Source of the DNA: Natrialba sp. SSL1
Lineage (GTDB): Archaea > Halobacteriota > Halobacteria > Halobacteriales > Natrialbaceae
NCBI RefSeq assembly: GCF_001861355.1
Contig: NZ_MASN01000035.1
Location: forward strand, 186,001-250,000
DNA length: 64,000 bases
Direction of reading: 5' to 3'
The notes under the pieces are model-generated. The model was not told where the DNA came from and made no database searches. It saw only the letters and a program-made list of their open reading frames with translations. Below are positions 1-64,000 of this stretch, piece after piece. The position numbers were made by a program, and so were the translations under genes. Numbering within the stretch: position 1 is the first letter of the stretch; each line of letters begins with the position of its first letter.

Positions 1-83
1 AGTGGCTCGCCGTGGACTTTGGTGTGGTGTTGGCGCATGCCCTGTTCGGTCGGGAGCTCTCGGTCGCAGGTCGGACACTGCAT
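1..83 (-). CDS. Partial C2H2 zinc-finger/HNH-type protein, N-terminus only
   Basis: The reverse strand reads from an ATG at 83 out of the window: MQCPTCDRELPTEQGMRQHH, then TKVHGEP. The Cys-x2-Cys ... His-x4-His pattern is a C2H2 finger of the kind found at the start of haloarchaeal HNH endonuclease-like proteins (family knowledge). Only 27 codons are inside the window, so a nuclease domain is not seen; a plain zinc-finger protein is equally possible. Confidence 0.6.
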   Translation of the reverse strand, partial: MQCPTCDRELPTEQGMRQHHTKVHGEP

Positions 84-194
84 CGGGATGTGTCGGTTTC
101 CTGCGGCATTGGATATGAACTCCTGCCCGAGAACGGACGCCAGAATGTTGCAACAGCAGACGCGTATAGCACAACAATGGCTGCTAGCAGCGGT

Positions 195-1343
195 TTACAG
201 GTAGCCTTCCTCAGCCAGCCGCTCGATACCCTCCTCGAGTCGCTCCTCGCTCGCGGCGTAGGAGATTCGCGCGTAGCCAGGCGTGCCAAAGGCGCTGCCG
301 GGGACCGTTGCGACGTGGGCGTCTTCGATTGCACCCTCACACCAGGCCTGATCGTCGTCCGCAACAGGGAGCATCATGTAGAACGCTCCGTCCGGCACCG
401 CGACGTCGACGCCGTGGTCGTCGAGCAGGTCGATGACGAGTTCGCGGCGCTCGCCGAAGGCTTCGACCATGTCAGCGACTGCGTCGTCGGTGTTCTCTAG
501 CGCTTCCACACCGGCGTGCTGGACGAAGTTGACGGCCGAGGAGACCGAGTGGCTGTGGAGTTTGCCAGCCTGGTCGATCAGCTCTTCCGGACCGGCGAAG
601 TAGCCGAGCCGCCAGCCGGTCATCGAGTAGGCCTTCGAGAAGCCGTTGACAGTGATCGTGCGCTCGGCCATGCCCTCGAGTGTCCCCAGGCTCGTCGGCT
701 CGACGCCGTAGGTAATCTCCTTGTAGATCTCGTCGGAAATGACCGTGATGTCGTGTTCGACGGCGAGATCACGGACGCCCTCGAGTGCGGCGTCGGTGTA
801 GACGGCACCGGTCGGGTTCGACGGCGAGTTGACGATCAGCAGTTCGGTCTCGTCGGAGACGGCGGCTTCGAGGTCGTCGAGTGCGGGCTCGAGCTGGAAC
901 GCCGTCTCGGAGAGGTCGACGCGGGTGAGGTCGCCGCCGGCCATCTTGACCATCGCCTCGTAGGAGACCCACGCGGGGTCGAGCAGTGCGACCTCGTCGC
1001 CGTCCTGAATCAGGGCCTGGATGATCTCGTAGAGCGCCTGCTTTGCGCCGGGGGTGACGATGATCTCCTCTGGGCTGTGGTCGAGACCGTCTGCTGCGAG
1101 CTTCTCGGAGATGGCTTCGCGGAGTTCGAGGATGCCGGCGGAGGTGGTGTAGCCGGTGTGACCGGCGTCCATAGCCTCCTGGCCGGCGTCGATGATGTTC
1201 TGTGGCGTGGGGAAGTCGGGTTCGCCGACGGAGAGGTCGACGACATCTGCGCCCTCCTGCTCGAGTTCGGTTGCGAGCGCGGAGATGGCGAGGGTTGCTG
1301 ACGGTTCGACTCGGGTTACGCGGTCGGTGAATTCCATGGTCAT
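195..1343 (-). CDS. Pyridoxal-phosphate aminotransferase, class I/II (aspartate aminotransferase-like)
   Basis: This 382-aa protein has the full fold-type I aminotransferase pattern. It shows EPDFPTP near residue 41, NSPSNPTG near 172 (substrate/PLP Asn), SDEIY near 203 and the PLP lysine in SKAYSMTGWRLGY (K237), followed by a C-terminal ARISYA that supplies the substrate-carboxylate Arg. It is expected to move amino groups between aspartate or another amino acid and 2-oxoglutarate in the cytoplasm. Length is normal for the family. It starts ATGACCATG; the second ATG (1337) is an alternative. ribH lies 71 bases upstream on the same strand, so the two may be co-transcribed. The exact substrate cannot be read from sequence. 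Confidence 0.93.
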   Translation of the reverse strand: MTMEFTDRVTRVEPSATLAISALATELEQEGADVVDLSVGEPDFPTPQNIIDAGQEAMDAGHTGYTTSAGILELREAISEKLAADGLDHSPEEIIVTPGAKQALYEIIQALIQDGDEVALLDPAWVSYEAMVKMAGGDLTRVDLSETAFQLEPALDDLEAAVSDETELLIVNSPSNPTGAVYTDAALEGVRDLAVEHDITVISDEIYKEITYGVEPTSLGTLEGMAERTITVNGFSKAYSMTGWRLGYFAGPEELIDQAGKLHSHSVSSAVNFVQHAGVEALENTDDAVADMVEAFGERRELVIDLLDDHGVDVAVPDGAFYMMLPVADDDQAWCEGAIEDAHVATVPGSAFGTPGYARISYAASEERLEEGIERLAEEGYL

Positions 1344-1414
1344 GGTTGGTGAGGTGGTGTCGGTGTGGGTGGCTGGTGGCTGGTGGCGAGTCGTGAGTTG
1401 TGTGGGTGAGCTTC

Positions 1415-1846
1415 CTAGTCGGCTGTCGCATTCGGGTCGGCAGCCGGCAGTTCGTCCACGAGGTCGAGCGCACCGTCGACGGCTTTGCCGGCGTTCTCGA
1501 TGCGCTCGCGGGCTTCGGCCGCGGACATACCGGGGCCGGTGACGCCGAGTGTAACCGGCGTATCACGCTCGAGACTGACGTCTGCGAGTTGCTGGGCGGT
1601 CGCATCGGTGATAACCTGGTCGTGGTTGGTATCGCCGGTGATGACGGTGCCGATGACAGCGACGGCGTCGACGTCCGACCGTCGGGCGAGTCGGTCCGCC
1701 GCGAGCGGGGCGTCGTAGACACCAGGGACGCTAACGGTGTCGTAGATCGTCGCACCCGCAGCCTGCGCTGTGGCTTTGGCCTCCTGCTCCATCTGCTCGG
1801 TGATCGGTCGGTTGAACTCCGCGACCACCAATCCGAGCGTGGTCAT
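1415..1846 (-). CDS. ribH: 6,7-dimethyl-8-ribityllumazine synthase
   Basis: The enzyme condenses 5-amino-6-ribitylaminouracil with 3,4-dihydroxy-2-butanone 4-phosphate to form lumazine, the penultimate step of riboflavin synthesis. The 143-aa product starts MTTLGLVVAEFN, has PGVYDAPLAADRL (41-53) for substrate binding, and carries the catalytic histidine in TGDTNHDQV (H75). Length fits archaeal lumazine synthases, which form icosahedral or pentameric assemblies. The ATG at 1846 is preferred over upstream extensions because the conserved first beta-strand begins right there. The aminotransferase gene follows downstream in the same direction. Confidence 0.93.
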   Translation of the reverse strand: MTTLGLVVAEFNRPITEQMEQEAKATAQAAGATIYDTVSVPGVYDAPLAADRLARRSDVDAVAVIGTVITGDTNHDQVITDATAQQLADVSLERDTPVTLGVTGPGMSAAEARERIENAGKAVDGALDLVDELPAADPNATAD

Positions 1847-2049
1847 ACGCGAGCCGAGGTGAGCGCGCCTAAAAGAGGTACCGTTCTTGGCGAATACACC
1901 GGACCAACGGAAGTGGTTCCGAGACGACCGGCACGCTCCACTCAAACCCATCACAGCAACCGACAATTTCGGATGCTGAACGGTTCAGCCGAGGGGGAAC
2001 AAGGGTTTAGGCGCAAACGCGAGTACCATTGCTAGGGGAACACATCACT

Positions 2050-3321
2050 ATGAGCGACACCAGTCAACACCAGAACCTGGCCATCATCGGCCACGTCGAC
2101 CACGGCAAGAGCACGCTCGTCGGACGACTCCTCTACGAGACGGGGAGCGTTCCCGAGCACGTCATCGAACAGCACCGCGAGGAAGCAGAGGAGAAGGGCA
2201 AAGGCGGCTTCGAGTTCGCCTACGTCATGGACAACCTCTCCGAGGAGCGCGAGCGCGGCGTCACAATCGACATCGCCCACCAGGAGTTCTCGACCGACGA
2301 ATACGACTTCACCATCGTCGACACGCCGGGCCACCGCGACTTCGTGAAGAACATGATCACGGGCGCGAGTCAGGCTGATCACGCTGTCCTCGTCGTCGCA
2401 GCGGACGACGGCGTCGCGCCGCAGACCCAGGAACACGTCTTCCTGGCGCGTACCCTCGGCATCGACGAACTCATCGTCGCCGTCAACAAGATGGACATCG
2501 TCGACTACAAGGAGTCGACGTACGACGAGGTCGTCGAAGAGGTCACGCAACTACTCAACCAGGTCCAGTTCAACACCGAAGACGCCTCGTTCATCCCCGT
2601 CTCGGCGTTCGAGGGGGACAACGTCGCCGAGCACTCGGAGAACACGGACTGGTACGACGGCGAGATCCTGCTCGAGGCGCTGAACGACCTGCCAGAGCCC
2701 GAGCCACCGACTGACGCGCCACTTCGGCTGCCGATTCAGGACGTCTACACGATTTCGGGTATCGGCACCGTTCCCGTCGGCCGCATCGAAACCGGCATCA
2801 TGAACGTCGGCGACTCCGTCTCGTTCCAGCCGAGCGATGTCGGCGGCGAGGTGAAGACGATCGAGATGCACCACGAGGAGGTTCCAGAGGCCAGGCCCGG
2901 CGACAACGTCGGTTTCAACGTCCGCGGCATCGGCAAGGACGATATCCGCCGCGGTGACGTCTGCGGTCCGGCAGACGACCCACCAAGCGTCGCCGAGACG
3001 TTCCAGGCCCAGATCGTCGTCATGCAACATCCCTCGGTCATCACCGCGGGGTACACACCGGTCTTCCACGCCCACACCGCACAGGTCGCCTGCACGATCG
3101 AATCCATCGACCGAAAGATGGATCCCTCGAGTGGGGAGGTCGCAGACGAAGACCCGGACTACATCCAGTCGGGTGACGCTGCGGTCGTGACGATTCGCCC
3201 GCAGAAGCCGCTCAGCATCGAGCCGTCGGGCGAGATTCCCGAGCTGGGCAGCTTCGCGATTCGGGACATGGGCCAGACGATTGCGGCGGGTAAGGTACTC
3301 GAGGTACACGAGCGCAGCTAA
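2050..3321 (+). CDS. tef1a: Translation elongation factor 1-alpha (aEF-1A)
   Basis: This GTPase delivers aminoacyl-tRNA to the ribosome. The 423-aa product has G1 GHVDHGKST (14-22), the switch I/II region with DTPGHRDF, G4 NKMD and a SAF motif, then domains II and III ending [13 protein letters not shown]. The start at 2050 gives the usual haloarchaeal N-terminus [14 protein letters not shown]; an upstream in-frame codon would add 7 residues without homology. GTTTAGGC near 2005 may be its TATA element. Haloarchaeal tef1a is normally followed by rpsJ; here purK follows after a 162-bp gap, so this could be a second copy or a relocated gene. Confidence 0.96.
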
Positions 3322-3437
3322 CTGCGCAGCCCACCGTAACCCAGACCCGGTGCTGCGAGTCGGCGACACGTTCCGTGCAACGCCAGACATATCCACATCG
3401 GTGCGTATCGAGGAGGTCAACTACGCGCACTGTGTGC

Positions 3438-3452
3438 GCAAATTTGCAAATT
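3438..3452 (+). promoter_or_regulatory. purK promoter with overlapping palindromes
   Basis: GCAAATTTGC (3438-3447) and AATTTGCAAATT (3441-3452) are overlapping perfect palindromes, followed by TTCTTAA (3451-3457) about 27 bases before the purK ATG. The spacing fits a TATA region for a nearly leaderless transcript. The palindromes could be a repressor site for the purine genes; that is inference. Confidence 0.35.
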
Positions 3453-3483
3453 CTTAAGCGGAGCCGCCGATAACGAGCGCGCA

Positions 3484-4698
3484 ATGACGACGTTACAGAC
3501 GCCAGGTCCGACGATCGGCGTCGTCGGTGGTGGACAGCTCGGGCGCATGCTCGCCGAGGCAGCCTCGCCGCTGGGCGTCGAGGTCATCGTCCTCGACCCC
3601 ACGGCCGACTGCCCCGCGGCTCCCGTCGCGCGCGATCAGATCGTCGCCGGCTTCGACGACGAAGCGGGCATCCGCGAACTCGCTGCTCGTGCCGACGTGC
3701 TCACGTTCGAAATCGAACTCGCGGACCAGGATGTCCTCGAGCGCGTGAGCGAGGACTCCGGCACCCCCGTTCACCCGAAACCCGAGACACTCGAGACGAT
3801 CCACGACAAACTGGTCCAAAAGCAGGAACTCGAGTCCGCCGGCGTTCCGGTCCCACCGTTCCGGGCGGTCGAGGACGCCGACGATATCCGCGCGGCGATC
3901 GACGACTACGGCGCGCCGGTGATGCTCAAGGCGCGTACCGGTGGCTACGACGGCCGCGGCAACGTCCCCGTCGAGTCGGCCGACGAAGCCGAGGATGCAC
4001 TCGAGTCCGTCGCCGGGCCGGCGATGGTCGAGGCGTTCGTCGAGTTCGAGCGCGAGATTTCCGTGATTGCCGTCAAGGGCGACGACGAAATCGCGACGTT
4101 CCCGATCGGAGAGAACATTCACGAGGACGAGATTCTGCGGGAGACGGTCGTGCCGGCGGGATCGGCCGACGCTGTCGAGGAGCGCGCCCGCGAGGTTGCT
4201 GCGGATGTCCTCGAGGTAATGGAGGGTCGCGGCGTTTATGGTATCGAACTGTTCGAGACAAGCGAGGCGCATAGTGCCTCGGAAGACTCGAGCGGGAGGA
4301 GCCCGCGAGAGCGGGACGGGGAGATTTTGCTCAACGAAATCGCGCCGCGCCCGCACAACTCCGGCCACTGGACCATCGAGGGCGCACAGAGTTCGCAGTT
4401 CGAACAGCACGCCCGCGCGGTGCTCGGCTGGCCGCTCGCAGCCACAGAGCTGCGGTCGCCGACGGTGTCGGTGAACCTGCTCGGCGACGTCGAGGAGTCC
4501 CAGCCAGCGGCGCTCCAGAACGTCGAGCAGATTCTCGAGACGCCGGGTGCGAACCTGCACTGGTACGGCAAGCGCGAAGCCCGTCCGCTGCGGAAGATGG
4601 GCCACGTCACGCTGTCGGGTCGCGACGAGGAGACGACTGACGAGCTACTGGCGGCCGCTCGGGAACTCGAGGAGTCCGTCACGTTCACGTCGGAGTGA
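3484..4698 (+). CDS. purK: 5-(carboxyamino)imidazole ribonucleotide synthase
   Basis: PurK uses ATP and bicarbonate to turn AIR into N5-CAIR in purine synthesis. The 404-aa ATP-grasp protein starts with GVVGGGQLGRML (nucleotide-fold domain), has the ATP-grasp core (KARTGGYDGRGN, EFEREISVIAV) and the late metal/ATP motif NEIAPRPHNSGHWTIEGA. Between GIELFE and EILLNEIAPRP sits an acidic/basic insertion of about 20 residues (around 4258-4320, SEDSSGRSPRERD), probably a surface loop. purE follows, overlapping or separated by a few bases, which supports a two-gene operon for AIR carboxylation. Confidence 0.95.
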   Translation: MTTLQTPGPTIGVVGGGQLGRMLAEAASPLGVEVIVLDPTADCPAAPVARDQIVAGFDDEAGIRELAARADVLTFEIELADQDVLERVSEDSGTPVHPKPETLETIHDKLVQKQELESAGVPVPPFRAVEDADDIRAAIDDYGAPVMLKARTGGYDGRGNVPVESADEAEDALESVAGPAMVEAFVEFEREISVIAVKGDDEIATFPIGENIHEDEILRETVVPAGSADAVEERAREVAADVLEVMEGRGVYGIELFETSEAHSASEDSSGRSPRERDGEILLNEIAPRPHNSGHWTIEGAQSSQFEQHARAVLGWPLAATELRSPTVSVNLLGDVEESQPAALQNVEQILETPGANLHWYGKREARPLRKMGHVTLSGRDEETTDELLAAARELEESVTFTSE

Positions 4699-4712
4699 GT
4701 AAACGAGAGAGT

Positions 4713-5363
4713 ATGAGCGAGACCGTTTCCGAGCTGATCGATCGACTGCACGCCGAGGCCGACCGGGACCGGCCCGACACCGAAACACCGGACGTGGGAA
4801 TCGTGATGGGCAGCGATTCCGACCTCGAGACGATGATGACCGGCGGGAAGCGTCCCGGCGCGTACGACGCGTTCGTCGACGAACTCGAGTTTGCAGAGCA
4901 GACTGACTACGAGCGCCCACCGGACGAGCGATTCACCTTCGAGACGTACGTTACCTCGGCCCACCGGACGCCTGATCTGATGACGGCCTACGCGGAGACG
5001 GCGGAGGAGCGCGGGCTGGAGGTCATCATCGCGGGTGCGGGCGGGAAGTCAGCGGATCTGCCGAACATGACGGCGTCGATCGCGTATCCGCTCCCCGTGA
5101 TCGGCGTCCCAGTTCAGGAGAAGTCCGTCGACAGCGTGATCGGGATGCCGGCGGGTGCGCCGCTGGTCGCCGTCGATGCCGGCAAATCCTTCAATGCCGC
5201 GCTCTCGGCGGCACAGATTCTCGCACGCCAGCACGACGAGGTTCGCGACCGGCTCGTCGCCTACCACGAGGACCTGCGCGACGGTGTCGGTGCCGTTTCG
5301 CGCGAGTTACACGATAACGGAACGCCGGCCTTCCGCGAGCGCGACGAGTCGGCGTCCGAATAG
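4713..5363 (+). CDS. purE: N5-carboxyaminoimidazole ribonucleotide mutase
   Basis: PurE moves the carboxyl group of N5-CAIR to carbon 4, giving CAIR. The 216-aa product carries GIVMGSDSDLETM, SAHRTPDL and AGAGGKSADLPNM, the class I PurE motifs. A haloarchaeal insertion lies between the SDSDL motif and the SAHRTP motif. The ATG at 4713 is chosen; a GTG at 4695 overlaps the purK stop (GTGA) and would add six residues (MSKRES), so translational coupling from that codon is possible. Confidence 0.94.
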   Translation: MSETVSELIDRLHAEADRDRPDTETPDVGIVMGSDSDLETMMTGGKRPGAYDAFVDELEFAEQTDYERPPDERFTFETYVTSAHRTPDLMTAYAETAEERGLEVIIAGAGGKSADLPNMTASIAYPLPVIGVPVQEKSVDSVIGMPAGAPLVAVDAGKSFNAALSAAQILARQHDEVRDRLVAYHEDLRDGVGAVSRELHDNGTPAFRERDESASE

Positions 5364-5535
5364 GAGTGCCGTCGCCGCGCAGATGTGCCGGCGACACCAG
5401 GGTACGACTGTCACTATTTTTCACTATCCACTCGAGCGATGGAACTCCTGAGTAGCGGTACGTTCCGCCGGGAACGCGTACGGCAAGTCTACGGCAATTA
5501 TTCGGCCGGAGAGTTTTTGCCTGATCTCTCCGCTT

Positions 5536-5608
5536 GGCCCGTATTGGGCCGGAAAACGAACAATCAACCCTTATGTGCATGCGGTTTAAACTCCCGAACG
5601 TTACGGAG
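5536..5608 (+). promoter_or_regulatory. Leader/promoter region of the nuo operon
   Basis: The 245-bp gap after purE holds GGCCC-GTATT-GGGCC (5536-5550), a perfect 5-bp inverted repeat, and just before it a GGAGAG...CTCTCC pair. T-rich and A-rich stretches follow before the nuoA ATG at 5609. This must contain the promoter of the 10.5-kb complex I operon, but a single TATA box cannot be singled out with confidence. Confidence 0.3.
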
Positions 5609-6022
5609 ATGAACGATTGGATAGCGATCGGGGCGCTTGCACTCGTGGGAGTACTGATACCGCTCGGTATGATGGCGGTATCGTACCTTCTGCGCCCGAG
5701 TGTACCCGAAACGAGCAAACGTGCCACCTACGAGAGTGGCGAGATCCCGACCGGCGACACGCGCGTCCGGTTCAACATCCAGTACTACATGGTTGCGCTT
5801 CTGTTCCTCATCTTCGATATCGAAACCGTCCTCCTGTTTCCGTGGGCGGTCGTGTACCTGGATGCCGTCGAATCGGACGCCGTTTCGCTGCTCGAGATCC
5901 TCGGCCCAATGGTGCTTTTCGTCACGATCCTCCTCGTCGGACTCGCGTGGGCGTGGCGAAAGGGTGCGGTCCAGTGGGCACAGACACCTCGTCAGGTAGA
6001 AACCGAGCATAACCGACCATGA
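5609..6022 (+). CDS. nuoA: Complex I subunit A (NuoA-like)
   Basis: This 137-aa membrane subunit begins MNDWIAIGALALVG and has three predicted transmembrane helices. The conserved YESGEIPTG loop and FLIFDIETVLLFPW helix are typical of NuoA. It helps form the quinone chamber and the junction of the peripheral and membrane arms. It is the first gene of the operon and overlaps nuoB by ATGA (6019-6022). The start is set at the hydrophobic N-terminus; upstream in-frame ATGs would add an unlikely extension. Confidence 0.93.
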   Translation: MNDWIAIGALALVGVLIPLGMMAVSYLLRPSVPETSKRATYESGEIPTGDTRVRFNIQYYMVALLFLIFDIETVLLFPWAVVYLDAVESDAVSLLEILGPMVLFVTILLVGLAWAWRKGAVQWAQTPRQVETEHNRP

Positions 6023-6726
6023 GTAGCGACGAACCACGACAAACGATCTACGACAGCACAGCGCCGTCGACGGACACCCGCGACGCCCGAATCGGCGAGG
6101 GTGTCGACGACCGCTTCAACTCCAAGCTTCGCGAGGCGTTCGGCGCGTCGCCGTTCATCCTCACGAAGTTCGACGAGTTCATGAACTGGGTTCGCGGGAA
6201 CTCGATGTTCATGCTCCAGTTCGGGATCGCCTGCTGCAGCATCGAGATGATGCACACGTACGCGATCAAACACGACCTGGACCGCTTCGGGGCTGGCGTC
6301 CCCCGCGCTTCGCCGCGACAAGCCGACGTGATGATCGTCCCCGGAACGATCGTCTCCAAGTTCGGCCCGCGCATGAAGCGCGTCTACGACCAGATGCCCG
6401 AACCGAAGTTCGTCGTCGGCATGGGCTCCTGTACGATCTCCGGCGGCCCGTTCCAGGAGGGGTACAACGTCGTCAAGGGTGCCGAAGAGATCATCCCCAT
6501 CGACATTCACGTCCCCGGTTGCCCACCGCGACCGGAGGCGCTGCTCTACGGAGTCCTCAAACTCCAGGAGCGAATCAAGAACGGCGAGTCCTCGGCCGTC
6601 GTCGTCAAACCGTACGAACTCGAGGAGTTCGGCGACCTCCAGAAGGACGAACTCGTACAGAAACTCGCAAGCGAGATCGACGAGGACGACCTCGTCATGC
6701 GCTATAACTGGGCTGATTCACCATGA
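6019..6726 (+). CDS. nuoB: Complex I subunit B (NuoB-like, N2 cluster)
   Basis: NuoB binds the terminal [4Fe-4S] cluster N2 next to the quinone site. In this 235-aa protein the tandem cysteines are in GIACCSIEM, the third in MGSCTISGG and the fourth in VPGCPPRPEAL. A charged N-terminal extension of about 50 residues precedes the core, a common haloarchaeal feature. The gene overlaps nuoA and nuoCD by four bases each (ATGA), so translation is probably coupled. Confidence 0.96.
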   Translation: MSSDEPRQTIYDSTAPSTDTRDARIGEGVDDRFNSKLREAFGASPFILTKFDEFMNWVRGNSMFMLQFGIACCSIEMMHTYAIKHDLDRFGAGVPRASPRQADVMIVPGTIVSKFGPRMKRVYDQMPEPKFVVGMGSCTISGGPFQEGYNVVKGAEEIIPIDIHVPGCPPRPEALLYGVLKLQERIKNGESSAVVVKPYELEEFGDLQKDELVQKLASEIDEDDLVMRYNWADSP

Positions 6727-8399
6727 GCACGGGAACCGAAACAGAGCCCGAAGCAGAGCTCGCAGAGCCAGGGTCCGAAACCAACGAGGCTGCACTCGAG
6801 TCCCTGCTCGGTGAGCGCGCCATCGCGCGCGACGATCACCTGAACGCGCCGGGCTTCGTTATCAACCCGAACGACGTTCAGGACGTGCTCTCGGATCTGC
6901 GCGACGAGGCCGGTTACGACCACCTCTCGTGTGTTACCGCCCAGCAGTACGAGGATCGATACGAGTCGATCTACCACATGAAGAAGTTCGCTGACCCGAC
7001 CGACGAAGTCAGCATCGTCGTCCCGACGACGGTCGACGATCCGGTGAGCCAGAGCGCCGAGCCGGTGTTCCGGACGGCCGACTGGCACGAGCGAGAGGCG
7101 TACGATCTGGTCGGTGTCGAGTACGAGGATCACCCTGATCTGCGACGGATTCTCCTGCCGGAAACGTGGCAGGGCCACCCCCTGTCGAAGGACTACGATC
7201 AGGAGAAGCCACAGCTCGTCACGCTGACGGAGCACCAGAACCCGATTCAGCCGGACCATCACGACGCCGAGTCGGATACGATGTTCCTGAACATCGGGCC
7301 ACACCACCCGGCGACCCACGGCGTGCTCCACGTCAAGACGGTGTTAGACGGCGAGACGGTCGCCGACGTCGAGCCGGACATCGGCTACCTCCACCGCTGC
7401 GAGGAGCAGATGTGCGAGCAGGGCACCTACCGTCACCAGATCATGCCCTACCCGGACCGCTGGGACTACGTCTCGGCGGGCCTGCTCAACGAGTGGGCGT
7501 ACGCGCGTGTGATCGAGGATCTGGCAGACATCGAGGTTCCCGAGTACGCACAGATCATCCGAACGATGGGTGCGGAACTGTGCCGAATTGCCTCGCACAT
7601 GCTCGCGCTCGGAACGTTCGCACTCGACGTCTACGGCGAGTTCACCGCGACGTTCATGTACACGTTCCGCGACCGGGAGGTCATCCAGGACATTCTGGAA
7701 GATCTGACGGGCCAGCGGATGATGTTCAACTACTTCCGCGTCGGCGGTGTCGCCTGGGATCTGCCCGAACCGCGCGAGGAGTTCTTCGAGCAGACCCGCG
7801 AGTTCCTCAACGAACTCCCGGCGAAGGTCGGCGAGTACAACGACCTCATCACGGGCAACGAAATCTTCCAGACCCGCTGTATCGACACCGGTGTGCTGGA
7901 GCCCGAGGTCGCCAAAGATTACGGCTGTACCGGACCCGTCGCACGTGGCTCCGGCGTCGACTACGACCTGCGCCGTGACGATCCATACGGCTACTACGAA
8001 CAGCTCGACTGGGACGTCATCACGCGCGATGGTGCTGACAACTACGCGCGCGTCCTCTGCCGAATGGAGGAGGTCGAGGAATCCGCGAAGATCATCGAGC
8101 AGTGTCTCGATCTTCTCGAGGACTGGCCCGAAGACGAACGGGACGTACAGGCGAACGTCCCGCGCACGCTGAAGCCGGATGCTGGCACTGAGATCTACCG
8201 CGCCGTCGAGGGAGCGAAGGGTGAACTCGGCATCTACATCCGCTCGGACGGCTCGGACAAGCCCGGTCGATTCAAGATCCGGAGTCCGTGCTTCTCGAAC
8301 CTACAAGCACTCGAGGAGATGTCCGAAGGGGAGTACATTCCTGACCTGATCGCCTCGCTGGGCAGCTTGGACATCGTTCTCGGAGAGGTGGATCGATGA
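6723..8399 (+). CDS. nuoCD: Fused complex I subunits C and D (NuoCD-like)
   Basis: The 558-aa protein fuses the 30-kDa NuoC domain (about residues 20-170, ending in the REAYDLVGVEYEDHPDLRRI signature) and the 49-kDa NuoD domain (about 190-558). The NuoD half starts FLNIGPHHPATHGVLH, whose histidines line the quinone pocket, and ends LASLGSLDIVLGEVDR. No hydrogenase-type Cys pairs are present, as expected for complex I. It overlaps nuoB and nuoH by four bases. Fusion of C and D also occurs in some bacteria. Confidence 0.96.
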   Translation: MSTGTETEPEAELAEPGSETNEAALESLLGERAIARDDHLNAPGFVINPNDVQDVLSDLRDEAGYDHLSCVTAQQYEDRYESIYHMKKFADPTDEVSIVVPTTVDDPVSQSAEPVFRTADWHEREAYDLVGVEYEDHPDLRRILLPETWQGHPLSKDYDQEKPQLVTLTEHQNPIQPDHHDAESDTMFLNIGPHHPATHGVLHVKTVLDGETVADVEPDIGYLHRCEEQMCEQGTYRHQIMPYPDRWDYVSAGLLNEWAYARVIEDLADIEVPEYAQIIRTMGAELCRIASHMLALGTFALDVYGEFTATFMYTFRDREVIQDILEDLTGQRMMFNYFRVGGVAWDLPEPREEFFEQTREFLNELPAKVGEYNDLITGNEIFQTRCIDTGVLEPEVAKDYGCTGPVARGSGVDYDLRRDDPYGYYEQLDWDVITRDGADNYARVLCRMEEVEESAKIIEQCLDLLEDWPEDERDVQANVPRTLKPDAGTEIYRAVEGAKGELGIYIRSDGSDKPGRFKIRSPCFSNLQALEEMSEGEYIPDLIASLGSLDIVLGEVDR

Positions 8400-9508
8400 G
8401 CGGGGCGACGGCTACTCCGAGCCTGTTTCCGTTGCAAAACGGCGGGGACCCGGTGTTGCTCCCCGAGCACATCACGGAGCTCACCGGCTTAGACCAGTTC
8501 GGTCTCGCCGGCGAGTTGCTCGCGACGTTCGTCGCCGCGTTCATCGTCGGGAACTTCATCCTCGCGATGACCGGCGTCGCCGGCCCGTGGGCGAAACGAA
8601 AGATCACCGCCTCGTTTACGGACCGAATCGCGGTCAACCATCTCGGTCCCGGCGGGATCGGGATCATCATCGCCGACGCGGTTCGTCTCCTCGCGAAGGA
8701 GAACATCATTCCGGAGAACGTCGACCGACCGGCCTACGACCTCGCACCGATCGTGATCGCGGGCTCGGCCATGCTCGGCTTCGCCGTCATTCCGATGGGC
8801 AGCGGGATTCACCTCGCTGACCCCGAGGTCGGCCTGGCGTTCGTCTTCGCCGTCGCCGGCATCGCTTCGATCGGCCTCGTGATGGCCGGCTACGCATCGG
8901 GTAACAAGTACTCGCTGCTCGGCGGACTGCGCGCGGTCGCACAGAACGTCGCGTACGAGATCCCGCTCGTCGTGACCGGGATGTCAGTCGTACTGTTTGC
9001 GGGCTCGCTGCAGATGAGTACGATTGTGGATGCGCAACAGCAGACGCTGTTCACAATCCCGGGACTCGAGTGGGCGGTGCCAGCGTGGTTCGCGCTGGTG
9101 AACCCGTTCGCGTTCGTCCTGTTCCTGATCGCGAACTTCGCGGAAGTCGGACGGAATCCGTTCGACATGCCCGAAGCGCCGGCGGAACTCATTGCGGGGT
9201 ACCAGACTGAGTACTCCTCGGTCTACTTCGTGCTCGTCTATCTGGGCGAGTTCCTGCACATCTTCCTCGGCGGTGCAATCATCGCGACGATCTTCCTCGG
9301 TGGACCCGCCGGGCCAGGGCCGGACGAGCTCGGTATTCTCTGGTTCACCCTCAAGATCTGGGGTGTGTTCTTCCTGACTCAGTGGCTCCGCTCTGCGGTG
9401 CCACGTGTGCGGATCGACCAGCTTATCGAGATCGGCTGGAAGGGACTGCTCGTCCTCTCCTTTGCGAATCTCGGACTCACTGCGGCAATTGTAGGGGTGA
9501 TTGCATGA
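8396..9508 (+). CDS. nuoH: Complex I subunit H (NuoH-like)
   Basis: NuoH is the membrane subunit that contacts the peripheral arm and forms the quinone entrance. The 370-aa product has about eight transmembrane helices. It carries the conserved loop RNPFDMPEAPAELIAGY and EYSSVYF, plus DAVRLLAKENIIP in the first loop. It starts in a four-base overlap with nuoCD and ends in ATGA with nuoI (9505-9508). Confidence 0.95.
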   Translation: MSGATATPSLFPLQNGGDPVLLPEHITELTGLDQFGLAGELLATFVAAFIVGNFILAMTGVAGPWAKRKITASFTDRIAVNHLGPGGIGIIIADAVRLLAKENIIPENVDRPAYDLAPIVIAGSAMLGFAVIPMGSGIHLADPEVGLAFVFAVAGIASIGLVMAGYASGNKYSLLGGLRAVAQNVAYEIPLVVTGMSVVLFAGSLQMSTIVDAQQQTLFTIPGLEWAVPAWFALVNPFAFVLFLIANFAEVGRNPFDMPEAPAELIAGYQTEYSSVYFVLVYLGEFLHIFLGGAIIATIFLGGPAGPGPDELGILWFTLKIWGVFFLTQWLRSAVPRVRIDQLIEIGWKGLLVLSFANLGLTAAIVGVIA

Positions 9509-9966
9509 TCGGCGTACTCAAATCGATGGCAACGACGATGAAACACGCACTGGACGGCTCGACGTTTACGGTCGAGTATCCAACGGCAGCACCAGATGTC
9601 TCGCCGCGGTTCCGCGGCGTGCACAAGTTCAGTCAGGAGCGCTGTATCTGGTGTCGCCAGTGTGAGAACGTCTGTCCGAACGATACGATTCAGATCGTGA
9701 TGGACGACAAGCGAAACGGCGAGCAGTACAACCTCCACATCGGACAGTGTATTTACTGTCGGCTCTGTGAGGAAGTCTGTCCCGTCGACGCCATCCTGCT
9801 CACCCAGAACTTCGAGTTTACCGGCGATACGAAACACGATCTGGTCTACAACAAGGAGCAGCTGAAATCGGTACCGTGGTACAAGGATATCGACCCGCTC
9901 GAGTCGCGCGAACCGGATCGGGGCGCGTGGATCGGCGAGGGAGACGGGGAGGTCGATTACCAGTAA
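9505..9966 (+). CDS. nuoI: Complex I subunit I (two [4Fe-4S] ferredoxin domain)
   Basis: The 153-aa protein binds clusters N6a and N6b through CIWCRQCENVCP and CIYCRLCEEVCP, passing electrons towards NuoB. The ATG at 9505 overlaps the nuoH stop as ATGA; a longer upstream reading is not supported because it lies wholly inside nuoH. Because no nuoE, nuoF or nuoG genes are present, NuoI may be the first electron-accepting subunit of this complex, for ferredoxin or another unidentified donor. Confidence 0.95.
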   Translation: MIGVLKSMATTMKHALDGSTFTVEYPTAAPDVSPRFRGVHKFSQERCIWCRQCENVCPNDTIQIVMDDKRNGEQYNLHIGQCIYCRLCEEVCPVDAILLTQNFEFTGDTKHDLVYNKEQLKSVPWYKDIDPLESREPDRGAWIGEGDGEVDYQ

Positions 9967-10011
9967 CCGTCTGGGTCGCCCGTCCCCGAGCACGGGCAGT
10001 CTATTACAACA

Positions 10012-10296
10012 ATGACATACGAGCTGATCGCGTTCGCGCTGTTTGCGTTCATCACGCTCGCCAGCGGGCTGGGTGTGGTCCTCCTCGAGGACCCGTGGCA
10101 CTCGGCGCTTATGCTTGGCGTCGCGCTGATGAGCATCGCGGTACACTTCGTGATGCAGGCGGCCGAGTTCGTCGCTATGATGCAGGTTCTCGTCTACGTC
10201 GGCGGGGTCCTCATCCTCATCACGTTCGCCGTGATGCTAACCCAGCACAAGGGCGCAGCAGACGAGACGGAGACGGATGAGGTGGTACAGACATGA
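10012..10296 (+). CDS. nuoJ1: Complex I subunit J, N-terminal half
   Basis: This 94-aa protein has three hydrophobic helices and the NuoJ signatures HFVMQAAEFVAMMQVLVYVGG and VLILITFAVML, which correspond to the first half of bacterial NuoJ. It ends with an acidic tail and overlaps the next gene by ATGA at 10293. The second half of NuoJ is encoded separately by that next gene. A 45-bp gap separates it from nuoI, the largest gap inside the operon. Confidence 0.92.
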   Translation: MTYELIAFALFAFITLASGLGVVLLEDPWHSALMLGVALMSIAVHFVMQAAEFVAMMQVLVYVGGVLILITFAVMLTQHKGAADETETDEVVQT

Positions 10297-10766
10297 CGAC
10301 CAGACCGCGGCTTCGACTCGGCCGCACGCTGGTCCCGGGTGTGCTCGCAATCGGCCTGTTCGGGCTGATGGCGTTGATCGCCCTCAACACGAGCTTCGGT
10401 GACGGCCAGGGCTTCCCCGAGGGAATTGCGATCACGTCCGAACTGGGGTATGCGATGTTCGATCTCGACCCGCTGCAGTCCGAAGCGGGATCGATCCCGA
10501 ACACCGAGGCGTTCCTCGCTGCGTTCTTGCTGATCGCACTTGCGCTTGACGCCGCACTCGACGGTGCGATCGTCCTTGCAAAGCGTGAGGAAAACGGTGA
10601 GCCGATCGTGGCGCTCCCCCAGGACGACGGTCCCGGACCGGTTTCGGGCCCAGCTCAGGACGAACAGACTGCCGCCACTGACGGCGGTGTCTCCGAGACT
10701 GGCTCTGAAACGCCAGCCGCCAGCACCGACGACACCAAGGCGGCAACGGGAGGTGACGACCGATGA
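10293..10766 (+). CDS. nuoJ2: Complex I subunit J, C-terminal half
   Basis: The 157-aa product has two hydrophobic helices (about 12-32 and 70-90) and a long acidic, disordered C-terminal tail rich in Thr, Glu and Asp. Position between nuoJ1 and nuoK, with four-base overlaps on both sides, identifies it as the second NuoJ part; sequence similarity alone is weak. The helix ALDAALDGAIVLAKRE resembles the end of bacterial NuoJ. Confidence 0.85.
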   Translation: MTTRPRLRLGRTLVPGVLAIGLFGLMALIALNTSFGDGQGFPEGIAITSELGYAMFDLDPLQSEAGSIPNTEAFLAAFLLIALALDAALDGAIVLAKREENGEPIVALPQDDGPGPVSGPAQDEQTAATDGGVSETGSETPAASTDDTKAATGGDDR

Positions 10767-11068
10767 CAGTCGGCGTCGAGCACTACGTCCTCCTGTCGAT
10801 GGCGCTGTTCGCCATCGGCCTGTTCGGAATCCTGACGCGTCGAAACGCACTGATGTTCCTGATGTCCGTCGAGCTCATGCTGAACGCGGCCAACATCAAC
10901 CTGATCGCGTTCGCGTTCTACCACGGCAATCTCTCGGGACAGGTCTTCGCCCTGTTCACGATGGCCCTTGCGGCCGCCGAGGTCGCCGTCGGACTCGGGA
11001 TCATCCTGCTGCTGTACCGCAACTTCCGTGACGTCGACGTCACGGTTCCAACGACGATGAGGTGGTAA
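10763..11068 (+). CDS. nuoK: Complex I subunit K (NuoK-like)
   Basis: The 101-aa product has three transmembrane helices, the membrane glutamate in FLMSVELMLNAANINL, and AAAEVAVGLGIILLLYR with the second functional Glu. It is an MrpC-like part of the proton path. It overlaps nuoJ2 by four bases and is separated from nuoL by one base. Confidence 0.95.
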   Translation: MTVGVEHYVLLSMALFAIGLFGILTRRNALMFLMSVELMLNAANINLIAFAFYHGNLSGQVFALFTMALAAAEVAVGLGIILLLYRNFRDVDVTVPTTMRW

Positions 11069-11069
11069 G

Positions 11070-13106
11070 ATGGAGGATGTGTTCAACTACGCGCCGGCGA
11101 TCGCGTTGTTCCCACTCGTGGCGTTCGTCGTCGCCCTGACGTTCGGCAAGTACATGCCGAAGAAGGGCGCGCTCGCGGGCATCATCGCGACGGGGGGCTC
11201 GCTTGCGCTCTCCGTGCTGATGCTCGTGGCCGTCGCGAGCGGTGAAGTGTATCACGAGACGTTGTACCAGTGGGCGATCGGTGACGCCGCGAGCGAGATC
11301 GGTGCCGACGGGATCGAGTTCACCTTCGGTATCCTGATCGATCCGCTCGCCGCGCTGATGCTCGTCATCGTCTCGCTGATCGCGTTCCTGGTCCACATCT
11401 TCAGCCTCGGCTACATGAACGCCGAGGGCGAGACCGGGCTGCCGCGGTACTACGCCAGCCTCGGTCTCTTTACGTTCAGCATGCTCGCGTTCGTCTACGC
11501 GGACAACCTGCTGATGGCGTTCATGTTCTTCGAGCTCGTGGGCCTGTGTTCGTACCTGCTGATCGGGTTCTGGTTCCGCACGCGCTCTGCACCCTCGGCC
11601 GCGAAGAAGGCGTTCCTCGTCACCCGCTTCGGTGACTACTTCTTCCTGCTCGGGGTCGTCGCCATCGCCGCGACGTTCGGGACGGTCGCCTTCGCCGGCG
11701 ACAACTCGTTCATTGCGGCCGCGGAATCGGCAATCGACAACGGCGATACCCTGTTCGGCTTCGGTGCCGAAACCTGGGTGACGATCACTGCACTCCTGGT
11801 GCTTGGCGGTGTCATCGGGAAGTCCGCACAGTTCCCACTGCACACCTGGCTGCCCGACGCGATGGAGGGCCCGACCACCGTCTCCGCGCTGATTCACGCG
11901 GCGACGATGGTCGCAGCGGGTGTCTACCTCGTCGCCCGGATGTTCGGCTACTACGCGCTGTCGCCAACTGCGCTCGCGATTATCGCGTTCGTCGGTGGCT
12001 TCACCGCGCTCTTCGCCGCGACGATGGGCGTCGTCAAAGACGACATCAAGCAGGTGTTGGCGTACTCGACGATCAGCCAATACGGCTACATGATGCTCGG
12101 CCTCGGTGTCGGCGGCTACGTCGCCGGGGTCTTCCACCTGATGAACCACGCCTTCTTCAAGGCGCTGCTGTTCCTCGGTGCCGGTGCCGTCATCGTCCTC
12201 ATGCACCACGAACAGGACATGTGGAAGATGGGCGGCCTCAAGGACAAGGCACCCATCACCTACTACACGTTCCTCGCGGGCGCACTCGCGCTCGCGGGCA
12301 TCATCCCGTTCTCGGGCTTCTGGTCCAAGGACGAGATTCTGTACGACGCGCTCATTATCGGCCTCGAAGAGCCGATCATCCTCGCAGCCTACGCGATGGC
12401 GCTCGTCGCGGTCTTCTTCACCGGTTTCTACACCTTCCGGATGGTCTTCCTGACCTTCCACGGTGAACCCCGCTCAGAGGCCGCGGAGGACCCACACGAC
12501 ATCGGCTGGTCCATCAAGGCCCCGCTGGTCGTGCTCGGCGTCCTCGCACTCGTCGCCGGGATTGCGAACCTCGCACCTGTCGCGAAGCTCGCACAGATCG
12601 ACATCACGTTCTTGGAGCACTGGCTCGACGGCGAGTACGGTGCCGTCGAGGGGCTGACCTACAGCGCCTACGGTGAGTTGCTCGCCTTCGAAACCGCCTA
12701 CATCGGCGGTGAGCAACTCACTGTCCTGATCGCTGCCGGCGTCTCCCTGCTGCTCGCGTTCTCCGGTGCCGGCCTGGCCTGGAAGCTCTACAACGTTCCA
12801 GAGCCGGTCGCACACAAAGAACGCCTGGGCAGCGCACGCCAGACACTCGAGTCGAACTACTATCAGGACGAGTACCAGGTCTGGCTCGCCGAAGGATTCA
12901 CCCAGCCGCTTGCGCGTGCTGCGGATCGGTTCGACCAGACGGTGATCGACGGCGTTGTTAACAGCGTCTCGACCGCCAGCCTGTTCAGCAGTAGCCGGCT
13001 GAAACGGATTCAGACGGGACTCGTGACGAACTACGCAGCACTGTTGGTGGCCGGCTTCATCGGCTTACTGCTGGTTCTCGGCTACGTTGGAGGGTGGTTC
13101 CTATGA
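11070..13106 (+). CDS. nuoL: Complex I subunit L (antiporter-like proton pump)
   Basis: NuoL is the distal antiporter-like subunit with a lateral helix. The 678-aa protein has about 14-16 transmembrane segments, MFFELVGLCSYLLIGFW (TM5 Glu), KSAQFPLHTWLPDAMEGPT with the TM7 lysine, and the late IPFSGFWSKDEIL motif. Length is in the usual NuoL range. It starts one base after nuoK and ends in an ATGA overlap with nuoM. Confidence 0.96.
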   Translation: MEDVFNYAPAIALFPLVAFVVALTFGKYMPKKGALAGIIATGGSLALSVLMLVAVASGEVYHETLYQWAIGDAASEIGADGIEFTFGILIDPLAALMLVIVSLIAFLVHIFSLGYMNAEGETGLPRYYASLGLFTFSMLAFVYADNLLMAFMFFELVGLCSYLLIGFWFRTRSAPSAAKKAFLVTRFGDYFFLLGVVAIAATFGTVAFAGDNSFIAAAESAIDNGDTLFGFGAETWVTITALLVLGGVIGKSAQFPLHTWLPDAMEGPTTVSALIHAATMVAAGVYLVARMFGYYALSPTALAIIAFVGGFTALFAATMGVVKDDIKQVLAYSTISQYGYMMLGLGVGGYVAGVFHLMNHAFFKALLFLGAGAVIVLMHHEQDMWKMGGLKDKAPITYYTFLAGALALAGIIPFSGFWSKDEILYDALIIGLEEPIILAAYAMALVAVFFTGFYTFRMVFLTFHGEPRSEAAEDPHDIGWSIKAPLVVLGVLALVAGIANLAPVAKLAQIDITFLEHWLDGEYGAVEGLTYSAYGELLAFETAYIGGEQLTVLIAAGVSLLLAFSGAGLAWKLYNVPEPVAHKERLGSARQTLESNYYQDEYQVWLAEGFTQPLARAADRFDQTVIDGVVNSVSTASLFSSSRLKRIQTGLVTNYAALLVAGFIGLLLVLGYVGGWFL

Positions 13107-14632
13107 TGATCGAAGCACTGATCGCAGTCGCACTGGTCGGCGCGTTCGTAACGTTCGTCGCGCCGAATCGCATCGCCGGGAAGCTGGCGTTCGCTATTAG
13201 CCTGATTCCCGCAGCGCTCTCGCTGTGGATGTTCTCGGCGTTCGACGGCAGCGGCAACGCGCTACTCGGCGGTGAACTTGCGTTCGCCTCGGAGTTCGAG
13301 TGGATCCAGTTCGGCGAGTACTCGATCTCGTGGCTCGTCGGTCTGGACGGCATCAGCATGCCGCTCGTCGTCCTGACGACGATCCTCTCGACGCTCGCGA
13401 TCGTGAGTTCGTGGACGCCGATCGACGAGCGCGAGTCCCAGTTCTACGGACTCGTGCTCTTCATCGAAGCGAACCTGATCGGCGTCTTCGCCGCGCTGGA
13501 CTTCTTTGTCTGGTTCATCTTCTGGGAGGCTGTGCTCATCCCGATGTATCTCCTCATCGGGATCTGGGGCGGTCCGCGCCGGAAGTATGCGGCGATCAAG
13601 TTCTTCGTCTACACGAACGTCGCCTCGCTCGTGATGTTCGGTGCGTTCATCGCGCTCGTCTTCGGGCTCGGTGACGTGACGACGTTCGCGCTGCCGGACG
13701 TGACGGCCGCGATGCTCGACGGTGGCCCCGACGGCTTCCTCGGCATCGGCGGTACGACGCTCGCCTCGCTCGTGTTCGTCGCGATGTTCCTCGGGTTCGC
13801 GGTGAAGGTCCCGATCGTCCCGTTCCACACGTGGCTGCCGGACGCCCACGTCGAGGCACCGACGCCCGCGTCGGTGCTGCTGGCTGGTGTCCTGCTGAAG
13901 ATGGGGACCTACGCACTGCTGCGATTCAACTTCACGATGTTCCCAACCGAGGTCATCGAGCCGTTCGTGATCCCGATCGCGGCCATCGCCGTGATCAGCG
14001 TCATCTACGGCGCGATGCTCGCGCTGGCTCAGACTGACCTAAAGCGGATCGTCGCGTACTCCTCCGTCTCGTCGATGGGATACGTGATTCTCGGCCTGAT
14101 TGCCCTCACCCAGTTCGGCGTCGGTGGCGCGACCTTCCAGATGGTCAGCCACGGCCTGATCTCCGGACTGATGTTCATGGCAGTCGGCGTCATCTACAAC
14201 GCCACCCACACCCGGATGGTTACGGACATGTCCGGGATGGCAGACCGCATGCCAGTCGCCGTCGGCATCCTCGTCGCCGGTGCCTTTGGCTACATGGGAC
14301 TGCCGCTGATGAGCGGTTTCTTCGGCGAGTTCACGATCTTCTTCGGCGCGTTCGGTGCCGAGGGGCTCGCCTACTCGCAGGTGTTCACCGCACTCGCGAT
14401 GTTCGGTATCGTCATCGTTGCGGGCTACCTGCTCTTTGCACTCCAGCGGACGGTCTTCGGGCCGTACCACCTGGAAACGGACTACGACGTCGACCGCGCC
14501 CCGCTGCACGACATCGCACCGATGTTCGTGCTGCTTGGCCTGATCATCCTGCTCGGCGTCGCACCGGAGCTGATCTTCGAGATGATTACGGACGCAGTCG
14601 ATCCGATCCTGGAGACCGGAGGTGAACTGTAA
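13103..14632 (+). CDS. nuoM: Complex I subunit M (antiporter-like proton pump)
   Basis: The 509-aa membrane protein starts MMIEALIAVALVG at an ATGA overlap with nuoL. It has the NuoM signatures FFVWFIFWEAVLIPMYLLIG (TM5 Glu), KVPIVPFHTWLPDAHVEAPT and LPLMSGFFGEF. It forms one of the four proton channels of complex I. Its stop TAA shares one base with the nuoN ATG. Confidence 0.96.
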   Translation: MMIEALIAVALVGAFVTFVAPNRIAGKLAFAISLIPAALSLWMFSAFDGSGNALLGGELAFASEFEWIQFGEYSISWLVGLDGISMPLVVLTTILSTLAIVSSWTPIDERESQFYGLVLFIEANLIGVFAALDFFVWFIFWEAVLIPMYLLIGIWGGPRRKYAAIKFFVYTNVASLVMFGAFIALVFGLGDVTTFALPDVTAAMLDGGPDGFLGIGGTTLASLVFVAMFLGFAVKVPIVPFHTWLPDAHVEAPTPASVLLAGVLLKMGTYALLRFNFTMFPTEVIEPFVIPIAAIAVISVIYGAMLALAQTDLKRIVAYSSVSSMGYVILGLIALTQFGVGGATFQMVSHGLISGLMFMAVGVIYNATHTRMVTDMSGMADRMPVAVGILVAGAFGYMGLPLMSGFFGEFTIFFGAFGAEGLAYSQVFTALAMFGIVIVAGYLLFALQRTVFGPYHLETDYDVDRAPLHDIAPMFVLLGLIILLGVAPELIFEMITDAVDPILETGGEL

Positions 14633-16152
14633 TGGAGCTGTTCGAACTTCCCGCCTGGACCGCACTCGCGCCGGCACTGTTGCTCGCGTTGACGGCGATG
14701 GCGCTGTTCATCATCGACAGCATCGCGCCGGACTCGCGTAACAGCGGGCTGCTCGCTGGGACGACAGCCGCCGGTTCGATCGTCTCACTCGGTGTCGCCG
14801 TCTGGTACCTCTTGGCCGGCGTCGGCACCCCGACGGTCGACGGCGGTCGCGGCGTCATCGACGTACTCGGCGACCAGTTCGTCGTCGACCAGCTCGCGCT
14901 GTTCTTCATGATCATCGTCGCCGTCGTCACGGCGCTCGTGGCGGTGGCGAGCTACGACTACATGGAGGATCACACCTACCAGGCCGAGTACTACTCGCTC
15001 GTCCTGCTCGCGGCGACCGGCATGTCGTTCATGGCCGCCGCCAACAGCCTGGTGACGATCTTCATCGCACTCGAGTTAGCGAGCCTGCCGTCCTACGCGC
15101 TCGTCTCGATTCTGAAGGATAACCGCGGCAGCGTCGAAGGGGGGCTGAAGTACTTCCTGATCGGTGCGCTGTCGTCGGCGATCTTCGTCTACGGGATCTC
15201 GCTGGTGTACGGTGCGACGGGTCACCTACAGCTCACGAACATTGCAGAGGTCGTCGAGGCTGGAGACGCAGATCCGTACGGCGGACTGCTCGGCCTCGGT
15301 ATCCTCATGCTCATCGGTGGCTTCGCGTTCAAGACGGCGAGCGTGCCGTTCCACTTCTGGGCACCGGAAGCCTACGAGGGTGCGCCAGCACCGATCGCAG
15401 CGTTCCTTTCCTCGGCCTCGAAGGCCGCCGGCTTCGTGATCGCGTTCCGCGTCTTCACGGAGGCGTTCCCGGTCGGTGAGACCGCGAGTGCGATCGGCGT
15501 GGACTGGACGCTCGCGTTCATCATCCTCGCGATTGTCACGATGACGCTCGGGAACTTCGCCGCCGCGACGCAGAACAACGTCAAGCGGATGCTGGCGTAC
15601 TCTTCGATCGGCCACGCAGGCTACGCGCTGATCGGCCTCGCCGGCATCTCCGCCGGCGGTGGCGAACTCGTCATGGGTGCGGCGATGATGCACCTGTTCG
15701 TCTACGGCTTCATGAACACCGGTGCGTTCCTGTTCGTCGCCCTCGCAGAGTACTGGGGCGTCGGCCGTACCTTCGAGGATTACAACGGGCTCGGCCGGCG
15801 CGCTCCGGTCGCCTGTTTCGCGCTCGCGATATTCATGTTCAGTCTCGCGGGCATCCCGCCGCTCGGTGGCTTCTGGAGCAAGTACTTCCTGTTCACCGGC
15901 GCGCTCGAAGCGGGTCTGCTCGTCGTCGCCGCCGCACTGGTGGTCAACAGCGCACTCTCGCTGTACTACTACACGCGGCTCGTCAAGGCGGTCTGGATCG
16001 AAGAGCCAGTCACCGAACGCGATGCGCTCTCCCAGCCAATCGGTCTCTACGCGGCGATCGTCGTCGCAGCCGTCATGACGCTCGCACTGCTGCCGCTGTT
16101 CGGCCCGGTTGCCGACACGGCCGTTGATGCGGCGACTGCGATGCTCGCCTGA
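14632..16152 (+). CDS. nuoN: Complex I subunit N (antiporter-like proton pump)
   Basis: The 506-aa protein is the last gene of the operon. It has FIALELASLPSYALVS (TM5 Glu), KTASVPFHFWAPEAYEGAPA and FSLAGIPPLGGFWSKYFLF, the NuoN signatures, with about 14 helices. The start overlaps the nuoM stop by one base. A pyrimidine-rich stretch (about 16185-16220) follows and may serve as the termination region. Confidence 0.96.
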   Translation: MELFELPAWTALAPALLLALTAMALFIIDSIAPDSRNSGLLAGTTAAGSIVSLGVAVWYLLAGVGTPTVDGGRGVIDVLGDQFVVDQLALFFMIIVAVVTALVAVASYDYMEDHTYQAEYYSLVLLAATGMSFMAAANSLVTIFIALELASLPSYALVSILKDNRGSVEGGLKYFLIGALSSAIFVYGISLVYGATGHLQLTNIAEVVEAGDADPYGGLLGLGILMLIGGFAFKTASVPFHFWAPEAYEGAPAPIAAFLSSASKAAGFVIAFRVFTEAFPVGETASAIGVDWTLAFIILAIVTMTLGNFAAATQNNVKRMLAYSSIGHAGYALIGLAGISAGGGELVMGAAMMHLFVYGFMNTGAFLFVALAEYWGVGRTFEDYNGLGRRAPVACFALAIFMFSLAGIPPLGGFWSKYFLFTGALEAGLLVVAAALVVNSALSLYYYTRLVKAVWIEEPVTERDALSQPIGLYAAIVVAAVMTLALLPLFGPVADTAVDAATAMLA

Positions 16153-16329
16153 GCTCGCGGTTGACTGGTACAACCGTTTCGCCCGATCGTCTTTCGTTCT
16201 GATCTGTTCTCTTTCCGTCCAATCCCACTACATCGAGGTGTGCAATCAGACGATTCGCCAGTGAGAACACACTCATACCGCCGACGAGACCCGGTAGTTT
16301 TTACCCCTCTGGGTTGCAAGCCGCGATAC

Positions 16330-17880
16330 ATGGTTTTCCGGCTCGTCCTCGGGTGCGGAACCGTCGGCCGCGCCGTCGCCGAGGCACTCACGGAGCGCGA
16401 CGATGACGGCCGACTCCTCGTCATCACCGCCGACGAGAGCGTCGCCGAAACCCTTCGCGACGAAAGTATCCCCGCCCGCCGCGGCGATCCGACCGACGCC
16501 GAAACCCTCGACGGCGTCGACGCGCCCGACGTCATCTTCGTCGGCAGCGACCGAACCGACGTCAACCGACAGGCACTCGAGTTGGCTGCCGCTGCGTTCC
16601 CCGATGCATCGATCACGGCCTACATGGGCGGCAATCCGACGATGGCGGACAGGAATCGATTTACCGACCTCGCAGCCCATACCATCGATGCGGCGAGCGC
16701 GTTCGCCGAGCACCTCCTCGAGGAGACGGGAACGACGCCGGCATCGCGAGCGATCGGCCTCTATCAGCAGTTGCTGACGATCGAGGGGCCACTCGCGGTT
16801 GTCATGCACGACAACCCCGACCCGGATGCGATTGCGAGTGCGGTGGCCCTCACGGCGATTGCCGAGTCGGTCGGTGTTGCGGCCGACGCCTGCTATTTTG
16901 GCGACATCTCCCACCAGGAGAATCGGGCGATGGTCAACCTGCTCGATCTCTCGCTGCGGAATCTCTCGCCCGGAGAGCGTCTCGACACCTACGGGTCGAT
17001 TGCACTGGTCGATCACTCGCGACCCGGCGTCAACGATCAACTCGACGAGGATTGCCACGTCGATATCGTCATCGACCACCATCCGCCACGCGGCCCGGTG
17101 CCGAGTGACTTCGTCGAATTGCGCGAGCAAGCCGGCGCGACGAGTACGATCCTGACGGAGTACATGGACCGGTTCAACCTCTCGTTCGAGTCGTCGACGG
17201 CGACCGCCCTCCTCTATGGAATCCGGATCGATACGAACGATTTCACGCGTGAGGTCTCCTCTGCGGACTTCGAAGCCGCCTCGACGCTGTACCCCCACGT
17301 CGATGCAGCCGTCTTGCGCCAGATCGAACAGCCGACCGTCGAAGGCGACACACTCGAGACGATCGCCCGCGCGATCAAGAATCGCGTCCAGCACGACTCG
17401 GTCGCGGTCGCAAGCGTTGGTCGGATCGGAAACCGGGATGCGCTGCCGCAGGCGGCGGATCAACTCCTCGCGATGGAGGGGATCGATACGACGCTCGTCT
17501 TCGGGTTCAGAGACGAGATGGCGTTTCTCTCGGCCCGATCGCGCTCGAACGATGTCGACCTCGGCGAGACGCTACGGGACGGGTTCGACCAGATCGGGAG
17601 TGCGGGCGGCCATGCCGATATGGCCGGCGCACAACTCGAGGTCGGCATTCTCGGCCGGCTTGACGACGAAGACGAGGTCGAATCGATTGTCGGCGTCGCC
17701 GAGGACGTAATTACAGACCGGTTCTTCGAGGCCATTCAGACGCGACCGGGAGTTCCAGTCGGGACGTACAGTCGGACGAGCCAGTGGCTGTTCGCCGAAG
17801 AGGACGAATGGGATGCAATCGTAGCAGACCAGGAGTCATACGTCACCGGTCCCGAGAACGGAACCGACGACCACCAGTAA
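16330..17880 (+). CDS. DHH-family phosphoesterase with N-terminal Rossmann (TrkA-N-like) domain
   Basis: The 516-aa protein combines a nucleotide-binding N-terminal domain (LVLGCGTVGRAVAEAL, residues 4-19) with a DHH/DHHA1 phosphoesterase. The metal motifs are VMHDNPDPDAIASA, LVDHSRPG and VIDHHPPRG, and the DHHA1 end contains GSAGGHADMAGAQ. Members of the superfamily hydrolyse small nucleotides such as pApA or oligonucleotides using Mn2+; the substrate here is unknown. The TrkA-N/DHH fusion recurs in haloarchaea (family knowledge). The start at 16330 follows a TTTTTAC TATA-like box about 25 bases upstream. Confidence 0.9.
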   Translation: MVFRLVLGCGTVGRAVAEALTERDDDGRLLVITADESVAETLRDESIPARRGDPTDAETLDGVDAPDVIFVGSDRTDVNRQALELAAAAFPDASITAYMGGNPTMADRNRFTDLAAHTIDAASAFAEHLLEETGTTPASRAIGLYQQLLTIEGPLAVVMHDNPDPDAIASAVALTAIAESVGVAADACYFGDISHQENRAMVNLLDLSLRNLSPGERLDTYGSIALVDHSRPGVNDQLDEDCHVDIVIDHHPPRGPVPSDFVELREQAGATSTILTEYMDRFNLSFESSTATALLYGIRIDTNDFTREVSSADFEAASTLYPHVDAAVLRQIEQPTVEGDTLETIARAIKNRVQHDSVAVASVGRIGNRDALPQAADQLLAMEGIDTTLVFGFRDEMAFLSARSRSNDVDLGETLRDGFDQIGSAGGHADMAGAQLEVGILGRLDDEDEVESIVGVAEDVITDRFFEAIQTRPGVPVGTYSRTSQWLFAEEDEWDAIVADQESYVTGPENGTDDHQ

Positions 17881-17915
17881 CAGTACTTTTGCGGCCGGGC
17901 GCGGTAGCGCTGCGT

Positions 17916-18722
17916 ATGGAGCTCGCGTCGGAACGGACCAAACCCCAGGTCAAAGAGTACATGACCCGCGACGTGGTGACCGTCTCGCCGGATTCGACCG
18001 TCGGCGCGGTTGCCGAGCGGATCGCCGAGAGTGAAGAACACAGCGGCTTTCCAGTGTGTGAACGCCGCCGTGTCGAGGGGTTCATCAGCGCTCGCGACCT
18101 GCTGCTGGCCGGCGACGACGACCCCATATTCAAAGTGATGACGACCGATCTGCTGGTGGCACACCCGGAGATGAAGGTAAACGACGCCGCCCGCGTTATT
18201 CTCCGCTCCGGGATTCAGAAACTCCCCGTCGTCGACGACGCGGGCAACCTCGTCGGCATCATCTCGAACGCCGACGTAATCCGCAGCCAGATCGAGCGCG
18301 CCACGCCCGAGAAGGTCGGCAAACTGGTCCGTACGCTCGAGCAGATCCACAGCGTGAGTCTGGCACAAGAACGACGCACCGTCGCGATTGACCAACTGAC
18401 GCCGACGCAAGGGCGCGTCTACGCGGACGAACTTGAGGGGCGCAAGTACGAACTCGAACGCGGGCTGGCAGAGCCGCTTGTCGTCATCGACAACGACGGC
18501 ACGCTGTTGCTGGCGGACGGTCACCACCGCGTGCTCGCGGCCGATCGTCTGGGGATCGACGCGATGGACGCCTACGTGATCGTCGTCGAAAACGAGATCG
18601 CCCTCGGGATGGCAGAGACCGCTGCGAAGGAGGGACTCGAGTCGCTCGACGATATCGACGTCGTCGATTATGCGCGCCATCCGCTGGTGCAGACGACGAA
18701 GCGGTTGCAGTCTGGGGAGTAG
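17916..18722 (+). CDS. CBS-domain pair fused to ParB-like domain
   Basis: The 268-aa protein has two CBS repeats (VKEYMTRDVVTVSPDST at about 12-65 and VMTTDLLVAHPEMKVNDAAR at about 75-125, with KLPVVDDAGNLVGIIS), followed by a ParB/sulfiredoxin-like domain (about 160-255) with the ADGHHRVLAADRLGI signature. CBS pairs bind adenosyl ligands; ParB-like domains bind or hydrolyse CTP or cut DNA. An adenylate-sensing regulator is plausible but unproven. The gene starts 35 bases after the DHH gene and may be co-transcribed with it. Confidence 0.88.
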   Translation: MELASERTKPQVKEYMTRDVVTVSPDSTVGAVAERIAESEEHSGFPVCERRRVEGFISARDLLLAGDDDPIFKVMTTDLLVAHPEMKVNDAARVILRSGIQKLPVVDDAGNLVGIISNADVIRSQIERATPEKVGKLVRTLEQIHSVSLAQERRTVAIDQLTPTQGRVYADELEGRKYELERGLAEPLVVIDNDGTLLLADGHHRVLAADRLGIDAMDAYVIVVENEIALGMAETAAKEGLESLDDIDVVDYARHPLVQTTKRLQSGE

Positions 18723-18771
18723 ATTGTAGTCTGGGTTGCAGTCCGGGGAGTGAGGATTTCGGTCGGGGAGT
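18705..18771 (+). repeat. Imperfect direct repeats after the CBS-ParB gene
   Basis: The unit TTGCAGTCTGGGGAGT (18705-18720) is followed by TTGTAGTCTGGG, TTGCAGTCCGGGGAGT and GGTCGGGGAGT. The first copy encodes the C-terminus of the upstream protein, so the stop region seems to have been extended by local duplication. Confidence 0.5.
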
Positions 18772-18847
18772 AGTCGCGGAGTACGGACTACGCCCGACTG
18801 CAACCGCGCCAAACCTATACGGCGGCCGGTGTGGGAGTACCGGACAG

Positions 18848-19825
18848 ATGGTTTCGACTCGCGTCGTCGTGCTCGTCTCGTTCGGCGCGAGTCTGGCGAT
18901 CGCAGTCGCGAAGTTCGTCGCGTACCTGTCGACCGGCAACGTCAGCATGCTGAGCCAGACCTACTACTCCATCAGCGACGCCGCAAACCAGGTGTTGCTG
19001 TTGCTCGGCTTTCGGCTCAGCGAGGCCGGTGCGAGTCGAAAACATCCCTTTGGGCGCGGCAAGGAACAGTACTTCTTCGCGTTCGTCGTCACCGTCCTGC
19101 TGTTCGGCATTGCCGGCTTCGCCTCGGTTCGGGAGGGGTACGCTGCACTCGACGGGCCGGCCGGCACAACTGACGTGACGATCAACTACATCGTCCTCGG
19201 CGTCGCCCTCGTCTTCGAATCGTACGCGTTTTACACCTCCTATCACGGCCTGCAGAGCGAGCGGGAAGCCGCGGGGTTCACCTCGCTAGCTGCCACCTTT
19301 CGCCACTCGAAGGACGCACCGCTGCTCACCGCGGCCACGGAGAACATCGTCGCCGTCATCGGCGTCGTCGTGGCAATTCTGGGCGTCTACCTGACATCAC
19401 AGACTGGCGACCCGGTCTACGACGCGACAGCGAGCATCGTCATCGGCCTGCTGTTGATGGCGCTCGCACTCGCACTCGCCTGGGAGAACCGCAGCCTCAT
19501 CGTCGGCGAGGGCGTCACCCGCACGGAACACAGGGCGATCGTCGACGCGATCGAATCCGCCGACGGCGTCGCCGAACTGCTCGATCTCAGAACGATGCAC
19601 CTCGGCCCCGACTCGGTGCTCGTCGCCTGTGACGTTCGGTTCGATCCCGACCTGGAGACGGCCACGATAGAGCAGACCGTCGACGTGATCGAGGCCAGGA
19701 TTCAGGATCGCGTGCCGACTGCGGATCGGATCTACGTCGAGGCAGAAACAGGGGTAGCGGCAGGGGGAGAGACAGAAACAGAAACAAGAACCGAATCCAA
19801 CACCGGAACCAACTCCGAGGAATAA
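18848..19825 (+). CDS. Cation diffusion facilitator family transporter (ZnT9/SLC30A9-like)
   Basis: The 325-aa protein has six hydrophobic segments and a cytoplasmic C-terminal domain. KHPFGRGKEQYFFAFVVTVL matches the HPxGxxr motif after TM2 of CDF transporters, which exchange divalent metals for protons. TM2 has YYSISDAANQ, and the TM5 position has TAATENIVAVIG instead of HxxxD, as in the SLC30A9-like subfamily; the substrate may therefore not be zinc. The last 25 residues are an ETETET/TNTGTN tract made of short repeats. The start at 18848 gives a normal N-terminus. Confidence 0.88.
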   Translation: MVSTRVVVLVSFGASLAIAVAKFVAYLSTGNVSMLSQTYYSISDAANQVLLLLGFRLSEAGASRKHPFGRGKEQYFFAFVVTVLLFGIAGFASVREGYAALDGPAGTTDVTINYIVLGVALVFESYAFYTSYHGLQSEREAAGFTSLAATFRHSKDAPLLTAATENIVAVIGVVVAILGVYLTSQTGDPVYDATASIVIGLLLMALALALAWENRSLIVGEGVTRTEHRAIVDAIESADGVAELLDLRTMHLGPDSVLVACDVRFDPDLETATIEQTVDVIEARIQDRVPTADRIYVEAETGVAAGGETETETRTESNTGTNSEE

Positions 19826-19840
19826 CGCTCCTCGATCCGA

Positions 19841-20905
19841 TCACTCCTCTCGATCCACCACGAACTCCGTGAACGTATTGAGCCGCTCTGTCGTCTCCGC
19901 GTCCAACTCGAGTCCGTCGATCTCCGCGCGGGCTTCGGCGGCGAGCTCGAGCGCTTGCTCGCGGGCGTACTCGATGCTCCCTGCATCCTCGAGAATCGAG
20001 AGCGCCTCGAGGACTTCCTCGTCGGTGTTCGTCTCGGCTTCCAGAATTTCCTGGAGTCGCGTGGCCTGTGCGGGCTCGCTCTCCTCGATTGCGTGGATAA
20101 CGAGCAGCGTTTTCTTGCCCTCGCGGACGTCGTTCCCGAACTCCTTCCCGAACTCGCCGGCGCGGCCGAGGGAGTTCTCGACGTCCAGAATATCGTCGCC
20201 GATCTGGAAGGCGACCGCAGTGAGTTCGGTGTAGGTCGCGACGGCCTCCTCGACGTGGGCGGGCTGGTCGGTGATGATCGCCGCGAGTCGGGCGACGATG
20301 CGGCCGAGACAGCCGGTTTTGCAGGCACACATCTCGAGGTACTGCGCCGGCGTGATGCGGACCTCGCGCTCGTTGTGCCAGCAGATGTCCATCCCCTGGC
20401 CGAGGTGGGTACGATTGAGTTCGTCCATCAGCATCTCGTAGGCCGCCAGTCGCTGCTCGGCCGGCAGGTCGCCGGGGTTCTCCCGAAGAATCTTCAACGG
20501 CAGGAAGTAGAGCGCATTGCCGGCGTTCAGCGCGACATCGCGCCCGTAGATGTGATGCAGCGCCGGTTCCCCGCGGCGCTTTGCCGCCTGATCCTCGACA
20601 TCGTCGACGATGATGGTCCCGTTGTGCAGAATCTCGGGGATACAGGCGTAGGGCATGTACTCGGTCGGATCCTCACCGAACCCCTCGATGAAGACCAGAA
20701 AGAGCACTGCCCGCCATCGTTTCCCACCTCGGTCGAGCAAGTCCCAGAGCGGATCCGACAGCGCCCGCTGGATGCCGTCAGGATCGTACTCGTACGTTGG
20801 CTCGCCGAAGAACGACTCGAGGTAGTCGGTGTCGATCTCCCGCGGCACGAGGTCGGCAATCGCCTCGTCTACGGCCGGCCGCCACTCGGCAAGCGTCTCC
20901 CGCAT
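19841..20905 (-). CDS. idsA: Polyprenyl (geranylgeranyl-type) diphosphate synthase
   Basis: This 354-aa enzyme adds isopentenyl diphosphate units to build the C20/C25 chains of archaeal lipids or related isoprenoids. The first Asp-rich motif is IIVDDVEDQAAKRRG, the second AFQIGDDILDVEN. GGKRW supplies diphosphate-binding residues. Which chain length is made cannot be decided from sequence. The start at 20905 (MRETLAEWRP) is used, because the longer reading runs back through the divergent promoter into the neighbouring peptidase gene. The M28 peptidase gene is divergent, 157 bases away. Confidence 0.92.
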   Translation of the reverse strand: MRETLAEWRPAVDEAIADLVPREIDTDYLESFFGEPTYEYDPDGIQRALSDPLWDLLDRGGKRWRAVLFLVFIEGFGEDPTEYMPYACIPEILHNGTIIVDDVEDQAAKRRGEPALHHIYGRDVALNAGNALYFLPLKILRENPGDLPAEQRLAAYEMLMDELNRTHLGQGMDICWHNEREVRITPAQYLEMCACKTGCLGRIVARLAAIITDQPAHVEEAVATYTELTAVAFQIGDDILDVENSLGRAGEFGKEFGNDVREGKKTLLVIHAIEESEPAQATRLQEILEAETNTDEEVLEALSILEDAGSIEYAREQALELAAEARAEIDGLELDAETTERLNTFTEFVVDREE

Positions 20906-21062
20906 ACACGCCCCGAGTGCGAGCGGGGTAAAAAAGATTCTCAGTTCGCACTGAACGTCCGATTTTCGGGTTAGATAGTCGACAGTAGGACACCAAGTTC
21001 CGGCACAGACATCGCCGAACGGTACAGTTACACGCCCCCAGTGAGACCCCTGTCCCATACCC

Positions 21063-22373
21063 ATGACCACCTGGATCAGTGATGTGTTCACCAGCGATGT
21101 CGGCTGGACACACCTCGAACACCTGGTCGACATCGGCAATCGAATGGCTGGCAGCGACGGCGAACGCGAAGCCGCGGAACTGACCCGCGACGCGCTCGCC
21201 GAGGCCGGCGCGCGAAACGCCCGTCTCGAGTCGTTCGATATTCAGGGCTGGACCCGCGGCGACAGTGCAGTCGTCGCGCCAGACGAGGAACTCGAGTGCA
21301 TCGCGCTCCCGCGAAGCCCGAGCGACGAGGCGACGGCGGAACTCGTCGACCTCGGCTACGGCCTCCCGGAGGACTTCGAGGACGCAGCCCTCGAGGGCAA
21401 AATCGCGATGGTCCGCAGCGACATTCCAGAGTACTACGAGCGCTACATTCACCGCCGGGAGAAGTACTATCACGCGGTCGATCAGGGTGCCGTCGGCTTC
21501 GTCTACCGTAATCACGTCGAGGGCTGTCTCCCACCGACGGGCAGTGTCGGCACCGAGGACGACCCGATCGGCGACATTCCGGCGGTCGGCGTCTCGAGTG
21601 AGGTCGGCGCGCGGCTGGCTCGGCGGTACGACGGCGAGGAAATCGCTGTCTCCGTCGAGGCGGACATTGGCGACGCAACGAGCCAGAATATTCACGCCGA
21701 ACTCGGTCCCGAGACGGACGAGCGCGTGCTCGTGACGAGCCACGTCGACGCCCACGATATCGCAGAGGGTGCCCTCGACAACGGCGCTGGAACTGCTATG
21801 GTCGTCGAACTCGCGAACGCACTCGCCGCGCGCGAGGACGAACTCGAGACGCGCGTCGAGTTCGTCGCCTACGGCGCGGAGGAGGTCGGCCTGGTCGGCT
21901 CCGGCTACCACGCCGAGCAAGCGGACCACGACTCCATCAAGGCCATCGTCAACAACGACGGCGTCGTCCGCGGTCGCACGCTTTCGATGACGACCCACGG
22001 CTTCCCCGAACTCGAGGCCGCCGCAGAGGAGATCGCAGAGCGTCACGGCCACCCGATCGAGACGGTGCCACAGCTCGGCCCGCACAGCGACCACTGGCCG
22101 TTCGTCCAGTGGGGTGTCCCCGGCTATCACGTGATGTCGACCTCGGACGAGGTCGGTCGCGGCTGGGGCCACACCTTCGCCGACACGCTGGAGAAAGTCG
22201 AGAAGCGCACGCTGCGCGAACAGGCCATCCTCCTCACGGATCTGACCGTCGACCTCGCACGCGAGGAGCAGACGATCGAGCACCGCGAGCCAGAGGAAAT
22301 CGCCGCCGATCTGGAGGACCAGAACCTCGCCGAAGGGAGCAAGATTACGGGCGACTGGCCGTACGATAACTAG
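21063..22373 (+). CDS. M28-family metallopeptidase with PA-like domain
   Basis: The 436-aa protein has the two-zinc site of M28 aminopeptidases: SHVDAH, DNGAG, the catalytic pair GAEEVG, NNDG and a C-terminal WGHTFADTLEKV histidine. A PA-like domain (about 90-190) is inserted before the catalytic core. No signal peptide is visible, so it probably acts in the cytoplasm on small peptides. It starts at an ATG at 21063, with the divergent idsA gene upstream. Confidence 0.92.
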   Translation: MTTWISDVFTSDVGWTHLEHLVDIGNRMAGSDGEREAAELTRDALAEAGARNARLESFDIQGWTRGDSAVVAPDEELECIALPRSPSDEATAELVDLGYGLPEDFEDAALEGKIAMVRSDIPEYYERYIHRREKYYHAVDQGAVGFVYRNHVEGCLPPTGSVGTEDDPIGDIPAVGVSSEVGARLARRYDGEEIAVSVEADIGDATSQNIHAELGPETDERVLVTSHVDAHDIAEGALDNGAGTAMVVELANALAAREDELETRVEFVAYGAEEVGLVGSGYHAEQADHDSIKAIVNNDGVVRGRTLSMTTHGFPELEAAAEEIAERHGHPIETVPQLGPHSDHWPFVQWGVPGYHVMSTSDEVGRGWGHTFADTLEKVEKRTLREQAILLTDLTVDLAREEQTIEHREPEEIAADLEDQNLAEGSKITGDWPYDN

Positions 22374-22457
22374 TCGATTCTGGCAGTACGAGAACAGCGG
22401 TTCAGTTCTCCCAATTTGTATGGGAATTTATGGTGTACGAGTCAGTACCGTAACCTG

Positions 22458-23736
22458 ATGTCCCCCGAACGGTCCCCCTCCACGAGCCGTCGTTTTGTTC
22501 TGCAGACGGTTGCTACGTCTGGATTGCTCGGTATTGCCGGCTGTCAAGTGAGAAGCGAACCCGCTCACTGGACGGAACTCGACCTCCGAGGAGACACCAC
22601 GTACACCGACGACCCCGACTGGCGAATGCTCGGCCACGACACTGGAAACACGTTCCACAATCCCCACGCGGATGGTCCGTCCGACGATCCGAGCGTCCAG
22701 TGGACGCTCGAGGATAGCACTGACGGAGAGACCAGTGGCCACCCTCGCCGCCATCCGCTGATCGTCGATGGGACGGTGTACACTACTATCGAACGAGCGG
22801 AAACGAGCGATACCAGTGAGAACGAACATCGAACGTTCGTCGCTGTCGATCCCGATACCGGCGAATTTGAGCCGATTTTCGAGGCGGATCACCGTATCTG
22901 GCGTCCGACGATCGTCGACGATACCGTTTACGCCGCCGTCGGAACGTCCGTTCGAGCGTACGACCTCGCCGACGGAACCGAACGCTGGCGGAGTGACAAA
23001 CTGAGCAGTGGGCTCTCCTCGGTTCGGCGAGTCGGGGACGCAATCGTCGTTCTTTCTGATATCGAACTGTACGACTATTCGGATGGGGATTTCGAGCCCC
23101 TCCCGCAGCTGTACGTCCTCGACGCCGAGTCAGGAGACGTACGCTGGGACAGCGGTGGCGCGAGCGGCGGAAATGAGCCACGTCTGCCACTCATCACCGA
23201 TAGTGGCGTCCTGTATCCGAACGCTGCGTCCTTCAGAGATCTTCGCTCGGGCGAACCGAGCGCAGAACTGTCGACACCAGTCAACTATCCCGTTCTTCGG
23301 GAGGGCGAGTACTATGGCTCCGACGACGGCGGTCTCGTCTCGTACGACTGGGAAACGATGGAGAACCGTTGGGAGTACCGTCCAGACAACCGTTCAATTG
23401 GGGGGTGGATGGGCCAGCGTCGTCGACTCCGTCGTCGTCATCGACGATTTCCGCGGCCCCGGATTCGTCGGGCTGGACCGGGACACGGGTGAGCGTCTCT
23501 GGGCCACCGAGATCTGGGACGACAGTTTCGGCGCGATCTTCTGGGCGAGCGACGAGGATACCGTCTACACCGCCCACGACGGCGGGATGACGGCCGCTCT
23601 CGATATAACCGACGGCTCCGTCAAGTGGCGTCTCAACACCGACGAAATGGAATGGGGACTCGGGAGTGGCTGCGCGCTGGCCGACGATCTGTGGCTCACC
23701 GTCGGGCGCGACGGGACGCTGTTTGCAATCTCGTGA
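22458..23736 (+). pseudogene. Frameshifted Tat-lipoprotein with PQQ/WD40-like beta-propeller
   Basis: The N-terminus has a twin-arginine signal (STSRRFVLQ) and lipobox (GIAGC), followed by propeller blades of PQQ type (VAVDPDTGEFEP, AYDLADGTERW, YVLDAESGDVRWD). The frame breaks in a run of six G at 23400-23405. With five G the frame would continue IGGGWASVVDSVVVIDD and GLDRDTGERLWATE to a stop at 23736, giving about 425 aa. As it stands, translation continues in a wrong basic frame to 23492. Either a true frameshift mutation, a sequencing error or phase variation could explain it. Intact, it would be an extracellular membrane-anchored binding or enzyme protein. Confidence 0.8.
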
Positions 23737-23838
23737 TCGTCGGACGTGTCGTCGCGGTCGCGAGCGACTGATCGTGCCGGACGCCCGGCCGCCCCTTCGG
23801 ACCTTACGCTTTTGCACCCGCCGCGCGAACGAGATGGC

Positions 23839-24696
23839 ATGAGCGACGGGGACGACGGCACCCAACCCGACCACGACGAGCCAGTCGTCGGCGTCGTCGA
23901 TCCCACCGACGCGGTTTCGATATCATCAGCGGACGATGACACACGCGAGCTGGTTGACGATGGTCTCGATGTTAGTGCACTCGAGTCCACCCTCTCTACA
24001 CACGACGCCACACTAGTAGTCGACACCGAGGCCGCCCCCGTTCTGGACGCCGATCCAGTGGTCGTCGTTGCAGTCGGTGAGTCTGCCCTCGCGGAAACCG
24101 CACGCGAGAGCGCCACGAGCGATGGGAAGCCGGCGATTCTGCCGGTCGGCTCGATTCCCGACCTCAGCACCGTCTCCGAGGAAAGCCTCCCTGACGCGCT
24201 CACAGCTATCCTCTCGGGGGAGGTTGAGACCGCGCGCTGTGAGCGACCGGTACTCGAGTGCACCGCCACACTGGTCGACGGCTCCGAGACGACCGTCCGA
24301 GCGCTGTTCGACCTCACGCTCGCTGCCGCCGAACCCGCCGCGATCTCCGAATTTTCGGTTCGAAGTCAGGAGAAGTCGGTCGGCTCCGTCCGCGCGGACG
24401 GGATCGTCGTCGCGACAGCACTCGGGACGCACGGCTACGCGAGTGCACTCGAGTCCCCGCGACTCTCGCCCGCGGTCGATGCTGTGTCCGTGGTTCCGAT
24501 CAGCCCGTTTTCGACGAATGCTCGGCAGTGGGTCCTCCCGCCGGACGAGGTTGTGCTGACGGTCGACCGAGACGAACAGTCGGTGGCGCTGATCGCCGAC
24601 GACCGGTCGGTGGGTCGTGTTGCAATTGAGACTCCAATTCCGGTGTCGGTGGCGGGGACGGTGCCGATTCTGTGCGTGCCTGAGAGGGCTCCGTGA
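23839..24696 (+). CDS. Divergent NAD kinase-like protein
   Basis: The 285-aa protein matches the C-terminal half of NAD kinases: SVGSVRADGIVVATALGTHG, in place of RADGlivaTptGSTAYs, and VVPISPFSTNARQWVLP in place of PISPHSLSNRPlVlP. In the N-terminal half the GGDGT motif that binds phosphate and nucleotide is replaced by VAVGESAL, and the usual NE/D motif is unclear. Catalysis is therefore doubtful; a regulator or an NAD-binding paralogue is possible. The start at 23839 is the first ATG after the frameshifted lipoprotein gene. Confidence 0.75.
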   Translation: MSDGDDGTQPDHDEPVVGVVDPTDAVSISSADDDTRELVDDGLDVSALESTLSTHDATLVVDTEAAPVLDADPVVVVAVGESALAETARESATSDGKPAILPVGSIPDLSTVSEESLPDALTAILSGEVETARCERPVLECTATLVDGSETTVRALFDLTLAAAEPAAISEFSVRSQEKSVGSVRADGIVVATALGTHGYASALESPRLSPAVDAVSVVPISPFSTNARQWVLPPDEVVLTVDRDEQSVALIADDRSVGRVAIETPIPVSVAGTVPILCVPERAP

Positions 24697-25045
24697 GCGG
24701 GGTTAGGGGCGTCGCACAGACTGCGGACTGCGGACTGCGGAGTTGAGGCAGGGAGACAGACAGGGACAGTACGAGAGTACGAGAGGGTGTCAGATTGAAA
24801 AACTGCGGAACGAGCCGAAACGTGTCCGATCCGCCGGGAATTGCGCTGGCCCAGTGCTGTGGTCGTCGGAACCGATCTCGATCGGTCGGCCCGGGAGCAC
24901 GGAACGCGAGGTCGCCCGCCTGCTGCACTCGCCCGAATGCAGTCTGGTCGTGTTCCGCGCGTGAGCGATTTACACTACAGTTGCCGTGACTGCCACTTGC
25001 AGCTCCTTGCAGTTGGCGCGACTGGCACGTGACGGCGACAACTGT
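24697..25045 (+). other. Intergenic region with short repeats and an ORF remnant
   Basis: CTGCGGA is repeated three times (24721-24740) and ACGAGAGT twice (about 24770-24786). From about 24805 to 24964 one frame reads a plausible protein end (VLWSSEPISIGRPG then TEREVARLLHSPE, stop 24964), but only TTG at 24743 offers a start. It may be the tail of a decayed gene. The stretch to 25045 has several TGCAGT-like words and no recognised gene. Confidence 0.4.
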
Positions 25046-25315
25046 CTAGCTGTTGTACGGCTCTTCGTCCCGGTGATTATTGGGGTTCGTGTTCCCGAGC
25101 GCGTCCGCCTCGCGCTCGTCGGATTTGTGCTCGATGTCCTGTCGGCGCTCTTCCTCGTCGCGACGCTCTCGAGCCTCCTTTTCTTCCTCAGTGAGTTCCT
25201 CTTCCTCCGCGTCTGCGTCGTCATCGGTGTCTTCGTGTTCCAGTTCGACGTCACGCCCGTGCTCGTCTTTCCCGGTCCTGTCGGTCTGGCCGGTTTCGTC
25301 TGGGTCATCAACCAT
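25046..25315 (-). CDS. Small highly acidic protein of unknown function
   Basis: The 89-aa product starts MVDDPDETGQTDRTG and is almost entirely charged, with EEEELTEEEKEARERRDEEE forming a likely helix in the middle. It has no Cys and no hydrophobic core, so it is probably disordered or a single charged helix. Codon use and acidic composition fit a haloarchaeal gene, but no family is recognised. An upstream start at 25339 would add eight residues. Confidence 0.6.
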   Translation of the reverse strand: MVDDPDETGQTDRTGKDEHGRDVELEHEDTDDDADAEEEELTEEEKEARERRDEEERRQDIEHKSDEREADALGNTNPNNHRDEEPYNS

Positions 25316-25434
25316 AGTGATCGCATCGAAAGCTAGCACGTCTCACTGAAAAGGTGTTTGGCTTGCGTGGGTCGTGTCGGATCCAGATCAGCCGTGTAGA
25401 GGCCAGCGAGGCCGCGTCACCGTCTCCTTGGATC

Positions 25435-26118
25435 CTACCAGGGCTCGCCCGACGCCAGGTCGATCTCGCTGTCACCCTTCTCAGAGGGGCAGATATCCGC
25501 GAGCACACAGTCACTGCAGTCGGGGTTGCGGGCCGTACAGGTCGCCCGCCCGTGGTCGATACAGAGGTGGGTGAACTGCTGCCAGTAGCCCTCGGGGACG
25601 AGGTCCATCAGTTCCTGCTCGATCGGTTCGGGGTACTCCTCCTCCGTTAGTCCCAGTCGACGCGAGAGGCGCTGGACGTGTGTGTCTACGACGATGCCCT
25701 CGACCACGTCGTGGCCGTGCTGAAGCACCACGTTCGCCGTCTTGCGGCCGACACCCGACAGTTCGGTGAGTTCGTCCATCGTGTCTGGCACCTCGCCGTC
25801 GTGCTCCTCAAGAATCATCTCACAGGAGTCCTTGATGTACCCGGCCTTGCTGTTGTAGTAGGTGATCGAACTCAGATCCTCGGCGAGTTCCTCCTCGGGT
25901 GCGTTGGCGTAGTCTTCCGGCCCGTCGTACTTCTCGAAGAGGTGCTTCGTTTCCTTGTTCACCCGCTCGTCGGTGCACTGCGCCGAGAGGATCACGGCGA
26001 TCAGTAACTCGAGTCGGTTCGAATACCGAAGCGAGATCGTCGAGTCGGGGTAGGCCTCCTCGAGTCGATCGACGAGTTCTTCGGCCTGTTCCGTGCGGCT
26101 CTCGAGCGGGGTTCCCAT
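25435..26118 (-). CDS. nth: Endonuclease III (DNA glycosylase/AP lyase)
   Basis: Endonuclease III removes oxidised pyrimidines and cuts the abasic site. The 227-aa protein has the helix-hairpin-helix LSGVGRKTANVVL with the catalytic lysine, the catalytic Asp in VDTHVQRL, and a C-x6-C-x2-C-x5-C [4Fe-4S] cluster (CTARNPDCSDCVLADIC). The start MGTPLESRTEQ at 26118 fits the family; a longer in-frame reading has no conserved content. A short ORF in another frame overlaps its 5' end. Confidence 0.95.
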   Translation of the reverse strand: MGTPLESRTEQAEELVDRLEEAYPDSTISLRYSNRLELLIAVILSAQCTDERVNKETKHLFEKYDGPEDYANAPEEELAEDLSSITYYNSKAGYIKDSCEMILEEHDGEVPDTMDELTELSGVGRKTANVVLQHGHDVVEGIVVDTHVQRLSRRLGLTEEEYPEPIEQELMDLVPEGYWQQFTHLCIDHGRATCTARNPDCSDCVLADICPSEKGDSEIDLASGEPW

Positions 26119-26428
26119 GCAGCGTTCGTTGCGAGAGCGGCCATTTGAGGTGTTCGGTTCGCGTCGAGTTTGTCCGGGTCGAGTCTGTCGTCCGCACCGT
26201 GTACCATCTTGGCCGCCAGTCCGATAGCGAGTCCATAGAACCGTTGTCGCGCGTCCAACTGACACGGGGTATTAATATCTCACGTCGGAGGGTTGGTCAC
26301 TGACCACGAAGCGTCGTCGGTCCCAGTCACGCTCGCGGCAGCCAACGTGACGAGCAACTGGGCAGTTGGCGTCGTGCGTCTGGCTGCTGTCCGCCGGTCC
26401 GATCACCCACCCGCAGACGGAGATACCG
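26119..26428 (+). other. Divergent intergenic region between nth and the coiled-coil gene
   Basis: It holds an AT-rich TATTAATATC (about 26270-26280) that could serve as TATA element on either strand. On the minus strand a frame from TTG 26258 overlaps the nth start. No other gene is recognised. Confidence 0.4.
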
Positions 26429-27352
26429 ATGTCATCACAAAATGAGACTCCCCCGTCGGATGGTCCGTCGACCTCGTCCGATACCGACGTTCTCGAGGCG
26501 TTACTGGCCGAACTCCGCGACGACCAACACGACGACCAGCGAGCGGCGCTTCGACGTGTGCTCGTTCGTGAGGACGGTGACGATGACGATAACAGGGCCA
26601 GTGAGGACATCGGTGATAGCGACGGCGGCGACTGCGACGACGACAGCGACGGTAATACATCCGATAGCGAAGCTACTACGGCGATAGCTGCTACTGACGC
26701 TACAACTGCCACGGATTCTACCACCACCGACAACGCTGGCCAGCACTCCGACAACACCCCGCTCGAACTCGACAGCCTGCACACCGATCTCGAAGCAATC
26801 CGAACCGACGTTGAGCACTTACAATCCGATATCGAAGATCTGAACGCAGCCGACGACGTCCTCCGGCAACGAATCAATGGGACGCTTCAACCACACCTCG
26901 ATTCGGTCGCTGATCGGCTCGAAGCCCTCGATACACAACTGGAACGCCACCGAGCCGAAACGGCCACCCAACAGGCCGAACTCGAGGCCACCCGTAACGA
27001 CCTCGAACAGTCTCTCGACGGCTTCGAATCCACCACAGAGGCGCACGACGAACAACTTGAGGAACTCGAATCCACCGCCGAGGCGCACGACGAACGGCTC
27101 ACCGACCTCGAGACGCGACTCGACACGCTCGAAACCGCACTCGAGTCCGAAACAAATTCGCTGGCGACGCGACTCGACGAAACCGAGGTACGGCTCAAAC
27201 GCGACCTCCTTCTGGTCCGCTCGACGGTCTCCGGAGAGATCGAGCGCATCGACGAGGACATGGAGTCGGTCGAGTTGCGACTGGGTGAACTCGAGGGAGA
27301 GGCTGTGGCTGCAAAGGAGTGGCGCGAGTCACTACAGGATGCGATCCGGTAG
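26429..27352 (+). CDS. Acidic coiled-coil protein of unknown function
   Basis: The 307-aa product has a short N-terminal region (SDTDVLEALLAELRDDQ), an Asp/Thr/Ser-rich linker (about 55-115) and then almost continuous heptad-like sequence from about residue 120 to the end. The coiled coil contains near repeats such as STTEAHDEQLEELE and STAEAHDERLTDLE, about 20 residues apart. It could act as a spacer, an SMC-like accessory or a cytoskeletal factor; none is supported by a motif. No signal peptide or membrane segment is seen. Start at 26429 (MSSQNETPP). Confidence 0.8.
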   Translation: MSSQNETPPSDGPSTSSDTDVLEALLAELRDDQHDDQRAALRRVLVREDGDDDDNRASEDIGDSDGGDCDDDSDGNTSDSEATTAIAATDATTATDSTTTDNAGQHSDNTPLELDSLHTDLEAIRTDVEHLQSDIEDLNAADDVLRQRINGTLQPHLDSVADRLEALDTQLERHRAETATQQAELEATRNDLEQSLDGFESTTEAHDEQLEELESTAEAHDERLTDLETRLDTLETALESETNSLATRLDETEVRLKRDLLLVRSTVSGEIERIDEDMESVELRLGELEGEAVAAKEWRESLQDAIR

Positions 27353-27504
27353 CTGGCGGGCACCGTCGAGCGGGCTTGCCCCTGAGCCCGGTCGGTAACA
27401 CCTGCTAGCAGCCGCTACGACGCGCCGAGGACTACTGATACTCGCCAGTGGCACACCAATCGGATGCCGTGAACTTTAAGCGGCCATCATCCGCCTATCC
27501 GGGT

Positions 27505-28488
27505 ATGAAGGCGACCGCGATGGCCCACCCCATCCAGGGGCTGGTCAAGTATCACGGGATGCGCGACGATATCGAGCGACTCCCGTATCACGACAGCATC
27601 AGCGTCTGTACGGCCCCGAGTCACACCCGCACTACCGTCGAGTTCTCGATGGACTACGACGAGGACACCTACGTCGTCGACGGCGAGGAACTCGAGGGCC
27701 GCGCGGCCGAGCGCGTCGACGCCGTCGTCGAGAAGGCCCGAGATATGTCCGACGCAGCCCACACGGTCTACCCGGTCCGACTCGAGAGTGAGAACAGCTT
27801 CCCGACAAACGTCGGGCTTGGCTCCTCCTCCTCGGGCTTCGCCGCGGCGGCGATGGCGCTGGCCGAGGCGGCCGAACTCGACGCCGACCGACCAACCGTT
27901 TCCACGATCGCACGCGTCGGCTCGGCGTCGGCCGCTCGTGCGGTGACGGGTGCGTTCTCGCAACTCAACACCGGGCTGAACGACGAGGACTGTCGCTCCG
28001 AGCGACTGCCGAGTAACCTCCACGAGGATCTGAAGATCGTCGTCGGACTCGTGCCGTACCACAAGGAGACCGAAGACGCGCACAACGAGGCCGAGGACAG
28101 TCACATGTTCCAGGCCCGCAACGCGCACATCCACGGCCAGATCGCCGAAATGCGCGATGCGCTTCGTAACGACGAGTTCGAGGACGTGTTCGAACTCGCC
28201 GAGCACGACTCGCTCTCGCTCGCGGCCACGACGATGACCGGCCCCGAGGGCTGGGTCTACTGGCAGCCGGCCACGCTCGCGATCTTCAACCGCGTGCGCG
28301 AACTCCGCGAGGAAGAGGACATTCCGGTCTACTTCTCGACGGACACGGGCGCGAGCGTCTACGTCAACACGACCGAAGAGCACGCCGAGTTCGTCGAAGA
28401 GGAGATCGCCGACTGCGGTGTCTCGACGACGATTTGGGATGTCGGCGGCCCCGCTCGCTTGCTCGACGAGGACGAGCACTTGTTCTAA
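27505..28488 (+). CDS. Phosphomevalonate decarboxylase (GHMP superfamily)
   Basis: This 327-aa enzyme belongs to the haloarchaeal mevalonate pathway in which mevalonate 5-phosphate is decarboxylated to isopentenyl phosphate, later phosphorylated to IPP (established for Haloferax). The start MKATAMAHPIQGLVKYHGM, the Ser-rich loop NVGLGSSSSGFAAAA and FSTDTGASVYV match diphosphomevalonate decarboxylase relatives. It supplies isoprenoid units for enzymes such as the polyprenyl synthase at 19841-20905. The ATG at 27505 is preferred; TTTAAG (27476-27481) lies at TATA distance, suggesting a leaderless transcript. Confidence 0.92.
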   Translation: MKATAMAHPIQGLVKYHGMRDDIERLPYHDSISVCTAPSHTRTTVEFSMDYDEDTYVVDGEELEGRAAERVDAVVEKARDMSDAAHTVYPVRLESENSFPTNVGLGSSSSGFAAAAMALAEAAELDADRPTVSTIARVGSASAARAVTGAFSQLNTGLNDEDCRSERLPSNLHEDLKIVVGLVPYHKETEDAHNEAEDSHMFQARNAHIHGQIAEMRDALRNDEFEDVFELAEHDSLSLAATTMTGPEGWVYWQPATLAIFNRVRELREEEDIPVYFSTDTGASVYVNTTEEHAEFVEEEIADCGVSTTIWDVGGPARLLDEDEHLF

Positions 28489-28606
28489 GACGGTTCTGTA
28501 CTTTCTCGCGGTTTGGTACTGCACCGGGTGAAACGAGCACACTGCACTGCACGACAACGGCGGCGTTTGGTCCCCAGTATTTGGGCGCGGGGAACCTACA
28601 TCGGGT

Positions 28607-29854
28607 ATGCACGTCGTCGTCCTCGGTGGCGGCTACGCGGGCCTGACGCTAACCCGCGAACTCGAGAAGCGAGTGCCCACAGATGCGAATCTCGAACTCA
28701 CCCTGGTCAACGACTCGCCGGACCACCTCGTCCAGCACGAACTCCACCGCGTACTCCGCCGGCCCGAACTGGCGAACGCGATCACCGTCTCGCTCCCGGC
28801 CGTTCTCGACCGGGCAACCGTCCGCGTAGCGCGCGTCGAGGCTCTCGACCGTGAGCGACAGACCATCAGACTCTCCGATGGTACCCTCTCCTACGATATC
28901 GCGGCCGTTTGTCTCGGCGCACAGACTGCCACCCACGGACTCGAGGGCGTCCGCGAACACGCGATTCCGTTCAAATGCCTCGGCGATGCGTTTGCCGTCC
29001 GGAGACGAGCGCGGGAGGCGCTGCGCGTGCGCCACCAAGATACCCCACAGTTCGTCGTCTGCGGTGGTGGCCTCTCGGGTATCCAGGTCGCCGGCGAACT
29101 CGCCGCACTCGTTCGTGAGGGCCACGGATCGAATGCAGACGCTACGCCGTCCGTTACTCTCCTCGAACAACTCGACACCGTCGCCCCACAGTTCGACGCT
29201 CCCTTTCAGCGCGCGGTGACAGCTGCACTCGAGTCCGTCGGCGTTACAGTCCGGACTGGGACAGCCGTTACTCGAGTGACGCCGTCGGCGGTGGGACTCG
29301 AGTCGGGCGAGGAACTCCCGGCGGAGTGTGTCGTCTGGACGGGCGGGATTCGAGGAACGGACGCCCTCGATCGAGAGCGGCCGATGGTTGGGCCAGCGTT
29401 AGAACTCGACGAGCGGACGTTTGTACTCGGTGATGCGGCGCTGATGACCGACGTGGAGGGGGCGGCGGTTCCGGCGAGTGCCCAGAGTGCGATACAGGCG
29501 GCGCGGGCGCTCGCGCCGACGATTGCAGGTCTCGTGAGCGGGGAACGTGACGATAGCGAGGAGCGCGACCGAGGCAGTGGACCAGAGTCGGTGTCGGTGT
29601 CGGTGTCGGCATCAGTGTCGGCGTCGGCATCCGCGAACTTCGCGTTCGACTCACCCGGCTGGGTCGTCAGCGTGGGTGACGACGCGGTCGCACAGGTTGG
29701 GTCGAGAGTGCTTACTGGCCGCGGTGCGCGGCTGCTCAAGAGCGGTGTCAGGCTTCGGTATCTCGCCGAAGTCGGCGCTGCTGACCGGGCGGCGGCGCTC
29801 GCGCGAGAGGAGATCGATCACCGACTGCCGTTCGAATTCGATCGCGAGTCGTAG
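28607..29854 (+). CDS. FAD-dependent NADH dehydrogenase-like oxidoreductase (NDH-2 type)
   Basis: The 415-aa protein has an N-terminal FAD-binding GxGxxG (VVLGGGYAGL), a second dinucleotide motif VVCGGGLSGIQVAGEL for NAD(P)H, and a late FVLGDAALM FAD motif. It resembles type II NADH dehydrogenases that pass electrons to menaquinone without proton pumping. That would complement a complex I lacking its NADH module, though this role is inference. Residues about 328-344 form an SVSVSVSASVSASASA tract encoded by a GTGTCG-like repeat. Confidence 0.88.
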   Translation: MHVVVLGGGYAGLTLTRELEKRVPTDANLELTLVNDSPDHLVQHELHRVLRRPELANAITVSLPAVLDRATVRVARVEALDRERQTIRLSDGTLSYDIAAVCLGAQTATHGLEGVREHAIPFKCLGDAFAVRRRAREALRVRHQDTPQFVVCGGGLSGIQVAGELAALVREGHGSNADATPSVTLLEQLDTVAPQFDAPFQRAVTAALESVGVTVRTGTAVTRVTPSAVGLESGEELPAECVVWTGGIRGTDALDRERPMVGPALELDERTFVLGDAALMTDVEGAAVPASAQSAIQAARALAPTIAGLVSGERDDSEERDRGSGPESVSVSVSASVSASASANFAFDSPGWVVSVGDDAVAQVGSRVLTGRGARLLKSGVRLRYLAEVGAADRAAALAREEIDHRLPFEFDRES

Positions 29855-30352
29855 CGCTTGGTTGGGGTCAGAGCCGCTGCAAGTCGATGCATACCGAATC
29901 GTCGTTGGCTGTGCGACCAGTTTGGACTAGTCACAGCTGTTGCTCTGGGTTGGAGGAGGATCCGAAGCGGAAGAAGACCGAATAGAACGGACCGAGGTGA
30001 TGCAATCACGAGTCGACCGTCGGTCCGGTAGGGTGGTGTGGACCGACGCAGACGTGCGGGTCGAACGACAAGCGGCAGGTGTCAGATCTCACGACCGGAC
30101 GCCAGCTGTGATCGGTTGTGCCCGGTGTGAGCCGTCGTGTGGATCATGGTGGTGGGTGGCTGGGGTGCGTGGTGGGACATTGCGGTGGGTGTGGTGAGTT
30201 AGTTGTGATGTGGTGGGTGTGGTGGGTGTGGTGGATATGGTGGGTTGTTGTGGTGTGGATGATGTGACTGCATCGCCGACACCGCACGGTTGGGTCGACC
30301 CTGCAGAACCGCAAGACCACGACTGCAAGACGGCATCACTTGCAGTACATCG
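29855..30352 (+). other. Intergenic region with a G/T-rich tract
   Basis: About 500 bases without a convincing gene. From about 30140 to 30262 the plus strand is very rich in G and T, with tandem GTGGTGGGT-like units (GGTGGGTGTGGTGGGTGTGG at about 30211-30230). The rest carries no recognised gene or RNA. Confidence 0.45.
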
Positions 30353-30688
30353 TCACCAGCGCGGTCGCGTGTACCGCATGGCTCTGAGCGCCATGCCGAG
30401 CACGAGTAGCGCGATGAACGCTACCGCGAGCCACTGGCCGGTGTGGGTCAGCAACGCGCCGCCGACTGCACCGAGCAGATCGACGCCAGTTGCCTGGCCG
30501 AGTGCGAACAGCACGACCGCGAGACCAACGAGCACGACGATCGTTTGCACCGCGGTCGACAGCAACCATGCGCCGATATCGAACCGCGAGCCTCGTCGCT
30601 GGTCCGGCGGCGGCTGTTGCTGGTGCTCCCGTGCGGGAGCGTCCGTGTCTGCCGCCGAGTCGGACCGGGTGCGTTCGTGTTGGGACAT
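30353..30688 (-). CDS. Small membrane protein, two transmembrane helices
   Basis: The 111-aa product has a charged, Pro/Gln-rich N-terminus (about 1-35) and two hydrophobic helices (about 46-70 and 84-103) ending RAMRYTRPRW. No enzyme motif is seen. Such short two-helix proteins are frequent in haloarchaea. It starts at ATG 30688 (MSQHERTRSDS). Confidence 0.7.
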   Translation of the reverse strand: MSQHERTRSDSAADTDAPAREHQQQPPPDQRRGSRFDIGAWLLSTAVQTIVVLVGLAVVLFALGQATGVDLLGAVGGALLTHTGQWLAVAFIALLVLGMALRAMRYTRPRW

Positions 30689-30868
30689 GAGCGGTCACCC
30701 CGGTCACGACGACCAGCGACGACCGGATTATTATCGGTCAGCTAAGCAACGACTCCACACTAACTGCTCAAAGTGTAGTCACTACCGTCTCGTTTCCTCA
30801 CAGCAGGTATTTCGCCGCCCAGAAAACCGTTCGATACACGCAACAATCCGTCGCCGTCACCGAACCTC

Positions 30869-31846
30869 TCACGTCCAGCGGTCCAGTCCCGTCTGTGTCA
30901 CGCTCTCCTCGATCCGCTCGAACCCGCGTGCAACCTCGTCGGCATCGACCGCCCACTCTTCAGTCACGTACTCTCGCGCCGCCTCTATGTCCGGATCCAG
31001 TGTCGTCTCAAACTCGTACTCGTCCGTGACGTTCGGCTCCCGAAAGAGCGCTCGCACGCGGTCACCGTACTCGAGTGTCTCGCCGCGCGCTTCGAGCACG
31101 CTCCAGAGGTCGCCGTGCTCGGAAATTTCCGACAGCGCGGTTTTCGGGCCGATTCCCGAGATACCGTCGTTGAAGTCCGTCCCGATGAGGATAGCTGCGT
31201 CGATGAGTTGCTCGAGTGTGAGGTCGTGGTGTGCCAGCGTCGCTTCGAGATCCATCAGCTCGGGATCACCCTTGCTCGTGAGTTGTCGGAGGGTGTATGG
31301 CGCACCGAAGAGCAGCGCGTCGTAGTCCTCGGAGCCGACGTAGTCCGCGTCGCCACGCCGGACCATGTGGGCGGCCTGTGCCTCGCCCTCAGCGGGCGCT
31401 TCGACGATCGGCACGTCGAGCAATCGGAGGAGTTCGCGGCTGGTCTCCTGGATCGTCGGCGTCAGTTGCTGCGTGCGCGACTCGAGTTGGGCGATGGCGA
31501 CCTCGTCGCCTTCCTCGCGGGCGGTCTCGAGTTGCTCCTCGTACGTCTGGCGCTGCTCGCGGCGGGATTCGATCTCGTCTTCCTTGAGTTCGGAGGGGCC
31601 GCCGTCGAAGACCATGACCGGTGTCACGTCGTTCTCGAAGAACTTGGGGAGCCCCTGGACGATACCGATCAGGTTGGCGACCTCGGTGCCGTCTGCAGTC
31701 GTGTACTTCGAACTGCTGGTCCACTTGACGGTCGTCGTCAGGTACCGATAGAGCCAGTTGTGCGCGTCGACGGCGACGACACCCTCGATTTCGGAGAACG
31801 GAACCTCTTCGATGACGGCGATGTCGCGTAAAGCAGCGTTTCCCAT
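30869..31846 (-). CDS. fen: Flap endonuclease 1
   Basis: FEN1 removes 5' flaps during Okazaki fragment maturation and repair. The 325-aa protein has the N domain ([14 protein letters not shown] with metal Asp 27; [12 protein letters not shown]), the I domain ([25 protein letters not shown]) and the H3TH helix motif ([17 protein letters not shown]). The last eight residues QTGLDRWT fit a PCNA-interacting motif (Q-x-x-L-x-x-W-x) at the extreme C-terminus, where archaeal FEN1 binds the clamp. Length is normal. Confidence 0.95.
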
Positions 31847-31921
31847 TGGGCCACTATTGGTGGGTCTGGGATTTGAATTGTCCCCTCTCGCTCTCGACTC
31901 GCAGCCGACGACTGTTGAGCG

Positions 31922-32479
31922 CTACCGGGCCGGCGGCTCGCTGCCGACTCGCGACTCGAGGAATTCCGTTTCGTCCCCGGAAAGGTCCCGGTCCCGAAAC
32001 TCATCGAGCCCGTTCTGATACGCGTCTGGTTCGCGTTCGGTTCCCGTCGGGTCGTTCTCACTAGCTGTGGGTGGTTGGTACTCGAGTACCAACTCGGCGA
32101 TCCCCGTCGTCTCGCCGGTGTAGGTAAAACCGGCGCGGTAGAGCGCCTCGTAGGCGAAGGGGTTGTTGACCGCGATTCGGATGCAGTCGTAGCCGCGCTC
32201 GACGGCGCGGTCGCGAACGAGCGAGACGAGTTCGGGGCCGACCCCCTCGCCGCGGCGGTCGCGAGCGACGGTGACGTACCGGAGCCACAGCGTGTGCTCG
32301 TCGGTTCGATCCTCGTTGAACGCGATGGCTGCGACGATGGTTTCGCCGTCACGGGCGACCGCCTTCCCGGTGTTCGTCATGACGAACTTGCCGGCGTAGC
32401 TGAATCGTTCGTGGTCGAGTGGCAGTTTCGGCCCGTCGGGTGGCCACCCGAGCAGTTCGTACGTGAGGTCCTGGGGCAC
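31922..32479 (-). CDS. GNAT-family N-acetyltransferase
   Basis: The 185-aa protein has the GNAT acetyl-CoA loop in RYVTVARDRRGEGVGPELV and a following IAVNNPFAYEALYRAGF helix typical of the family. The GTG at 32479 is chosen because the residues after it (VPQDLTYELLGWPPDGP) look like the conserved start; a longer reading adds Cys- and Arg-rich sequence of low quality. The acceptor substrate is unknown. It lies 75 bases upstream of fen on the same strand. Confidence 0.82.
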   Translation of the reverse strand: MPQDLTYELLGWPPDGPKLPLDHERFSYAGKFVMTNTGKAVARDGETIVAAIAFNEDRTDEHTLWLRYVTVARDRRGEGVGPELVSLVRDRAVERGYDCIRIAVNNPFAYEALYRAGFTYTGETTGIAELVLEYQPPTASENDPTGTEREPDAYQNGLDEFRDRDLSGDETEFLESRVGSEPPAR

Positions 32480-32694
32480 GAGTTGGGGTCGCTTGGTCGG
32501 ACGGGAACTAATAGCCGTCGTCCAGTCGAGGACAGCAAGGGACAGCCGAAGACAGCAGGGACAAGGCCGGCGACCACAGATGAGAAGCGAACTCGAGTAG
32601 CCCACCGCACTGTGTACGCGTCGTGATTGCCCGGCGGACGTGACACGTGCCGGACAAACCATTATGGAGCCCGTTGTGGTACACTGCCCTCACT

Positions 32695-33246
32695 ATGAGC
32701 GCAGAGTCCGATACACAGTCGACAGTCGGTATCGAGACCTCGATTGGCTGGCCGGTCGGTGGCGCAGTCGGTGGTGCAGTCGGAGCACTCGCCTTCGGTG
32801 CCCTCATCTGGCTCTTCGATCCCGAGGTCGTCTCGGCGGCGATTCCCGGCATCTACGGGCTGGATCCCACCGGCGTCGTCGGCTGGGGAATCCACATCGC
32901 CCACGGGATCGGTCTCGGGCTGATCTTTGGGTTCCTCGTCACCCGCAAACCCATTCTCGGCATCATCCAGATGAACCCCGAGACCGAGTCGCTCTCACGA
33001 ACCGGGATCACGCTGCGCGTCGTCGCCGCCGGCTTCGTCTTCGGGCTGGCTGTCTGGGCAATCCTGCCGCTGCTCGTCCTCCCGGTCTGGCTCGACGCAA
33101 TCGGAACCGAGGCGGCAGCCGACTTCCCGACCACGGCGGTCGAAAGTATGGTCGGCCACCTGCTGTTCGGGACGGTGCTCGGCATCGTCTTCGCGCTCGT
33201 CACGAACCTCCACCCGGAGCGTGCCGAGACGCCGCTCGAAGACTGA
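32695..33246 (+). CDS. Integral membrane protein of unknown function
   Basis: The 183-aa product has about four hydrophobic helices (about 20-42, 60-82, 105-128, 150-168) with Gly-rich packing motifs (GWPVGGAVGGAVGALAFG). A His-rich segment, GWGIHIAHGIGLGLIFGFL, lies in the second helix. No transport or enzyme signature is recognised. The ATG at 32695 is preceded by a divergent region shared with the GNAT gene. Confidence 0.72.
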   Translation: MSAESDTQSTVGIETSIGWPVGGAVGGAVGALAFGALIWLFDPEVVSAAIPGIYGLDPTGVVGWGIHIAHGIGLGLIFGFLVTRKPILGIIQMNPETESLSRTGITLRVVAAGFVFGLAVWAILPLLVLPVWLDAIGTEAAADFPTTAVESMVGHLLFGTVLGIVFALVTNLHPERAETPLED

Positions 33247-33267
33247 GAGAGCGGCACCTGACACCTT

Positions 33268-33789
33268 TCAGAAGCGATTCCGCCACCGCTGCGTCCGCAC
33301 CACTTCGTCTTTCATCGCCGAACAGTTCGCCGTCGCCCGATCCTCGCCGAGTTCGTCCGCCATCTCCTCGACACACGCGTCCCAGGAGCCGCCGATCGAC
33401 GACCAGAACTCGAGGACGCTGTTTCTGTCCCAGCCCTCGGGCAAGTCATCGAGGCCGTTCACGTCCTCGTTGATGACTGGTGTGAGCGCCTCCTCGTCGC
33501 CGTCACCATCGCCCTCGCCAGCAGTCGACTCCAACGCATCATCGTCGTCCAACGCACTGGACTCGAGTACCGAAGCGCGATACACTGCCGAGCCGACTGT
33601 CTCGGGACCGAGGCCCACGACGTACGCAGGCTGGTCGTCGCTGGCATCGACAGCGGTGACGTTTTCGTCACCCTCTCCCTCACCCGTCGGAAACTCGAAC
33701 TCGCTCATCAGCACCGCTGCGACGACACCGCGGCCGTCCGGCGTCGCGACGATGTCTCCCGTTTCGTATCTGGTGGCTGCGTCGGGCAT
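33268..33789 (-). CDS. Hypothetical protein with C-terminal Cys-containing motif
   Basis: The 173-aa product has a beta-rich N-terminal part (ETGDIVATPDGRGVVAAVL, PAYVVGLGPETVGSAVY), an acidic repeat-like linker (about 75-105), and a C-terminal helical part with WDACVEEMADELGEDRATAN, then CSAMKDEVV. The Cys-containing end is reminiscent of short domains in some haloarchaeal prophage proteins; that link is weak. Its position beside a tRNA gene with a duplicated 3' end would fit an integrated-element remnant. Confidence 0.65.
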   Translation of the reverse strand: MPDAATRYETGDIVATPDGRGVVAAVLMSEFEFPTGEGEGDENVTAVDASDDQPAYVVGLGPETVGSAVYRASVLESSALDDDDALESTAGEGDGDGDEEALTPVINEDVNGLDDLPEGWDRNSVLEFWSSIGGSWDACVEEMADELGEDRATANCSAMKDEVVRTQRWRNRF

Positions 33790-33886
33790 ACTCGAGTACT
33801 CGGCCGCGGTGTCGGTAGTGTCGATGCGCGGATGTGCAAGGGTGCAAGGCAGTTTGCAGGAACGAGTGTGAAGTGTGTTAGAGAAA

Positions 33887-33909
33887 GCGCGAACCGGGAT
33901 TTGAACCCG
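33887..33909 (-). repeat. Copy of the tRNA-Gly 3' end (att-like)
   Basis: These 23 bases match the T-arm and acceptor end of the tRNA-Gly at 34021-34043 with one mismatch (A for G at base 6). No 5' half of a tRNA accompanies them. Such 3'-end copies mark attachment sites of integrases that target tRNA genes (established for archaea). Confidence 0.65.
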
Positions 33910-33985
33910 ACTACGAGACGGTCCCGATCGTTCGTTTTGCCCACTACGCGGGTTCCGTCTTCTCTACTTCAAATCCCTCATTCGC

Positions 33986-34019
33986 TTCCTTCGGCTCACG
34001 ATCTTGTTCGCCGAAGGAA
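33986..34019 (-). terminator. Hairpin directly after tRNA-Gly
   Basis: TTCCTTCGGC (33986-33995) and GCCGAAGGAA (34010-34019) form a 10-bp perfect stem with a 14-base loop, starting one base after the tRNA 3' end. It may help termination or processing, or be part of an old insertion junction. Confidence 0.45.
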
Positions 34020-34090
34020 TGCGCGGACCGGGATTTGAACCCGGGCCATGAGCTTGGAAGGCTCAGGTCCTACCACTAGACCATCCGCGC
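34020..34090 (-). tRNA. tRNA-Gly (anticodon UCC)
   Basis: The reverse strand folds into a complete 71-base tRNA. The acceptor stem is GCGCGGA/TCCGCGC with discriminator A at 34020, the D arm contains TAGTGGTAGG, the anticodon arm is TGAGC-CTTCCAA-GCTCA with anticodon TCC, and the T arm is CCGGG-TTCAAAT-CCCGG. No CCA is encoded. A TTTAAG-like box near 34115-34122 lies at promoter distance. Confidence 0.96.
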
Positions 34091-34204
34091 TCACTCCCTG
34101 ATTTTGGCTCCATGTTTAAGGCGCTTCCGTTTCGGCGTCATCGCTTGCCAGCGATTGGCGCGCTGTCCCCCGGTTATCCTCAGGTGAGTCGCTCTCGAAC
34201 CCAC

Positions 34205-34945
34205 TCACACATCCGACGCAGCAGCGCCAGCAACGACTGCATAACAGTTGCCGCTCGAGACCTCCCACTCGAGTACCTCCAGCGAGCTCGCTGCCAGATC
34301 CTGCTCGAACTCCTCGGGGGTGTAGATGTGGTAGAAGCGGTCGACGGTGTCGCCGCCGGGGAGGGTCCACTCGATCGTGGTGTCGAAGCCGGTGCCGTCG
34401 GCGGTGTCGAGTTCGTCCTCGTCGAAGCGGTCGTGGGCGGTCGACCAGGCGCTGACGAGTGCGCGGCCGTCAGGGGCGGGAGCGAGCACGCGGCCGAGTT
34501 CGTCGAGACTGGCCTGGCGAGCGGCCTGCGTGGGGAGGTGGTGGAGTGTCGCGACGTAGACGGCAGCCGAAATTGCGTTCGCTTCGAGGGGGAGTTCGGC
34601 GGCGTCGCCCTGACAGAGGTCGACGGCGAACTCGCGCTCCTGTGCCCGTTCGCGCCCGGTTTCGAGGAGACCACGGCTGACATCCACGCCGAGGACGTGG
34701 TCGAAGTAACCGGTATCGGCGAGCAGTTCGGCGTGGCGGCAGTTGCCACAGCCGAGGTCGAGGCCGACGGGGGCCGTCTCAGTGTCAGCCCGAGCGCGCT
34801 CGTCGACGGTGTCTGTGACGAACGACTCGACTTCGGGCCAGGCGTACTCCCGGGTCTTCGCGAAGTGCGTCGCGATCTGATCGTAGGTATCGCGAACGGC
34901 TGCGCGGTCGGCCCGGTCATCTGAGCGGTCGTGGGGAGCGGCCAT
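34205..34945 (-). CDS. SAM-dependent methyltransferase, Trm9/ALKBH8-like
   Basis: The 246-aa protein begins, after a short acidic leader, with VRDTYDQIATHFAKTREYAW and the SAM motif GLDLGCGNCRHAELL, closely following the layout of Trm9, which methylates carboxymethyl groups on tRNA wobble uridine. SAM motif IV-like VATLHHLPTQAARQ is present. Trm9-type enzymes need the small zinc protein Trm112, which is encoded at 47278-47499 in this window. Start at 34945 (MAAPHDRSDD). The tRNA substrate role is inferred from family resemblance. Confidence 0.82.
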   Translation of the reverse strand: MAAPHDRSDDRADRAAVRDTYDQIATHFAKTREYAWPEVESFVTDTVDERARADTETAPVGLDLGCGNCRHAELLADTGYFDHVLGVDVSRGLLETGRERAQEREFAVDLCQGDAAELPLEANAISAAVYVATLHHLPTQAARQASLDELGRVLAPAPDGRALVSAWSTAHDRFDEDELDTADGTGFDTTIEWTLPGGDTVDRFYHIYTPEEFEQDLAASSLEVLEWEVSSGNCYAVVAGAAASDV

Positions 34946-35113
34946 TGTCCGATGTCGTCGATGAGCGCGCAAAAAGCGTTCGCAACGGGTTGCCAACTCT
35001 TTCAGTGATCAGACGGATCGGGATCGCGTTGTACCCGTGAGCGCCACCCCGTCGGATCGATCATCGGACAGAACGACAACGAACCGTATCAGTCCACGTC
35101 AACCCAGGAAGGG

Positions 35114-35129
35114 TGGTCAAAAGTGACCA
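35114..35129 (+). promoter_or_regulatory. Palindrome upstream of the DUF5793 gene
   Basis: TGGTCA-AAAG-TGACCA is a perfect 6-bp inverted repeat about 100 bases before the DUF5793 start, in a 282-bp gap after the divergent methyltransferase gene. It looks like a dimeric regulator site; no regulator can be named. Confidence 0.3.
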
Positions 35130-35227
35130 TCTTGTTCCAAACACTGTCTGAAACGTATGTCTGTCCAGAGCAATGATGACCCGTGCGTTACGTTCATACG
35201 ATGGGAGCGCTAACCGATGACTACGGA

Positions 35228-35698
35228 ATGAGGCGCGAGCACTTCACGTTACATGTCAGTAATGTCGACTGGGTCGAAACAGACGAGGAACCGAGAAAAC
35301 CCTCGGTATCGATCGATTTCACCGGCCCAGCGTCGATGCTTCGCGAGCGCCTTACTGGCTCCGATGACGAGGTTCTCGATGCGGGCGAAACTGACGTTGC
35401 GCTCCGACTGCAAGAACCCCTCGACGAGGACGCCGCTGGCGTCGTGAGCGTCACGAACCGAATCACGGGAGATTTCATCCTCGAGTTGAACGAGGAAGCA
35501 GACGACGTACTCCGATTTATTCGGGCAGCGAGGGGCTACGGCGAGCAGGCCAACGACGATGATGGCCGCTACGAGGTCGAAATTAGACTCGACGACGAAC
35601 CGTTCGTAAGCTACGACAAGCGGACCTTCCTCGTCTACGACGACGAGGGTAGTCTGCTGCGCCAGCACAGTCTGATCCCGAGCGGCGTCGAACTCTAA
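35228..35698 (+). CDS. DUF5793-family protein
   Basis: The 156-aa product begins MRREHFTLHVSNVDWVE and contains FTGPASMLRERLTG, LRLQEPL and SVTNRITGDFILELNEEADDVLRF, a haloarchaea-specific family of unknown function. It is acidic, soluble and without Cys. Upstream in-frame ATGs at 35183 and 35201 exist, but family members start at MRREHF. No partner gene is evident. Confidence 0.8.
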   Translation: MRREHFTLHVSNVDWVETDEEPRKPSVSIDFTGPASMLRERLTGSDDEVLDAGETDVALRLQEPLDEDAAGVVSVTNRITGDFILELNEEADDVLRFIRAARGYGEQANDDDGRYEVEIRLDDEPFVSYDKRTFLVYDDEGSLLRQHSLIPSGVEL

Positions 35699-35762
35699 GT
35701 CCGATTTTTGGCGCTCTCGTTCCGATGACCGCTCGTCTCACCCGGTGGGAACGGACCGGCAA

Positions 35763-35788
35763 TTATAAGTGATTTAGGCACCCCTAAA
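35763..35788 (+). promoter_or_regulatory. TATA box with Idr/DtxR-like operator
   Basis: TTATAA (35763-35768) is followed by TTTAGG-CACC-CCTAAA (35773-35788), a perfect 6-bp inverted repeat. The 14-base core TTAGGCACCCCTAA fits the TTAGG-N4-CCTAA pattern reported for the haloarchaeal iron regulators Idr1/Idr2. A regulator bound here would sit between TATA and start site and block transcription. Confidence 0.7.
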
Positions 35789-35798
35789 CCGAATGTGT

Positions 35799-35814
35799 CC
35801 CGGCTGCTGCCGGG
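35799..35814 (+). other. Hairpin in the ABC ATPase leader
   Basis: CCCGGC-TGCT-GCCGGG forms a perfect 6-bp stem with a tetraloop, 9 bases before the chosen ATG at 35823 and inside the alternative coding start at 35793. It could affect start choice. Confidence 0.45.
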
Positions 35815-35822
35815 GGTCGATA

Positions 35823-36995
35823 ATGGGGAACGGACAACTACTTTCCACGGCGACCGAGGAAACTGCGCGTACACAGACGCCGACTCCGAAATCAGTCACC
35901 GACGACGTCGTGCTCGAACTCGACGGCATCGGGAAGTGCTACGGCGCTGAGACCGTCATTTCAGACCTCTCGTTATCCGTTCACGACGGCGAAATTCTCA
36001 CCCTGCTCGGCCCCTCCGGCTGTGGCAAAACGACAACCCTTCGGCTGATCGCCGGTCTCGAAGAACCCGACGCCGGCTCCGTCCAACTTCAGGAGGCCGC
36101 CGTCGCGGGTAACGGACAGTTCGTTCCGCCGGAAGAACGCGGTGTCGGCGTTGTCTTTCAGGAGTTCGCCCTGTTCCCACACATGTCCGCCCGGGAAAAT
36201 ATTGCCTTCGGGCTTCAGGAATGGGAACCCGACGAACGCGACGCCCGCGTCGCGGAGCTACTCGAGATGGTCGGGCTCGCAGACCATGGAGACAACTACC
36301 CGAACGAACTATCGGGCGGGCAACAACAGCGGATTGCGCTGGCGCGTTCGCTCGCGCCCGAACCGGAGATGCTCTTGCTCGACGAGCCGTTCTCGAACCT
36401 CGATGTCGACCTGCGTGTAGAAATGCGCGAGGAGGTGCGCCGAATCATCAAGGAAGCCGGTGTGACGGCGATCTCGGTCACGCACGATCAGGAGGAGGCG
36501 CTCTCGATTTCGGACCGTGTCGCGGTGATGAACGACGGCCAGATCGAACAGATCGACACGCCAGAGCGCGTCTTCCAGCAGCCCAAATCGCGCTTCGTTG
36601 CGGGCTTTCTCGGCCACGCGAGTTTCCTCTCAGGTGAGGTCCACGGCGACCACGTCGACACCGCGCTCGGGCGTGTGCTGCGCGACGACGTCAACGGACT
36701 CGCCCACCAGTACGATGGAACCGGTCTCGACCTCCTCGTTCGGCCGGACGACGTGACGGCGCTGCCGGCGGCCGACGGCGAAGCGAACGGCCGGGTCGTC
36801 TATCGACGATATCTTGGGCCGACGGTTCTCTACCGCGTCGAACTCGATACCGGCGAGACGATCGAGTGTATGCACAACCACTCCGACCGGATCGACCTAG
36901 ACGAACGGGTTGCAGTGCGCGTCACGGCCGACCACGAACTCGCCTGGTTCCCCGCAGACCAGCGTGATCGTGCGCCGGCGACGGCAGCCGACTGA
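35823..36995 (+). CDS. ABC transporter ATP-binding protein, Fe3+ (FbpC)-type
   Basis: The 390-aa ATPase has Walker A GPSGCGKTT, signature LSGGQQQR, Walker B LLLDEPFSNLD and switch His VTHDQEEA, then a C-terminal TOBE-like region (about 285-380) as in FbpC/PotA proteins. It would power import of iron or a related substrate. No binding protein or permease gene is adjacent, so partners must be encoded elsewhere. The iron-type operator upstream supports an iron role. An ATG at 35793 would add MCPGCCRGSI, a Cys-rich leader; the 35823 start gives a usual N-terminus. Confidence 0.88.
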   Translation: MGNGQLLSTATEETARTQTPTPKSVTDDVVLELDGIGKCYGAETVISDLSLSVHDGEILTLLGPSGCGKTTTLRLIAGLEEPDAGSVQLQEAAVAGNGQFVPPEERGVGVVFQEFALFPHMSARENIAFGLQEWEPDERDARVAELLEMVGLADHGDNYPNELSGGQQQRIALARSLAPEPEMLLLDEPFSNLDVDLRVEMREEVRRIIKEAGVTAISVTHDQEEALSISDRVAVMNDGQIEQIDTPERVFQQPKSRFVAGFLGHASFLSGEVHGDHVDTALGRVLRDDVNGLAHQYDGTGLDLLVRPDDVTALPAADGEANGRVVYRRYLGPTVLYRVELDTGETIECMHNHSDRIDLDERVAVRVTADHELAWFPADQRDRAPATAAD

Positions 36996-37159
36996 CTGCG
37001 TTTTCTCGACTTCGTAACCACGGCAAGCCCCCACTCAAGACAGGCGACGGCTCGGACCCTGTCCGCTATCCCGACGTTCAGCCCGCACACCCACTAGCAG
37101 CCGCTTTTGCGACTGCACGGCACACAACTCTTAAGCCGAAACCGTTCGTAGCCGTGGGC

Positions 37160-37438
37160 ATGCATAAGGATGAACTCCTCGAACTCCACGAAGAACTCGT
37201 CGTCATTATGGAGTACTTCGAAGAGCGCGAGGAGGTCGACGAGGGCCTTTTCGAGCCGTACCACCAGCTCGACGTCGACCCCTCGCACGTCCACAAATCG
37301 AAGAGTGAACACAAACACGCGGTCTTCGTCCTCGGAAACGCCCTCGCAAAGGGAATGAGCGAAGACGAGTTCTCGAGTGCCGGCCGAATTGGCAAGCGGA
37401 TGAAAGAACTCGCAGAGGATGCCGAATCGAAAATCTAG
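37160..37438 (+). CDS. UPF0058-family protein
   Basis: The 92-aa product starts MHKDELLELHEELVVIMEYF and contains HQLDVDPSHVHKSKSEHKHA, the His-rich motif of this archaeal family, which suggests metal binding. It is helical and soluble. Function is unknown. CTCTTAAG (about 37129-37136) lies at TATA distance for a leaderless start at 37160; a GTG at 37154 would add two residues. Confidence 0.85.
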   Translation: MHKDELLELHEELVVIMEYFEEREEVDEGLFEPYHQLDVDPSHVHKSKSEHKHAVFVLGNALAKGMSEDEFSSAGRIGKRMKELAEDAESKI

Positions 37439-37475
37439 GCGAAACGTATTTGTTGCACTTCCCGCTTGTTGAACT

Positions 37476-40262
37476 ATGGACCCGCGCACGCAAGAGCGCG
37501 TCGAGCAGTGGGATTCCCGTCCGTTCAGCGGTGGATTCGATGACCTGTCTACTCTCGCTGACAGTGACTTTTCGGGAGCCGTCGCTGCCGGTGGCGCGTG
37601 GCTGTTTATGCTTAATGGCCGCGTTGTCGGCACTGTCGACGGCGAGATAACAGACTTCGAGGACGCGAGTGGCACCGTTTATCGCGCACCAGATCCCTCG
37701 TTGCCGTTGCTTTCTGTGATGGAAGAGCGCGGCGGCAACGTACAGGCACAGTACTACACCAACGAGACGCCGCTCCGAGAGGTCGACCAGACGCTTCAGG
37801 ACGGCTCGTTCACGGGGTATATCGAACTCAGTGAGAACGTTCTTAGTGGGGACTACTACGCTGTCTACTACGGCGGTCGACGGATGGCCGCGGCCTACAT
37901 CGGCAACGCCGAGCGCCTGCTGACCGGCGACGAGGCGTTCGAACGAGCCGACGACGAGGTTGGAATCTACAAGGTATTCAACGTCGATATCGACGTGACT
38001 GATATTCCGGGGACGAGTGCGACTGCCGGGACGCAGGCAGACACAGCAGAGACCAGCTCAGGGGCCGACGCTTCCGATTCGGCGGGCGTCGATACCGGAA
38101 TCGACAACGCAACTGACGCTTCCGACACCGCGACCGACTCCGCGACGCGAGCGGAACCAAGCGTCGACCCGACCGAGTCTGCAATCGACCAGCTCGATGT
38201 CTCTGGGACCGGTGGAAGAACAGGGACAGGGACAGGGGCAGAGGCAGGAACGAGCGCAGGACCCGAAACGGACGTAACTGCGGACGAGGACACAGATCAG
38301 ACCCTCACGACGGATTTGACGCCCGAGTCGGGGACCGACACCGACGCCGGTACCAGTACCAGTACCAGCACCGGTGCCGACACCGACACTGACGCCGAAT
38401 CCAACACCCAGCCACGGTCCACACCCGAATCCGGCATCACAACCGAGGACTCGAGTTCGATCGTCGACGACGAGTCGGACGTGCCGGCAGGGATCACCGC
38501 GCCGACGGAGTCCGAGACCGACGAGTCCACGGAGCAGACGGAACCTGTCGTGGGGTCCACGACTGGGGCAGACACGGGCGAGACGCCTGCCGATGAGAGC
38601 CAGTCGGGGCTGTCGTCGACGCCTGACCCAGAGACGGTCGAGGCGGCCGCGGAGGAACTCGACCAGAGCGATATCTCCTGGATCGAGGACGACGCTGACG
38701 ACGCCGATACCGCTGGCACGCCGGAGGCGACGCCGGCACCGCCCGCACCTGACCACGCTGGGTCCGGCTCGGAGTCGATGACGGCTGCAGATGAGTCGGC
38801 CGAGCGCGACACCGATAGCGGCACAGGCGCTGGCGCTGGTTCTGACGCTGACGCCGACAAAGGCGAAAACGAACACGAACACGAAGGCGAGGCCGAGGGC
38901 GAAGCGGAAGGCGAACTCGACCAGCAACTCGAGGCCGAAGAAGCCTGGCGCGAAACGCGGTCGATTCCCTCGATCGATCCCGACAACTCGGCCGCGGGCG
39001 ACTCGAGTAGGGCCGCTCCCTCGCGCGCGGCGAACGGTCGGTCCCGCTCGGGGGCGCAGTCGGGGACAGAGTCTGCTTCTGGTGCGAGTGCTGGTGCTGC
39101 TGGGTCCGGTTCCGGTTCAAGTTCCAGCCCCGACTCTCGTTCCACATCGTCCACAGACTCACACAACGGGCAGGCGGCCCAGGCTGAATCAGCACGATCA
39201 CAGCCAGCCAGCGACCAGCGCAACCGCGAGCAGTCCGCCGACGCGAACCGCAACGGCACAGCCAACGGTGGCGACGACGCACACAAGCGCAACCTCGCTC
39301 AGTACACCCAGCGTATCGAGGAACTCGAGCAAAAACACAACGCGCTCGCAGAGAAGGCCAGAGAGCTCAAGAGTGAACGCGACGAGCTCCGTGCCGAAAA
39401 CCAGCAACTGACGAGCACCGTCGACTCGCTTCGCACACAGATCAGTGAACTCGAGTCCGAACTCGAGCAGGCGCGGGCTGGTGATGGTGGTGGTGGTGGT
39501 GGTGGTGCCCAGTCTGGATCCGGGTTCGACGCCGAAACACACCTCTCGCCAACGGAGGCGCTCTCGGGAACGAACCTCTTCGTACGCTACGACTCGAAGA
39601 GCCAGCCGACGCTCGAGACGGCACACGATGGCGCAGCAGATCGTAACGAGGTCGCCTCGAACCTGCGACTCGAACACCATACCGAGTTCGAGGCCGACAG
39701 CGTCGCCGTCGACGGCCAGCCGTACGAGACCTACCTTCAGGAGACGATCGAGTATACGTTCGTCGACTGGCTCACCGAGATGGTGCTCTACGAGATTCGC
39801 GATACAGGCAACGCGGACGGACTTGCAGACCTCTACGACGCCATCCCGCGAATCGATCGGGCCGAACTCGGGGCGACGATTTCGCTCGCGGACGACGATA
39901 CCGAAGACGTCCCCGACGAGGTCACCTTCGATGTCGTTGCGTTCGACAAAATGGGGAACCCGCTCATCCTGGCGACGCTCAACGATTCGCGCGAGCCCGC
40001 GAGTCAGGAGCTACTCGAGGAACTCGAGGTCGCCGCCTCGGCGGTCAAGGCGAACTATCCGGATCTCGCGGCGGCAGTCGCGGTCACCTCGAGTTACTTC
40101 GAACCGGGGGCACTCGAGGTGACGGAGCAGGCGACCAGCAGCGGCTTCCTGAGTCGGGGATCGAAGCTGAGTTACGTGAACCTCTCGCGCAAGAGTGGCT
40201 ATCACCTGTGTCTGGTGGAGTCGCGCAGCGAAGGGTTCCACATGAACGTGCCTGAGTTGTAG
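37476..40262 (+). CDS. Large tripartite protein with DUF4388-like N-terminus, disordered acidic linker and coiled coil
   Basis: The 928-aa protein has three parts. Residues about 20-175 contain two segments with the layout of PATAN/DUF4388 domains (FSGAVAAGGAWLFMLNGRVV; FTGYIELSENVLSGDYYAVYY with GGRRMAAAYIG). Residues about 180-600 are a Thr/Ser/Asp/Gly/Glu-rich disordered linker full of short repeats (TGTGTGAE, STSTSTG, EHEHEGEAEGEAEGE). Residues about 605-675 form a strong coiled coil and about 690-928 a conserved-looking alpha/beta domain. No signal peptide or membrane helix. DUF4388-like domains often occur with regulatory GTPases or two-component proteins; a scaffold role is inference. 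Confidence 0.82.
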   Translation: MDPRTQERVEQWDSRPFSGGFDDLSTLADSDFSGAVAAGGAWLFMLNGRVVGTVDGEITDFEDASGTVYRAPDPSLPLLSVMEERGGNVQAQYYTNETPLREVDQTLQDGSFTGYIELSENVLSGDYYAVYYGGRRMAAAYIGNAERLLTGDEAFERADDEVGIYKVFNVDIDVTDIPGTSATAGTQADTAETSSGADASDSAGVDTGIDNATDASDTATDSATRAEPSVDPTESAIDQLDVSGTGGRTGTGTGAEAGTSAGPETDVTADEDTDQTLTTDLTPESGTDTDAGTSTSTSTGADTDTDAESNTQPRSTPESGITTEDSSSIVDDESDVPAGITAPTESETDESTEQTEPVVGSTTGADTGETPADESQSGLSSTPDPETVEAAAEELDQSDISWIEDDADDADTAGTPEATPAPPAPDHAGSGSESMTAADESAERDTDSGTGAGAGSDADADKGENEHEHEGEAEGEAEGELDQQLEAEEAWRETRSIPSIDPDNSAAGDSSRAAPSRAANGRSRSGAQSGTESASGASAGAAGSGSGSSSSPDSRSTSSTDSHNGQAAQAESARSQPASDQRNREQSADANRNGTANGGDDAHKRNLAQYTQRIEELEQKHNALAEKARELKSERDELRAENQQLTSTVDSLRTQISELESELEQARAGDGGGGGGGAQSGSGFDAETHLSPTEALSGTNLFVRYDSKSQPTLETAHDGAADRNEVASNLRLEHHTEFEADSVAVDGQPYETYLQETIEYTFVDWLTEMVLYEIRDTGNADGLADLYDAIPRIDRAELGATISLADDDTEDVPDEVTFDVVAFDKMGNPLILATLNDSREPASQELLEELEVAASAVKANYPDLAAAVAVTSSYFEPGALEVTEQATSSGFLSRGSKLSYVNLSRKSGYHLCLVESRSEGFHMNVPEL

Positions 40263-40623
40263 GAGGTGTTGTGATCGTCGTCGGAGTGGTTGAGCGCCGT
40301 CGGGTTTTCCGCTGTTCGGCTTGCTCGTTGTGCTTTTTCCGCGTTCCGTTTCCTGCGTCTCGATGGGCGACGTGTACCACGTGGGTACCAACCAGCTCAG
40401 GTCCCACTGCGCGCAAGCGTCGCTCGGTTCGAACTGTGTCGTAAGTAAGAGAGACAGATCAGTGTGGCTCCACTGACCGAGACGGGTAGAGGAGTGGAGG
40501 GCAACGGCGTAACATAGCCGCTGTCCGTCTCCGGTGGTCTGGCCCGGTGAAACCCGCTGGTGATCTGTTCGATCGAATCGATCTGAGAGTAGTCTCTGGA
40601 CTCGTCGCGTCGTTCGGAACCGA
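40263..40623 (+). other. Intergenic region, no recognised feature
   Basis: Both flanking genes end here, so this is a convergent 361-bp gap. It contains a T-rich stretch (CTTTTTCCGCG near 40331-40341) that could end transcription of the 928-aa gene, and a CAGTG...CACTG pair near 40460. No gene or RNA is recognised. Confidence 0.4.
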
Positions 40624-40929
40624 TTACCCTTCGACTTCAGCGACGTCTTCGATCTTCATGCCGTCGAGCTTGTCGACGATGTCGTCGATTTTGCCGTCGA
40701 GTTCGTCGACGAATTCGACGGTGCGCTCGGTCTTGATCGCACCCTGGCTGGAGGGCTCGATGAGGTTCTCTTCTTCGAGGACACGCAGCGAGTAGCGTAC
40801 CTTGTGGTGTGGGTAGCCGGTCTCGTTGGACATCTTCACGATACCAATCGGTTCGTTTTCGATGACCATCTTCAGGACCTGCAGATGTCGTTCGAGCATA
40901 TCGACTTCCTTCTCAAGTCGGTCTATCAT
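40624..40929 (-). CDS. Winged-helix transcriptional regulator
   Basis: The 101-aa protein has an N-terminal helix (MIDRLEKEVDMLERHLQVLK), an HTH (IGIVKMSNETGYPHHKVRYS) and wing (LEEENLIEPSSQGAIKTER), then a C-terminal amphipathic helix. It belongs to a small euryarchaeal regulator type with one wHTH. A TTTTAAAG element (about 40959-40966) lies about 35 bases upstream. Its targets are unknown. Confidence 0.82.
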   Translation of the reverse strand: MIDRLEKEVDMLERHLQVLKMVIENEPIGIVKMSNETGYPHHKVRYSLRVLEEENLIEPSSQGAIKTERTVEFVDELDGKIDDIVDKLDGMKIEDVAEVEG

Positions 40930-41316
40930 GGCATTTGTTAACTTGTCTTTGTACCCTTTAAAAGTTACTCTCCGAGATTGAGACGACCACTCTCAACCCG
41001 ATGCTCGTTTTTGCCAGTAGTTAACGCTTCCGCTTGCGACGCTATACGATGAACGATTATGACGGTAGACAGCGCTGTACGGCCGATTCTGAGCCGAAAC
41101 TGTTCGACCGTCTATCAGGGGGCGGCTAAACTAGGAGCCTGACTGCGTGCGTCGTGTGTGACTCGTGGACAGCTATCGGCGGCCGAACACGCGTATTCTT
41201 GTCCGCACCTCCGCAGGAAGTATGCATCGGTGTGCATAGATCGATCGTCGATCCCGGGGGATACCCCCAGTGATACCGTAATCTGTTTATCGGATCGGCA
41301 AGAATCCGCCGCTGTT
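40930..41316 (+). other. Divergent intergenic region between HTH gene and purA
   Basis: 387 bases hold promoters for both genes. Besides the TTTTAAAG box for the HTH gene, it contains the palindrome described at 41221 and GGGGG-ATA-CCCCC (41257-41269). TGTTTATCGG (41284-41293) may be the TATA element for purA. No gene is recognised. Confidence 0.45.
41221..41238 (+). promoter_or_regulatory. Palindrome upstream of purA
   Basis: TATGCA-TCGGTG-TGCATA is a perfect 6-bp inverted repeat with 6-base spacer, ending 79 bases before the purA ATG. It has the shape of a dimeric repressor site. No regulator can be assigned. Confidence 0.35.
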
Positions 41317-42702
41317 ATGACCGTCACAATCGTCGGGGCTCAACTCGGCGACGAAGGCAAGGGCGGCGTCGTCGACCTCTACGGCGACACCGCTGATGTC
41401 GTGGCCCGCTATCAGGGCGGCGACAACGCCGGACACACCGTCGTCCACGACGGCGAGAAGTACAAGCTCTCACTCGTGCCGTCGGGCGCCGTCCGCGGGA
41501 AAGTCGGCGTTCTCGGCAACGGCTGCGTGGTCAACCCACGGACGCTGTTCGACGAAATCGAGACGCTCCAGGAGAAAGGGCTCGACCCAGACGTGCGGGT
41601 CGCAGAACGCGCCCACGTCATCCTGCCGTTCCACCGCGTCCTCGACGGCATCGAAGAAGACGTCAAGAGCGAAGACGACCAGGAAGTCGGCACGACCGGT
41701 CGCGGCATCGGCCCAACCTACGAGGACAAGGCCGGCCGCCGCGGCGTCCGCATCGGCGACCTGCTCGATCCCGACGTGCTCCGGGACCGACTCGAGTACG
41801 TCGTGCCACAGAAGCGCGCGCTTATCGAGGACGTGTACGGTACCGACGTTTCGGACCTCGACAATCCGGACGCGTTCGACGTCGACGCGCTCTTCGAAGA
41901 GTACCGCGAGATCGGCGAACGACTCGCCGAGCAGAATATGACCGTCAACGCTAGCGCGTTCCTCACGGACGCGATGGCCGATGGCGAGACCGTCATGTTC
42001 GAGGGTGCACAGGGAACCATCATCGACATTGACCACGGGAATTACCCCTACGTCACGTCCTCGAATCCGACTGCGGGCGGTGCGGCTGTCGGTACGGGAC
42101 TCAGCCCCAACGTCATCGCCGAGGGAGAGATCATCGGTATCGTCAAGGGCTACCTCACGCGTGTCGGGAGCGGCCCACTGCCGACCGAACTCGGCGGCGT
42201 CGAAGGCGACACGCCCGGCTACGACGAGCAGGGCGACGGCGAGAACGAGGAACTCGCGACATACATCCGCGAGGAGGGTGGCGAGTACGGCACCGTCACC
42301 GGTCGCCCGCGCCGCGTCGGCTGGCTCGACATGCCGATGTTGCGCCACTCCGCGCGCGTCAACGGCTTCACCGGCCTCGCGATCAACCACATCGACGTGC
42401 TCGCCGGCCTCGACGAAGTGAAGATCGGCCACAGTTACGAACTCGACGGCGAGGAACTTCTCGCAATGCCCCCAACGACCGAGGAGTGGGGTCGCTGTGA
42501 GGCGACGTTCAAGACGTTCGAGGGCTGGGACAACGTCGACTGGGCAGCCGTCGCCGAGGAGGGGTACGACGCCATCCCCGAGAACGCACGGACGTATCTC
42601 GAGTACATCAGCGACGAGCTCGACGCGCCGATCTACGCAGTTGGCGTGGGTCCGGGTCGCGAGGAGACTGTCGTCGTCGAGACGCCGACGGGCGCGGAGT
42701 AG
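41317..42702 (+). CDS. purA: Adenylosuccinate synthase
   Basis: PurA joins IMP and aspartate with GTP to form adenylosuccinate, the first step to AMP. The 461-aa protein starts MTVTIVGAQLGDEGKGGVVD with the phosphate loop, then GGDNAGHTV, TTGRGIGPTYEDKAGRRGVR and EGAQGTIIDIDHGNYPYVTSS. The C-terminal aspartate-binding region TGRPRRVGWLD is present. An acidic insertion (about 295-325, GDGENEELATYI) is typical of haloarchaeal versions. The ATG at 41317 gives the family start. Confidence 0.96.
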   Translation: MTVTIVGAQLGDEGKGGVVDLYGDTADVVARYQGGDNAGHTVVHDGEKYKLSLVPSGAVRGKVGVLGNGCVVNPRTLFDEIETLQEKGLDPDVRVAERAHVILPFHRVLDGIEEDVKSEDDQEVGTTGRGIGPTYEDKAGRRGVRIGDLLDPDVLRDRLEYVVPQKRALIEDVYGTDVSDLDNPDAFDVDALFEEYREIGERLAEQNMTVNASAFLTDAMADGETVMFEGAQGTIIDIDHGNYPYVTSSNPTAGGAAVGTGLSPNVIAEGEIIGIVKGYLTRVGSGPLPTELGGVEGDTPGYDEQGDGENEELATYIREEGGEYGTVTGRPRRVGWLDMPMLRHSARVNGFTGLAINHIDVLAGLDEVKIGHSYELDGEELLAMPPTTEEWGRCEATFKTFEGWDNVDWAAVAEEGYDAIPENARTYLEYISDELDAPIYAVGVGPGREETVVVETPTGAE

Positions 42703-42769
42703 GGCGATCCTAGCGCGGTCGTGGCCGCGATCGCGACCGCGATCACGTCTCCAACTGCAACTCAGTACA

Positions 42770-45328
42770 CTACGAGATCGGATACAACAACTGCTTTTGC
42801 TCCTCTGGCCAGTAGAACTCGCCGTTGTAGTAGATCGGCCGAATCGTGTTCGAGATGTACTCGTTGAGTTCGTCCGGTGTGACCTCGTGTGTGATCGTCG
42901 CTGGAATCAGTCGCTTTCGGTCGGACCGACTGCCCCGCCAGTGTGCCCCAACCGGATCGACCGGGAACGGGACGGAGATACCTCGAACCAGACCGTCGTC
43001 GGTCTCCTGTAGCGACTGGATCTCCGATGGCTGCCACTTTGCGACGAAGCGGTGCGTGCCGTCACCGACGACGACACCGCCTGTGTCGTTCGTCTGGACG
43101 GTTGCACAGGTGTGGGCCGTTGCGAGACTCTGTCCGTAGAGGAGGAGTTCGCCGACGGTCGTCACCGCCTGGAGGTCGCGTTCGGACGCTGCCGTCCGAT
43201 AGCCCGCCACGCCGGCGATGCTTCCCGTCTCGATCAGTTTCCACGCGACGTCGACAGCGTTCGCTGCGTCGAGCTGGAACAGCCCGACCTCGTTGGTCGG
43301 CAGCGCCGATGGCGACAGAACGCCGTCCGTGCACGCGAAGCCGACGCCATCCTCGTCACAGTCACCAATGTAGTGTAAGAAGTCCGCTCCGGCCGCAAAC
43401 ACGTCCGCGAGTTCGACCCGCGTCGGATCGTCGACCCGGTCAACCCGTGGAGAGACCGCATCTGACCGACGCCGGTAGGTATCGACGATACGCTCACGCG
43501 CGGATTCGGGGATGTGCTCGGTCGCAAAGACGACGACGACGCTTCGCTCGTCCGACTGTTGCTCGAGATCGGAGAGACGGTTCTCGTAGGCCTTGGGATG
43601 GGCGACAAACGGTGAGCAGTTGGCCGTCGACTGGTGAGGAGTGGGAGACGAAGACGTGGCTGTGGCTGCGGACGAAGATGCAGACTGAGACTCAGACCCA
43701 GATTCAGATTCAGATTCAGACCCAGCGACAGCCGCAGACGAAAGCGAGAATCGCGGTCCGTCCATCGTACACTCGCCATCCTCTCCTGCACACTCCGGAT
43801 CCGCAAGTACACCGTGGATTCGCCGCTGCCCCACGAGCCGATCGTCGAGCGACGCTCGCTCGCCCGGGCTATTCTCCAGATAGCGGTCCAGATCTACGTC
43901 GAGACCGTCCGTCGCTGACACTCCCTGTGGCTCTCCACACTCACCCGCATTCTCACTCGTACCCTCGTGCACTTCCTCATCCTGCTCTCCGTCCCCATCC
44001 CCATCTCCAGACACGCCAGCCGGCACACCAGCCGACGCAGCCGTCGACACGGAAGCACCACGCTCACTCGAACTCGAGTCCACCGGCACCTCGATCGCGG
44101 CCATATCGTAGAGCAAGTGGGGCAACACGCTGACGAGGTCCGTCGTCGGCGACACCGTCATTCGATACGGCCACTGTGGAAGCACCGCCTCGATCGGCTG
44201 AGCCGGGAACGAGAGGTACGTCTGCACTCGCTCGGCGATCGACATTCCGGGACAGCCCGAGAGGTCGATCCCCGCCGCTGTCAGCGCATCGTACTCGAGT
44301 ACCGTCGGTTCCGTTGGTTCGAGCCAGGAGACGAGCAGGTCGAGGAAGAACGTCCGTCGCAGAAGCGAGCGGACGTCCGCCGCGAACGCGGGTCCAGCGG
44401 CGAATTCGTGGTGGAGTCCGATCGTCGGTGCGCGCAACAGCGGCGCCCGTTCGTTCGCATCGAGGGAAGCTTGCGCTGTCGTTCGAACTCGTGCGCCGAG
44501 ATAGTACGCGAGTGGAGCCGCGATGAAGAGTGTCGAGCGGTCGGGCGGAACGACGAATTCGAGATCGGTGTCGGGTGTGTCCTCGCGAACTGACGGTGGG
44601 ACGTGTGTCTCCGTCACGGCGGGATCGATCTCGAGCAGCGGCGGGTAGCCACGGTAGTTTCGGTGAACCCGGTCTGCGGTCGTGGTTCCGATCGACGCGG
44701 AGAGGTGTGAGAGGGCAGTTGCGATGCCGTCGGGCGTCGGTGAGACTGTGATTTCGTCGCGCGGATAGTCGACCGGCGATTTGAACCCGAAGGTCACTCG
44801 CGTGGGGTGTTCGAAGGAGATGGTCATCGGCCCGCCCGACCGGTTTTTGATGACGGCGGATGCGTCGAATCGGAGGCGGATGTAGAGACCGACTTCGAAC
44901 CGACAGACGTACGCGCCGTTACTGAGAGAGACTTCCTGATCGCCAGCCTCGACGGAGACGCGTGCGTTGGTGTCGTCGCCTATGTTTGAAGGTGTATTTG
45001 TGGGTGGATTCGCGTCCGGGGGCCCGTTCTCGTCTCCATCATGTGTGCGTGATTCGGGAGCGTTGCTGTCGGTTTCGAACGCAACATCCGATTGCGGCGC
45101 ATCCCCGTCGAGGCGCTTGATATCGACCATGTTCAGCAGATCGTACCGGATTTCGGAGACGCGGCCGGTGATGGTCGCATCGATCGGTTCGTCGAACGTG
45201 TGTTGGTCCTCGAGCCGGTCCCAGCCAACCAGTCCGAACGAGGTGGTGTTGCCGGCGATATCTCGGGCCTGCAACGTTGTCCCGTGCACCGAAATCGTCA
45301 CGGGATCAGTGACTGTCGTGTCGGTCAT
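42770..45328 (-). CDS. Large protein with degenerate CHAT (caspase-like) domain
   Basis: The 852-aa protein has a beta-rich N-terminal region (about 1-75), a linker, a large middle region (about 125-420) with VVPPDRSTLFIAAPLAYYLG, an acidic Ser/Gly/Glu repeat linker (about 430-560, SESESESGSESQSAS) and a C-terminal CHAT-like domain (about 570-770). In active haloarchaeal CHAT proteins the last domain carries DFLHYIGH and LLNACxSYEQG; here the matching parts are DFLHYIGDC and LFQLDAANAVD, so the catalytic His and Cys positions are Asp and Ala. The start at 45328 forms an ATGA overlap with the kinase stop, with GGAGGG upstream; a second ATG at 45334 is possible. Probably a non-proteolytic effector or adaptor of the kinase. 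Confidence 0.82.
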   Translation of the reverse strand: MTDTTVTDPVTISVHGTTLQARDIAGNTTSFGLVGWDRLEDQHTFDEPIDATITGRVSEIRYDLLNMVDIKRLDGDAPQSDVAFETDSNAPESRTHDGDENGPPDANPPTNTPSNIGDDTNARVSVEAGDQEVSLSNGAYVCRFEVGLYIRLRFDASAVIKNRSGGPMTISFEHPTRVTFGFKSPVDYPRDEITVSPTPDGIATALSHLSASIGTTTADRVHRNYRGYPPLLEIDPAVTETHVPPSVREDTPDTDLEFVVPPDRSTLFIAAPLAYYLGARVRTTAQASLDANERAPLLRAPTIGLHHEFAAGPAFAADVRSLLRRTFFLDLLVSWLEPTEPTVLEYDALTAAGIDLSGCPGMSIAERVQTYLSFPAQPIEAVLPQWPYRMTVSPTTDLVSVLPHLLYDMAAIEVPVDSSSSERGASVSTAASAGVPAGVSGDGDGDGEQDEEVHEGTSENAGECGEPQGVSATDGLDVDLDRYLENSPGERASLDDRLVGQRRIHGVLADPECAGEDGECTMDGPRFSLSSAAVAGSESESESGSESQSASSSAATATSSSPTPHQSTANCSPFVAHPKAYENRLSDLEQQSDERSVVVVFATEHIPESARERIVDTYRRRSDAVSPRVDRVDDPTRVELADVFAAGADFLHYIGDCDEDGVGFACTDGVLSPSALPTNEVGLFQLDAANAVDVAWKLIETGSIAGVAGYRTAASERDLQAVTTVGELLLYGQSLATAHTCATVQTNDTGGVVVGDGTHRFVAKWQPSEIQSLQETDDGLVRGISVPFPVDPVGAHWRGSRSDRKRLIPATITHEVTPDELNEYISNTIRPIYYNGEFYWPEEQKQLLYPIS

Positions 45329-47139
45329 CGCCATCCCTCCAGCTGGTGGCGGGTGAGTTCCCAGTCGAACTTGTGTTGGTGCTCGTGTTCGTGTCCGTAG
45401 CCGTATCTGTGACTGTGGCTATGGCCGTTTTCACGTGCGTGGTTGCGCTCCCCATCAGCACCGTCGCGCTCTGTTGACAGTGAGCGGTCGAGCCCGCGGT
45501 CTGTCTCGCCATCAGTATCGGCATCACCCCCGAGACGACAGTTTGTAAACTCGAAGCGCGCACCGGTGTCATCTGTTGTGCCCTCACCGTCTGCCGACGG
45601 AACGGCAACCGTCCAGCCGTGTTCCGTTGCGATCTGCTCGACGATCGCCAGTCCGAGCCCGGTGTTCTCGGCCCTTTCGGTGTATCCGGATTCGAAGATG
45701 TCCTCGCAGCGCTCGGGTGGGATGCCAGGACCGTCGTCTTCGACGGCGAAGCCATCAGCTAGCTCCGTGACGCTCACTCTCACGTCGGGACCAGCGTGTT
45801 CGACTGCGTTCCGGAAGAGATTCTCGAACAGTTGCAACAGCCGCGTCCGATCGGCCTCGATGCACAATTGACTCGTCGTCTCGAGTGACGCGGCGTCGGT
45901 TTCGACGTTGTCCCAGGCGGCCGCCGCAACCGTGTCGAGGTCGACTGGGTCGGGGCTGTCGACTGTCTTCCCTCTCGCCATCGTCAGCACGTCCTCGATC
46001 AACCGCTCCATACGATCGTGTGCGTCCTGGATCTCCGCGAGTGCAGGCTGAACATCTGCCGGGGCGTCCTCGAGTGCGATGTCGAGGTAGCCATCGGCGA
46101 CGTTGAGCGGATTCCGCAGGTCGTGGCTGACGATACTCGCGAACTGATCGAGGCGTTCGTTCTTGCGCTCGAGTTCGCGCTCCCGGAGTTTGAGGTCGGT
46201 CAGATCGGTGTAGATCAGATAGCCGCGTGTCGTCCCGTCGTTGGTGGCAACCGGGATGTTTCGGAGCAAGAACGGACGTGGACCGTCGGCGGTTTCGCGA
46301 ACGACTTCAACGTCTGCACGCTCGGACAGTTTGGTTTCGACGAGTTGTGGCTGTACGTAGTCTGTCGACGTGGTTCCAGCGGTCGCGGACTGGTGGTGTG
46401 GCGGGACTGCCGCCGACGGAGTCGACGTATTTGACGGGTCCTGTACTGTTTGTGTCTGTGTCTGTGTCCGTGTCTCTGTCTCCCCCGGCTCGATAAGCTC
46501 CGTCAACGGTTCGCCCACCACAGCCTCGGCGTCGAACCCGAACACACGGATAAACGCCGAGTTGACCGCATCGACGACGTGCACCCCATCCTCGAGATGA
46601 TACTGCAGCGCCGCATCGGGAACGTTCTCGAACAGCGCCGCGAACTGATCGCGCTCCGTCTCGAGTGCGCTCTCGTAGCTGACTCGATTTCGGGCGCTCG
46701 TCACCGTCGCGACGAACAACTCGCCGAGGTGACGGTCCGTCTCCGAGAAGGCGTTTGGCTCGGTCGCGTGGAACTGAACGACGCCGCCGTTCTCGAGTGG
46801 GATCGAGAGGACGGATCGGAAGGTGTCGCTCGTCGGGGTGGCATCGGTGTGTGTCGTCAGATCGTCGACGACGTGGGTTTCGTTCTCCCGGTGGGTTTTG
46901 CCGGCGATACCGGCGTCGGCCGCAAGCGGCGAGGCTGGGATCAGACGGGTCGTGTAGCTCGCCTGTGGCTCGAAGACGCCGTCTTCGACCGTACAGATGA
47001 TGGCCGTATCGAACTCGAGGACGCGGTCGGCCGCACGAACGGCACGCGTGTATACCTCTGTGACTGAACCGAGCGTGTCGAGTTCGGACGCGAGACGGCC
47101 GAGTGCTGCGACACTGTCGACGAGAGGGGAAGAAGCCAT
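45325..47139 (-). CDS. Sensor histidine kinase with GAF and PAS domains
   Basis: The 604-aa cytoplasmic kinase has a GAF domain (about 10-155), a PAS domain (about 165-320) interrupted by a TQTQTQ-rich insertion, HisKA with the phospho-acceptor in FASIVSHDLRNPLN, and HATPase_c with NLFRNAVEHAG, VEDDGPGIP and NTGLGLAIV. The last 30 residues are His-rich (HSHSHRYGYGHEHEHQHK). No transmembrane segment or receiver domain is present, and no response regulator is next to it. The gene overlaps the CHAT-like gene by four bases. Signal and target are unknown. Confidence 0.92.
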   Translation of the reverse strand: MASSPLVDSVAALGRLASELDTLGSVTEVYTRAVRAADRVLEFDTAIICTVEDGVFEPQASYTTRLIPASPLAADAGIAGKTHRENETHVVDDLTTHTDATPTSDTFRSVLSIPLENGGVVQFHATEPNAFSETDRHLGELFVATVTSARNRVSYESALETERDQFAALFENVPDAALQYHLEDGVHVVDAVNSAFIRVFGFDAEAVVGEPLTELIEPGETETRTQTQTQTVQDPSNTSTPSAAVPPHHQSATAGTTSTDYVQPQLVETKLSERADVEVVRETADGPRPFLLRNIPVATNDGTTRGYLIYTDLTDLKLRERELERKNERLDQFASIVSHDLRNPLNVADGYLDIALEDAPADVQPALAEIQDAHDRMERLIEDVLTMARGKTVDSPDPVDLDTVAAAAWDNVETDAASLETTSQLCIEADRTRLLQLFENLFRNAVEHAGPDVRVSVTELADGFAVEDDGPGIPPERCEDIFESGYTERAENTGLGLAIVEQIATEHGWTVAVPSADGEGTTDDTGARFEFTNCRLGGDADTDGETDRGLDRSLSTERDGADGERNHARENGHSHSHRYGYGHEHEHQHKFDWELTRHQLEGWR

Positions 47140-47179
47140 CCGTCGCGGTCACCTCAAAACGGCGCTCGAATGCATTGGT

Positions 47180-47205
47180 ACTGTGATGCACAGTTTCGTA
47201 TATAT
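47180..47205 (-). promoter_or_regulatory. Promoter region of the histidine kinase gene
   Basis: GTATATAT (47198-47205) forms a symmetric TATA element between the kinase gene and trm112. On the kinase side, CTGTG-ATG-CACAG (47180-47192) is a perfect inverted repeat near the expected start site. It may be an operator; which gene the TATA serves is not certain. Confidence 0.4.
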
Positions 47206-47277
47206 GTTCACTGGTAGTGGCCGAACCGCGCCGACCGTTCCCGAAGCCTTTTGCTGTCTGCGATATGCCTTCCAAGT

Positions 47278-47499
47278 ATGAAGGAGTCGTTGCTTGATAT
47301 CCTGCGCTGCCCGCTCGACAAGCACGAACTGGAACTCGAAGATGCGACGTACGATGAGAGTGCTGACGGCGACGGCGAGGACGCAGCCGAAGTCGTCGAC
47401 GGCACGCTCGTCTGTGCCGAGTGTGGCGAGCGCTACCCGGTCGAGGACGGCATTCCGAACCTGCTCCCGCCGGACATGCGAGAGGAGTCACCCGCATAG
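47278..47499 (+). CDS. trm112: Trm112-family methyltransferase partner
   Basis: The 73-aa zinc-ribbon protein has the four ligands in [10 protein letters not shown] (one Cys visible) and [21 protein letters not shown]. Trm112 is the obligate small partner that stabilises several SAM methyltransferases acting on tRNA, rRNA and release factor; in Haloferax it binds many partners (established). The Trm9-like enzyme at 34205-34945 is a likely client. An acidic insertion lies between the two halves. Start at 47278 ([12 protein letters not shown]). Confidence 0.92.
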
Positions 47500-47586
47500 A
47501 GCCCACCGGAGCGTCAGTCGACACGACTGTGTCAAACGACGGAAGCTACTTGTAACTGGCACCAGACCACTATCTGTATCTGTACC

Positions 47587-48285
47587 GTGACCAGGTCCGA
47601 ATCCACACCACCATCCACATCGTCGCGCGAGAACGAGTCGGCGGCCAGTACCACGCAGGGAACGACCGACTCGCGAGTCAGCGAGAGTGACACAACCGGA
47701 ACGACGGTGCTACCGGTCCACGTCGACCGCAAACAGGAGGACGCACTCTCACCTGCGCGCAACGCACTCGAGACGAACTCCTCGTTCGTCGTCGAACTCC
47801 ACGGGCAGGGCTCGCCGGCACACGTCCACTGCCGACTCGACGGCGACATCACACGCGTCGCCTCGCTTCGGACCCCCAACTATTACATCGAACCCGACGC
47901 CGTAACGCCGGTTCCCATCGACATTACCGCCGACGGACTCGACCAACCGGTCCGCGGGGAACTCGAGTTGCTCACCGGCTACGGATCGGAGTCCGTCTCG
48001 ATTGCGGTAACGGTGACGCCGGAACCGACAGGCGTCGACGTCGACGACTCACTCGCCGCACCAGCGCGCTCGGCGGACGACGAACAGCAGACGCTCTTCG
48101 AGGAGGTGACGACGCAGCTCGGAGTCGAGCTAGACACGGGGACGATCGCCGTCATCGGACTCGGGATCTTCGCGCTCGCGCTGGCGGTCGCGGTTACCTC
48201 CGCGGTCGGTGGACCGGTTGCGACACTCGGTGTCGGAATCGTGTTCGCCGGCGTCGCGGCTGCACTGCTTTTGCTGTACTGGTAG
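47587..48285 (+). CDS. Hypothetical protein with C-terminal membrane helices (DUF7524-like)
   Basis: The 232-aa protein starts at a GTG, has a Ser/Thr-rich disordered N-terminus (1-40), a beta-rich soluble domain (about 42-150, SSFVVELHGQGSPAHVHCRL) and two hydrophobic helices at the end (about 183-205 and 210-231). The domain resembles a small immunoglobulin-like fold and no enzyme motif is seen. It is probably anchored with the soluble part on one side of the membrane. It lies 87 bases downstream of trm112. Confidence 0.72.
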   Translation: MTRSESTPPSTSSRENESAASTTQGTTDSRVSESDTTGTTVLPVHVDRKQEDALSPARNALETNSSFVVELHGQGSPAHVHCRLDGDITRVASLRTPNYYIEPDAVTPVPIDITADGLDQPVRGELELLTGYGSESVSIAVTVTPEPTGVDVDDSLAAPARSADDEQQTLFEEVTTQLGVELDTGTIAVIGLGIFALALAVAVTSAVGGPVATLGVGIVFAGVAAALLLLYW

Positions 48286-48328
48286 ACGTACGTCCAGCAG
48301 AAGACCTGGGTGTCGCGGTTCTATTTCG

Positions 48329-49606
48329 TCAGTCGGATTTAGATTCGGATTCGCCACCGGATGCAGACTCAGACTCGGACTCGGACTCGGAGTGCTCTCG
48401 CATCTCGAGTGTACCCTCGTCCGAGAACCGCTTCGCCCGCAGATATCGTGCGCGGTAGCGATTTGCGCCGTCGTTGACGTCCGCCTCACGAATCTCGTCC
48501 GTTCTGCCGTCCGCAACCGCGTCGATTAGCTCCTCGAGTTGGTTGCGCTCGGTGGGCGTCAGTTCCAGTTCGTACGTGCGCTCGGACTCGGATTCGGCGA
48601 TGGCCCACTTGCGCGCGGCGGCGACGACGAGCGAGCACGGCTCCCGGCAGGGGAACGGCCCGTCACCGCCGTTGGCGTCGAGTTCGTCGCCGTCCTCGTA
48701 CTGCCACTCCCGCCGGCGCAGACACTGCGAGTCGACACAACAGGCTTCGGCCATCCAGTCGACGGCCTCGCGGGGGAGTTCCGAGACGACCTCGTAGATA
48801 CCGCTCTGGCGGTCTGCAGTCTCGGTCCAGTGGTCGACATCCAGGTTGCCCTCCCGCTCGCGGTGCCAATTTGCAATCGTCGCCGGGTAGAAGAAGCCGA
48901 CGGCGTCGACGAGTTCCTCGCCCGAGAGGCCCGTAAAGGCCCAGCCGGTTTCGAGTGTCGGCGCGGTTTTCAGCGGTCGGTACCGCCCGTCTTCGTCGTA
49001 GGTGGCGATCTCGCGCGCCTCGCGCGGGTCGTCGTACACCGTGAGGTCGGCAATGTCCGTCTCGGCGTCGTCGACGTGCCAGAGGTCGTAGACCCGTTCG
49101 CCGTCGGGATGGTCGACATCCGCGAAGCGGGTAGTGATGCAGAGTTGGCCCCACTCGCGGTCGATGCCGTCCTGGAGGGCAGCGTAGCGGTCCGGGACGG
49201 CTCCGATGTCAGTGCCGGTGCCGGTGCCGATGCCGATGCCGGTGTCGGTGTCGCCGTCAGCGGACTCGTCTCGAGTCCCCTCCACGAGCGGCGCGCGCTC
49301 ACACCACCGCAGGAACGCCCGCCGGGCAGTTCCCTCGCCGCCGACCGTCTCCTGCCAGTAGTGCCAGTTCGTTACGTACGCCGCAACGCCCCCGATCTCC
49401 TCGCCATCGAGGAGGGACTCGAGTGCACTCCGCTCGAGATCGGGTTGGTGAATGTCGGCGTGGTCGATGGTGAGCGAGAACTGTCCCGTTTCGTTGCGGG
49501 TGGCTTGGAGGCCGTCGAATGTGACGGAAGACGGGTGCTCGTCGTCCGCAGCAGCGGTAAGCGTCGCCAGTAGCCGCTGTGTGGCGCTCGTGGAACTGTC
49601 GTCCAT
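48329..49606 (-). CDS. DR2241-family iron-sulfur protein
   Basis: The 425-aa protein has two Cys groups, EACCVDSQCLRRREW and GPFPCREPCSLVV, matching the 4Fe-4S domain of the DR2241 family, which often occurs next to CbiX chelatases. cbiX lies immediately upstream with a 3-base gap, so they are surely one operon; the protein may help metal insertion or tetrapyrrole handling. Two simple tracts, GIGIGTGTGTDIG (about 121-133) and SESESESASGGESESKSD at the C-terminus, are strain-type insertions. Confidence 0.87.
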   Translation of the reverse strand: MDDSSTSATQRLLATLTAAADDEHPSSVTFDGLQATRNETGQFSLTIDHADIHQPDLERSALESLLDGEEIGGVAAYVTNWHYWQETVGGEGTARRAFLRWCERAPLVEGTRDESADGDTDTGIGIGTGTGTDIGAVPDRYAALQDGIDREWGQLCITTRFADVDHPDGERVYDLWHVDDAETDIADLTVYDDPREAREIATYDEDGRYRPLKTAPTLETGWAFTGLSGEELVDAVGFFYPATIANWHREREGNLDVDHWTETADRQSGIYEVVSELPREAVDWMAEACCVDSQCLRRREWQYEDGDELDANGGDGPFPCREPCSLVVAAARKWAIAESESERTYELELTPTERNQLEELIDAVADGRTDEIREADVNDGANRYRARYLRAKRFSDEGTLEMREHSESESESESASGGESESKSD

Positions 49607-49609
49607 TCG

Positions 49610-50515
49610 TCAGTCACCCGCCTGGCTGTGTCGTTCAGCGTCGCCGTCAGCGCCGCTCGCTGTGCTCGTCCGGTGGCGAACGCGGTCGATTGCGTCGCCG
49701 AGTTTCGCACCTGCGTCGGCCGCGCGCTCGAGAAGGACATCGGCCATCAGGCCCTCGGTGCCGACTGCGCCGGCGTACCAGATGCGGTGGCCGTCGACCT
49801 CGGCGGGGACATCCCAGCCGAGTCGGTAGTCCTCGGTCAAGCCCATGTCCTCGGGGATGTCCTCCTGTGTGTGGTAGCCGTCGGCGATGAAGAGCGGGAC
49901 GACGACGATGTCCTCGCTCTCGAAGAAGTCCGTCACGTCGTCGACCTCCGGTTCTTCGTCCATGAACACCGCCTTGGTCTCGTCGAAGCGGCCTCGCTCA
50001 CGGATGCGTTCGGTGTGGTACTCGATCGCCTTCGCCGAATTCTCGTTGCGCTCGGTGCCGTGACCGACGACTGCGAGGCCGACACCCTCACCCACGTCGG
50101 GGTCTTCGGTGACGCTTTCGGCGCGCTGGACGATTACGTCCGTCATGGCGTCGTGCGTGCCGACCGGGCCGCAGTAGTGAATCGTCTTGCCGACGTCCGT
50201 CGCCTCGAGGGTGACCTGCGAGGCACTGGTGCCGTCCGACTCCCACTTGTCGGGGTCCCAGTCGTCGAGGCGGAGTTCGCGCGGGATGACCTGCTCGGTG
50301 AAGTAGCCCTCGCTGATGAACAGCGGGACGACGAACACCTCGTCGGACTCGAGTGTGCGGATCACCTCGCGGAAGTGCGGTTCCTCCTTCCAGAACGCCT
50401 CGCGAACCTCGTCGAACGCGCCCGTCTCGCGGATCGTGTCCGCGTGGGCGTACGTCGGCGTCGAGGCATCCGGATTCAGGTGCGAGCCGTGTGCCGCGAT
50501 GACCAGCGCTTGCAT
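49610..50515 (-). CDS. cbiX: Sirohydrochlorin cobaltochelatase, two-domain CbiX
   Basis: CbiX inserts Co2+ (or Fe/Ni in relatives) into sirohydrochlorin. The 301-aa protein has two tandem CbiX domains: VIAAHGSHLNPDA with His9 and VFVVPLFISEGYFTEQVIP in the first, VVGHGTERNENS and IVVVPLFIADGYHTQEDIP in the second. This is the double-length form, as in CbiXL and CbiK-like proteins. The gene leads the cbiX-DR2241 pair. Cobalamin or haem d1-type use cannot be separated. Confidence 0.93.
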   Translation of the reverse strand: MQALVIAAHGSHLNPDASTPTYAHADTIRETGAFDEVREAFWKEEPHFREVIRTLESDEVFVVPLFISEGYFTEQVIPRELRLDDWDPDKWESDGTSASQVTLEATDVGKTIHYCGPVGTHDAMTDVIVQRAESVTEDPDVGEGVGLAVVGHGTERNENSAKAIEYHTERIRERGRFDETKAVFMDEEPEVDDVTDFFESEDIVVVPLFIADGYHTQEDIPEDMGLTEDYRLGWDVPAEVDGHRIWYAGAVGTEGLMADVLLERAADAGAKLGDAIDRVRHRTSTASGADGDAERHSQAGD

Positions 50516-50809
50516 AGCTACTCGTTAGGAGGGGGATGGTTTATTCACTTCGTTGTTTCTGTCGAACCGGGAACTCGGAGTCGGAAATTGGAAAGAAGAT
50601 GTTTGGCATCGAAAATCAATATTTGGAATTAGTAGTCCGTTCGTCCACTCACTTCCTTTCGTCGTCCACTACCCGTGCGTTCAGCTCACGGATGGCGAGA
50701 CCGCGATCACAGTTTCAAATTTCCGGATCACAACGCACAGACTGCCTATCAGCCCGTTACCTCTCAAATCGTCAGTTCGGCACCCCTCAAATCATCGGTC
50801 TGGTAGCTC

Positions 50810-51157
50810 TCACACCGTCAGCTCTGTCCGTGCCTCACACGTCGTTTCCCGCGCCTGTAACTCCGCGACGACGGTAAACTCGCCCGACTGTGGCTCCTCC
50901 CACTCCGCCTCGTAGGTCGCCTCCTCGTCCGGATCGAGTTCATCGGCGCTCAGCATCTGGGCGAACATCCGCCCGTCTGTATAGCGCCAGACCTCTCGGC
51001 CCTCGTCCTGGACGACGAACTCCGCCTTGCAGGCGTCCGAAAACCGCAACGTTGCCGTCTCCGTTCCTTCGTTTCGCACTGTGAACGCGAGCGCGACGGT
51101 GTCCGACCCCGTCGCGTCCGACGATACTGTCGCGTCGAGTCGTCCCTCGAGTGCCAT
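50810..51157 (-). CDS. BsuPI-like proteinase inhibitor domain protein
   Basis: The 115-aa product has an all-beta pattern with LAFTVRNEGTETATLRFSDA, EVWRYTDGRMF and ELDPDEEATYEAEWEEP, matching the BsuPI (intracellular proteinase inhibitor) fold that also occurs as small stand-alone domains in haloarchaea. No signal peptide is seen, so it should be cytoplasmic. Actual inhibitor activity is not shown by sequence. Confidence 0.82.
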   Translation of the reverse strand: MALEGRLDATVSSDATGSDTVALAFTVRNEGTETATLRFSDACKAEFVVQDEGREVWRYTDGRMFAQMLSADELDPDEEATYEAEWEEPQSGEFTVVAELQARETTCEARTELTV

Positions 51158-51314
51158 ACGTCCGCATCTCCCCCACGGCCCATAATTGTTCGTCCGGATA
51201 GCTGGTAAGACGAACGCGGATCGACGGTGAACTCGAGTACGCGCCCCACTCGAGTTGAGTCCCGTCCACGGCGACAGCGAGGAGTATATTTGCCCCCACC
51301 CCCAACGAACGCGC

Positions 51315-52085
51315 GTGCAAGTGGTCGGCTACGAGCCGAGCGGGCGCGGTTCGGCTCTCCTCCTCGCGAACGGCGACGCTGACGGCGACGACGTCGAGCA
51401 CCGGCCACTCGAGTCCGGCGACGAACTCACCTACGCGCTCGGCGAGCGCCACTGCGCCGGCACCATCGGCGAGGCCGGCCACATCGCCTGCGACCGCGCG
51501 TCGGCACCGTACTGCGAATTCCACACGAGTACCTGGGTCTGTGCCCGCTGTACGGGCACCTGCCTGAAAGACGAGATGGACTGCTACGAGGAGCACGCGG
51601 TCTACATCGCCGCCTTCGCCCCCGACACGTTCAAGGTCGGCGTCACCCGCAGCTGGCGGCTCGAAACGCGCCTCCGCGAGCAGGGAGCCGACCGGGCGGC
51701 GCACATCCACACCGTCTCGAACGGGAAGATTGCCCGCGAAATCGAGGCCGACATCGCCGACTGGCTCGTCGACCGCGTCCGTACCGGCCCGAAGATTGCC
51801 GCCCTCGCGAGCAGCGTCGACGAGGACGCCTGGGACGACGTGCTCACGGAATTCGACGTCATCGAGCGCTTCGAGTTCGACTACGAATTCGAACCCGTAC
51901 TCGAGTCCCGGCCGGTTCGAGAGACGATCGCGTCGGGGACGGTTCGCGGTGTGAAGGGGCGAATTCTCGTGGTCGAGAAGGGTGGGACGACCTACGCAGT
52001 CGACATGCGTGATCTGGTCGGCTACGAACTCGAGGACGGCGAGACCGAGCGGGAGTTGCAGTCGTCGCTTGGCTCGTTCGGGTGA
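51315..52085 (+). CDS. DUF2797-family protein (GIY-YIG-like)
   Basis: The 256-aa protein starts at GTG 51315 (VQVVGYEPSG). It has a Cys/His cluster (ERHCAGTIG, HIACDRASAPYCEFH, VCARCTGTCLKDEMDCYEEH) likely to bind zinc, followed by VYIAAFAPDTFKVGVTRSWR, which resembles the GIY-YIG/URI nuclease core. The DUF2797 family is widespread in archaea and actinobacteria without a proven role. A nucleic-acid function is inference. Confidence 0.82.
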   Translation: MQVVGYEPSGRGSALLLANGDADGDDVEHRPLESGDELTYALGERHCAGTIGEAGHIACDRASAPYCEFHTSTWVCARCTGTCLKDEMDCYEEHAVYIAAFAPDTFKVGVTRSWRLETRLREQGADRAAHIHTVSNGKIAREIEADIADWLVDRVRTGPKIAALASSVDEDAWDDVLTEFDVIERFEFDYEFEPVLESRPVRETIASGTVRGVKGRILVVEKGGTTYAVDMRDLVGYELEDGETERELQSSLGSFG

Positions 52086-52151
52086 GCACCAGTCGCTGCT
52101 GTGCCCTGTGTTTGAACGACTCCTCGCCTGGAATACTGTCACGCCGACTGC

Positions 52152-52565
52152 TCACTTGTCCTCCTCGCCGGCGTACACCTCCTCCCATGTCACGTCTGCC
52201 GATTGCTGCACTGGCTCCAGATAGATTCGTCCCCACTGGATACGGTCGTCGACGATACCCTTGATGACGACGCCGCGAACGTCCACCGCGTCGCCGTCGG
52301 TCTGTGTTCCGTGCATTCGAAGTTCGATCCAGGCTGTGTCGCCGTCGACAGTCACTCGCGGAAACTCGACCGCGATGTCGGGCGTCGTTTCGAACAGCTG
52401 GACCCAGTTCTCACGAACCTGGTCCCGTCCGGCGAAGGACCGCTCGGGGTGGGCGGGCGTCTCACTTCGATAGTCCTCGTGAAAACAGTCGAGCAGCGCG
52501 TCGAGGTCGTGGTCGTTCATCGACCGTCGAAACCGATCCACGACGCTCATGGTGGTTGTTTCCAT
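52152..52565 (-). CDS. NTF2-like (SnoaL-type) protein
   Basis: The 137-aa protein has the cone-shaped alpha+beta NTF2 pattern: FRRSMNDHDLDALLDCFHED, FAGRDQVRENWVQLF, and beta strands with TAWIELRMHGTQTDG. Members bind small hydrophobic ligands or act as isomerases/hydrolases; the ligand is unknown. The start METTTMSVVDRF at 52565 is used; MSVVDRF at 52550 is an alternative. Confidence 0.82.
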   Translation of the reverse strand: METTTMSVVDRFRRSMNDHDLDALLDCFHEDYRSETPAHPERSFAGRDQVRENWVQLFETTPDIAVEFPRVTVDGDTAWIELRMHGTQTDGDAVDVRGVVIKGIVDDRIQWGRIYLEPVQQSADVTWEEVYAGEEDK

Positions 52566-52664
52566 ACACCATACTCCGCTGCCAGCGTCGATAAACACGA
52601 GGGTAGGGTGCAGTGGGAAGAAGGTAGTCCGTCGTACAGTCCGTTCCTCGAACTGTTCCTGCCT

Positions 52665-53237
52665 TCACTCGCCGATGACCGACGCAGTCCGTACGACCGT
52701 CGCGAACTCACCGTCTAGCTGCGCCAGCGCCGTTTTGTGCATCGTCTCCGCGTCGAACGCCTCGCCGCCGAACGTCCGATCGAACGTCGCGGTCGCGTCG
52801 GCGACCAGCCGAACGTCGAAGCCGCGATTCTCGGCCATCCGCGTCGTCGTCGAGACACAGTGGTCCGTCGTTAGTCCAGCGACCACGAGCGACTCAATGC
52901 CGCGCTCGCGCAGCCAGGACTCGAGTGCAGTGTCGACGAACGCGCCGTTGACTGACTTGGCAAACGTCTGCTCGTCGTCCTGGGGTTCGAGGGCGGGTTT
53001 GAACGCGAATCCAGGCTGGTCGCGCCGAAGTGGTGACGTTGCCTCTGTTGAAGCGTGGCGGACGTGGACGACGGGGCGCTCCGTCTCGCGCCAGTGTGTG
53101 AGCAACTCGGCGGCTCGATCCTCAGCGTTGGGATTGTTTCGTGTGCCCCAGGCGGAGTCGTCGAAGCCCGTCTGGAAGTCGACGAGGACGAGTGCGGCGT
53201 CCTGCAGGGGGTCGTCGATCGAGTCACGACCAGTCAT
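52665..53237 (-). CDS. Isochorismatase-family cysteine hydrolase
   Basis: The 190-aa hydrolase has the catalytic triad: Asp in [10 protein letters not shown], Lys in FAKSVNGAF and Cys in [10 protein letters not shown] with the cis-peptide before it. Such enzymes cleave amides such as nicotinamide or ureas. The start MTGRDSIDD at 53237 overlaps the YqcI/YcgG stop by four bases, so the two genes form an operon. The exact substrate is unknown. Confidence 0.9.
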
Positions 53238-54031
53238 GACAACCTCGCTGCCGGCTTCGGATGCTCGCGCGTGACGGTGATCGGACACTCCGTGGGCGCT
53301 TGCTCCTCGTCCGAGGAGAGCATGTACTGGGGCCACTCCCGGTCGCCGTCGACACCCCAGTCGCCGAGGTCGGCGTGCGGACAGACGCCGTCGTACTCTT
53401 CGAGACGGTCCTGAATCACGTCGCGGGCGCGCTGGCCGGCCTCGTACTCTGCAGTAACGTTCAAATTCTCGAACAGCGCCCGCGGCTGGAAGGTAATCTC
53501 GAGGCCAATCGGACAGTAGCGACTCTTCCGCGTGTCGTAGAACGGCGCGCGACAGGTCGGGAACATCGGCTCGCCGCCCAGACAGAACTCCCAGTGCTTG
53601 TCGTCTGGATCCGTCGGAATATCCTCGGGCCAGGGCTCTGGATCGTGCAGGTGCAGCGTCTGCAGGATGTGCCAGAGCGCGTCGTGGTACTCGCGCTCCG
53701 AGAGCGGCTCCTCGGGCGGCTTGAAGAACGTGACGAGCGACGCGCGTCCGGCGTGGTCCTGGTAGACGTCGAGGTACTCGAGTACCCGGTCGCGCAGGGT
53801 CAACAGGGCGTCGGCGTCGCTCATCGACGGGACGGCGGTGTAGATCGGTTCGCCCGCGGCGACCGATTCCGCACCGAAGAAGCAGGGGAACGGCGAGTCG
53901 TTCCGCTCGCCGAGCAGTCCCTCCTGGAAGGAGTCCCAGTGGTCGGCGACCCACTGCGGTGTTTCACCGGCCTGGACGCGCCGGTCGAGCGTTTCTTGAT
54001 CCATCAGTGATTGAATGCCTCGCTCGTTCAT
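53234..54031 (-). CDS. YqcI/YcgG-family protein
   Basis: The 265-aa protein has [20 protein letters not shown] and a Cys-rich later part ([30 protein letters not shown]) typical of the YqcI/YcgG family, some members of which are haem-related or stress-linked. No membrane segment. The ATG at 54031 ([10 protein letters not shown]) is used; MDQETLDRR at 54004 is also plausible. It is co-transcribed with the isochorismatase-like gene downstream. Confidence 0.82.
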
Positions 54032-54121
54032 ACCTGTCGCCGTTGGTCGGGGCTCAGGAGCGAACGGCGAAAACGATGCCGGTTCAGGAAGGTGTGACGA
54101 GGCTGCCGTCTCCGTTCGGCT

Positions 54122-54616
54122 TTATTCCGTGGTGTCTCGCGTCTCGTGTGTATCGTCGCCGGCAGCGACGATCTGGTCACCCGTCTCGAGTGTCGCGCCC
54201 TCGAGTAGCCGTGCGCGCAGGCCGCCGCGGTGGACGAGCGCGTCGCGGATACCCTCGCGTTCGAGGTGGCGCTCGAGATACGAACACGGCTCGCAGAGTT
54301 CGATTCCCTCACAGAGGGCGTCACCGACGCGAAAGCGACTGCCGACGAGGTGGTTCAGTGCGATACCAGTTGTCGTGATGTTTCGCCGGTGAACGCCGGG
54401 TTCGAGGTCGATGTCGTAGTCTCGTTCGACGGCGGTGAGCGTCTCGCGTTCGATGAGCGTGAGGTCGCTGCCCTCGCGGTCCTCGAACGTTCCCTCGGCG
54501 GTGTAGTAGCGGTCGCCTTCGAGTCCGCGGCCGGCGACGGCCTCGACGCGCTCGACTAACTCCGGTGGTGCACCCTGTTCGGGTGCGATATGTATCGCGT
54601 GAATCCGCCCGGTCAT
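54122..54616 (-). CDS. MOSC-domain protein
   Basis: The 164-aa protein is a stand-alone MOSC domain, the molybdenum cofactor sulfurase C-terminal fold. It has GRGLEGDRYY, GVHRRNITTTGIALNHLVG and the conserved Cys in ELCEPCSYLE, thought to carry sulfur. It could transfer sulfur or work with a molybdoenzyme; no partner is nearby. Start at 54616 (MTGRIHAIHIAP). Confidence 0.9.
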   Translation of the reverse strand: MTGRIHAIHIAPEQGAPPELVERVEAVAGRGLEGDRYYTAEGTFEDREGSDLTLIERETLTAVERDYDIDLEPGVHRRNITTTGIALNHLVGSRFRVGDALCEGIELCEPCSYLERHLEREGIRDALVHRGGLRARLLEGATLETGDQIVAAGDDTHETRDTTE

Positions 54617-54774
54617 ACCGTTGCTCTGGTGTCGAGTCGAGATAGTCGTTGGGCTTCAGCGTGGCGACAGGCCGCGTTCGACACCGGCTGTCTCGGCTGT
54701 GACGCAGTGCAAAATACGTCAGCAACCCCGAAAACATGGCAATCCTTTTCCGCGGCGGTCAAGAATCCGAGGGT

Positions 54775-55158
54775 ATGACGGACGAAACCGAACCTGACAA
54801 CGGTAGCGACGGCGGCGACGAGGGCGAAGAGAAATCCTTCCGAGAGCGCGTCGAGGAAATCCGCGAGAAGCGCGCCGAAGAAGGCGAAGGCGAGGGTGAG
54901 CCCCCAGAAAGTCCGTTCGGTGGCGGCGGCCCCGGCGGCATGGGTGGCGGCGGCAACCCGTTCGCACAGATGATGGGCGGCATGATGGGCGGCGGCCCAG
55001 GCGGGCCGGGCGGCATGGGCGGCGGTCCAGGCGGCCCAGGCGGCAGCGAGGAGGTCGGCAACGAAGAACTCGTCCGCGAAGTTCGCCAACTGCGCGACGA
55101 GATGCGCGACCAGACGCGCGCGCTCAAGCGGATCGCTGACGCGCTCGAGGACAACTAG
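54775..55158 (+). CDS. Gly/Met-rich protein with two coiled-coil ends
   Basis: The 127-aa product has an acidic, charged helix (about 18-45), a Gly/Met/Pro-rich middle (about 50-92, with GGMGGGGNPFAQMMGG and GGPGGPGGMGG) and a C-terminal helix LVREVRQLRDEMRDQTRALK. The middle resembles the GGM tail of chaperonins. It may be a flexible linker or an oligomerising adaptor; no family function is recognised. Start at 54775. Confidence 0.78.
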   Translation: MTDETEPDNGSDGGDEGEEKSFRERVEEIREKRAEEGEGEGEPPESPFGGGGPGGMGGGGNPFAQMMGGMMGGGPGGPGGMGGGPGGPGGSEEVGNEELVREVRQLRDEMRDQTRALKRIADALEDN

Positions 55159-55272
55159 CGTCGTAGCGGTGAATCGTTGAGTACCGTCGGTGCGCAGCGT
55201 TCACCATCCATTTTCGGACTCCGTCACCCAGAAACGCCGAGTGCCAACAACGAGCAATAGCGTTGCCCCAGG

Positions 55273-56286
55273 TTAGGCGCGCTCCGGTTCAGGGTCCGAG
55301 CCCGTTTCAGGTTCTGACTCCGACGGCGTCGTGTCGCGCGTTCCAGCGTCCGCGTTCGGTTCGGAACCGGAGGAACCGGATGAACCGGAGGACGAGCCCG
55401 GATTCGGATCCGCATCCGGTTTCGTGTCCGTGCCCGTGCCCGAACCCGTACTTCTACTCGTACTCGAGTCCCGGAGCGTTGCGATCCACGCCGTGACCGA
55501 CCAGCGGCCGACCAGCACGCCCGCGAGGACGACACAGATGTAGGCGAGGACGATGCCTGCGGCCACGTCGATCGCCCAGTGGATACCCAGGTACATCGTC
55601 GAAATCGCGACCGAGACGCCGAGACCGGTCGCGAGGAAGAACCACTTCGGATAGATCGCCCGGGTTCGGAACGCGAGGAACGTCACGGTTGCCGCAAGCG
55701 AGGTGTGCAGCGACGGGAAGACGTTCGTGTTCCGGTTGACCTGTCGCGTGAGGTGCTGATACTGGGGATACGTATCGTACAGCAGCGCGTCCACCAGTTC
55801 CGGCATCATGTTCCGCGGCCCGTAGGCGACGATGAAAACGTAGATCCCGAGTCCAAGCACGTAATTCAGCGTGTACGCCGTCAGGAGCTCGCGCAGCGGG
55901 CGCGTATTCGAGAGCGCGAAGTAGGCGATGACGGGGAAGACGAGCAAGAAGACGTAGCCGTAGATGTAGATGAACGAGAAGTACGCCGTGATCGCCGGCG
56001 CTTCGAACGACTGCAGCCAGAGGATGAACTCACCCTCGACGTCGTAGATCGGCCACGTGAGATTCCAGTGAATCATCCAGGAGACGTCGGGACCGTACTG
56101 TCTCGCGACGCTGTTGAACAGCAACACGGCAGCGAGGAGCGCCGTCACCGGTGCCGCCGCCCGAACGCGAGCGCGCCACTCGAGTCGCGTATCTCGCAGA
56201 CGGTAGCGACCGACGAAGACGGCAATCGAGACGAGCACCATGAGCGTGACCACGACGGTCAACTGGAGGAGGACTTGCGTTAGCAT
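55273..56286 (-). CDS. PAP2/AUR1-like membrane phosphatase (cassette 1)
   Basis: The 337-aa protein has about six to seven transmembrane helices and the PAP2_3 (inositol-phosphorylceramide synthase-like) catalytic parts: AYGPRNMMPE, VFPSLHTSLAAT (catalytic His) and YLGIHWAIDVAAGI (second His and Asp). It would remove or transfer a lipid phosphate head group at the membrane. The last 75 residues are an acidic Ser/Gly/Pro/Thr tract with GTGTDTKPDADPNPG. The ATG shares one base with the upstream solute-binding gene stop, so both are translated together. The partner PAP2 of cassette 2 is its paralogue. Confidence 0.9.
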   Translation of the reverse strand: MLTQVLLQLTVVVTLMVLVSIAVFVGRYRLRDTRLEWRARVRAAAPVTALLAAVLLFNSVARQYGPDVSWMIHWNLTWPIYDVEGEFILWLQSFEAPAITAYFSFIYIYGYVFLLVFPVIAYFALSNTRPLRELLTAYTLNYVLGLGIYVFIVAYGPRNMMPELVDALLYDTYPQYQHLTRQVNRNTNVFPSLHTSLAATVTFLAFRTRAIYPKWFFLATGLGVSVAISTMYLGIHWAIDVAAGIVLAYICVVLAGVLVGRWSVTAWIATLRDSSTSRSTGSGTGTDTKPDADPNPGSSSGSSGSSGSEPNADAGTRDTTPSESEPETGSDPEPERA

Positions 56287-58232
56287 CAGTGTCTCACCCG
56301 GAGGTTCCCGTCATCGTCGTAGCGCAGTCCCGCCTCCTCGAACGCGTCGCGTGCTGCCGCCACGTCGAGGTCGCCGTCAGTTCCGAGAAACGGCGTCTCG
56401 GGATCGGTCCCGTTCCAGGCGAGCGAGTCGGGGACCCACTCCTCGACGACCGGCGTCGCGATCGGCTCTGCGTAGCCGTGAAACACCTCTTCGACCAGGT
56501 GTTCCTTGTCGAGCAACTGGGCGACGACCCGCCTGAATCGCGGATTGGAGAACGGTGCCTTCCGCGCGTTGAACCCGACGTGGTAGAACGACCACGAGGG
56601 GGACTCGAGTACCGTCGTTTCCGGAATCTCCTCGTCGTCTTCGAACACGTCGTCGACGACGTAGGACTCGAGCGTCGAGAGCGTCACGTCGGCGCTGTCG
56701 CTCTCGACGAGTTCGATCGCAGACGTACTCCGCGGGTCGATCTGGATACGCAGGCGCTCGCTCGTCGGTTTGGGGAGGTCGACGCCGTCGCGGCGCGTGA
56801 AGTGCTCGTCGAAGCGCGCGAGGGTAACGTGCTCGCGGTCGGTTCGGTCCTCGAACTGGTAGGGACCGCTGCCGATTGGGGGCACGTTGTCGGTGACGAG
56901 CGCCTCGGTCGTCCCTTCGGCAACCGTGACGCCGCGGAGGCTCGCCTGGTCCGTGCGCTCGTCCCAGATGTGTTTCGGGAGGATCGGCACCGCCAGTGCA
57001 CGCTCGGCGACCGGCTGGCTCGTTGCAACGGTGAACTCGAGTTCGGTCTCGTTCACCTCGGTTACGTCGTCGATTGCGGCGACGTGGCCGCGGTAGTGGG
57101 GGGCCGGTGCGGAAAAGCGTCGACTGCCGCGGGTCGTGTCCGCGAGGAACTCGTAGGTGAAGGCGACATCCTCGGCAGTGAGCGAGGTTCCGTCGTGGAA
57201 CGCGCAGTCGTCCCGGAGAGTGACGGAGAGCGTCTCGTCGTCGGTCCACTCCCAGTCGGCGGCGAGCCAGGGCGTGAGATCAGGCGTTGCGTCCGGTTCA
57301 GCGGGGGTGTCGGTGTCGGCATCCGACTCCTCATCCCCATCCCCAACACCAACCTCGGCCCCGGCCCCACCGCCGTTAGCCGGCCACTGTGTTACCGCGA
57401 GCGGATCGTACAGCAGCCCGACGACAATATTTCGCTCGCGGTACTCCGCCGACAGCGGGTTCAGGTTCTGTGACGGTCGCGCATCCGTATTCACCGTCCG
57501 CAGTTCCGCCGCCGCGTCCTCGGACTGTGGCTCGAGGCCGAGATAGCCAAAGCGCGTCGCCGGATGTCCGTCTCCCCAGCCCTCGAACCGATCCGAGCGC
57601 GCGAGTCTGATCTCCGTCGGCCGACAGATCGGGATGAACGGCTGCTCGCGCGCAACCGACTCGAGTGTCGCTGTGATCGCGTCTTCGCGGTCGGTGTTCT
57701 CGTTGGTATCGTCGCCGTCTCCGTTTCCAGTCCCGCCCGCGGCGACTCGCTGTGCATCCAGTCGATCGTCGAGAGCCAGATTCGTCAGTCCGAAGGGGTT
57801 CTGCCAGCCGGCTTCCTCCGCGAAGCGCGAGTGGAGCAGTTCATAGAGGAAGTCCGGCGTCGTGTCGCCAGGGTGGGGGCCGACGTAGAGATCGAAGTCG
57901 TGGTTGACGAGGATCGCGCGCCGAAACTCCTCGTGTGAGAGCATATCGATCGCGATGTCGACGCCGACGGACTCGAGTGCGGAGCCGACGGCGCGGGCGA
58001 GCTGGATGCTTTCCCGGTCGCCGTCGGCGGGCACGGTGGAGATGGTCAGCGAGAGCGGTTCGACCTCGTCGCGGTTGACGATGCTCCGTACTTCGCGGAT
58101 ACAGCCGCTCGTCGAGACGGTGAGGCCGGCTGTCGCGGCGAGCATCGACCGGCGACTGAGACCGCTGCGAGCGGCGTCGTCGCTGGCGTGTGTGTGGTGT
58201 TCCGGGCTGGCTGACGGGGCGGGGTCGCTCAT
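56286..58232 (-). CDS. Tat-lipoprotein, SBP_bac_5-type solute-binding protein with permuted segments (cassette 1)
   Basis: The 648-aa protein has a twin-arginine signal (SRRSMLAATAGL, SRR at 26-28) with lipobox Cys 44 (STSGC). Residues about 60-225 match the normally C-terminal part of peptide/oligopeptide-binding proteins (ESIQLARAVGSALESVGVDI, FDLYVGPHPGDTTPDFLYEL, PFIPICRPTEIRLARSDRF). Residues about 243-648 match the normal N-terminal and middle parts (LNPLSAEYRERNIVVGLLYD, WLAADWEWTDDETL, FHDGTSLTAEDVAFTYEFL, PIGSGPYQFE) and stop at AGLRYDDDGNL. No permease or ATPase gene is near. Start at ATG 58232, after TTATATC at 58261-58268; GTG 58247 is an alternative. Confidence 0.87.
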   Translation of the reverse strand: MSDPAPSASPEHHTHASDDAARSGLSRRSMLAATAGLTVSTSGCIREVRSIVNRDEVEPLSLTISTVPADGDRESIQLARAVGSALESVGVDIAIDMLSHEEFRRAILVNHDFDLYVGPHPGDTTPDFLYELLHSRFAEEAGWQNPFGLTNLALDDRLDAQRVAAGGTGNGDGDDTNENTDREDAITATLESVAREQPFIPICRPTEIRLARSDRFEGWGDGHPATRFGYLGLEPQSEDAAAELRTVNTDARPSQNLNPLSAEYRERNIVVGLLYDPLAVTQWPANGGGAGAEVGVGDGDEESDADTDTPAEPDATPDLTPWLAADWEWTDDETLSVTLRDDCAFHDGTSLTAEDVAFTYEFLADTTRGSRRFSAPAPHYRGHVAAIDDVTEVNETELEFTVATSQPVAERALAVPILPKHIWDERTDQASLRGVTVAEGTTEALVTDNVPPIGSGPYQFEDRTDREHVTLARFDEHFTRRDGVDLPKPTSERLRIQIDPRSTSAIELVESDSADVTLSTLESYVVDDVFEDDEEIPETTVLESPSWSFYHVGFNARKAPFSNPRFRRVVAQLLDKEHLVEEVFHGYAEPIATPVVEEWVPDSLAWNGTDPETPFLGTDGDLDVAAARDAFEEAGLRYDDDGNLRVRH

Positions 58233-58260
58233 TAGGTCCGTTGCCACAGTTCGCCCGTGG

Positions 58261-58268
58261 TGATATAA
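58261..58268 (-). promoter_or_regulatory. Likely TATA box of SBP cassette 1
   Basis: TTATATCA on the minus strand lies 29-36 bases before the ATG at 58232 in the 93-bp gap between cassettes. This would give a transcript with a very short leader and lets cassette 1 be expressed separately. Confidence 0.5.
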
Positions 58269-58325
58269 CAGTATTGCGCTGCAGCGTCGCCCCGCGGAAT
58301 GTGTGGTGTCGACGCCGACGTCTCC

Positions 58326-59213
58326 TCAGACGCCGTCCTCTCCCTGCTCGCGGTCCGGTTCCGGTCCGGATGCAGTCTCGCCTCGTCCGGCGGCTCGCAC
58401 GCGCTCAACGGCAGTAGACAGCGACCAGCGGCCGACGAGATGCTTTGCGAGGACGACGCAGACGGCGGCGAGGACGAGGCCGGCGACCACGTCGATCGCC
58501 CAGTGGATACCGAGGTACATCGTCGAGATGATGACGCTCGTCGCGAGACCGACAGCGACAGGGAACCACGCCCGGTACTGGTCACGGGTCATGTAGGCGA
58601 AGATGGCGACGGTCGCCGACAGCGAGGTGTGCAGCGATGGGAAGACGTTCCGGTTCTGGTTGACCTCCGTTGTAAGGTGAATATACTCCGGATTCGCGTA
58701 GTAGAGGTGTGTCGCGTCCATCCCCTCGATCATAACGTTTCGCGGCCCGTAGGCGATCACGAGCAGGTAGAAGGCGAGCCCGATCACGTAGTTGAGTGAG
58801 TACGCCGTCAGCAGTTGGCGGAGGACGACGGTGTTCGAGAGCGTGACGTAGGCGACGATCGGAAATATCAGCACGAACGCGTAGACGTAGACGTACGCAA
58901 CCGAGAAGAACGTCGTCACTTCGGGTGTCGCGATCGATCGAAAGAGCAGGACGAAGTCGCCCTCGAGCGAGTAGAACACCTCGGTCATGTGTACTCCGTA
59001 CGCCTGCGAGATCTCGTACCCGTCCTGGCGCATGATCCGGTTGAGACCAAGAATCGCGGCCAGGAGGGCGAACGCGGGAGCGCTCTGGCGAAGCCGCGGT
59101 CGCCACTCGGTGCGAAGCGAGGCGAGTCGTTCGCGGCCGACAAAGACAGCAAGCGAGAGCACAAGCGCGAGCGCAACGACGAACGCGACTTGTGTGAGTA
59201 CTTGTACGAGCAT
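58326..59213 (-). CDS. PAP2/AUR1-like membrane phosphatase (cassette 2)
   Basis: The 295-aa paralogue of the cassette-1 enzyme has the same helices and motifs: AYGPRNVMIEGMD, NVFPSLHTSLSAT and YLGIHWAIDVVAGLV. Start MLVQVLTQVAF at 59213; a longer reading has no homology. The tail is short (GETASGPEPDREQ), unlike copy 1. It lies 11 bases after the stop of the second solute-binding gene. The conserved pair suggests function with the lipoprotein at the outer membrane surface. Confidence 0.9.
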   Translation of the reverse strand: MLVQVLTQVAFVVALALVLSLAVFVGRERLASLRTEWRPRLRQSAPAFALLAAILGLNRIMRQDGYEISQAYGVHMTEVFYSLEGDFVLLFRSIATPEVTTFFSVAYVYVYAFVLIFPIVAYVTLSNTVVLRQLLTAYSLNYVIGLAFYLLVIAYGPRNVMIEGMDATHLYYANPEYIHLTTEVNQNRNVFPSLHTSLSATVAIFAYMTRDQYRAWFPVAVGLATSVIISTMYLGIHWAIDVVAGLVLAAVCVVLAKHLVGRWSLSTAVERVRAAGRGETASGPEPDREQGEDGV

Positions 59214-59224
59214 GTGGAGTCGTG

Positions 59225-61201
59225 TTACCAGACCAGTGCGCCGTCGTCGTACTCGAAGTTCGATGCGAACAGCTCCCGCGCAGCGTCGACGTTGAGCTCG
59301 CCGTCCTCGCCCTCGAACGTCGTCACCAATTCGCCGTCGTCCCAGGCGAGCGAGTCGGGGACCCACTCCTCGGCGACCGGCGTCGCGACGGGCCGTGCGC
59401 TGTCCTCGGCGGCAAACACTTCCTCGGCGACCCACTGTTTGTCGACCAGTTGTGAGACCGCACGACGGAAGTGCGTGTTCCCACACGGCATGCTGCGAGT
59501 GTTGAATCCGATATGGTAGAACGACCACGACGGAGACTCGACGAACGAAACGGCATCGTCGTCGATCGTCGACTCGAGTGCGTACGTATCGAGTTGGGTT
59601 GTCGTAATATCGGCATCGCCGTTTGCGACCCGTTCGACGGACGAACTCGTTCCCGGATCGACCTCGAAGTGGAGTTCGTCGGCGGTTGGCGCTGGCAGGT
59701 CGTGATCGTCGTCCCGGAGCGTGAAGTGATCCTCAAAGCGCGTGAGCGTAACGGAGGTGCCTGCGTCGTGGGAGTCGTACTTGTAGGGGCCGCTGCCGGT
59801 CGGCGGCGCGTGGTTGCTCCTCACGATGCTCCAGTCACCCTGTGTCGGCGACAAGTCATCGTCTGCGGACTCGACACTGCTCTCGAGATGGGTGATCCAG
59901 GGCGAGTCCGGGCCGGCTGGAAGGATCGGCACCGTCAGCGCGCGCTCGGCGACGGCTCGGTCCGTCGAGAACGAGATCGTGAATCGGTACTCGTCCTCGA
60001 CGGTGACGGAGTCGACGGCGCTCACGTGGCCCTGATACCGTGGTGCAGGCGAGGCGCTCGCGGCGCGTCCGTACGTCGTGTCCGCGAGGAAGCGGTAGGT
60101 GAACGCAACGTCCTCGGCGGTGAGGGGGATCCCACTCTCGCTACCGTTGGCATCGCCACCGTCTGCGTCAGTGCCGTCGTCGGTGTGGTCGTGGAACGTA
60201 CAGTCCTCGCGGATGTCGACGGTCATGGTTCGGTTCTGGGCGTCCCACTCCCAGTCGGTCGCGAGCCACGGCTCGATCGAGACGTTTGCCGCGTCGATTA
60301 CTTCTTCGCCCGCTCGTGTCTCCTCATCTGTCGCTTCCGCCTCGTCGGGAACGGACCACGTTGGAACGGCGAGCGAGTCGTACAGCAGGTCGACGATAAC
60401 GCGTTGCTCGTGTGTCGTCGGAGAAAGCGGGTTGAAGGTCTGGGCCAGGCGCTGGTCCGTGACGAGTGCGTGAAGCTGTTCGGTGTCGGACGACGCGTCG
60501 GACTCGAGTCCGAGGTAGCCGTTGCCGGTCGTGAGGTAGTTCTCGTCCCAGCCGTCGAATCGGTCCGTTCGAACGGCTCGGTACTCGTTCGACACGCAGA
60601 TCGGCTCGAACGGCTTTTCCTGTGCGATCCCCTCGAGCAGTGTTGCGATGGTCCGTTCGCGGTCAGCACCGGTCTCCGTGCGCTGGCGCTCGAGCAACCG
60701 ATCGATTGTCAGCGTGTCGGTGAAGCCGAACGGGTTCTGCCACCCCTGGTCGTATTCGTACGTCGAGTGCAGCGTCTCGTAGAGAAAGTCCGGATCGAAG
60801 TCCGCAGGGTGGCGGCCAACGTAGAGATCGAAGTCGTGATCGATCAGGATCGCCTCCAGAAACTCGGATTCGGAGCGAGTGCTGATCGTCGCGTCGATGC
60901 CGACTGCCTCGAGGTTTGCCTCGAGATGGCGTGTGATTTCGGCAGTCTCTCTGTCCCCGTCGGCAGCGGGGAGCGAAAGGATAGAGAGCGAGACTTGTTC
61001 GGCGGCGTCGGAGTCGACGACGCTCTGGACGCGGTCGATACAGCCGCTCGCAGCGACCGAGAGACCGGTCGCACTGGCGGCGAGGAGCGACCGGCGGCTG
61101 TAGCCGGTGGTTGCGTCGGCGTCGGTGTTGACATTGGCGTCAGTGTTGACGTTGGCGTCGGGGCTAGTGTTGGTGTCAACGTCGTTGGACGGCAAACTCA
61201 T
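59225..61201 (-). CDS. Tat-lipoprotein, SBP_bac_5-type solute-binding protein with permuted segments (cassette 2)
   Basis: The 658-aa protein mirrors the cassette-1 SBP. A Tat signal (YSRRSLLAASAT) and lipobox Cys 54 (AASGC) follow an N-terminal NVNTDANVNTDAD tract. The normally C-terminal segment comes first (ETAEITRHLEANLEAVGIDA, FDLYVGRHPADFDPDFLYET, KPFEPICVSNEYRAVRTDRF), then the normal start (FNPLSPTTHEQRVIVDLLYD, WLATDWEWDAQNRTMTVDI, FHD, LTAEDVAFTYRFLADT) to the hinge near DGALVW. Start ATG 61201; GTG 61210 possible. PAP2 copy 2 follows after 11 bases. Confidence 0.87.
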   Translation of the reverse strand: MSLPSNDVDTNTSPDANVNTDANVNTDADATTGYSRRSLLAASATGLSVAASGCIDRVQSVVDSDAAEQVSLSILSLPAADGDRETAEITRHLEANLEAVGIDATISTRSESEFLEAILIDHDFDLYVGRHPADFDPDFLYETLHSTYEYDQGWQNPFGFTDTLTIDRLLERQRTETGADRERTIATLLEGIAQEKPFEPICVSNEYRAVRTDRFDGWDENYLTTGNGYLGLESDASSDTEQLHALVTDQRLAQTFNPLSPTTHEQRVIVDLLYDSLAVPTWSVPDEAEATDEETRAGEEVIDAANVSIEPWLATDWEWDAQNRTMTVDIREDCTFHDHTDDGTDADGGDANGSESGIPLTAEDVAFTYRFLADTTYGRAASASPAPRYQGHVSAVDSVTVEDEYRFTISFSTDRAVAERALTVPILPAGPDSPWITHLESSVESADDDLSPTQGDWSIVRSNHAPPTGSGPYKYDSHDAGTSVTLTRFEDHFTLRDDDHDLPAPTADELHFEVDPGTSSSVERVANGDADITTTQLDTYALESTIDDDAVSFVESPSWSFYHIGFNTRSMPCGNTHFRRAVSQLVDKQWVAEEVFAAEDSARPVATPVAEEWVPDSLAWDDGELVTTFEGEDGELNVDAARELFASNFEYDDGALVW

Positions 61202-61660
61202 GCGTTGCACCTCCGTTGGTCGCCGGCGTCGTTGTGGTCGTCTGCATACAGGCGGTCACGCACAGACCGCGCATCGGCTCCATCGCTGTCGGTCTCGCTT
61301 CGGCAGTCGTGTTTGGTGTCGTCATGCTGGATACTCAGGGAGGGGGCGGAACGGCTCGGTGGGACAGACGGGAATCGCGTATACGGTGGGTTCAGTTTCG
61401 ATTCGATCCATCGACGTATCGTTATAGTGATGGTAACCGCGTGACGGGAACGCATAGCATCCGCTATTCGTACTGGTGATTTATGCGTGGAAACGGCATC
61501 CGTCAGCGGGTTGGTGGAGGGCTGTAGCGCGTTCACGGGTGGTCGGTCGCAGGACGGTCAGTGGAGGGCGTCTCGTGCTGTAGTCACAGGGCGGGACAGT
61601 GCGGTCGGTCGTACACTTCAGTCCGTCGACACCCCCCGTATAAAACGCTTCGAAATACGG
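61202..61660 (-). other. Leader region upstream of SBP cassette 2
   Basis: About 460 bases between the cassette and the IS element. GTTTTATAC on the minus strand (61638-61646) is a likely TATA element, which implies a long leader. On the minus strand a short frame (61198-61536, 112 codons, Ser/Thr/Asp-rich end) reaches the SBP start with an ATGA overlap; whether it is expressed is unclear. Confidence 0.4.
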
Positions 61661-61673
61661 TGCTAGTAAACTA

Positions 61674-61724
61674 CCTCACCCTACTTCGCTCACCACATAC
61701 GTGGTTCGCTCGTTGAGGGTGGGG
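61674..61724 (-). ncRNA. Candidate right-end guide RNA scaffold (omega/reRNA) of the tnpB element
   Basis: CCTCACCCT (61674-61682) pairs with AGGGTGGGG (61716-61724), and CCAC-ATAC-GTGG (61693-61704) forms the inner loop. TnpB proteins use an RNA made from this right-end region, with the guide just outside the element (established for TnpB). The guide would lie below about 61667. Confidence 0.5.
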
Positions 61725-61746
61725 CTTTGATGTGGACTCCCGGCAA

Positions 61747-63002
61747 TCAACTGTCGGCGGTTGGCCGATAGCCGTCGTCGTTCAACGTCCCACCATTTAT
61801 ACGCACGTCTACTGGTGCGTCTGCGCTCCCCGACGTGGGCGAGGAACGCAGTCTGTGTTGTCGCTTCCGCATATACCGCAGGCCGACGTTTTTCGCGCCG
61901 TTGTAGTCAGCGTTGATCTCGTACCCGCATTTGAGGCACTGGAACTGCTCGCCGTCGCGGTTATCCTTGTGAGTGAAGCCACAGTCAGTGTGTGAACACC
62001 GCTGGCTCGTGTGATCTGGCTCGACCTGTTCAACCGCGACACCGCAGTCCGGCGCTTTGTACTCAACGTACTCGACAAGACGACGGAACGCCCAGATGTG
62101 ATGCCAGTCAGCGTGAGGCAGTCGCTCACGGATATCGGTCAAGTCCTCGAACACGATCACGTCGCACTCGTGGTCAACTGCTTCGTCAACGATCTCGTTG
62201 GCGACTGTGTGGATATACTGTTTGCGCCATGCTCGTTCTCGCTTTCCAAGCCGAAGCAAGGCGTTGTGAGCGGCTTGTGTCCCACGCTGTTGCATCTCTG
62301 CTCGGCGTTTTTCAAACTCCTGTATCCAGTGGTCGTACTCCTCACCACTCCAGAACGTGCCTGTTGACGCGACGGCAAGGCTATTCACGCCGAGGTCGAT
62401 CCCGAGGACTGTCTGGTGCCCGGTATCGTCCGAACCCTCAATTTCAACAGCTTCACCGTCTGTGCCTATCTTCCGTGTTTTAACGTGGAAGTAGAACTCG
62501 TCGGTGCTTGGTCGTACTGGAGTGTACTCGTCCGAAACTCGTAGTCATCCGCAAGGACGTACTCCTCGTATGGTGTTGGACTGTCTGCTGGGAGTTCAAA
62601 ATCACACTCGATGCGTCCGTTCACCGTCGAGAGTGAGATTTTGTTGCGGTAGAATGTCGCGCTCCGCTTGTCGTAGACCATACTCCAAGAGGTAAACTCT
62701 GGCTTGTTCGTCCGTTTGCCTTTCTTCCAGCGGTCAACACCACTATCGACGGCGTGAACGGCACGCCGGATGGCTTCTTGGACGAGATTCGCTGTCAGGT
62801 CAGTTTCCTCGCGGAGTCGGTTATACAAAGCATCTCTGGCTTTCACGTTCGAGGTGACGCAGTCTTCGTAGTCGGTGTTGTCCCAGCAGTAGTCACTGGC
62901 CTCGTTCGCGCAGTAGAGGAACTGGTCAGCAGTTTCGTGGAGGTCGTCGTGATACTCGTCGGGAACAACGAGTTTGACCGGCGCAGTTCGTCTGACCTCC
63001 AT
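61747..63002 (-). pseudogene. tnpB: TnpB RNA-guided nuclease, frameshifted
   Basis: The N-terminal part reads MEVRRTAPVKLVVPDEYHDD to about 62511 and the C-terminal part from about 62508 to 61747. The frames join if one base is added near 62510 ([20 protein letters not shown]). All catalytic parts are intact: RuvC Asp in [13 protein letters not shown], Glu in [12 protein letters not shown], Asp in [15 protein letters not shown], and the zinc knuckle [15 protein letters not shown] ... CLKCGY. Full length would be about 418 aa. The break is a single-base deletion, so decay is recent, or the read is wrong. Confidence 0.85.
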
Positions 63003-63385
63003 GTTTCAGATGTGGTTTCAACGGAACTTAATCATTGGGGAGTCGGTCGGCTGCTGTCTTGTGGTTTGCGTCACTCTGTGTCGGCTTCCTCCCCGGCCTA
63101 CTCACTTCGTGCTTCCGACCAGTCGGAAGCCCTCGCTCCTTGAGGCCGGGGGCTCCGCCTCGAAACTGCTGAACGGTGGGGTACTCGAGTAAGCCCGGTC
63201 GAACTGAGCGCCAGACACACCGATATGATGTGGTTAAACCGTTCCTGAGACAAAACTGACGGGCGGAGTGTGTGGACTTCCCCAGTTGGGACGGCTGGGA
63301 CCAATAGGGTGCTGGAACTGATGGAACGCTGGAGCCGACGGAACAGAACACAACACCAATAGGCAAACCGGTACAAGCCGTGGCC
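63003..63385 (+). other. IS left end and promoter region of rnp4
   Basis: The first half belongs to the IS left end, including the hairpin at 63111-63130 and the GAGGC...GCCTC foldback near 63140-63160. The rest, up to 63385, contains GGAAC-type repeats (63312-63348) and the promoter of rnp4. No gene is recognised. Confidence 0.45.
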
Positions 63386-63718
63386 ATGACCGTCGCCGAG
63401 GAACGGATCGGTCGCCTTCACGACCTCGCTCGAGCGGCGGCAGCCGACGGCGAGGACGACCGTGCGCGATACTACGTTCGACTCGCTCGTCGTGTCGCAG
63501 AGCGCAACCGATTGCCCCTCCCGCGTGAGTTTCGACGCTTCACCTGTGACGACTGCGACACCTATCTTCGCCCGGGCAAGAACGCACGGGTCAGGCTGCA
63601 GAACGGCCACGTCGTGATCTCCTGTGACTGTGGCGCACACGCTCGCTACCCCTACACGGAGCGCGAGGACAGTGTCGAGTCGGACACCGGCTCGGAATCG
63701 CCCACTGACGGGCGGTAA
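63386..63718 (+). CDS. rnp4: RNase P protein component 4 (Rpp21/Rpr2-type)
   Basis: This 110-aa subunit pairs with Rnp1/Rpp29 in archaeal RNase P, which trims tRNA 5' ends. It has the N-terminal helices (ERIGRLHDLARAAAADGED; YYVRLARRVAERNRLPLP) and the zinc ribbon FTCDDCDTYLRPGKNARVR ... VVISCDCGAH. The acidic C-terminal tail is haloarchaeal. A yhbY gene follows 84 bases later, the usual archaeal order. ATG 63386 is preferred to GTG 63380. Confidence 0.93.
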   Translation: MTVAEERIGRLHDLARAAAADGEDDRARYYVRLARRVAERNRLPLPREFRRFTCDDCDTYLRPGKNARVRLQNGHVVISCDCGAHARYPYTEREDSVESDTGSESPTDGR

Positions 63719-63802
63719 CTGCGGATACCGGTATCGTGGCAGCGATGACAGCGCAGCCCCGTCTTCGAGAGGATTAACCGCCTGGACCCGATACGTGTCG
63801 GT

Positions 63803-64000
63803 ATGGACCAGCAGAAACTCAAAGAGCGGGCCCACGACGTCGACGTTACCGTCTGGGTCGGCAAGAGCGGTGTCGACGCCGTCGTCGACGAACTCAACGA
63901 CCAGCTCGCGGATCGAGACCTCGTGAAGGTGAAGTTCCTCCGCGCGGCCCGCGCCGGCAGTTCGACCGAGGAAAAGGCAGCGGGCCTCGCAGACAGCGTC
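63803..64000 (+). CDS. YhbY/CRM-type RNA-binding protein, N-terminal part
   Basis: The window ends inside this gene. The 66 visible codons read MDQQKLKERAHDVDVTVWVG then KSGVDAVVDELNDQLADRDL and VKVKFLRAARAGS, the CRM/YhbY fold with its VGKSG loop. Such proteins associate with ribosomal precursors. It commonly sits next to rnp4 in archaea. Confidence 0.9.
   Translation, partial: MDQQKLKERAHDVDVTVWVGKSGVDAVVDELNDQLADRDLVKVKFLRAARAGSSTEEKAAGLADSV

Follow-up and report, generated by a model that had tools for sequence, protein, structure and literature searches.

The question raised by this locus is whether two neighbouring solute-binding proteins (SBPs) carry the segments of their fold in reversed order, and if so, how that order arose. 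The window, which is the whole stretch of 64,000 nucleotides analysed, belongs to a haloarchaeal genome of 4.58 Mb. Its closest named relatives among the loci fetched are Natrialba hulunbeirensis and N. chahannaoensis, at 87–89% identity. Four genes form a block on the minus strand: SBP copy 2 (61210–59225, 661 aa), a PAP2_3 membrane phosphatase as its partner (59213–58326), SBP copy 1 (58247–56286, 653 aa) and a second PAP2_3 phosphatase as partner of copy 1 (56286–55273). The ATG of the first PAP2 gene lies 11 bases past the stop codon of copy 2, and the start of the second overlaps the stop codon of copy 1 by one base (TGATG). Against PF14378 (curated cut-off 27) the two partner genes scored 62.9 and 63.8 bits, with E-values of 2.3e-17 for the partner of copy 2 and 4.6e-17 for that of copy 1; they match the catalytic part and carry the PSLH and H-x3-D motifs. 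For copy 1, the ATG at 58232, five codons in (MSDPAPS), is a likelier start than the GTG at 58247.

Both SBPs carry a twin-arginine motif and, behind it, the cysteine of a lipobox. These lie within YSRRSLLAASATGLSVAASGC in copy 2 (aa ∼38–57; 61040–61099, minus strand) and within SRRSMLAATAGLTVSTSGC in copy 1 (aa ∼31–49; 58101–58157, minus strand), and the RR and GC residues are invariant in 54 relatives. Both proteins meet the motif criterion for Tat lipoproteins and are predicted as such, their processing being inferred.

The initial annotation had claimed that the SBP_bac_5 motifs stand in reversed order in both proteins and had named a separate match of the two halves to PF00496 as one way to check it. 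In a Pfam scan, PF00496 matched each SBP in two stretches and in swapped order, with full-protein scores of 168.1 and 146.1 bits (curated cut-off 32.4). The larger stretch is at the C-terminal side, where aa 324–648 of copy 1 match profile positions 2–285 and aa 312–650 of copy 2 match positions 2–275, so that the usual start of the fold comes second. The N-terminal and middle parts of the fold thereby occupy aa ∼245–648 of copy 1 (56304–57515, minus strand) and aa ∼247–655 of copy 2 (59246–60472, minus strand). The normally C-terminal segment stands right after the lipobox, as had been proposed, at aa ∼60–240 of copy 1 (57528–58070, minus strand) and aa ∼70–243 of copy 2 (60482–61003, minus strand). 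Scanned alone, this N-terminal piece gave weak matches at the expected place, to positions 289–362 for copy 1 (E 0.0073) and 292–363 for copy 2 (E 4.7e-4). Both halves therefore match, in the order that the annotation had foreseen.

The smaller piece was also compared with shuffled sequences. Scored with an HMM of normal SBPs from the window's own genome, the relocated tails of copies 1 and 2 scored 14.4 and 9.0 bits, and the maxima of 200 shuffled tails were 2.9 and 6.2 bits, respectively; the real tails exceeded all of them. An HMM built only on eight SBPs of normal order from this genome gave the same swapped order. When the order was restored, each protein gave a single continuous match; the score of copy 1 rose from 135.2 to 167.1 bits and that of copy 2 from 95.2 to 110.8 bits. 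A single-sequence search of the N-terminal piece against the PDB returned nothing significant; only profiles matched. Judged from sequence, both window SBPs are circularly permuted, with homologous segments swapped and joined near the old termini. The window copies and their relatives fail the membership criterion of a normal N-to-C segment order and are thus a permuted variant of the family.

AlphaFold2 without templates gave confident full-length models for copy 1 (pLDDT 85.0, pTM 0.83) and copy 2 (pLDDT 79.1, pTM 0.80), with low confidence only in the signal region and acidic loops. Foldseek against the PDB returned cluster C binding proteins (∼425 columns, target TM ∼0.5). Its aligner is sequential and does not handle permutation, so the swapped half cannot be read from the Foldseek result.

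The breakpoint was mapped on DppA and AppA with a profile built from nine permuted relatives. On DppA, the C-terminal part of the profile matched residues 3–339 (i-Evalue 1.7e-64) and the N-terminal part matched 344–491 (1.5e-17). On AppA, the matches were to 21–346 (2.3e-64) and 349–501 (2.2e-23), again in swapped order. The two stretches nearly touch each other in both proteins. The window subfamily's own profile also matched AppA with both halves swapped (1.9e-26 and 1.5e-6). Because the stretches end and start there, we place the breakpoint between DppA 339 and 344. At this point the profile reaches OppA residue 356; domain III of OppA, which we take to span ∼271–486, includes this residue, so the break lies inside the C-lobe and not at the hinge. 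The annotation had ended the chain at the hinge; it ends instead in a C-lobe loop, at DppA residue ∼339/344, and apart from this placement its motif assignments were right. The normal N-terminus is on the N-lobe and the breakpoint is inside the C-lobe; from the breakpoint position we infer that the lipid anchor, normally on the N-lobe, would now sit on the C-lobe. The residues R383 and D436 of DppA (precursor numbering), which grip the ligand (PMC12136057), fall within the relocated segment. Conservation of the DppA ligand residues Asp408 and Arg355 was not clear by eye, and for this reason no ligand is proposed.

We hold, with a probability of about 0.95, that the window SBPs are exported by the Tat route, anchored by a lipid and built on the cluster C (DppA/OppA-type) fold, with a circular permutation of the mature domain. 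The position of the signal peptide and lipobox would be unchanged, with the segment from DppA ∼344 to the C-terminus now right behind the lipobox, the segment from DppA 1 to ∼339 next, and the chain ending in the C-lobe loop. The two-lobe fold would be kept, with the lipid anchor on the C-lobe beside the segment that holds the two ligand-gripping residues of DppA.

A scan of genome contigs found 173 relatives, from which 77 loci were kept. All 77 come from other haloarchaea and are permuted at the same point. At one of them (L092) the tail was below detection at the threshold used, but the alignment with the permuted query extends over the complete protein. Strong matches to the window-family profile were present in 192 of 292 haloarchaeal genomes and in 58 of 76 genera. 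Relative to orthologues, dN/dS was 0.14–0.21, which indicates purifying selection. A PAP2 phosphatase gene directly follows the SBP gene in 98 of 113 cases, with a 1- or 4-base overlap in 59. The pair is mostly tandem in Natrialbaceae and single elsewhere, and SBPs without a PAP2 partner are mostly second copies in Natrinema. Fourteen such second copies without a detectable PAP2 gene were seen in Natrinema/Haloterrigena (L060, L064–L069, L071–L073, L076, L079–L081), where the first copy has one. A second permuted haloarchaeal group, with a member in the window's own genome (L008), mostly stands before a DppB-type permease, i.e. one of the dipeptide-type ABC permeases.

Permuted and normal-order orthologues also occur side by side. 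In a phylum-wide search with the permease-linked profile, in which the top three candidates per genome were scored, only one match outside Halobacteriales (genome G207) spans the junction among the matches listed; the other listed non-Halobacteriales matches cover the common part only. A follow-up in the family of G207 added three genomes with a permuted protein (G125, G135 and G183). Within one Archaeoglobus-like genus, the protein is permuted in some species and in normal order in others. The permuted protein is 86% identical in the core and 88% in the tail to the normal protein of its congeners, and in the DNA of the orthologous genes two blocks are swapped at 79–80% identity. The normal protein contains AGYSEDNKLKLELWW and ends in MIFRYYLIYEV. 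The permuted protein has its lipobox, then KEEAKKLKIELWW, then MIFRYYLVYSEEQKDTITIGVTDK, and ends in KKAGYSE. Genes of the dppBCDF type adjoin the permuted gene. In the permuted Archaeoglobus-like genomes (L200) the SBP gene and dppBCDF point away from each other. In a neighbouring genus with normal order (L207 and L208) the SBP gene is the first gene and runs in the same direction, and in the normal-order congeners of the permuted genomes the SBP gene had no visible Dpp operon next to it.

Similar pairs were found in haloarchaea, with the gene permuted within a transporter operon that is otherwise collinear. Downstream of the permuted gene at L210 (genome G010), ∼3.5 kb of DNA is collinear with the normal-order loci L209 and L213 at 76–79% identity. 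L210 and L213 also have a common upstream block, and the SBP halves are swapped between them. In the group of L022, L035 and L139, both halves are 60–70% identical to normal-order orthologues. No tandem-duplicate remnants were found beside the Archaeoglobus-like or haloarchaeal young permutations, and a duplication-deletion route is therefore neither shown nor excluded.

In a tree of order-restored proteins, the Archaeoglobus-like and young haloarchaeal cases were nested inside normal-order clades. Forcing all permuted proteins together lowered the log-likelihood by 1067 (AU p 8e-84), and a single common origin of the permutation is rejected. The permutation arose independently at least three times, with a fourth origin likely. 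The secure origins are the main haloarchaeal set, the group of L022, L035 and L139, and the Archaeoglobus-like case. The protein of G207 (L144) is likely the fourth, and the L022 group possibly represents two. The main haloarchaeal set, made up of the window family and the permease-linked group, lies on one side of a branch with a support of 84, which is not decisive. With a sample of modest size, these event counts are lower bounds, and several deep forks of the tree are unresolved. The breakpoint is nearly identical in all cases (PF00496 ∼275–288 | 288–293). In 31 methanogen-class genomes no split pattern was seen among the matches listed, and the full-length matches were in normal order, as were the best-matching solved structures. 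Bacteria were sampled only via plasmids; plasmid matches with apparent coverage of most of the query were considered as permuted members and ruled out, all five proteins checked being in normal order.

Could the same distribution come from a single ancient permutation that was later undone several times, back to normal order? Some room for it is left by the size and age of the main haloarchaeal permuted set and by some unresolved forks beside the nested cases. The rejection of the constrained tree, the position of the nested cases inside normal-order clades, and the normal order throughout the plasmid, structure and methanogen matches all speak against reversions, and we regard them as improbable. 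A still poorer prospect is that the N-terminal segment has its origin in another gene and merely resembles the SBP C-terminus by fusion or convergence, as suggested for TpMglB-2 of Treponema pallidum. In the window proteins the segment resembles the SBP C-terminus only weakly, as such an origin would allow, but the identities of both halves to normal-order proteins in the Archaeoglobus-like and L022 groups, together with the continuous alignment of the window family once its order is restored, leave this account very little ground. Misassembly, or a broken normal SBP gene misread, is hardly credible at all. The match to copy 1 (L011) does take in two stop codons, though it overran the true gene end. 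Both reading frames are unbroken over their 653 and 661 aa, and the same order, under purifying selection, recurs in dozens of genera and in closed genomes. The annotation had argued from the two copies alone that this was no local assembly artefact, a conclusion that stands because other species share the arrangement. Repeated permutation of a genuine SBP thus remains our reading, and its repeated origin is well supported, whereas an adaptive reason for the recurrence is not.

What the window copies do is less certain. The PAP2-linked copies may work for a phosphatase of envelope lipids or glycans and not for an ABC permease, an inference from a link that is genetic only; ligand, transport partner and expression data are lacking. 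They could also be ordinary importer SBPs whose permease is encoded at another place in the genome, PAP2 being a mere neighbour. The sister permuted set directly before DppB-type permeases tells us that permuted SBPs can serve importers. At the window SBP loci no permease was detected, and the PAP2 gene keeps its place after the SBP gene across haloarchaea, often with a short overlap, which makes the importer reading unlikely without dismissing it. For the permutation itself, the permuted protein would presumably still open and close on its ligand as a two-lobe trap (no ligand data exist), and the new order may be tolerated or favoured through a changed seating of the tethered protein above the membrane. 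Permuted and normal orthologues stand in similar operons, from which we infer that a permuted SBP can work with the same transporter as its normal counterpart. It is a tentative proposal, for which we would not claim even odds, that permutation recurred at one site since moving the anchor to the C-lobe is useful, that some young pairs serve the same transporter, and that the oldest haloarchaeal case led to a permease-free branch with a PAP2 partner.

The nearest known proteins are DppA, OppA and AppA, to which both segments of the window proteins match across nearly the whole fold and whose DppB-type permease adjoins the sister permuted group. The window proteins differ from them in the swap at DppA 339|344, in the inferred anchor on the other lobe, and in having PAP2 in place of a permease. 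In betaine-binding proteins of a different fold cluster, lobe order is swapped between the OpuAC and ProX types. A naturally permuted binding protein is already known: Tp0684/TpMglB-2, a tethered sugar-binding protein of T. pallidum and Gram-positive relatives, whose authors suggested that membrane tethering may have favoured the permuted form (PMC4990184). That protein has a Type I (cluster B) sugar-binding fold, another breakpoint and low identity in the permuted part, and the passages considered here describe no repeated origin or matched orthologue pairs (PMC4990184). Its type (Type Ic, cluster Bc) was ruled out for the window SBPs, whose sequence and structure matches are to cluster C. 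The recurrence is the surprising part, as natural circular permutation is usually regarded as a rare, ancient one-off and here recurs at one site in one family. We found neither a permuted SBP_bac_5 protein nor repeated permutation of any binding protein in the open literature (subscription papers were mostly not covered), and no description of a strict pairing of PAP2_3 with a solute-binding lipoprotein in the literature. Orthologues of both orders in one genus and in collinear operons are natural matched pairs for testing relocation of the anchor, which makes the tethering idea testable, and they offer ready-made permuted scaffolds. Profile searches and annotation label permuted SBPs as ordinary ABC substrate-binding proteins, with the relocated part below detection.

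Several minor features were observed. A difference of two bases at the new stop codon of L177 (GAGGATAA versus GAATAA) was set aside, being absent in L176 and L178. L035 has a normal-order SBP fragment (5600–6787, plus strand; HMM 52–376 only) near its permuted SBP. The permuted SBP of G207 (L144, 4733–6496, minus strand) has no lipobox; its C-terminal tail, TPGFGVIAVIAGVMAATYLLRRRR, resembles a PGF-CTERM (archaeosortase) anchor, in which case this permuted protein would be tethered by its other end. On plasmids of Haloferax gibbonsii (L152) and Haladaptatus pallidirubidus (L153), phosphoglucosamine mutase, arylsulfotransferase and helix-turn-helix genes lie near the SBP-PAP2 pair; the first two suggest, as a lead only, envelope glycan or lipid chemistry. 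In the window, a decayed IS200/IS605-type TnpB gene (61747–63002, minus strand) lies directly upstream of SBP copy 2. Its C-terminal half contains the PF07282 TNB domain (4e-20), and its N-terminal half is probably in a separate ORF.

Follow-up and report, generated by a model that had tools for sequence, protein, structure and literature searches.

Permuted binding lipoproteins paired with AUR1-like PAP2 membrane enzymes across haloarchaea point to an undescribed cell-surface system

Introduction

The closest described parallels to the locus analysed here come from mycobacteria and yeast. In mycobacteria, two orphan SBP-like lipoproteins co-immunoprecipitate with enzymes of the cell envelope, LpqZ with AftA and FecB with AftB, according to an excerpt of the report describing them (PMC12802301), and excerpts of three further reports have another mycobacterial lipoprotein, LpqW, directing the synthesis of membrane lipoglycans where the pathway branches (PMC3229680, PMC10928101, PMC12421883). 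On the enzyme side, AUR1, too, acts together with a regulatory subunit, as stated in the available part of a fourth study (PMC10287731).

Here we describe two tandem cassettes in the window, the whole 64,000-nucleotide stretch of haloarchaeal DNA that was analysed, each encoding a circularly permuted binding protein (SBP) and an AUR1-like PAP2 membrane enzyme. A search of the literature found nothing on this SBP-PAP2 pair among the papers listed. The near-invariant pairing of the two genes and the co-occurrence with them of a third, encoding a membrane protein that we call MEM, point to an undescribed cell-surface system.

Results

The locus lies on the minus strand of the window and, in the order of transcription, reads SBP (61201-59225), PAP2 (59213-58326), SBP (58232-56286) and PAP2 (56286-55273). 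The upstream cassette encodes a predicted Tat lipoprotein of 658 residues, a circularly permuted member of SBP_bac_5 by Pfam match and block order (R36-R37, lipobox Cys54), followed after 11 bases by an AUR1-like PAP2_3 membrane enzyme of 295 residues whose AlphaFold2 model has a mean pLDDT of 91.0. The downstream cassette encodes an SBP of the same build with 648 residues (R27-R28, lipobox Cys44; model mean pLDDT 85.9; alternative start, a GTG at 58247) and an AUR1-like PAP2_3 enzyme of 337 residues whose ATG shares one base with the SBP stop codon (TGATG). The gene order, strand, 11-base gap and one-base overlap given in a first-pass annotation of this DNA are all confirmed by the coordinates, and its view that the cassettes are paralogues duplicated as a unit is borne out by the identities between the two SBPs (43%) and the two PAP2s (55%) as well as by the trees presented below. 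The TATA box that it placed before the downstream cassette, TTATAT (58268-58263), lies in a putative promoter block (58262-58288) that shows no differences among the window, L018 and L019 (three Natrialba species) while L019 diverges farther upstream, a conservation suggestive of promoter function. A third SBP-PAP2 cassette is found elsewhere in the genome from which the window was taken (the window genome); this cassette, the circular permutation of the SBPs and the co-occurring gene, which lies outside the window, had escaped the earlier annotation.

The two SBPs of the window score 146.1 and 168 bits against SBP_bac_5 (PF00496; cut-off 32.4), and their blocks do not follow the usual order of that family, so that they are to be regarded as permuted derivatives rather than standard members. 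Their N-terminal ~180 residues correspond to what in a normal SBP is the C-terminal part. In the downstream protein, residues 57-236 (window positions 57525-58064) align to positions 291-362 of the 368-position SBP_bac_5 profile (E 0.014) and also match residues 426-535 of MbnE, and the equivalent fragment of the paralogue aligns to profile positions 296-363 (E 0.00061). Residues 241-648 (56289-57512), equivalent to the N-terminal part of a normal SBP_5 protein, cover profile positions 2-285. Upon rotation of the sequence in silico, a single continuous Pfam match is obtained (E 1.8e-53, profile positions 2-362). A structural comparison covering residues 218 onwards, the N-terminal third being assigned to the family by sequence alone, superposed residues 238-648 of the downstream model on residues 1-330 of the 494 of NikZ (Z 23.4, rmsd 3.7, 325 aligned). 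The permuted order recurs in 114/114 SBPs of loci L015-L093; among control SBPs of the window genome, the usual order was found in L006, L007 and L009, and the second block gave no match in L008 and L010. None of the papers listed in the literature search dealt with a naturally permuted SBP_5 protein. The twin arginine and the lipobox cysteine are invariant in all 74 aligned SBPs (the structure alignments comprised 74 of 113 SBP and 70 of 102 PAP2 sequences), suggesting that the SBPs are Tat-exported and lipid-anchored to the outside of the membrane. Their sister group, with 100% SH-aLRT, consists of importer-linked permuted haloarchaeal SBPs (L016, L104-L107, L109, L111-L113) that lead complete importer operons, a relationship from which we infer that the PAP2-linked SBPs probably descend from permuted SBPs of ABC importers.

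An SBP gene lies directly upstream of the PAP2 gene in 101 of 102 related PAP2 genes, drawn from 76 haloarchaeal loci (representing the best 80 of 266 confirmed PAP2 matches) and from the three cassettes of the window genome, and the stop and start codons overlap in 64 of the 101 pairs. Across 145 genomes of the class, 119 of the 123 listed PAP2 matches scoring at least 250 bits are paired (116 by coordinates and 3 on re-reading of the DNA), a line that was chosen after inspection of the PAP2 list, in which the best 150 matches were considered. The unpaired matches, that is to say all 27 listed below 250 bits and four above (L098-L101), seem to belong to another subfamily. Chance adjacency or a local oddity is ruled out by pairing on this scale (101/102; 119/123 listed matches), and the adjacency on which the earlier annotation had built is the rule among the homologues. 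A gene fusion was also sought, and no ORF matched both profiles.

Seen from the SBP side, 34 of the 150 matches listed have no PAP2 directly downstream by coordinates: 3 are partial matches of real pairs, 15 are tandem second SBPs at most 6 kb from a PAP2, and 16 lie elsewhere, eight of which proved upon inspection to be in importer operons (five) or alone (three); a further one inspected is L016. The SBP is separated from the PAP2 in G033 and G141, which belong to one genus, and in G136. A second SBP follows the pair with no adjoining second PAP2 in nine Natrinema/Haloterrigena loci and one Halovivax locus, and the extra SBPs of these ten loci imply that strict one-to-one stoichiometry can be dispensed with in places.

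The two partners also co-diverge. Patristic distances from the SBP and PAP2 trees, which were quick searches with long branches flagged, correlate with r 0.90 over 101 pairs; for the 48 genes of two-cassette loci r is 0.895, as against a mean of 0.12 and a maximum of 0.36 in 500 random swaps of partners within genomes. The upstream-cassette SBP of the window groups with upstream copies from other Natrialbaceae. The two trees agree, an outcome that the first-pass annotation had named as support for its reading.

Outside Natrialbaceae, the only constant neighbour of the pair that we recognised is MEM, an unnamed membrane-protein family whose gene immediately precedes the pair in 26 genomes; in the window genome and most other Natrialbaceae examined it is unlinked to the pair. 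Of the 145 genomes, 86 hold both MEM and the pair, 3 MEM only, 5 the pair only and 51 neither (phi 0.88, compared with -0.03 for rhodopsin as a co-occurrence control; the Fisher test on the counts takes no account of kinship among the genomes), five of the 91 pair-holding genomes thus having no detected MEM. MEM further follows the pair in all 8 genera whose listed genomes vary in having the pair. Unlinked MEM genes have no conserved neighbours, the best clusters recurring in 3 of 18 loci, and comparisons with the PDB (best E 0.41) and NCBIfam gave no credible match. The best scan against LssY_C (PF14067) reached 20.7 bits (E 0.00033), below the Pfam cut-off of 25, so that MEM is not assigned to this family, and 0/12 aligned MEM members match it; the only three LssY_C matches in the 145 genomes fall within the MEM genes of G004, G092 and G144 (E 0.002-0.008). 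Bacterial LssY proteins presumably join an LssY_C domain to PAP2; our search found no published LssY-PAP2 link in bacteria. MEM, for which an extracellular domain is predicted, probably belongs to the SBP-PAP2 system as well. The two-part surface system envisaged earlier stands as far as the linkage of SBP and PAP2 is concerned, but given the co-occurrence of MEM it probably has three parts.

The two PAP2s of the window score 63.9 and 62.9 bits against PAP2_3 (PF14378; cut-off 27) and, in alignment to AUR1, carry the AUR1 motifs FPSLH and STMYL-x2-H-x3-D; R158, P192, S193, L194, H195, T231, H237 and D241 are invariant in 102/102 PAP2s. AUR1 is also the best structural match of the PAP2 model (Z 19.6, 214 aligned, 2.9 A), followed by LpxE as the next family (16.6) and, more weakly, by glucose-6-phosphatase (14.0) and PgpB (13.3). 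The motifs PSGH and SR-x5-H-x3-D, which we take to be the phosphatase-type signature of PgpB-type PAP2 enzymes, are found in none of the 102 sequences, where alignments to PgpB and YodM place PSLH and ST-x5-H-x3-D instead. Motifs and model are thus suggestive of an AUR1-like, transferase-type chemistry acting on phospho-head-groups, and of the "AUR1-like lipid phosphatase" named in the first-pass annotation the first half holds, in motifs and fold, whereas the motifs speak for a transferase of the AUR1 type rather than a phosphatase. Lysine and arginine are enriched in the loops of the non-catalytic side in 70/70 aligned PAP2s, and the active site is predicted from sequence and model to face outwards; together with the invariant Tat and lipobox residues of the SBPs, this predicted orientation implies that both parts should lie on the membrane's outer side.

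On another reading, the PAP2 would be a simple phosphatase of polyprenyl (di)phosphates or of lipids that recycles carriers, and the SBP would bind the sugar or peptide set free, chaperoning or sensing the assembly of surface glycans. Among the structural relatives of the PAP2 are indeed PgpB and LpxE, whose substrates are polyprenyl (di)phosphates and lipids of this kind. Mycobacterial LpqW, moreover, affects lipid-linked glycan flux, according to excerpts of the relevant reports (PMC3229680, PMC10928101). The PAP2s nonetheless lack the phosphatase-type PSGH and the arginine of SR, and no conserved glycosylation gene was recognised next to the pair, where most neighbour clusters carry no family name; we consider this explanation rather unlikely, if worth keeping in mind.

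A role in extracellular scavenging, with the SBP capturing a phosphorylated solute, the PAP2 dephosphorylating it at the membrane surface and an unlinked importer taking up the product, strikes us as unlikely. Some PAP2 enzymes have soluble substrates, among them the glucose-6-phosphatase matched by our model, and AccA-type sugar-phosphate binders were found by structure search among the relatives of the SBP, but the motifs and best fold match of the PAP2 are of the AUR1 type rather than the PhoN or glucose-6-phosphatase type, the pair has no adjoining transporter, and MEM matches no known transporter family.

No Opp-type permease was found near the pair in 77 of 78 PAP2-bearing loci (the 76 loci and two of the window genome), the exception being L054, whose flank holds one that belongs, together with an SBP of its own, to a separate operon. 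The earlier remark that no ABC permease or ATPase lies nearby accordingly extends to the relatives of the locus. Of the outcomes that the first-pass annotation had listed as refuting its reading (mostly unpaired homologues, disagreeing trees, permeases in the cluster of relatives), none was observed. Every DppB-type permease place in the window genome has an adjoining SBP, and the only SBP_5 genes without an adjoining permease are the three linked to PAP2s. Service to an orphan importer was rejected for the window genome, in which no orphan DppB-type permease was found. That the SBPs serve ABC importers, one or several, whose genes lie elsewhere, and that the PAP2 is merely co-transcribed, is altogether improbable: SBPs can share importers, and the sister clade has stayed at the head of importer operons, but the permease places of the window genome are already served, the importer nearest the sister clade is present in 14 of the 91 pair-holding genomes, and class-wide pairing, overlapping codons and PAP2 co-divergence would be left unexplained. 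Neutral inertia of an operon whose two genes are neighbours by descent and share no function is scarcely credible, for although the order of flanking genes is partly conserved within Natrialbaceae, the pair persists outside that family while its flanks turn over, has been duplicated as a unit, and is tracked by MEM in all genera of mixed presence.

Discussion

A conserved haloarchaeal surface system, in which a permuted SBP supplies a ligand to, or controls, an AUR1-like PAP2 enzyme, is the explanation that we judge best, with confidence evenly poised. By analogy with the orphan SBPs of mycobacteria, the best reading of the SBP is that of a ligand-binding subunit or regulator of this enzyme. 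The lipid-anchored SBP would stand at the external surface of the membrane beside a PAP2 with an outward active site, and coupled translation, as suggested by the gene junctions, would yield the two proteins in matched amounts. Formerly part of an importer, the SBP would no longer serve one and would bind an extracellular or membrane-surface ligand, either handing it to the PAP2 as a substrate or turning the PAP2 on, where the contact, the direction of control and the identities of ligand and lipid are assumed. The PAP2 would then act on the phospho-head-group of a membrane lipid or of a polyprenyl carrier, transferring or removing it, and MEM, with its extracellular domain, would probably join the system. 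Ligand sensing may in this manner be coupled to head-group exchange. The fuller proposal of a three-part archaeal surface machine, not previously described, in which the permuted SBP lipoprotein, the AUR1-like transferase and MEM respond to an external ligand by remodelling lipids of the membrane or surface molecules linked to lipids, is made tentatively and falls somewhat short of even confidence.

If true, haloarchaea would have arrived, independently of mycobacteria, at enlisting a nutrient-binding protein to partner an envelope enzyme, in their case in a permuted form, and the repurposing of orphan binding proteins would be a theme across domains. It would also offer a concrete way to approach by genetics a still unknown step in archaeal lipid or surface chemistry, one present in a large proportion of the haloarchaeal genera. 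The permuted SBP family, one sister group of which is still at work in ABC importers, is in addition a natural experiment in fold tolerance.

Compared with known systems, the PAP2-linked SBPs share Pfam family and fold with importer SBPs of the DppA/OppA/NikA type, and share the permutation with the SBPs of haloarchaeal importer operons, from which they differ in that a PAP2 replaces permease and ATPase. The PAP2 resembles the AUR1 of the yeast inositol phosphorylceramide synthase AUR1-Kei1 in its motifs and as its best structural match; Kei1 is not an SBP, and since archaeal lipids differ, the substrate and acceptor of the PAP2 must differ from those of yeast AUR1. LpqW presumably has an SBP_5-type fold; it is bacterial, however, and the pathway partner named for it in the excerpts cited above is the mannosyltransferase PimE rather than a PAP2 enzyme. 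LpqZ and FecB, as described in the excerpt of their report, share with the haloarchaeal SBP the condition of an SBP-derived lipoprotein that has no transporter and is tied to an integral-membrane envelope enzyme. They belong to other SBP families (LpqZ being ProX-like), and that excerpt reports no permutation, whereas the haloarchaeal SBP is a permuted SBP_bac_5 protein; their partners are arabinosyltransferases contacted in co-immunoprecipitation, whereas the haloarchaeal partner is a PAP2_3 enzyme tied to the SBP by genetic linkage only. Its partner being a PAP2_3 enzyme and not an arabinosyltransferase, the haloarchaeal SBP would work like the LpqZ/FecB group without being a member of it.

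The SBP-PAP2 pair is an inherited unit without a linked transporter

As proposed in the first-pass annotation, the minus strand of the window carries the order SBP, PAP2, SBP, PAP2 (61201-55273), the upstream cassette comprising an SBP_bac_5 gene (61201-59225) and a PAP2_3 gene (59213-58326), and the downstream cassette their counterparts at 58232-56286 and 56286-55273, all four above Pfam cut-offs. The two copies are 43% (SBP) and 55% (PAP2) identical, and their closest named relatives among the best 80 of 266 PAP2 matches are from Natrialba hulunbeirensis and N. chahannaoensis. Another cassette, the third in this genome, lies on contig C39 (SBP 5589-7376 and PAP2 7501-8376 of fetched locus L015); a single further PAP2 match at E 0.01, a weak one, lies on contig C30. 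Just upstream of the window cassettes lies an IS605-type TnpB gene remnant in two frames (61747-63002, minus strand), whose second piece matches a TnpB/Cas12f-like zinc domain and whose first piece has no Pfam match. Convergent with the second PAP2 gene, a plus-strand gene (54736-55158) encodes a small acidic Gly/Met-rich protein without Pfam match; similar genes adjoin the cassette in other Natrialbaceae loci.

We read 102 PAP2 genes, 99 in 76 public-genome loci (from the best 80 of 266 matches) and three in the window genome. An SBP gene lies directly upstream in 101 of them, the exception being locus L064, where two genes are inserted between the partners. SBP stop and PAP2 start overlap in 64 of the 101 pairs, and no more than 30 bases separate the genes in 99. 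Among the matches listed in a class-level survey of 145 genomes, 116 of the 123 PAP2 matches of at least 250 bits were paired by coordinates and three more once the DNA was re-read (119/123), leaving four unpaired; all 27 listed matches below 250 bits were unpaired. The annotation named congruent trees as support, and the partners have diverged together: their patristic distances correlate (r 0.90), and where Natrialbaceae loci hold two cassettes, both trees mostly group upstream copies with one another and likewise downstream copies. For the 48 genes of two-cassette loci, true partners gave r 0.895, against a mean of 0.12 and a maximum of 0.36 in 500 random within-genome partner swaps, and 0.70 when all partners were swapped at once. 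A second SBP without a second PAP2 (SBP-PAP2-SBP) occurs in nine Natrinema/Haloterrigena loci (L027-L029, L031, L032, L034, L036, L042, L044), and one Halovivax locus likewise has a second SBP alone.

The reported absence of a nearby ABC permease held: an Opp-type permease flanks only 1 of 78 loci, in its own operon on the opposite strand. Elsewhere in the window genome SBP_5 and DppB-type permease genes coincide (contigs C1, C18, C27, C37, C43, C60 and C61), and the three PAP2-linked SBPs are the only ones without a permease nearby. SBP-PAP2 is an inherited, co-diverging unit without a linked transporter.

The PAP2-linked SBP is circularly permuted

The last ~400 residues of the SBP match SBP_bac_5 profile positions 2-285, and an N-terminal fragment taken alone gives a weak match to positions 291-362 (E 0.014 and 0.00061 in the two paralogues). 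Rotation to the usual order turns the match of the downstream SBP into a single uninterrupted one (2-362, E 1.8e-53), raising its score from 168 to 182 bits, and yields a single stretch for the upstream SBP as well (2-363; 156.2 vs 146.1 bits). In the AlphaFold2 model of the downstream SBP (pLDDT 85.9), residues 238-648 superimpose on NikZ (494 residues) over its positions 1-330 (Z 23.4, rmsd 3.7, 325 aligned). Two block profiles recovered the permuted order in all 114 SBPs of loci L015-L093; control SBPs from the window genome had the usual order (L006, L007, L009) or yielded no second block (L008, L010).

The permutation extends to importer-linked SBPs (L016, L054, L104-L107, L109, L111-L113 and, outside the class, L110), which a 100% supported branch separates from the PAP2-linked group. 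Permuted SBP_5 genes head or sit within complete peptide-type ABC importer operons (L016:6559-8292, L104-L107, L109-L113) of haloarchaea and, for L110, of a genome from outside the class. Among the matches listed in a phylum survey, those outside the class span the C-terminal block only, except an importer-linked gene of genome G244. In the likeliest scenario, the SBP of the pair was already permuted while it served an importer and was then recruited to PAP2.

PAP2 resembles AUR1 and is predicted to face outwards

The yeast inositol phosphorylceramide synthase AUR1 is the best structural match of the PAP2 model (pLDDT 91.0; Z 19.6, 214 aligned, 2.9 A), followed by LpxE (Z 16.6) and, further down, PgpB (13.3). 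The aligned motifs of PAP2 are of AUR1 type (FPSLH and STMYL-x2-H-x3-D), without PSGH and SR, even though PgpB and YodM outrank AUR1 when only sequence scores are compared (E 7.5e-06 to 7.8e-06 vs 0.003). Of the proposed AUR1-like lipid phosphatase, the AUR1 likeness in fold and motifs stands, but the lack of PSGH and SR makes the phosphatase assignment less likely. Residues R158, H195, T231, H237 and D241 are invariant (102/102). In 70/70 aligned sequences, K+R are more abundant in the loops on the side away from the active site, so the active site should face outwards, on the same side as the exported Tat lipoprotein SBP, whose Tat/lipobox residues R27, R28, G43 and C44 are invariant (74/74).

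A membrane protein family co-occurs with the pair

A third family, MEM, carries an LWPYTSR motif and, judged by eye from the alignment, an N-terminal extracellular domain followed by several membrane segments; a Pfam scan gave no recognised match for most members. Across the 145 genomes, LssY_C matched only within three MEM genes, each time below cut-off. In many non-Natrialbaceae loci MEM immediately precedes the SBP; in L064 it separates the two partners, and in L099 and L100 it adjoins a PAP2 that stands apart. In the genome survey MEM was directly upstream in 26 genomes; in the window genome it is unlinked to the cassettes (C30:278527-280155). A DUF6517 lipoprotein gene (L064:5766-6587) lies between SBP and MEM in that locus only.

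MEM is present in 89 of 145 genomes and tracks the pair: 86 genomes hold both and 51 neither, against 3 with MEM alone and 5 with the pair alone (phi 0.88). It does so outside survey family f1 too (51, 51, 3 and 3 in the same order; phi 0.89), whereas rhodopsin, a control family of similar frequency, does not (phi -0.03). It follows the pair in 8/8 genera in which, among the genomes listed, the pair is both present and absent; the three MEM-only genomes do have the SBP and a PAP2 relative, but at separate places. The suggested two-part surface system survives as an SBP-PAP2 unit but probably has a third part, MEM.

Proposed mechanism and relation to known systems

We infer that SBP and PAP2 meet on the outer membrane face. 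On the best reading, the SBP would supply or sense a ligand for PAP2; PAP2 would act on phospho-head-groups in the manner of AUR1, and MEM would be an additional subunit. AUR1 itself works with a regulatory subunit, Kei1 (PMC10287731). Neither the SBP-PAP2 pair nor MEM nor a naturally permuted SBP_5 is described in the literature excerpts retrieved by our search. Orphan SBPs serving envelope enzymes are already known, so that the SBP-PAP2 system is a variant of a known theme; should the proposed mechanism be confirmed, the archaeal form with its three parts would go beyond that theme.
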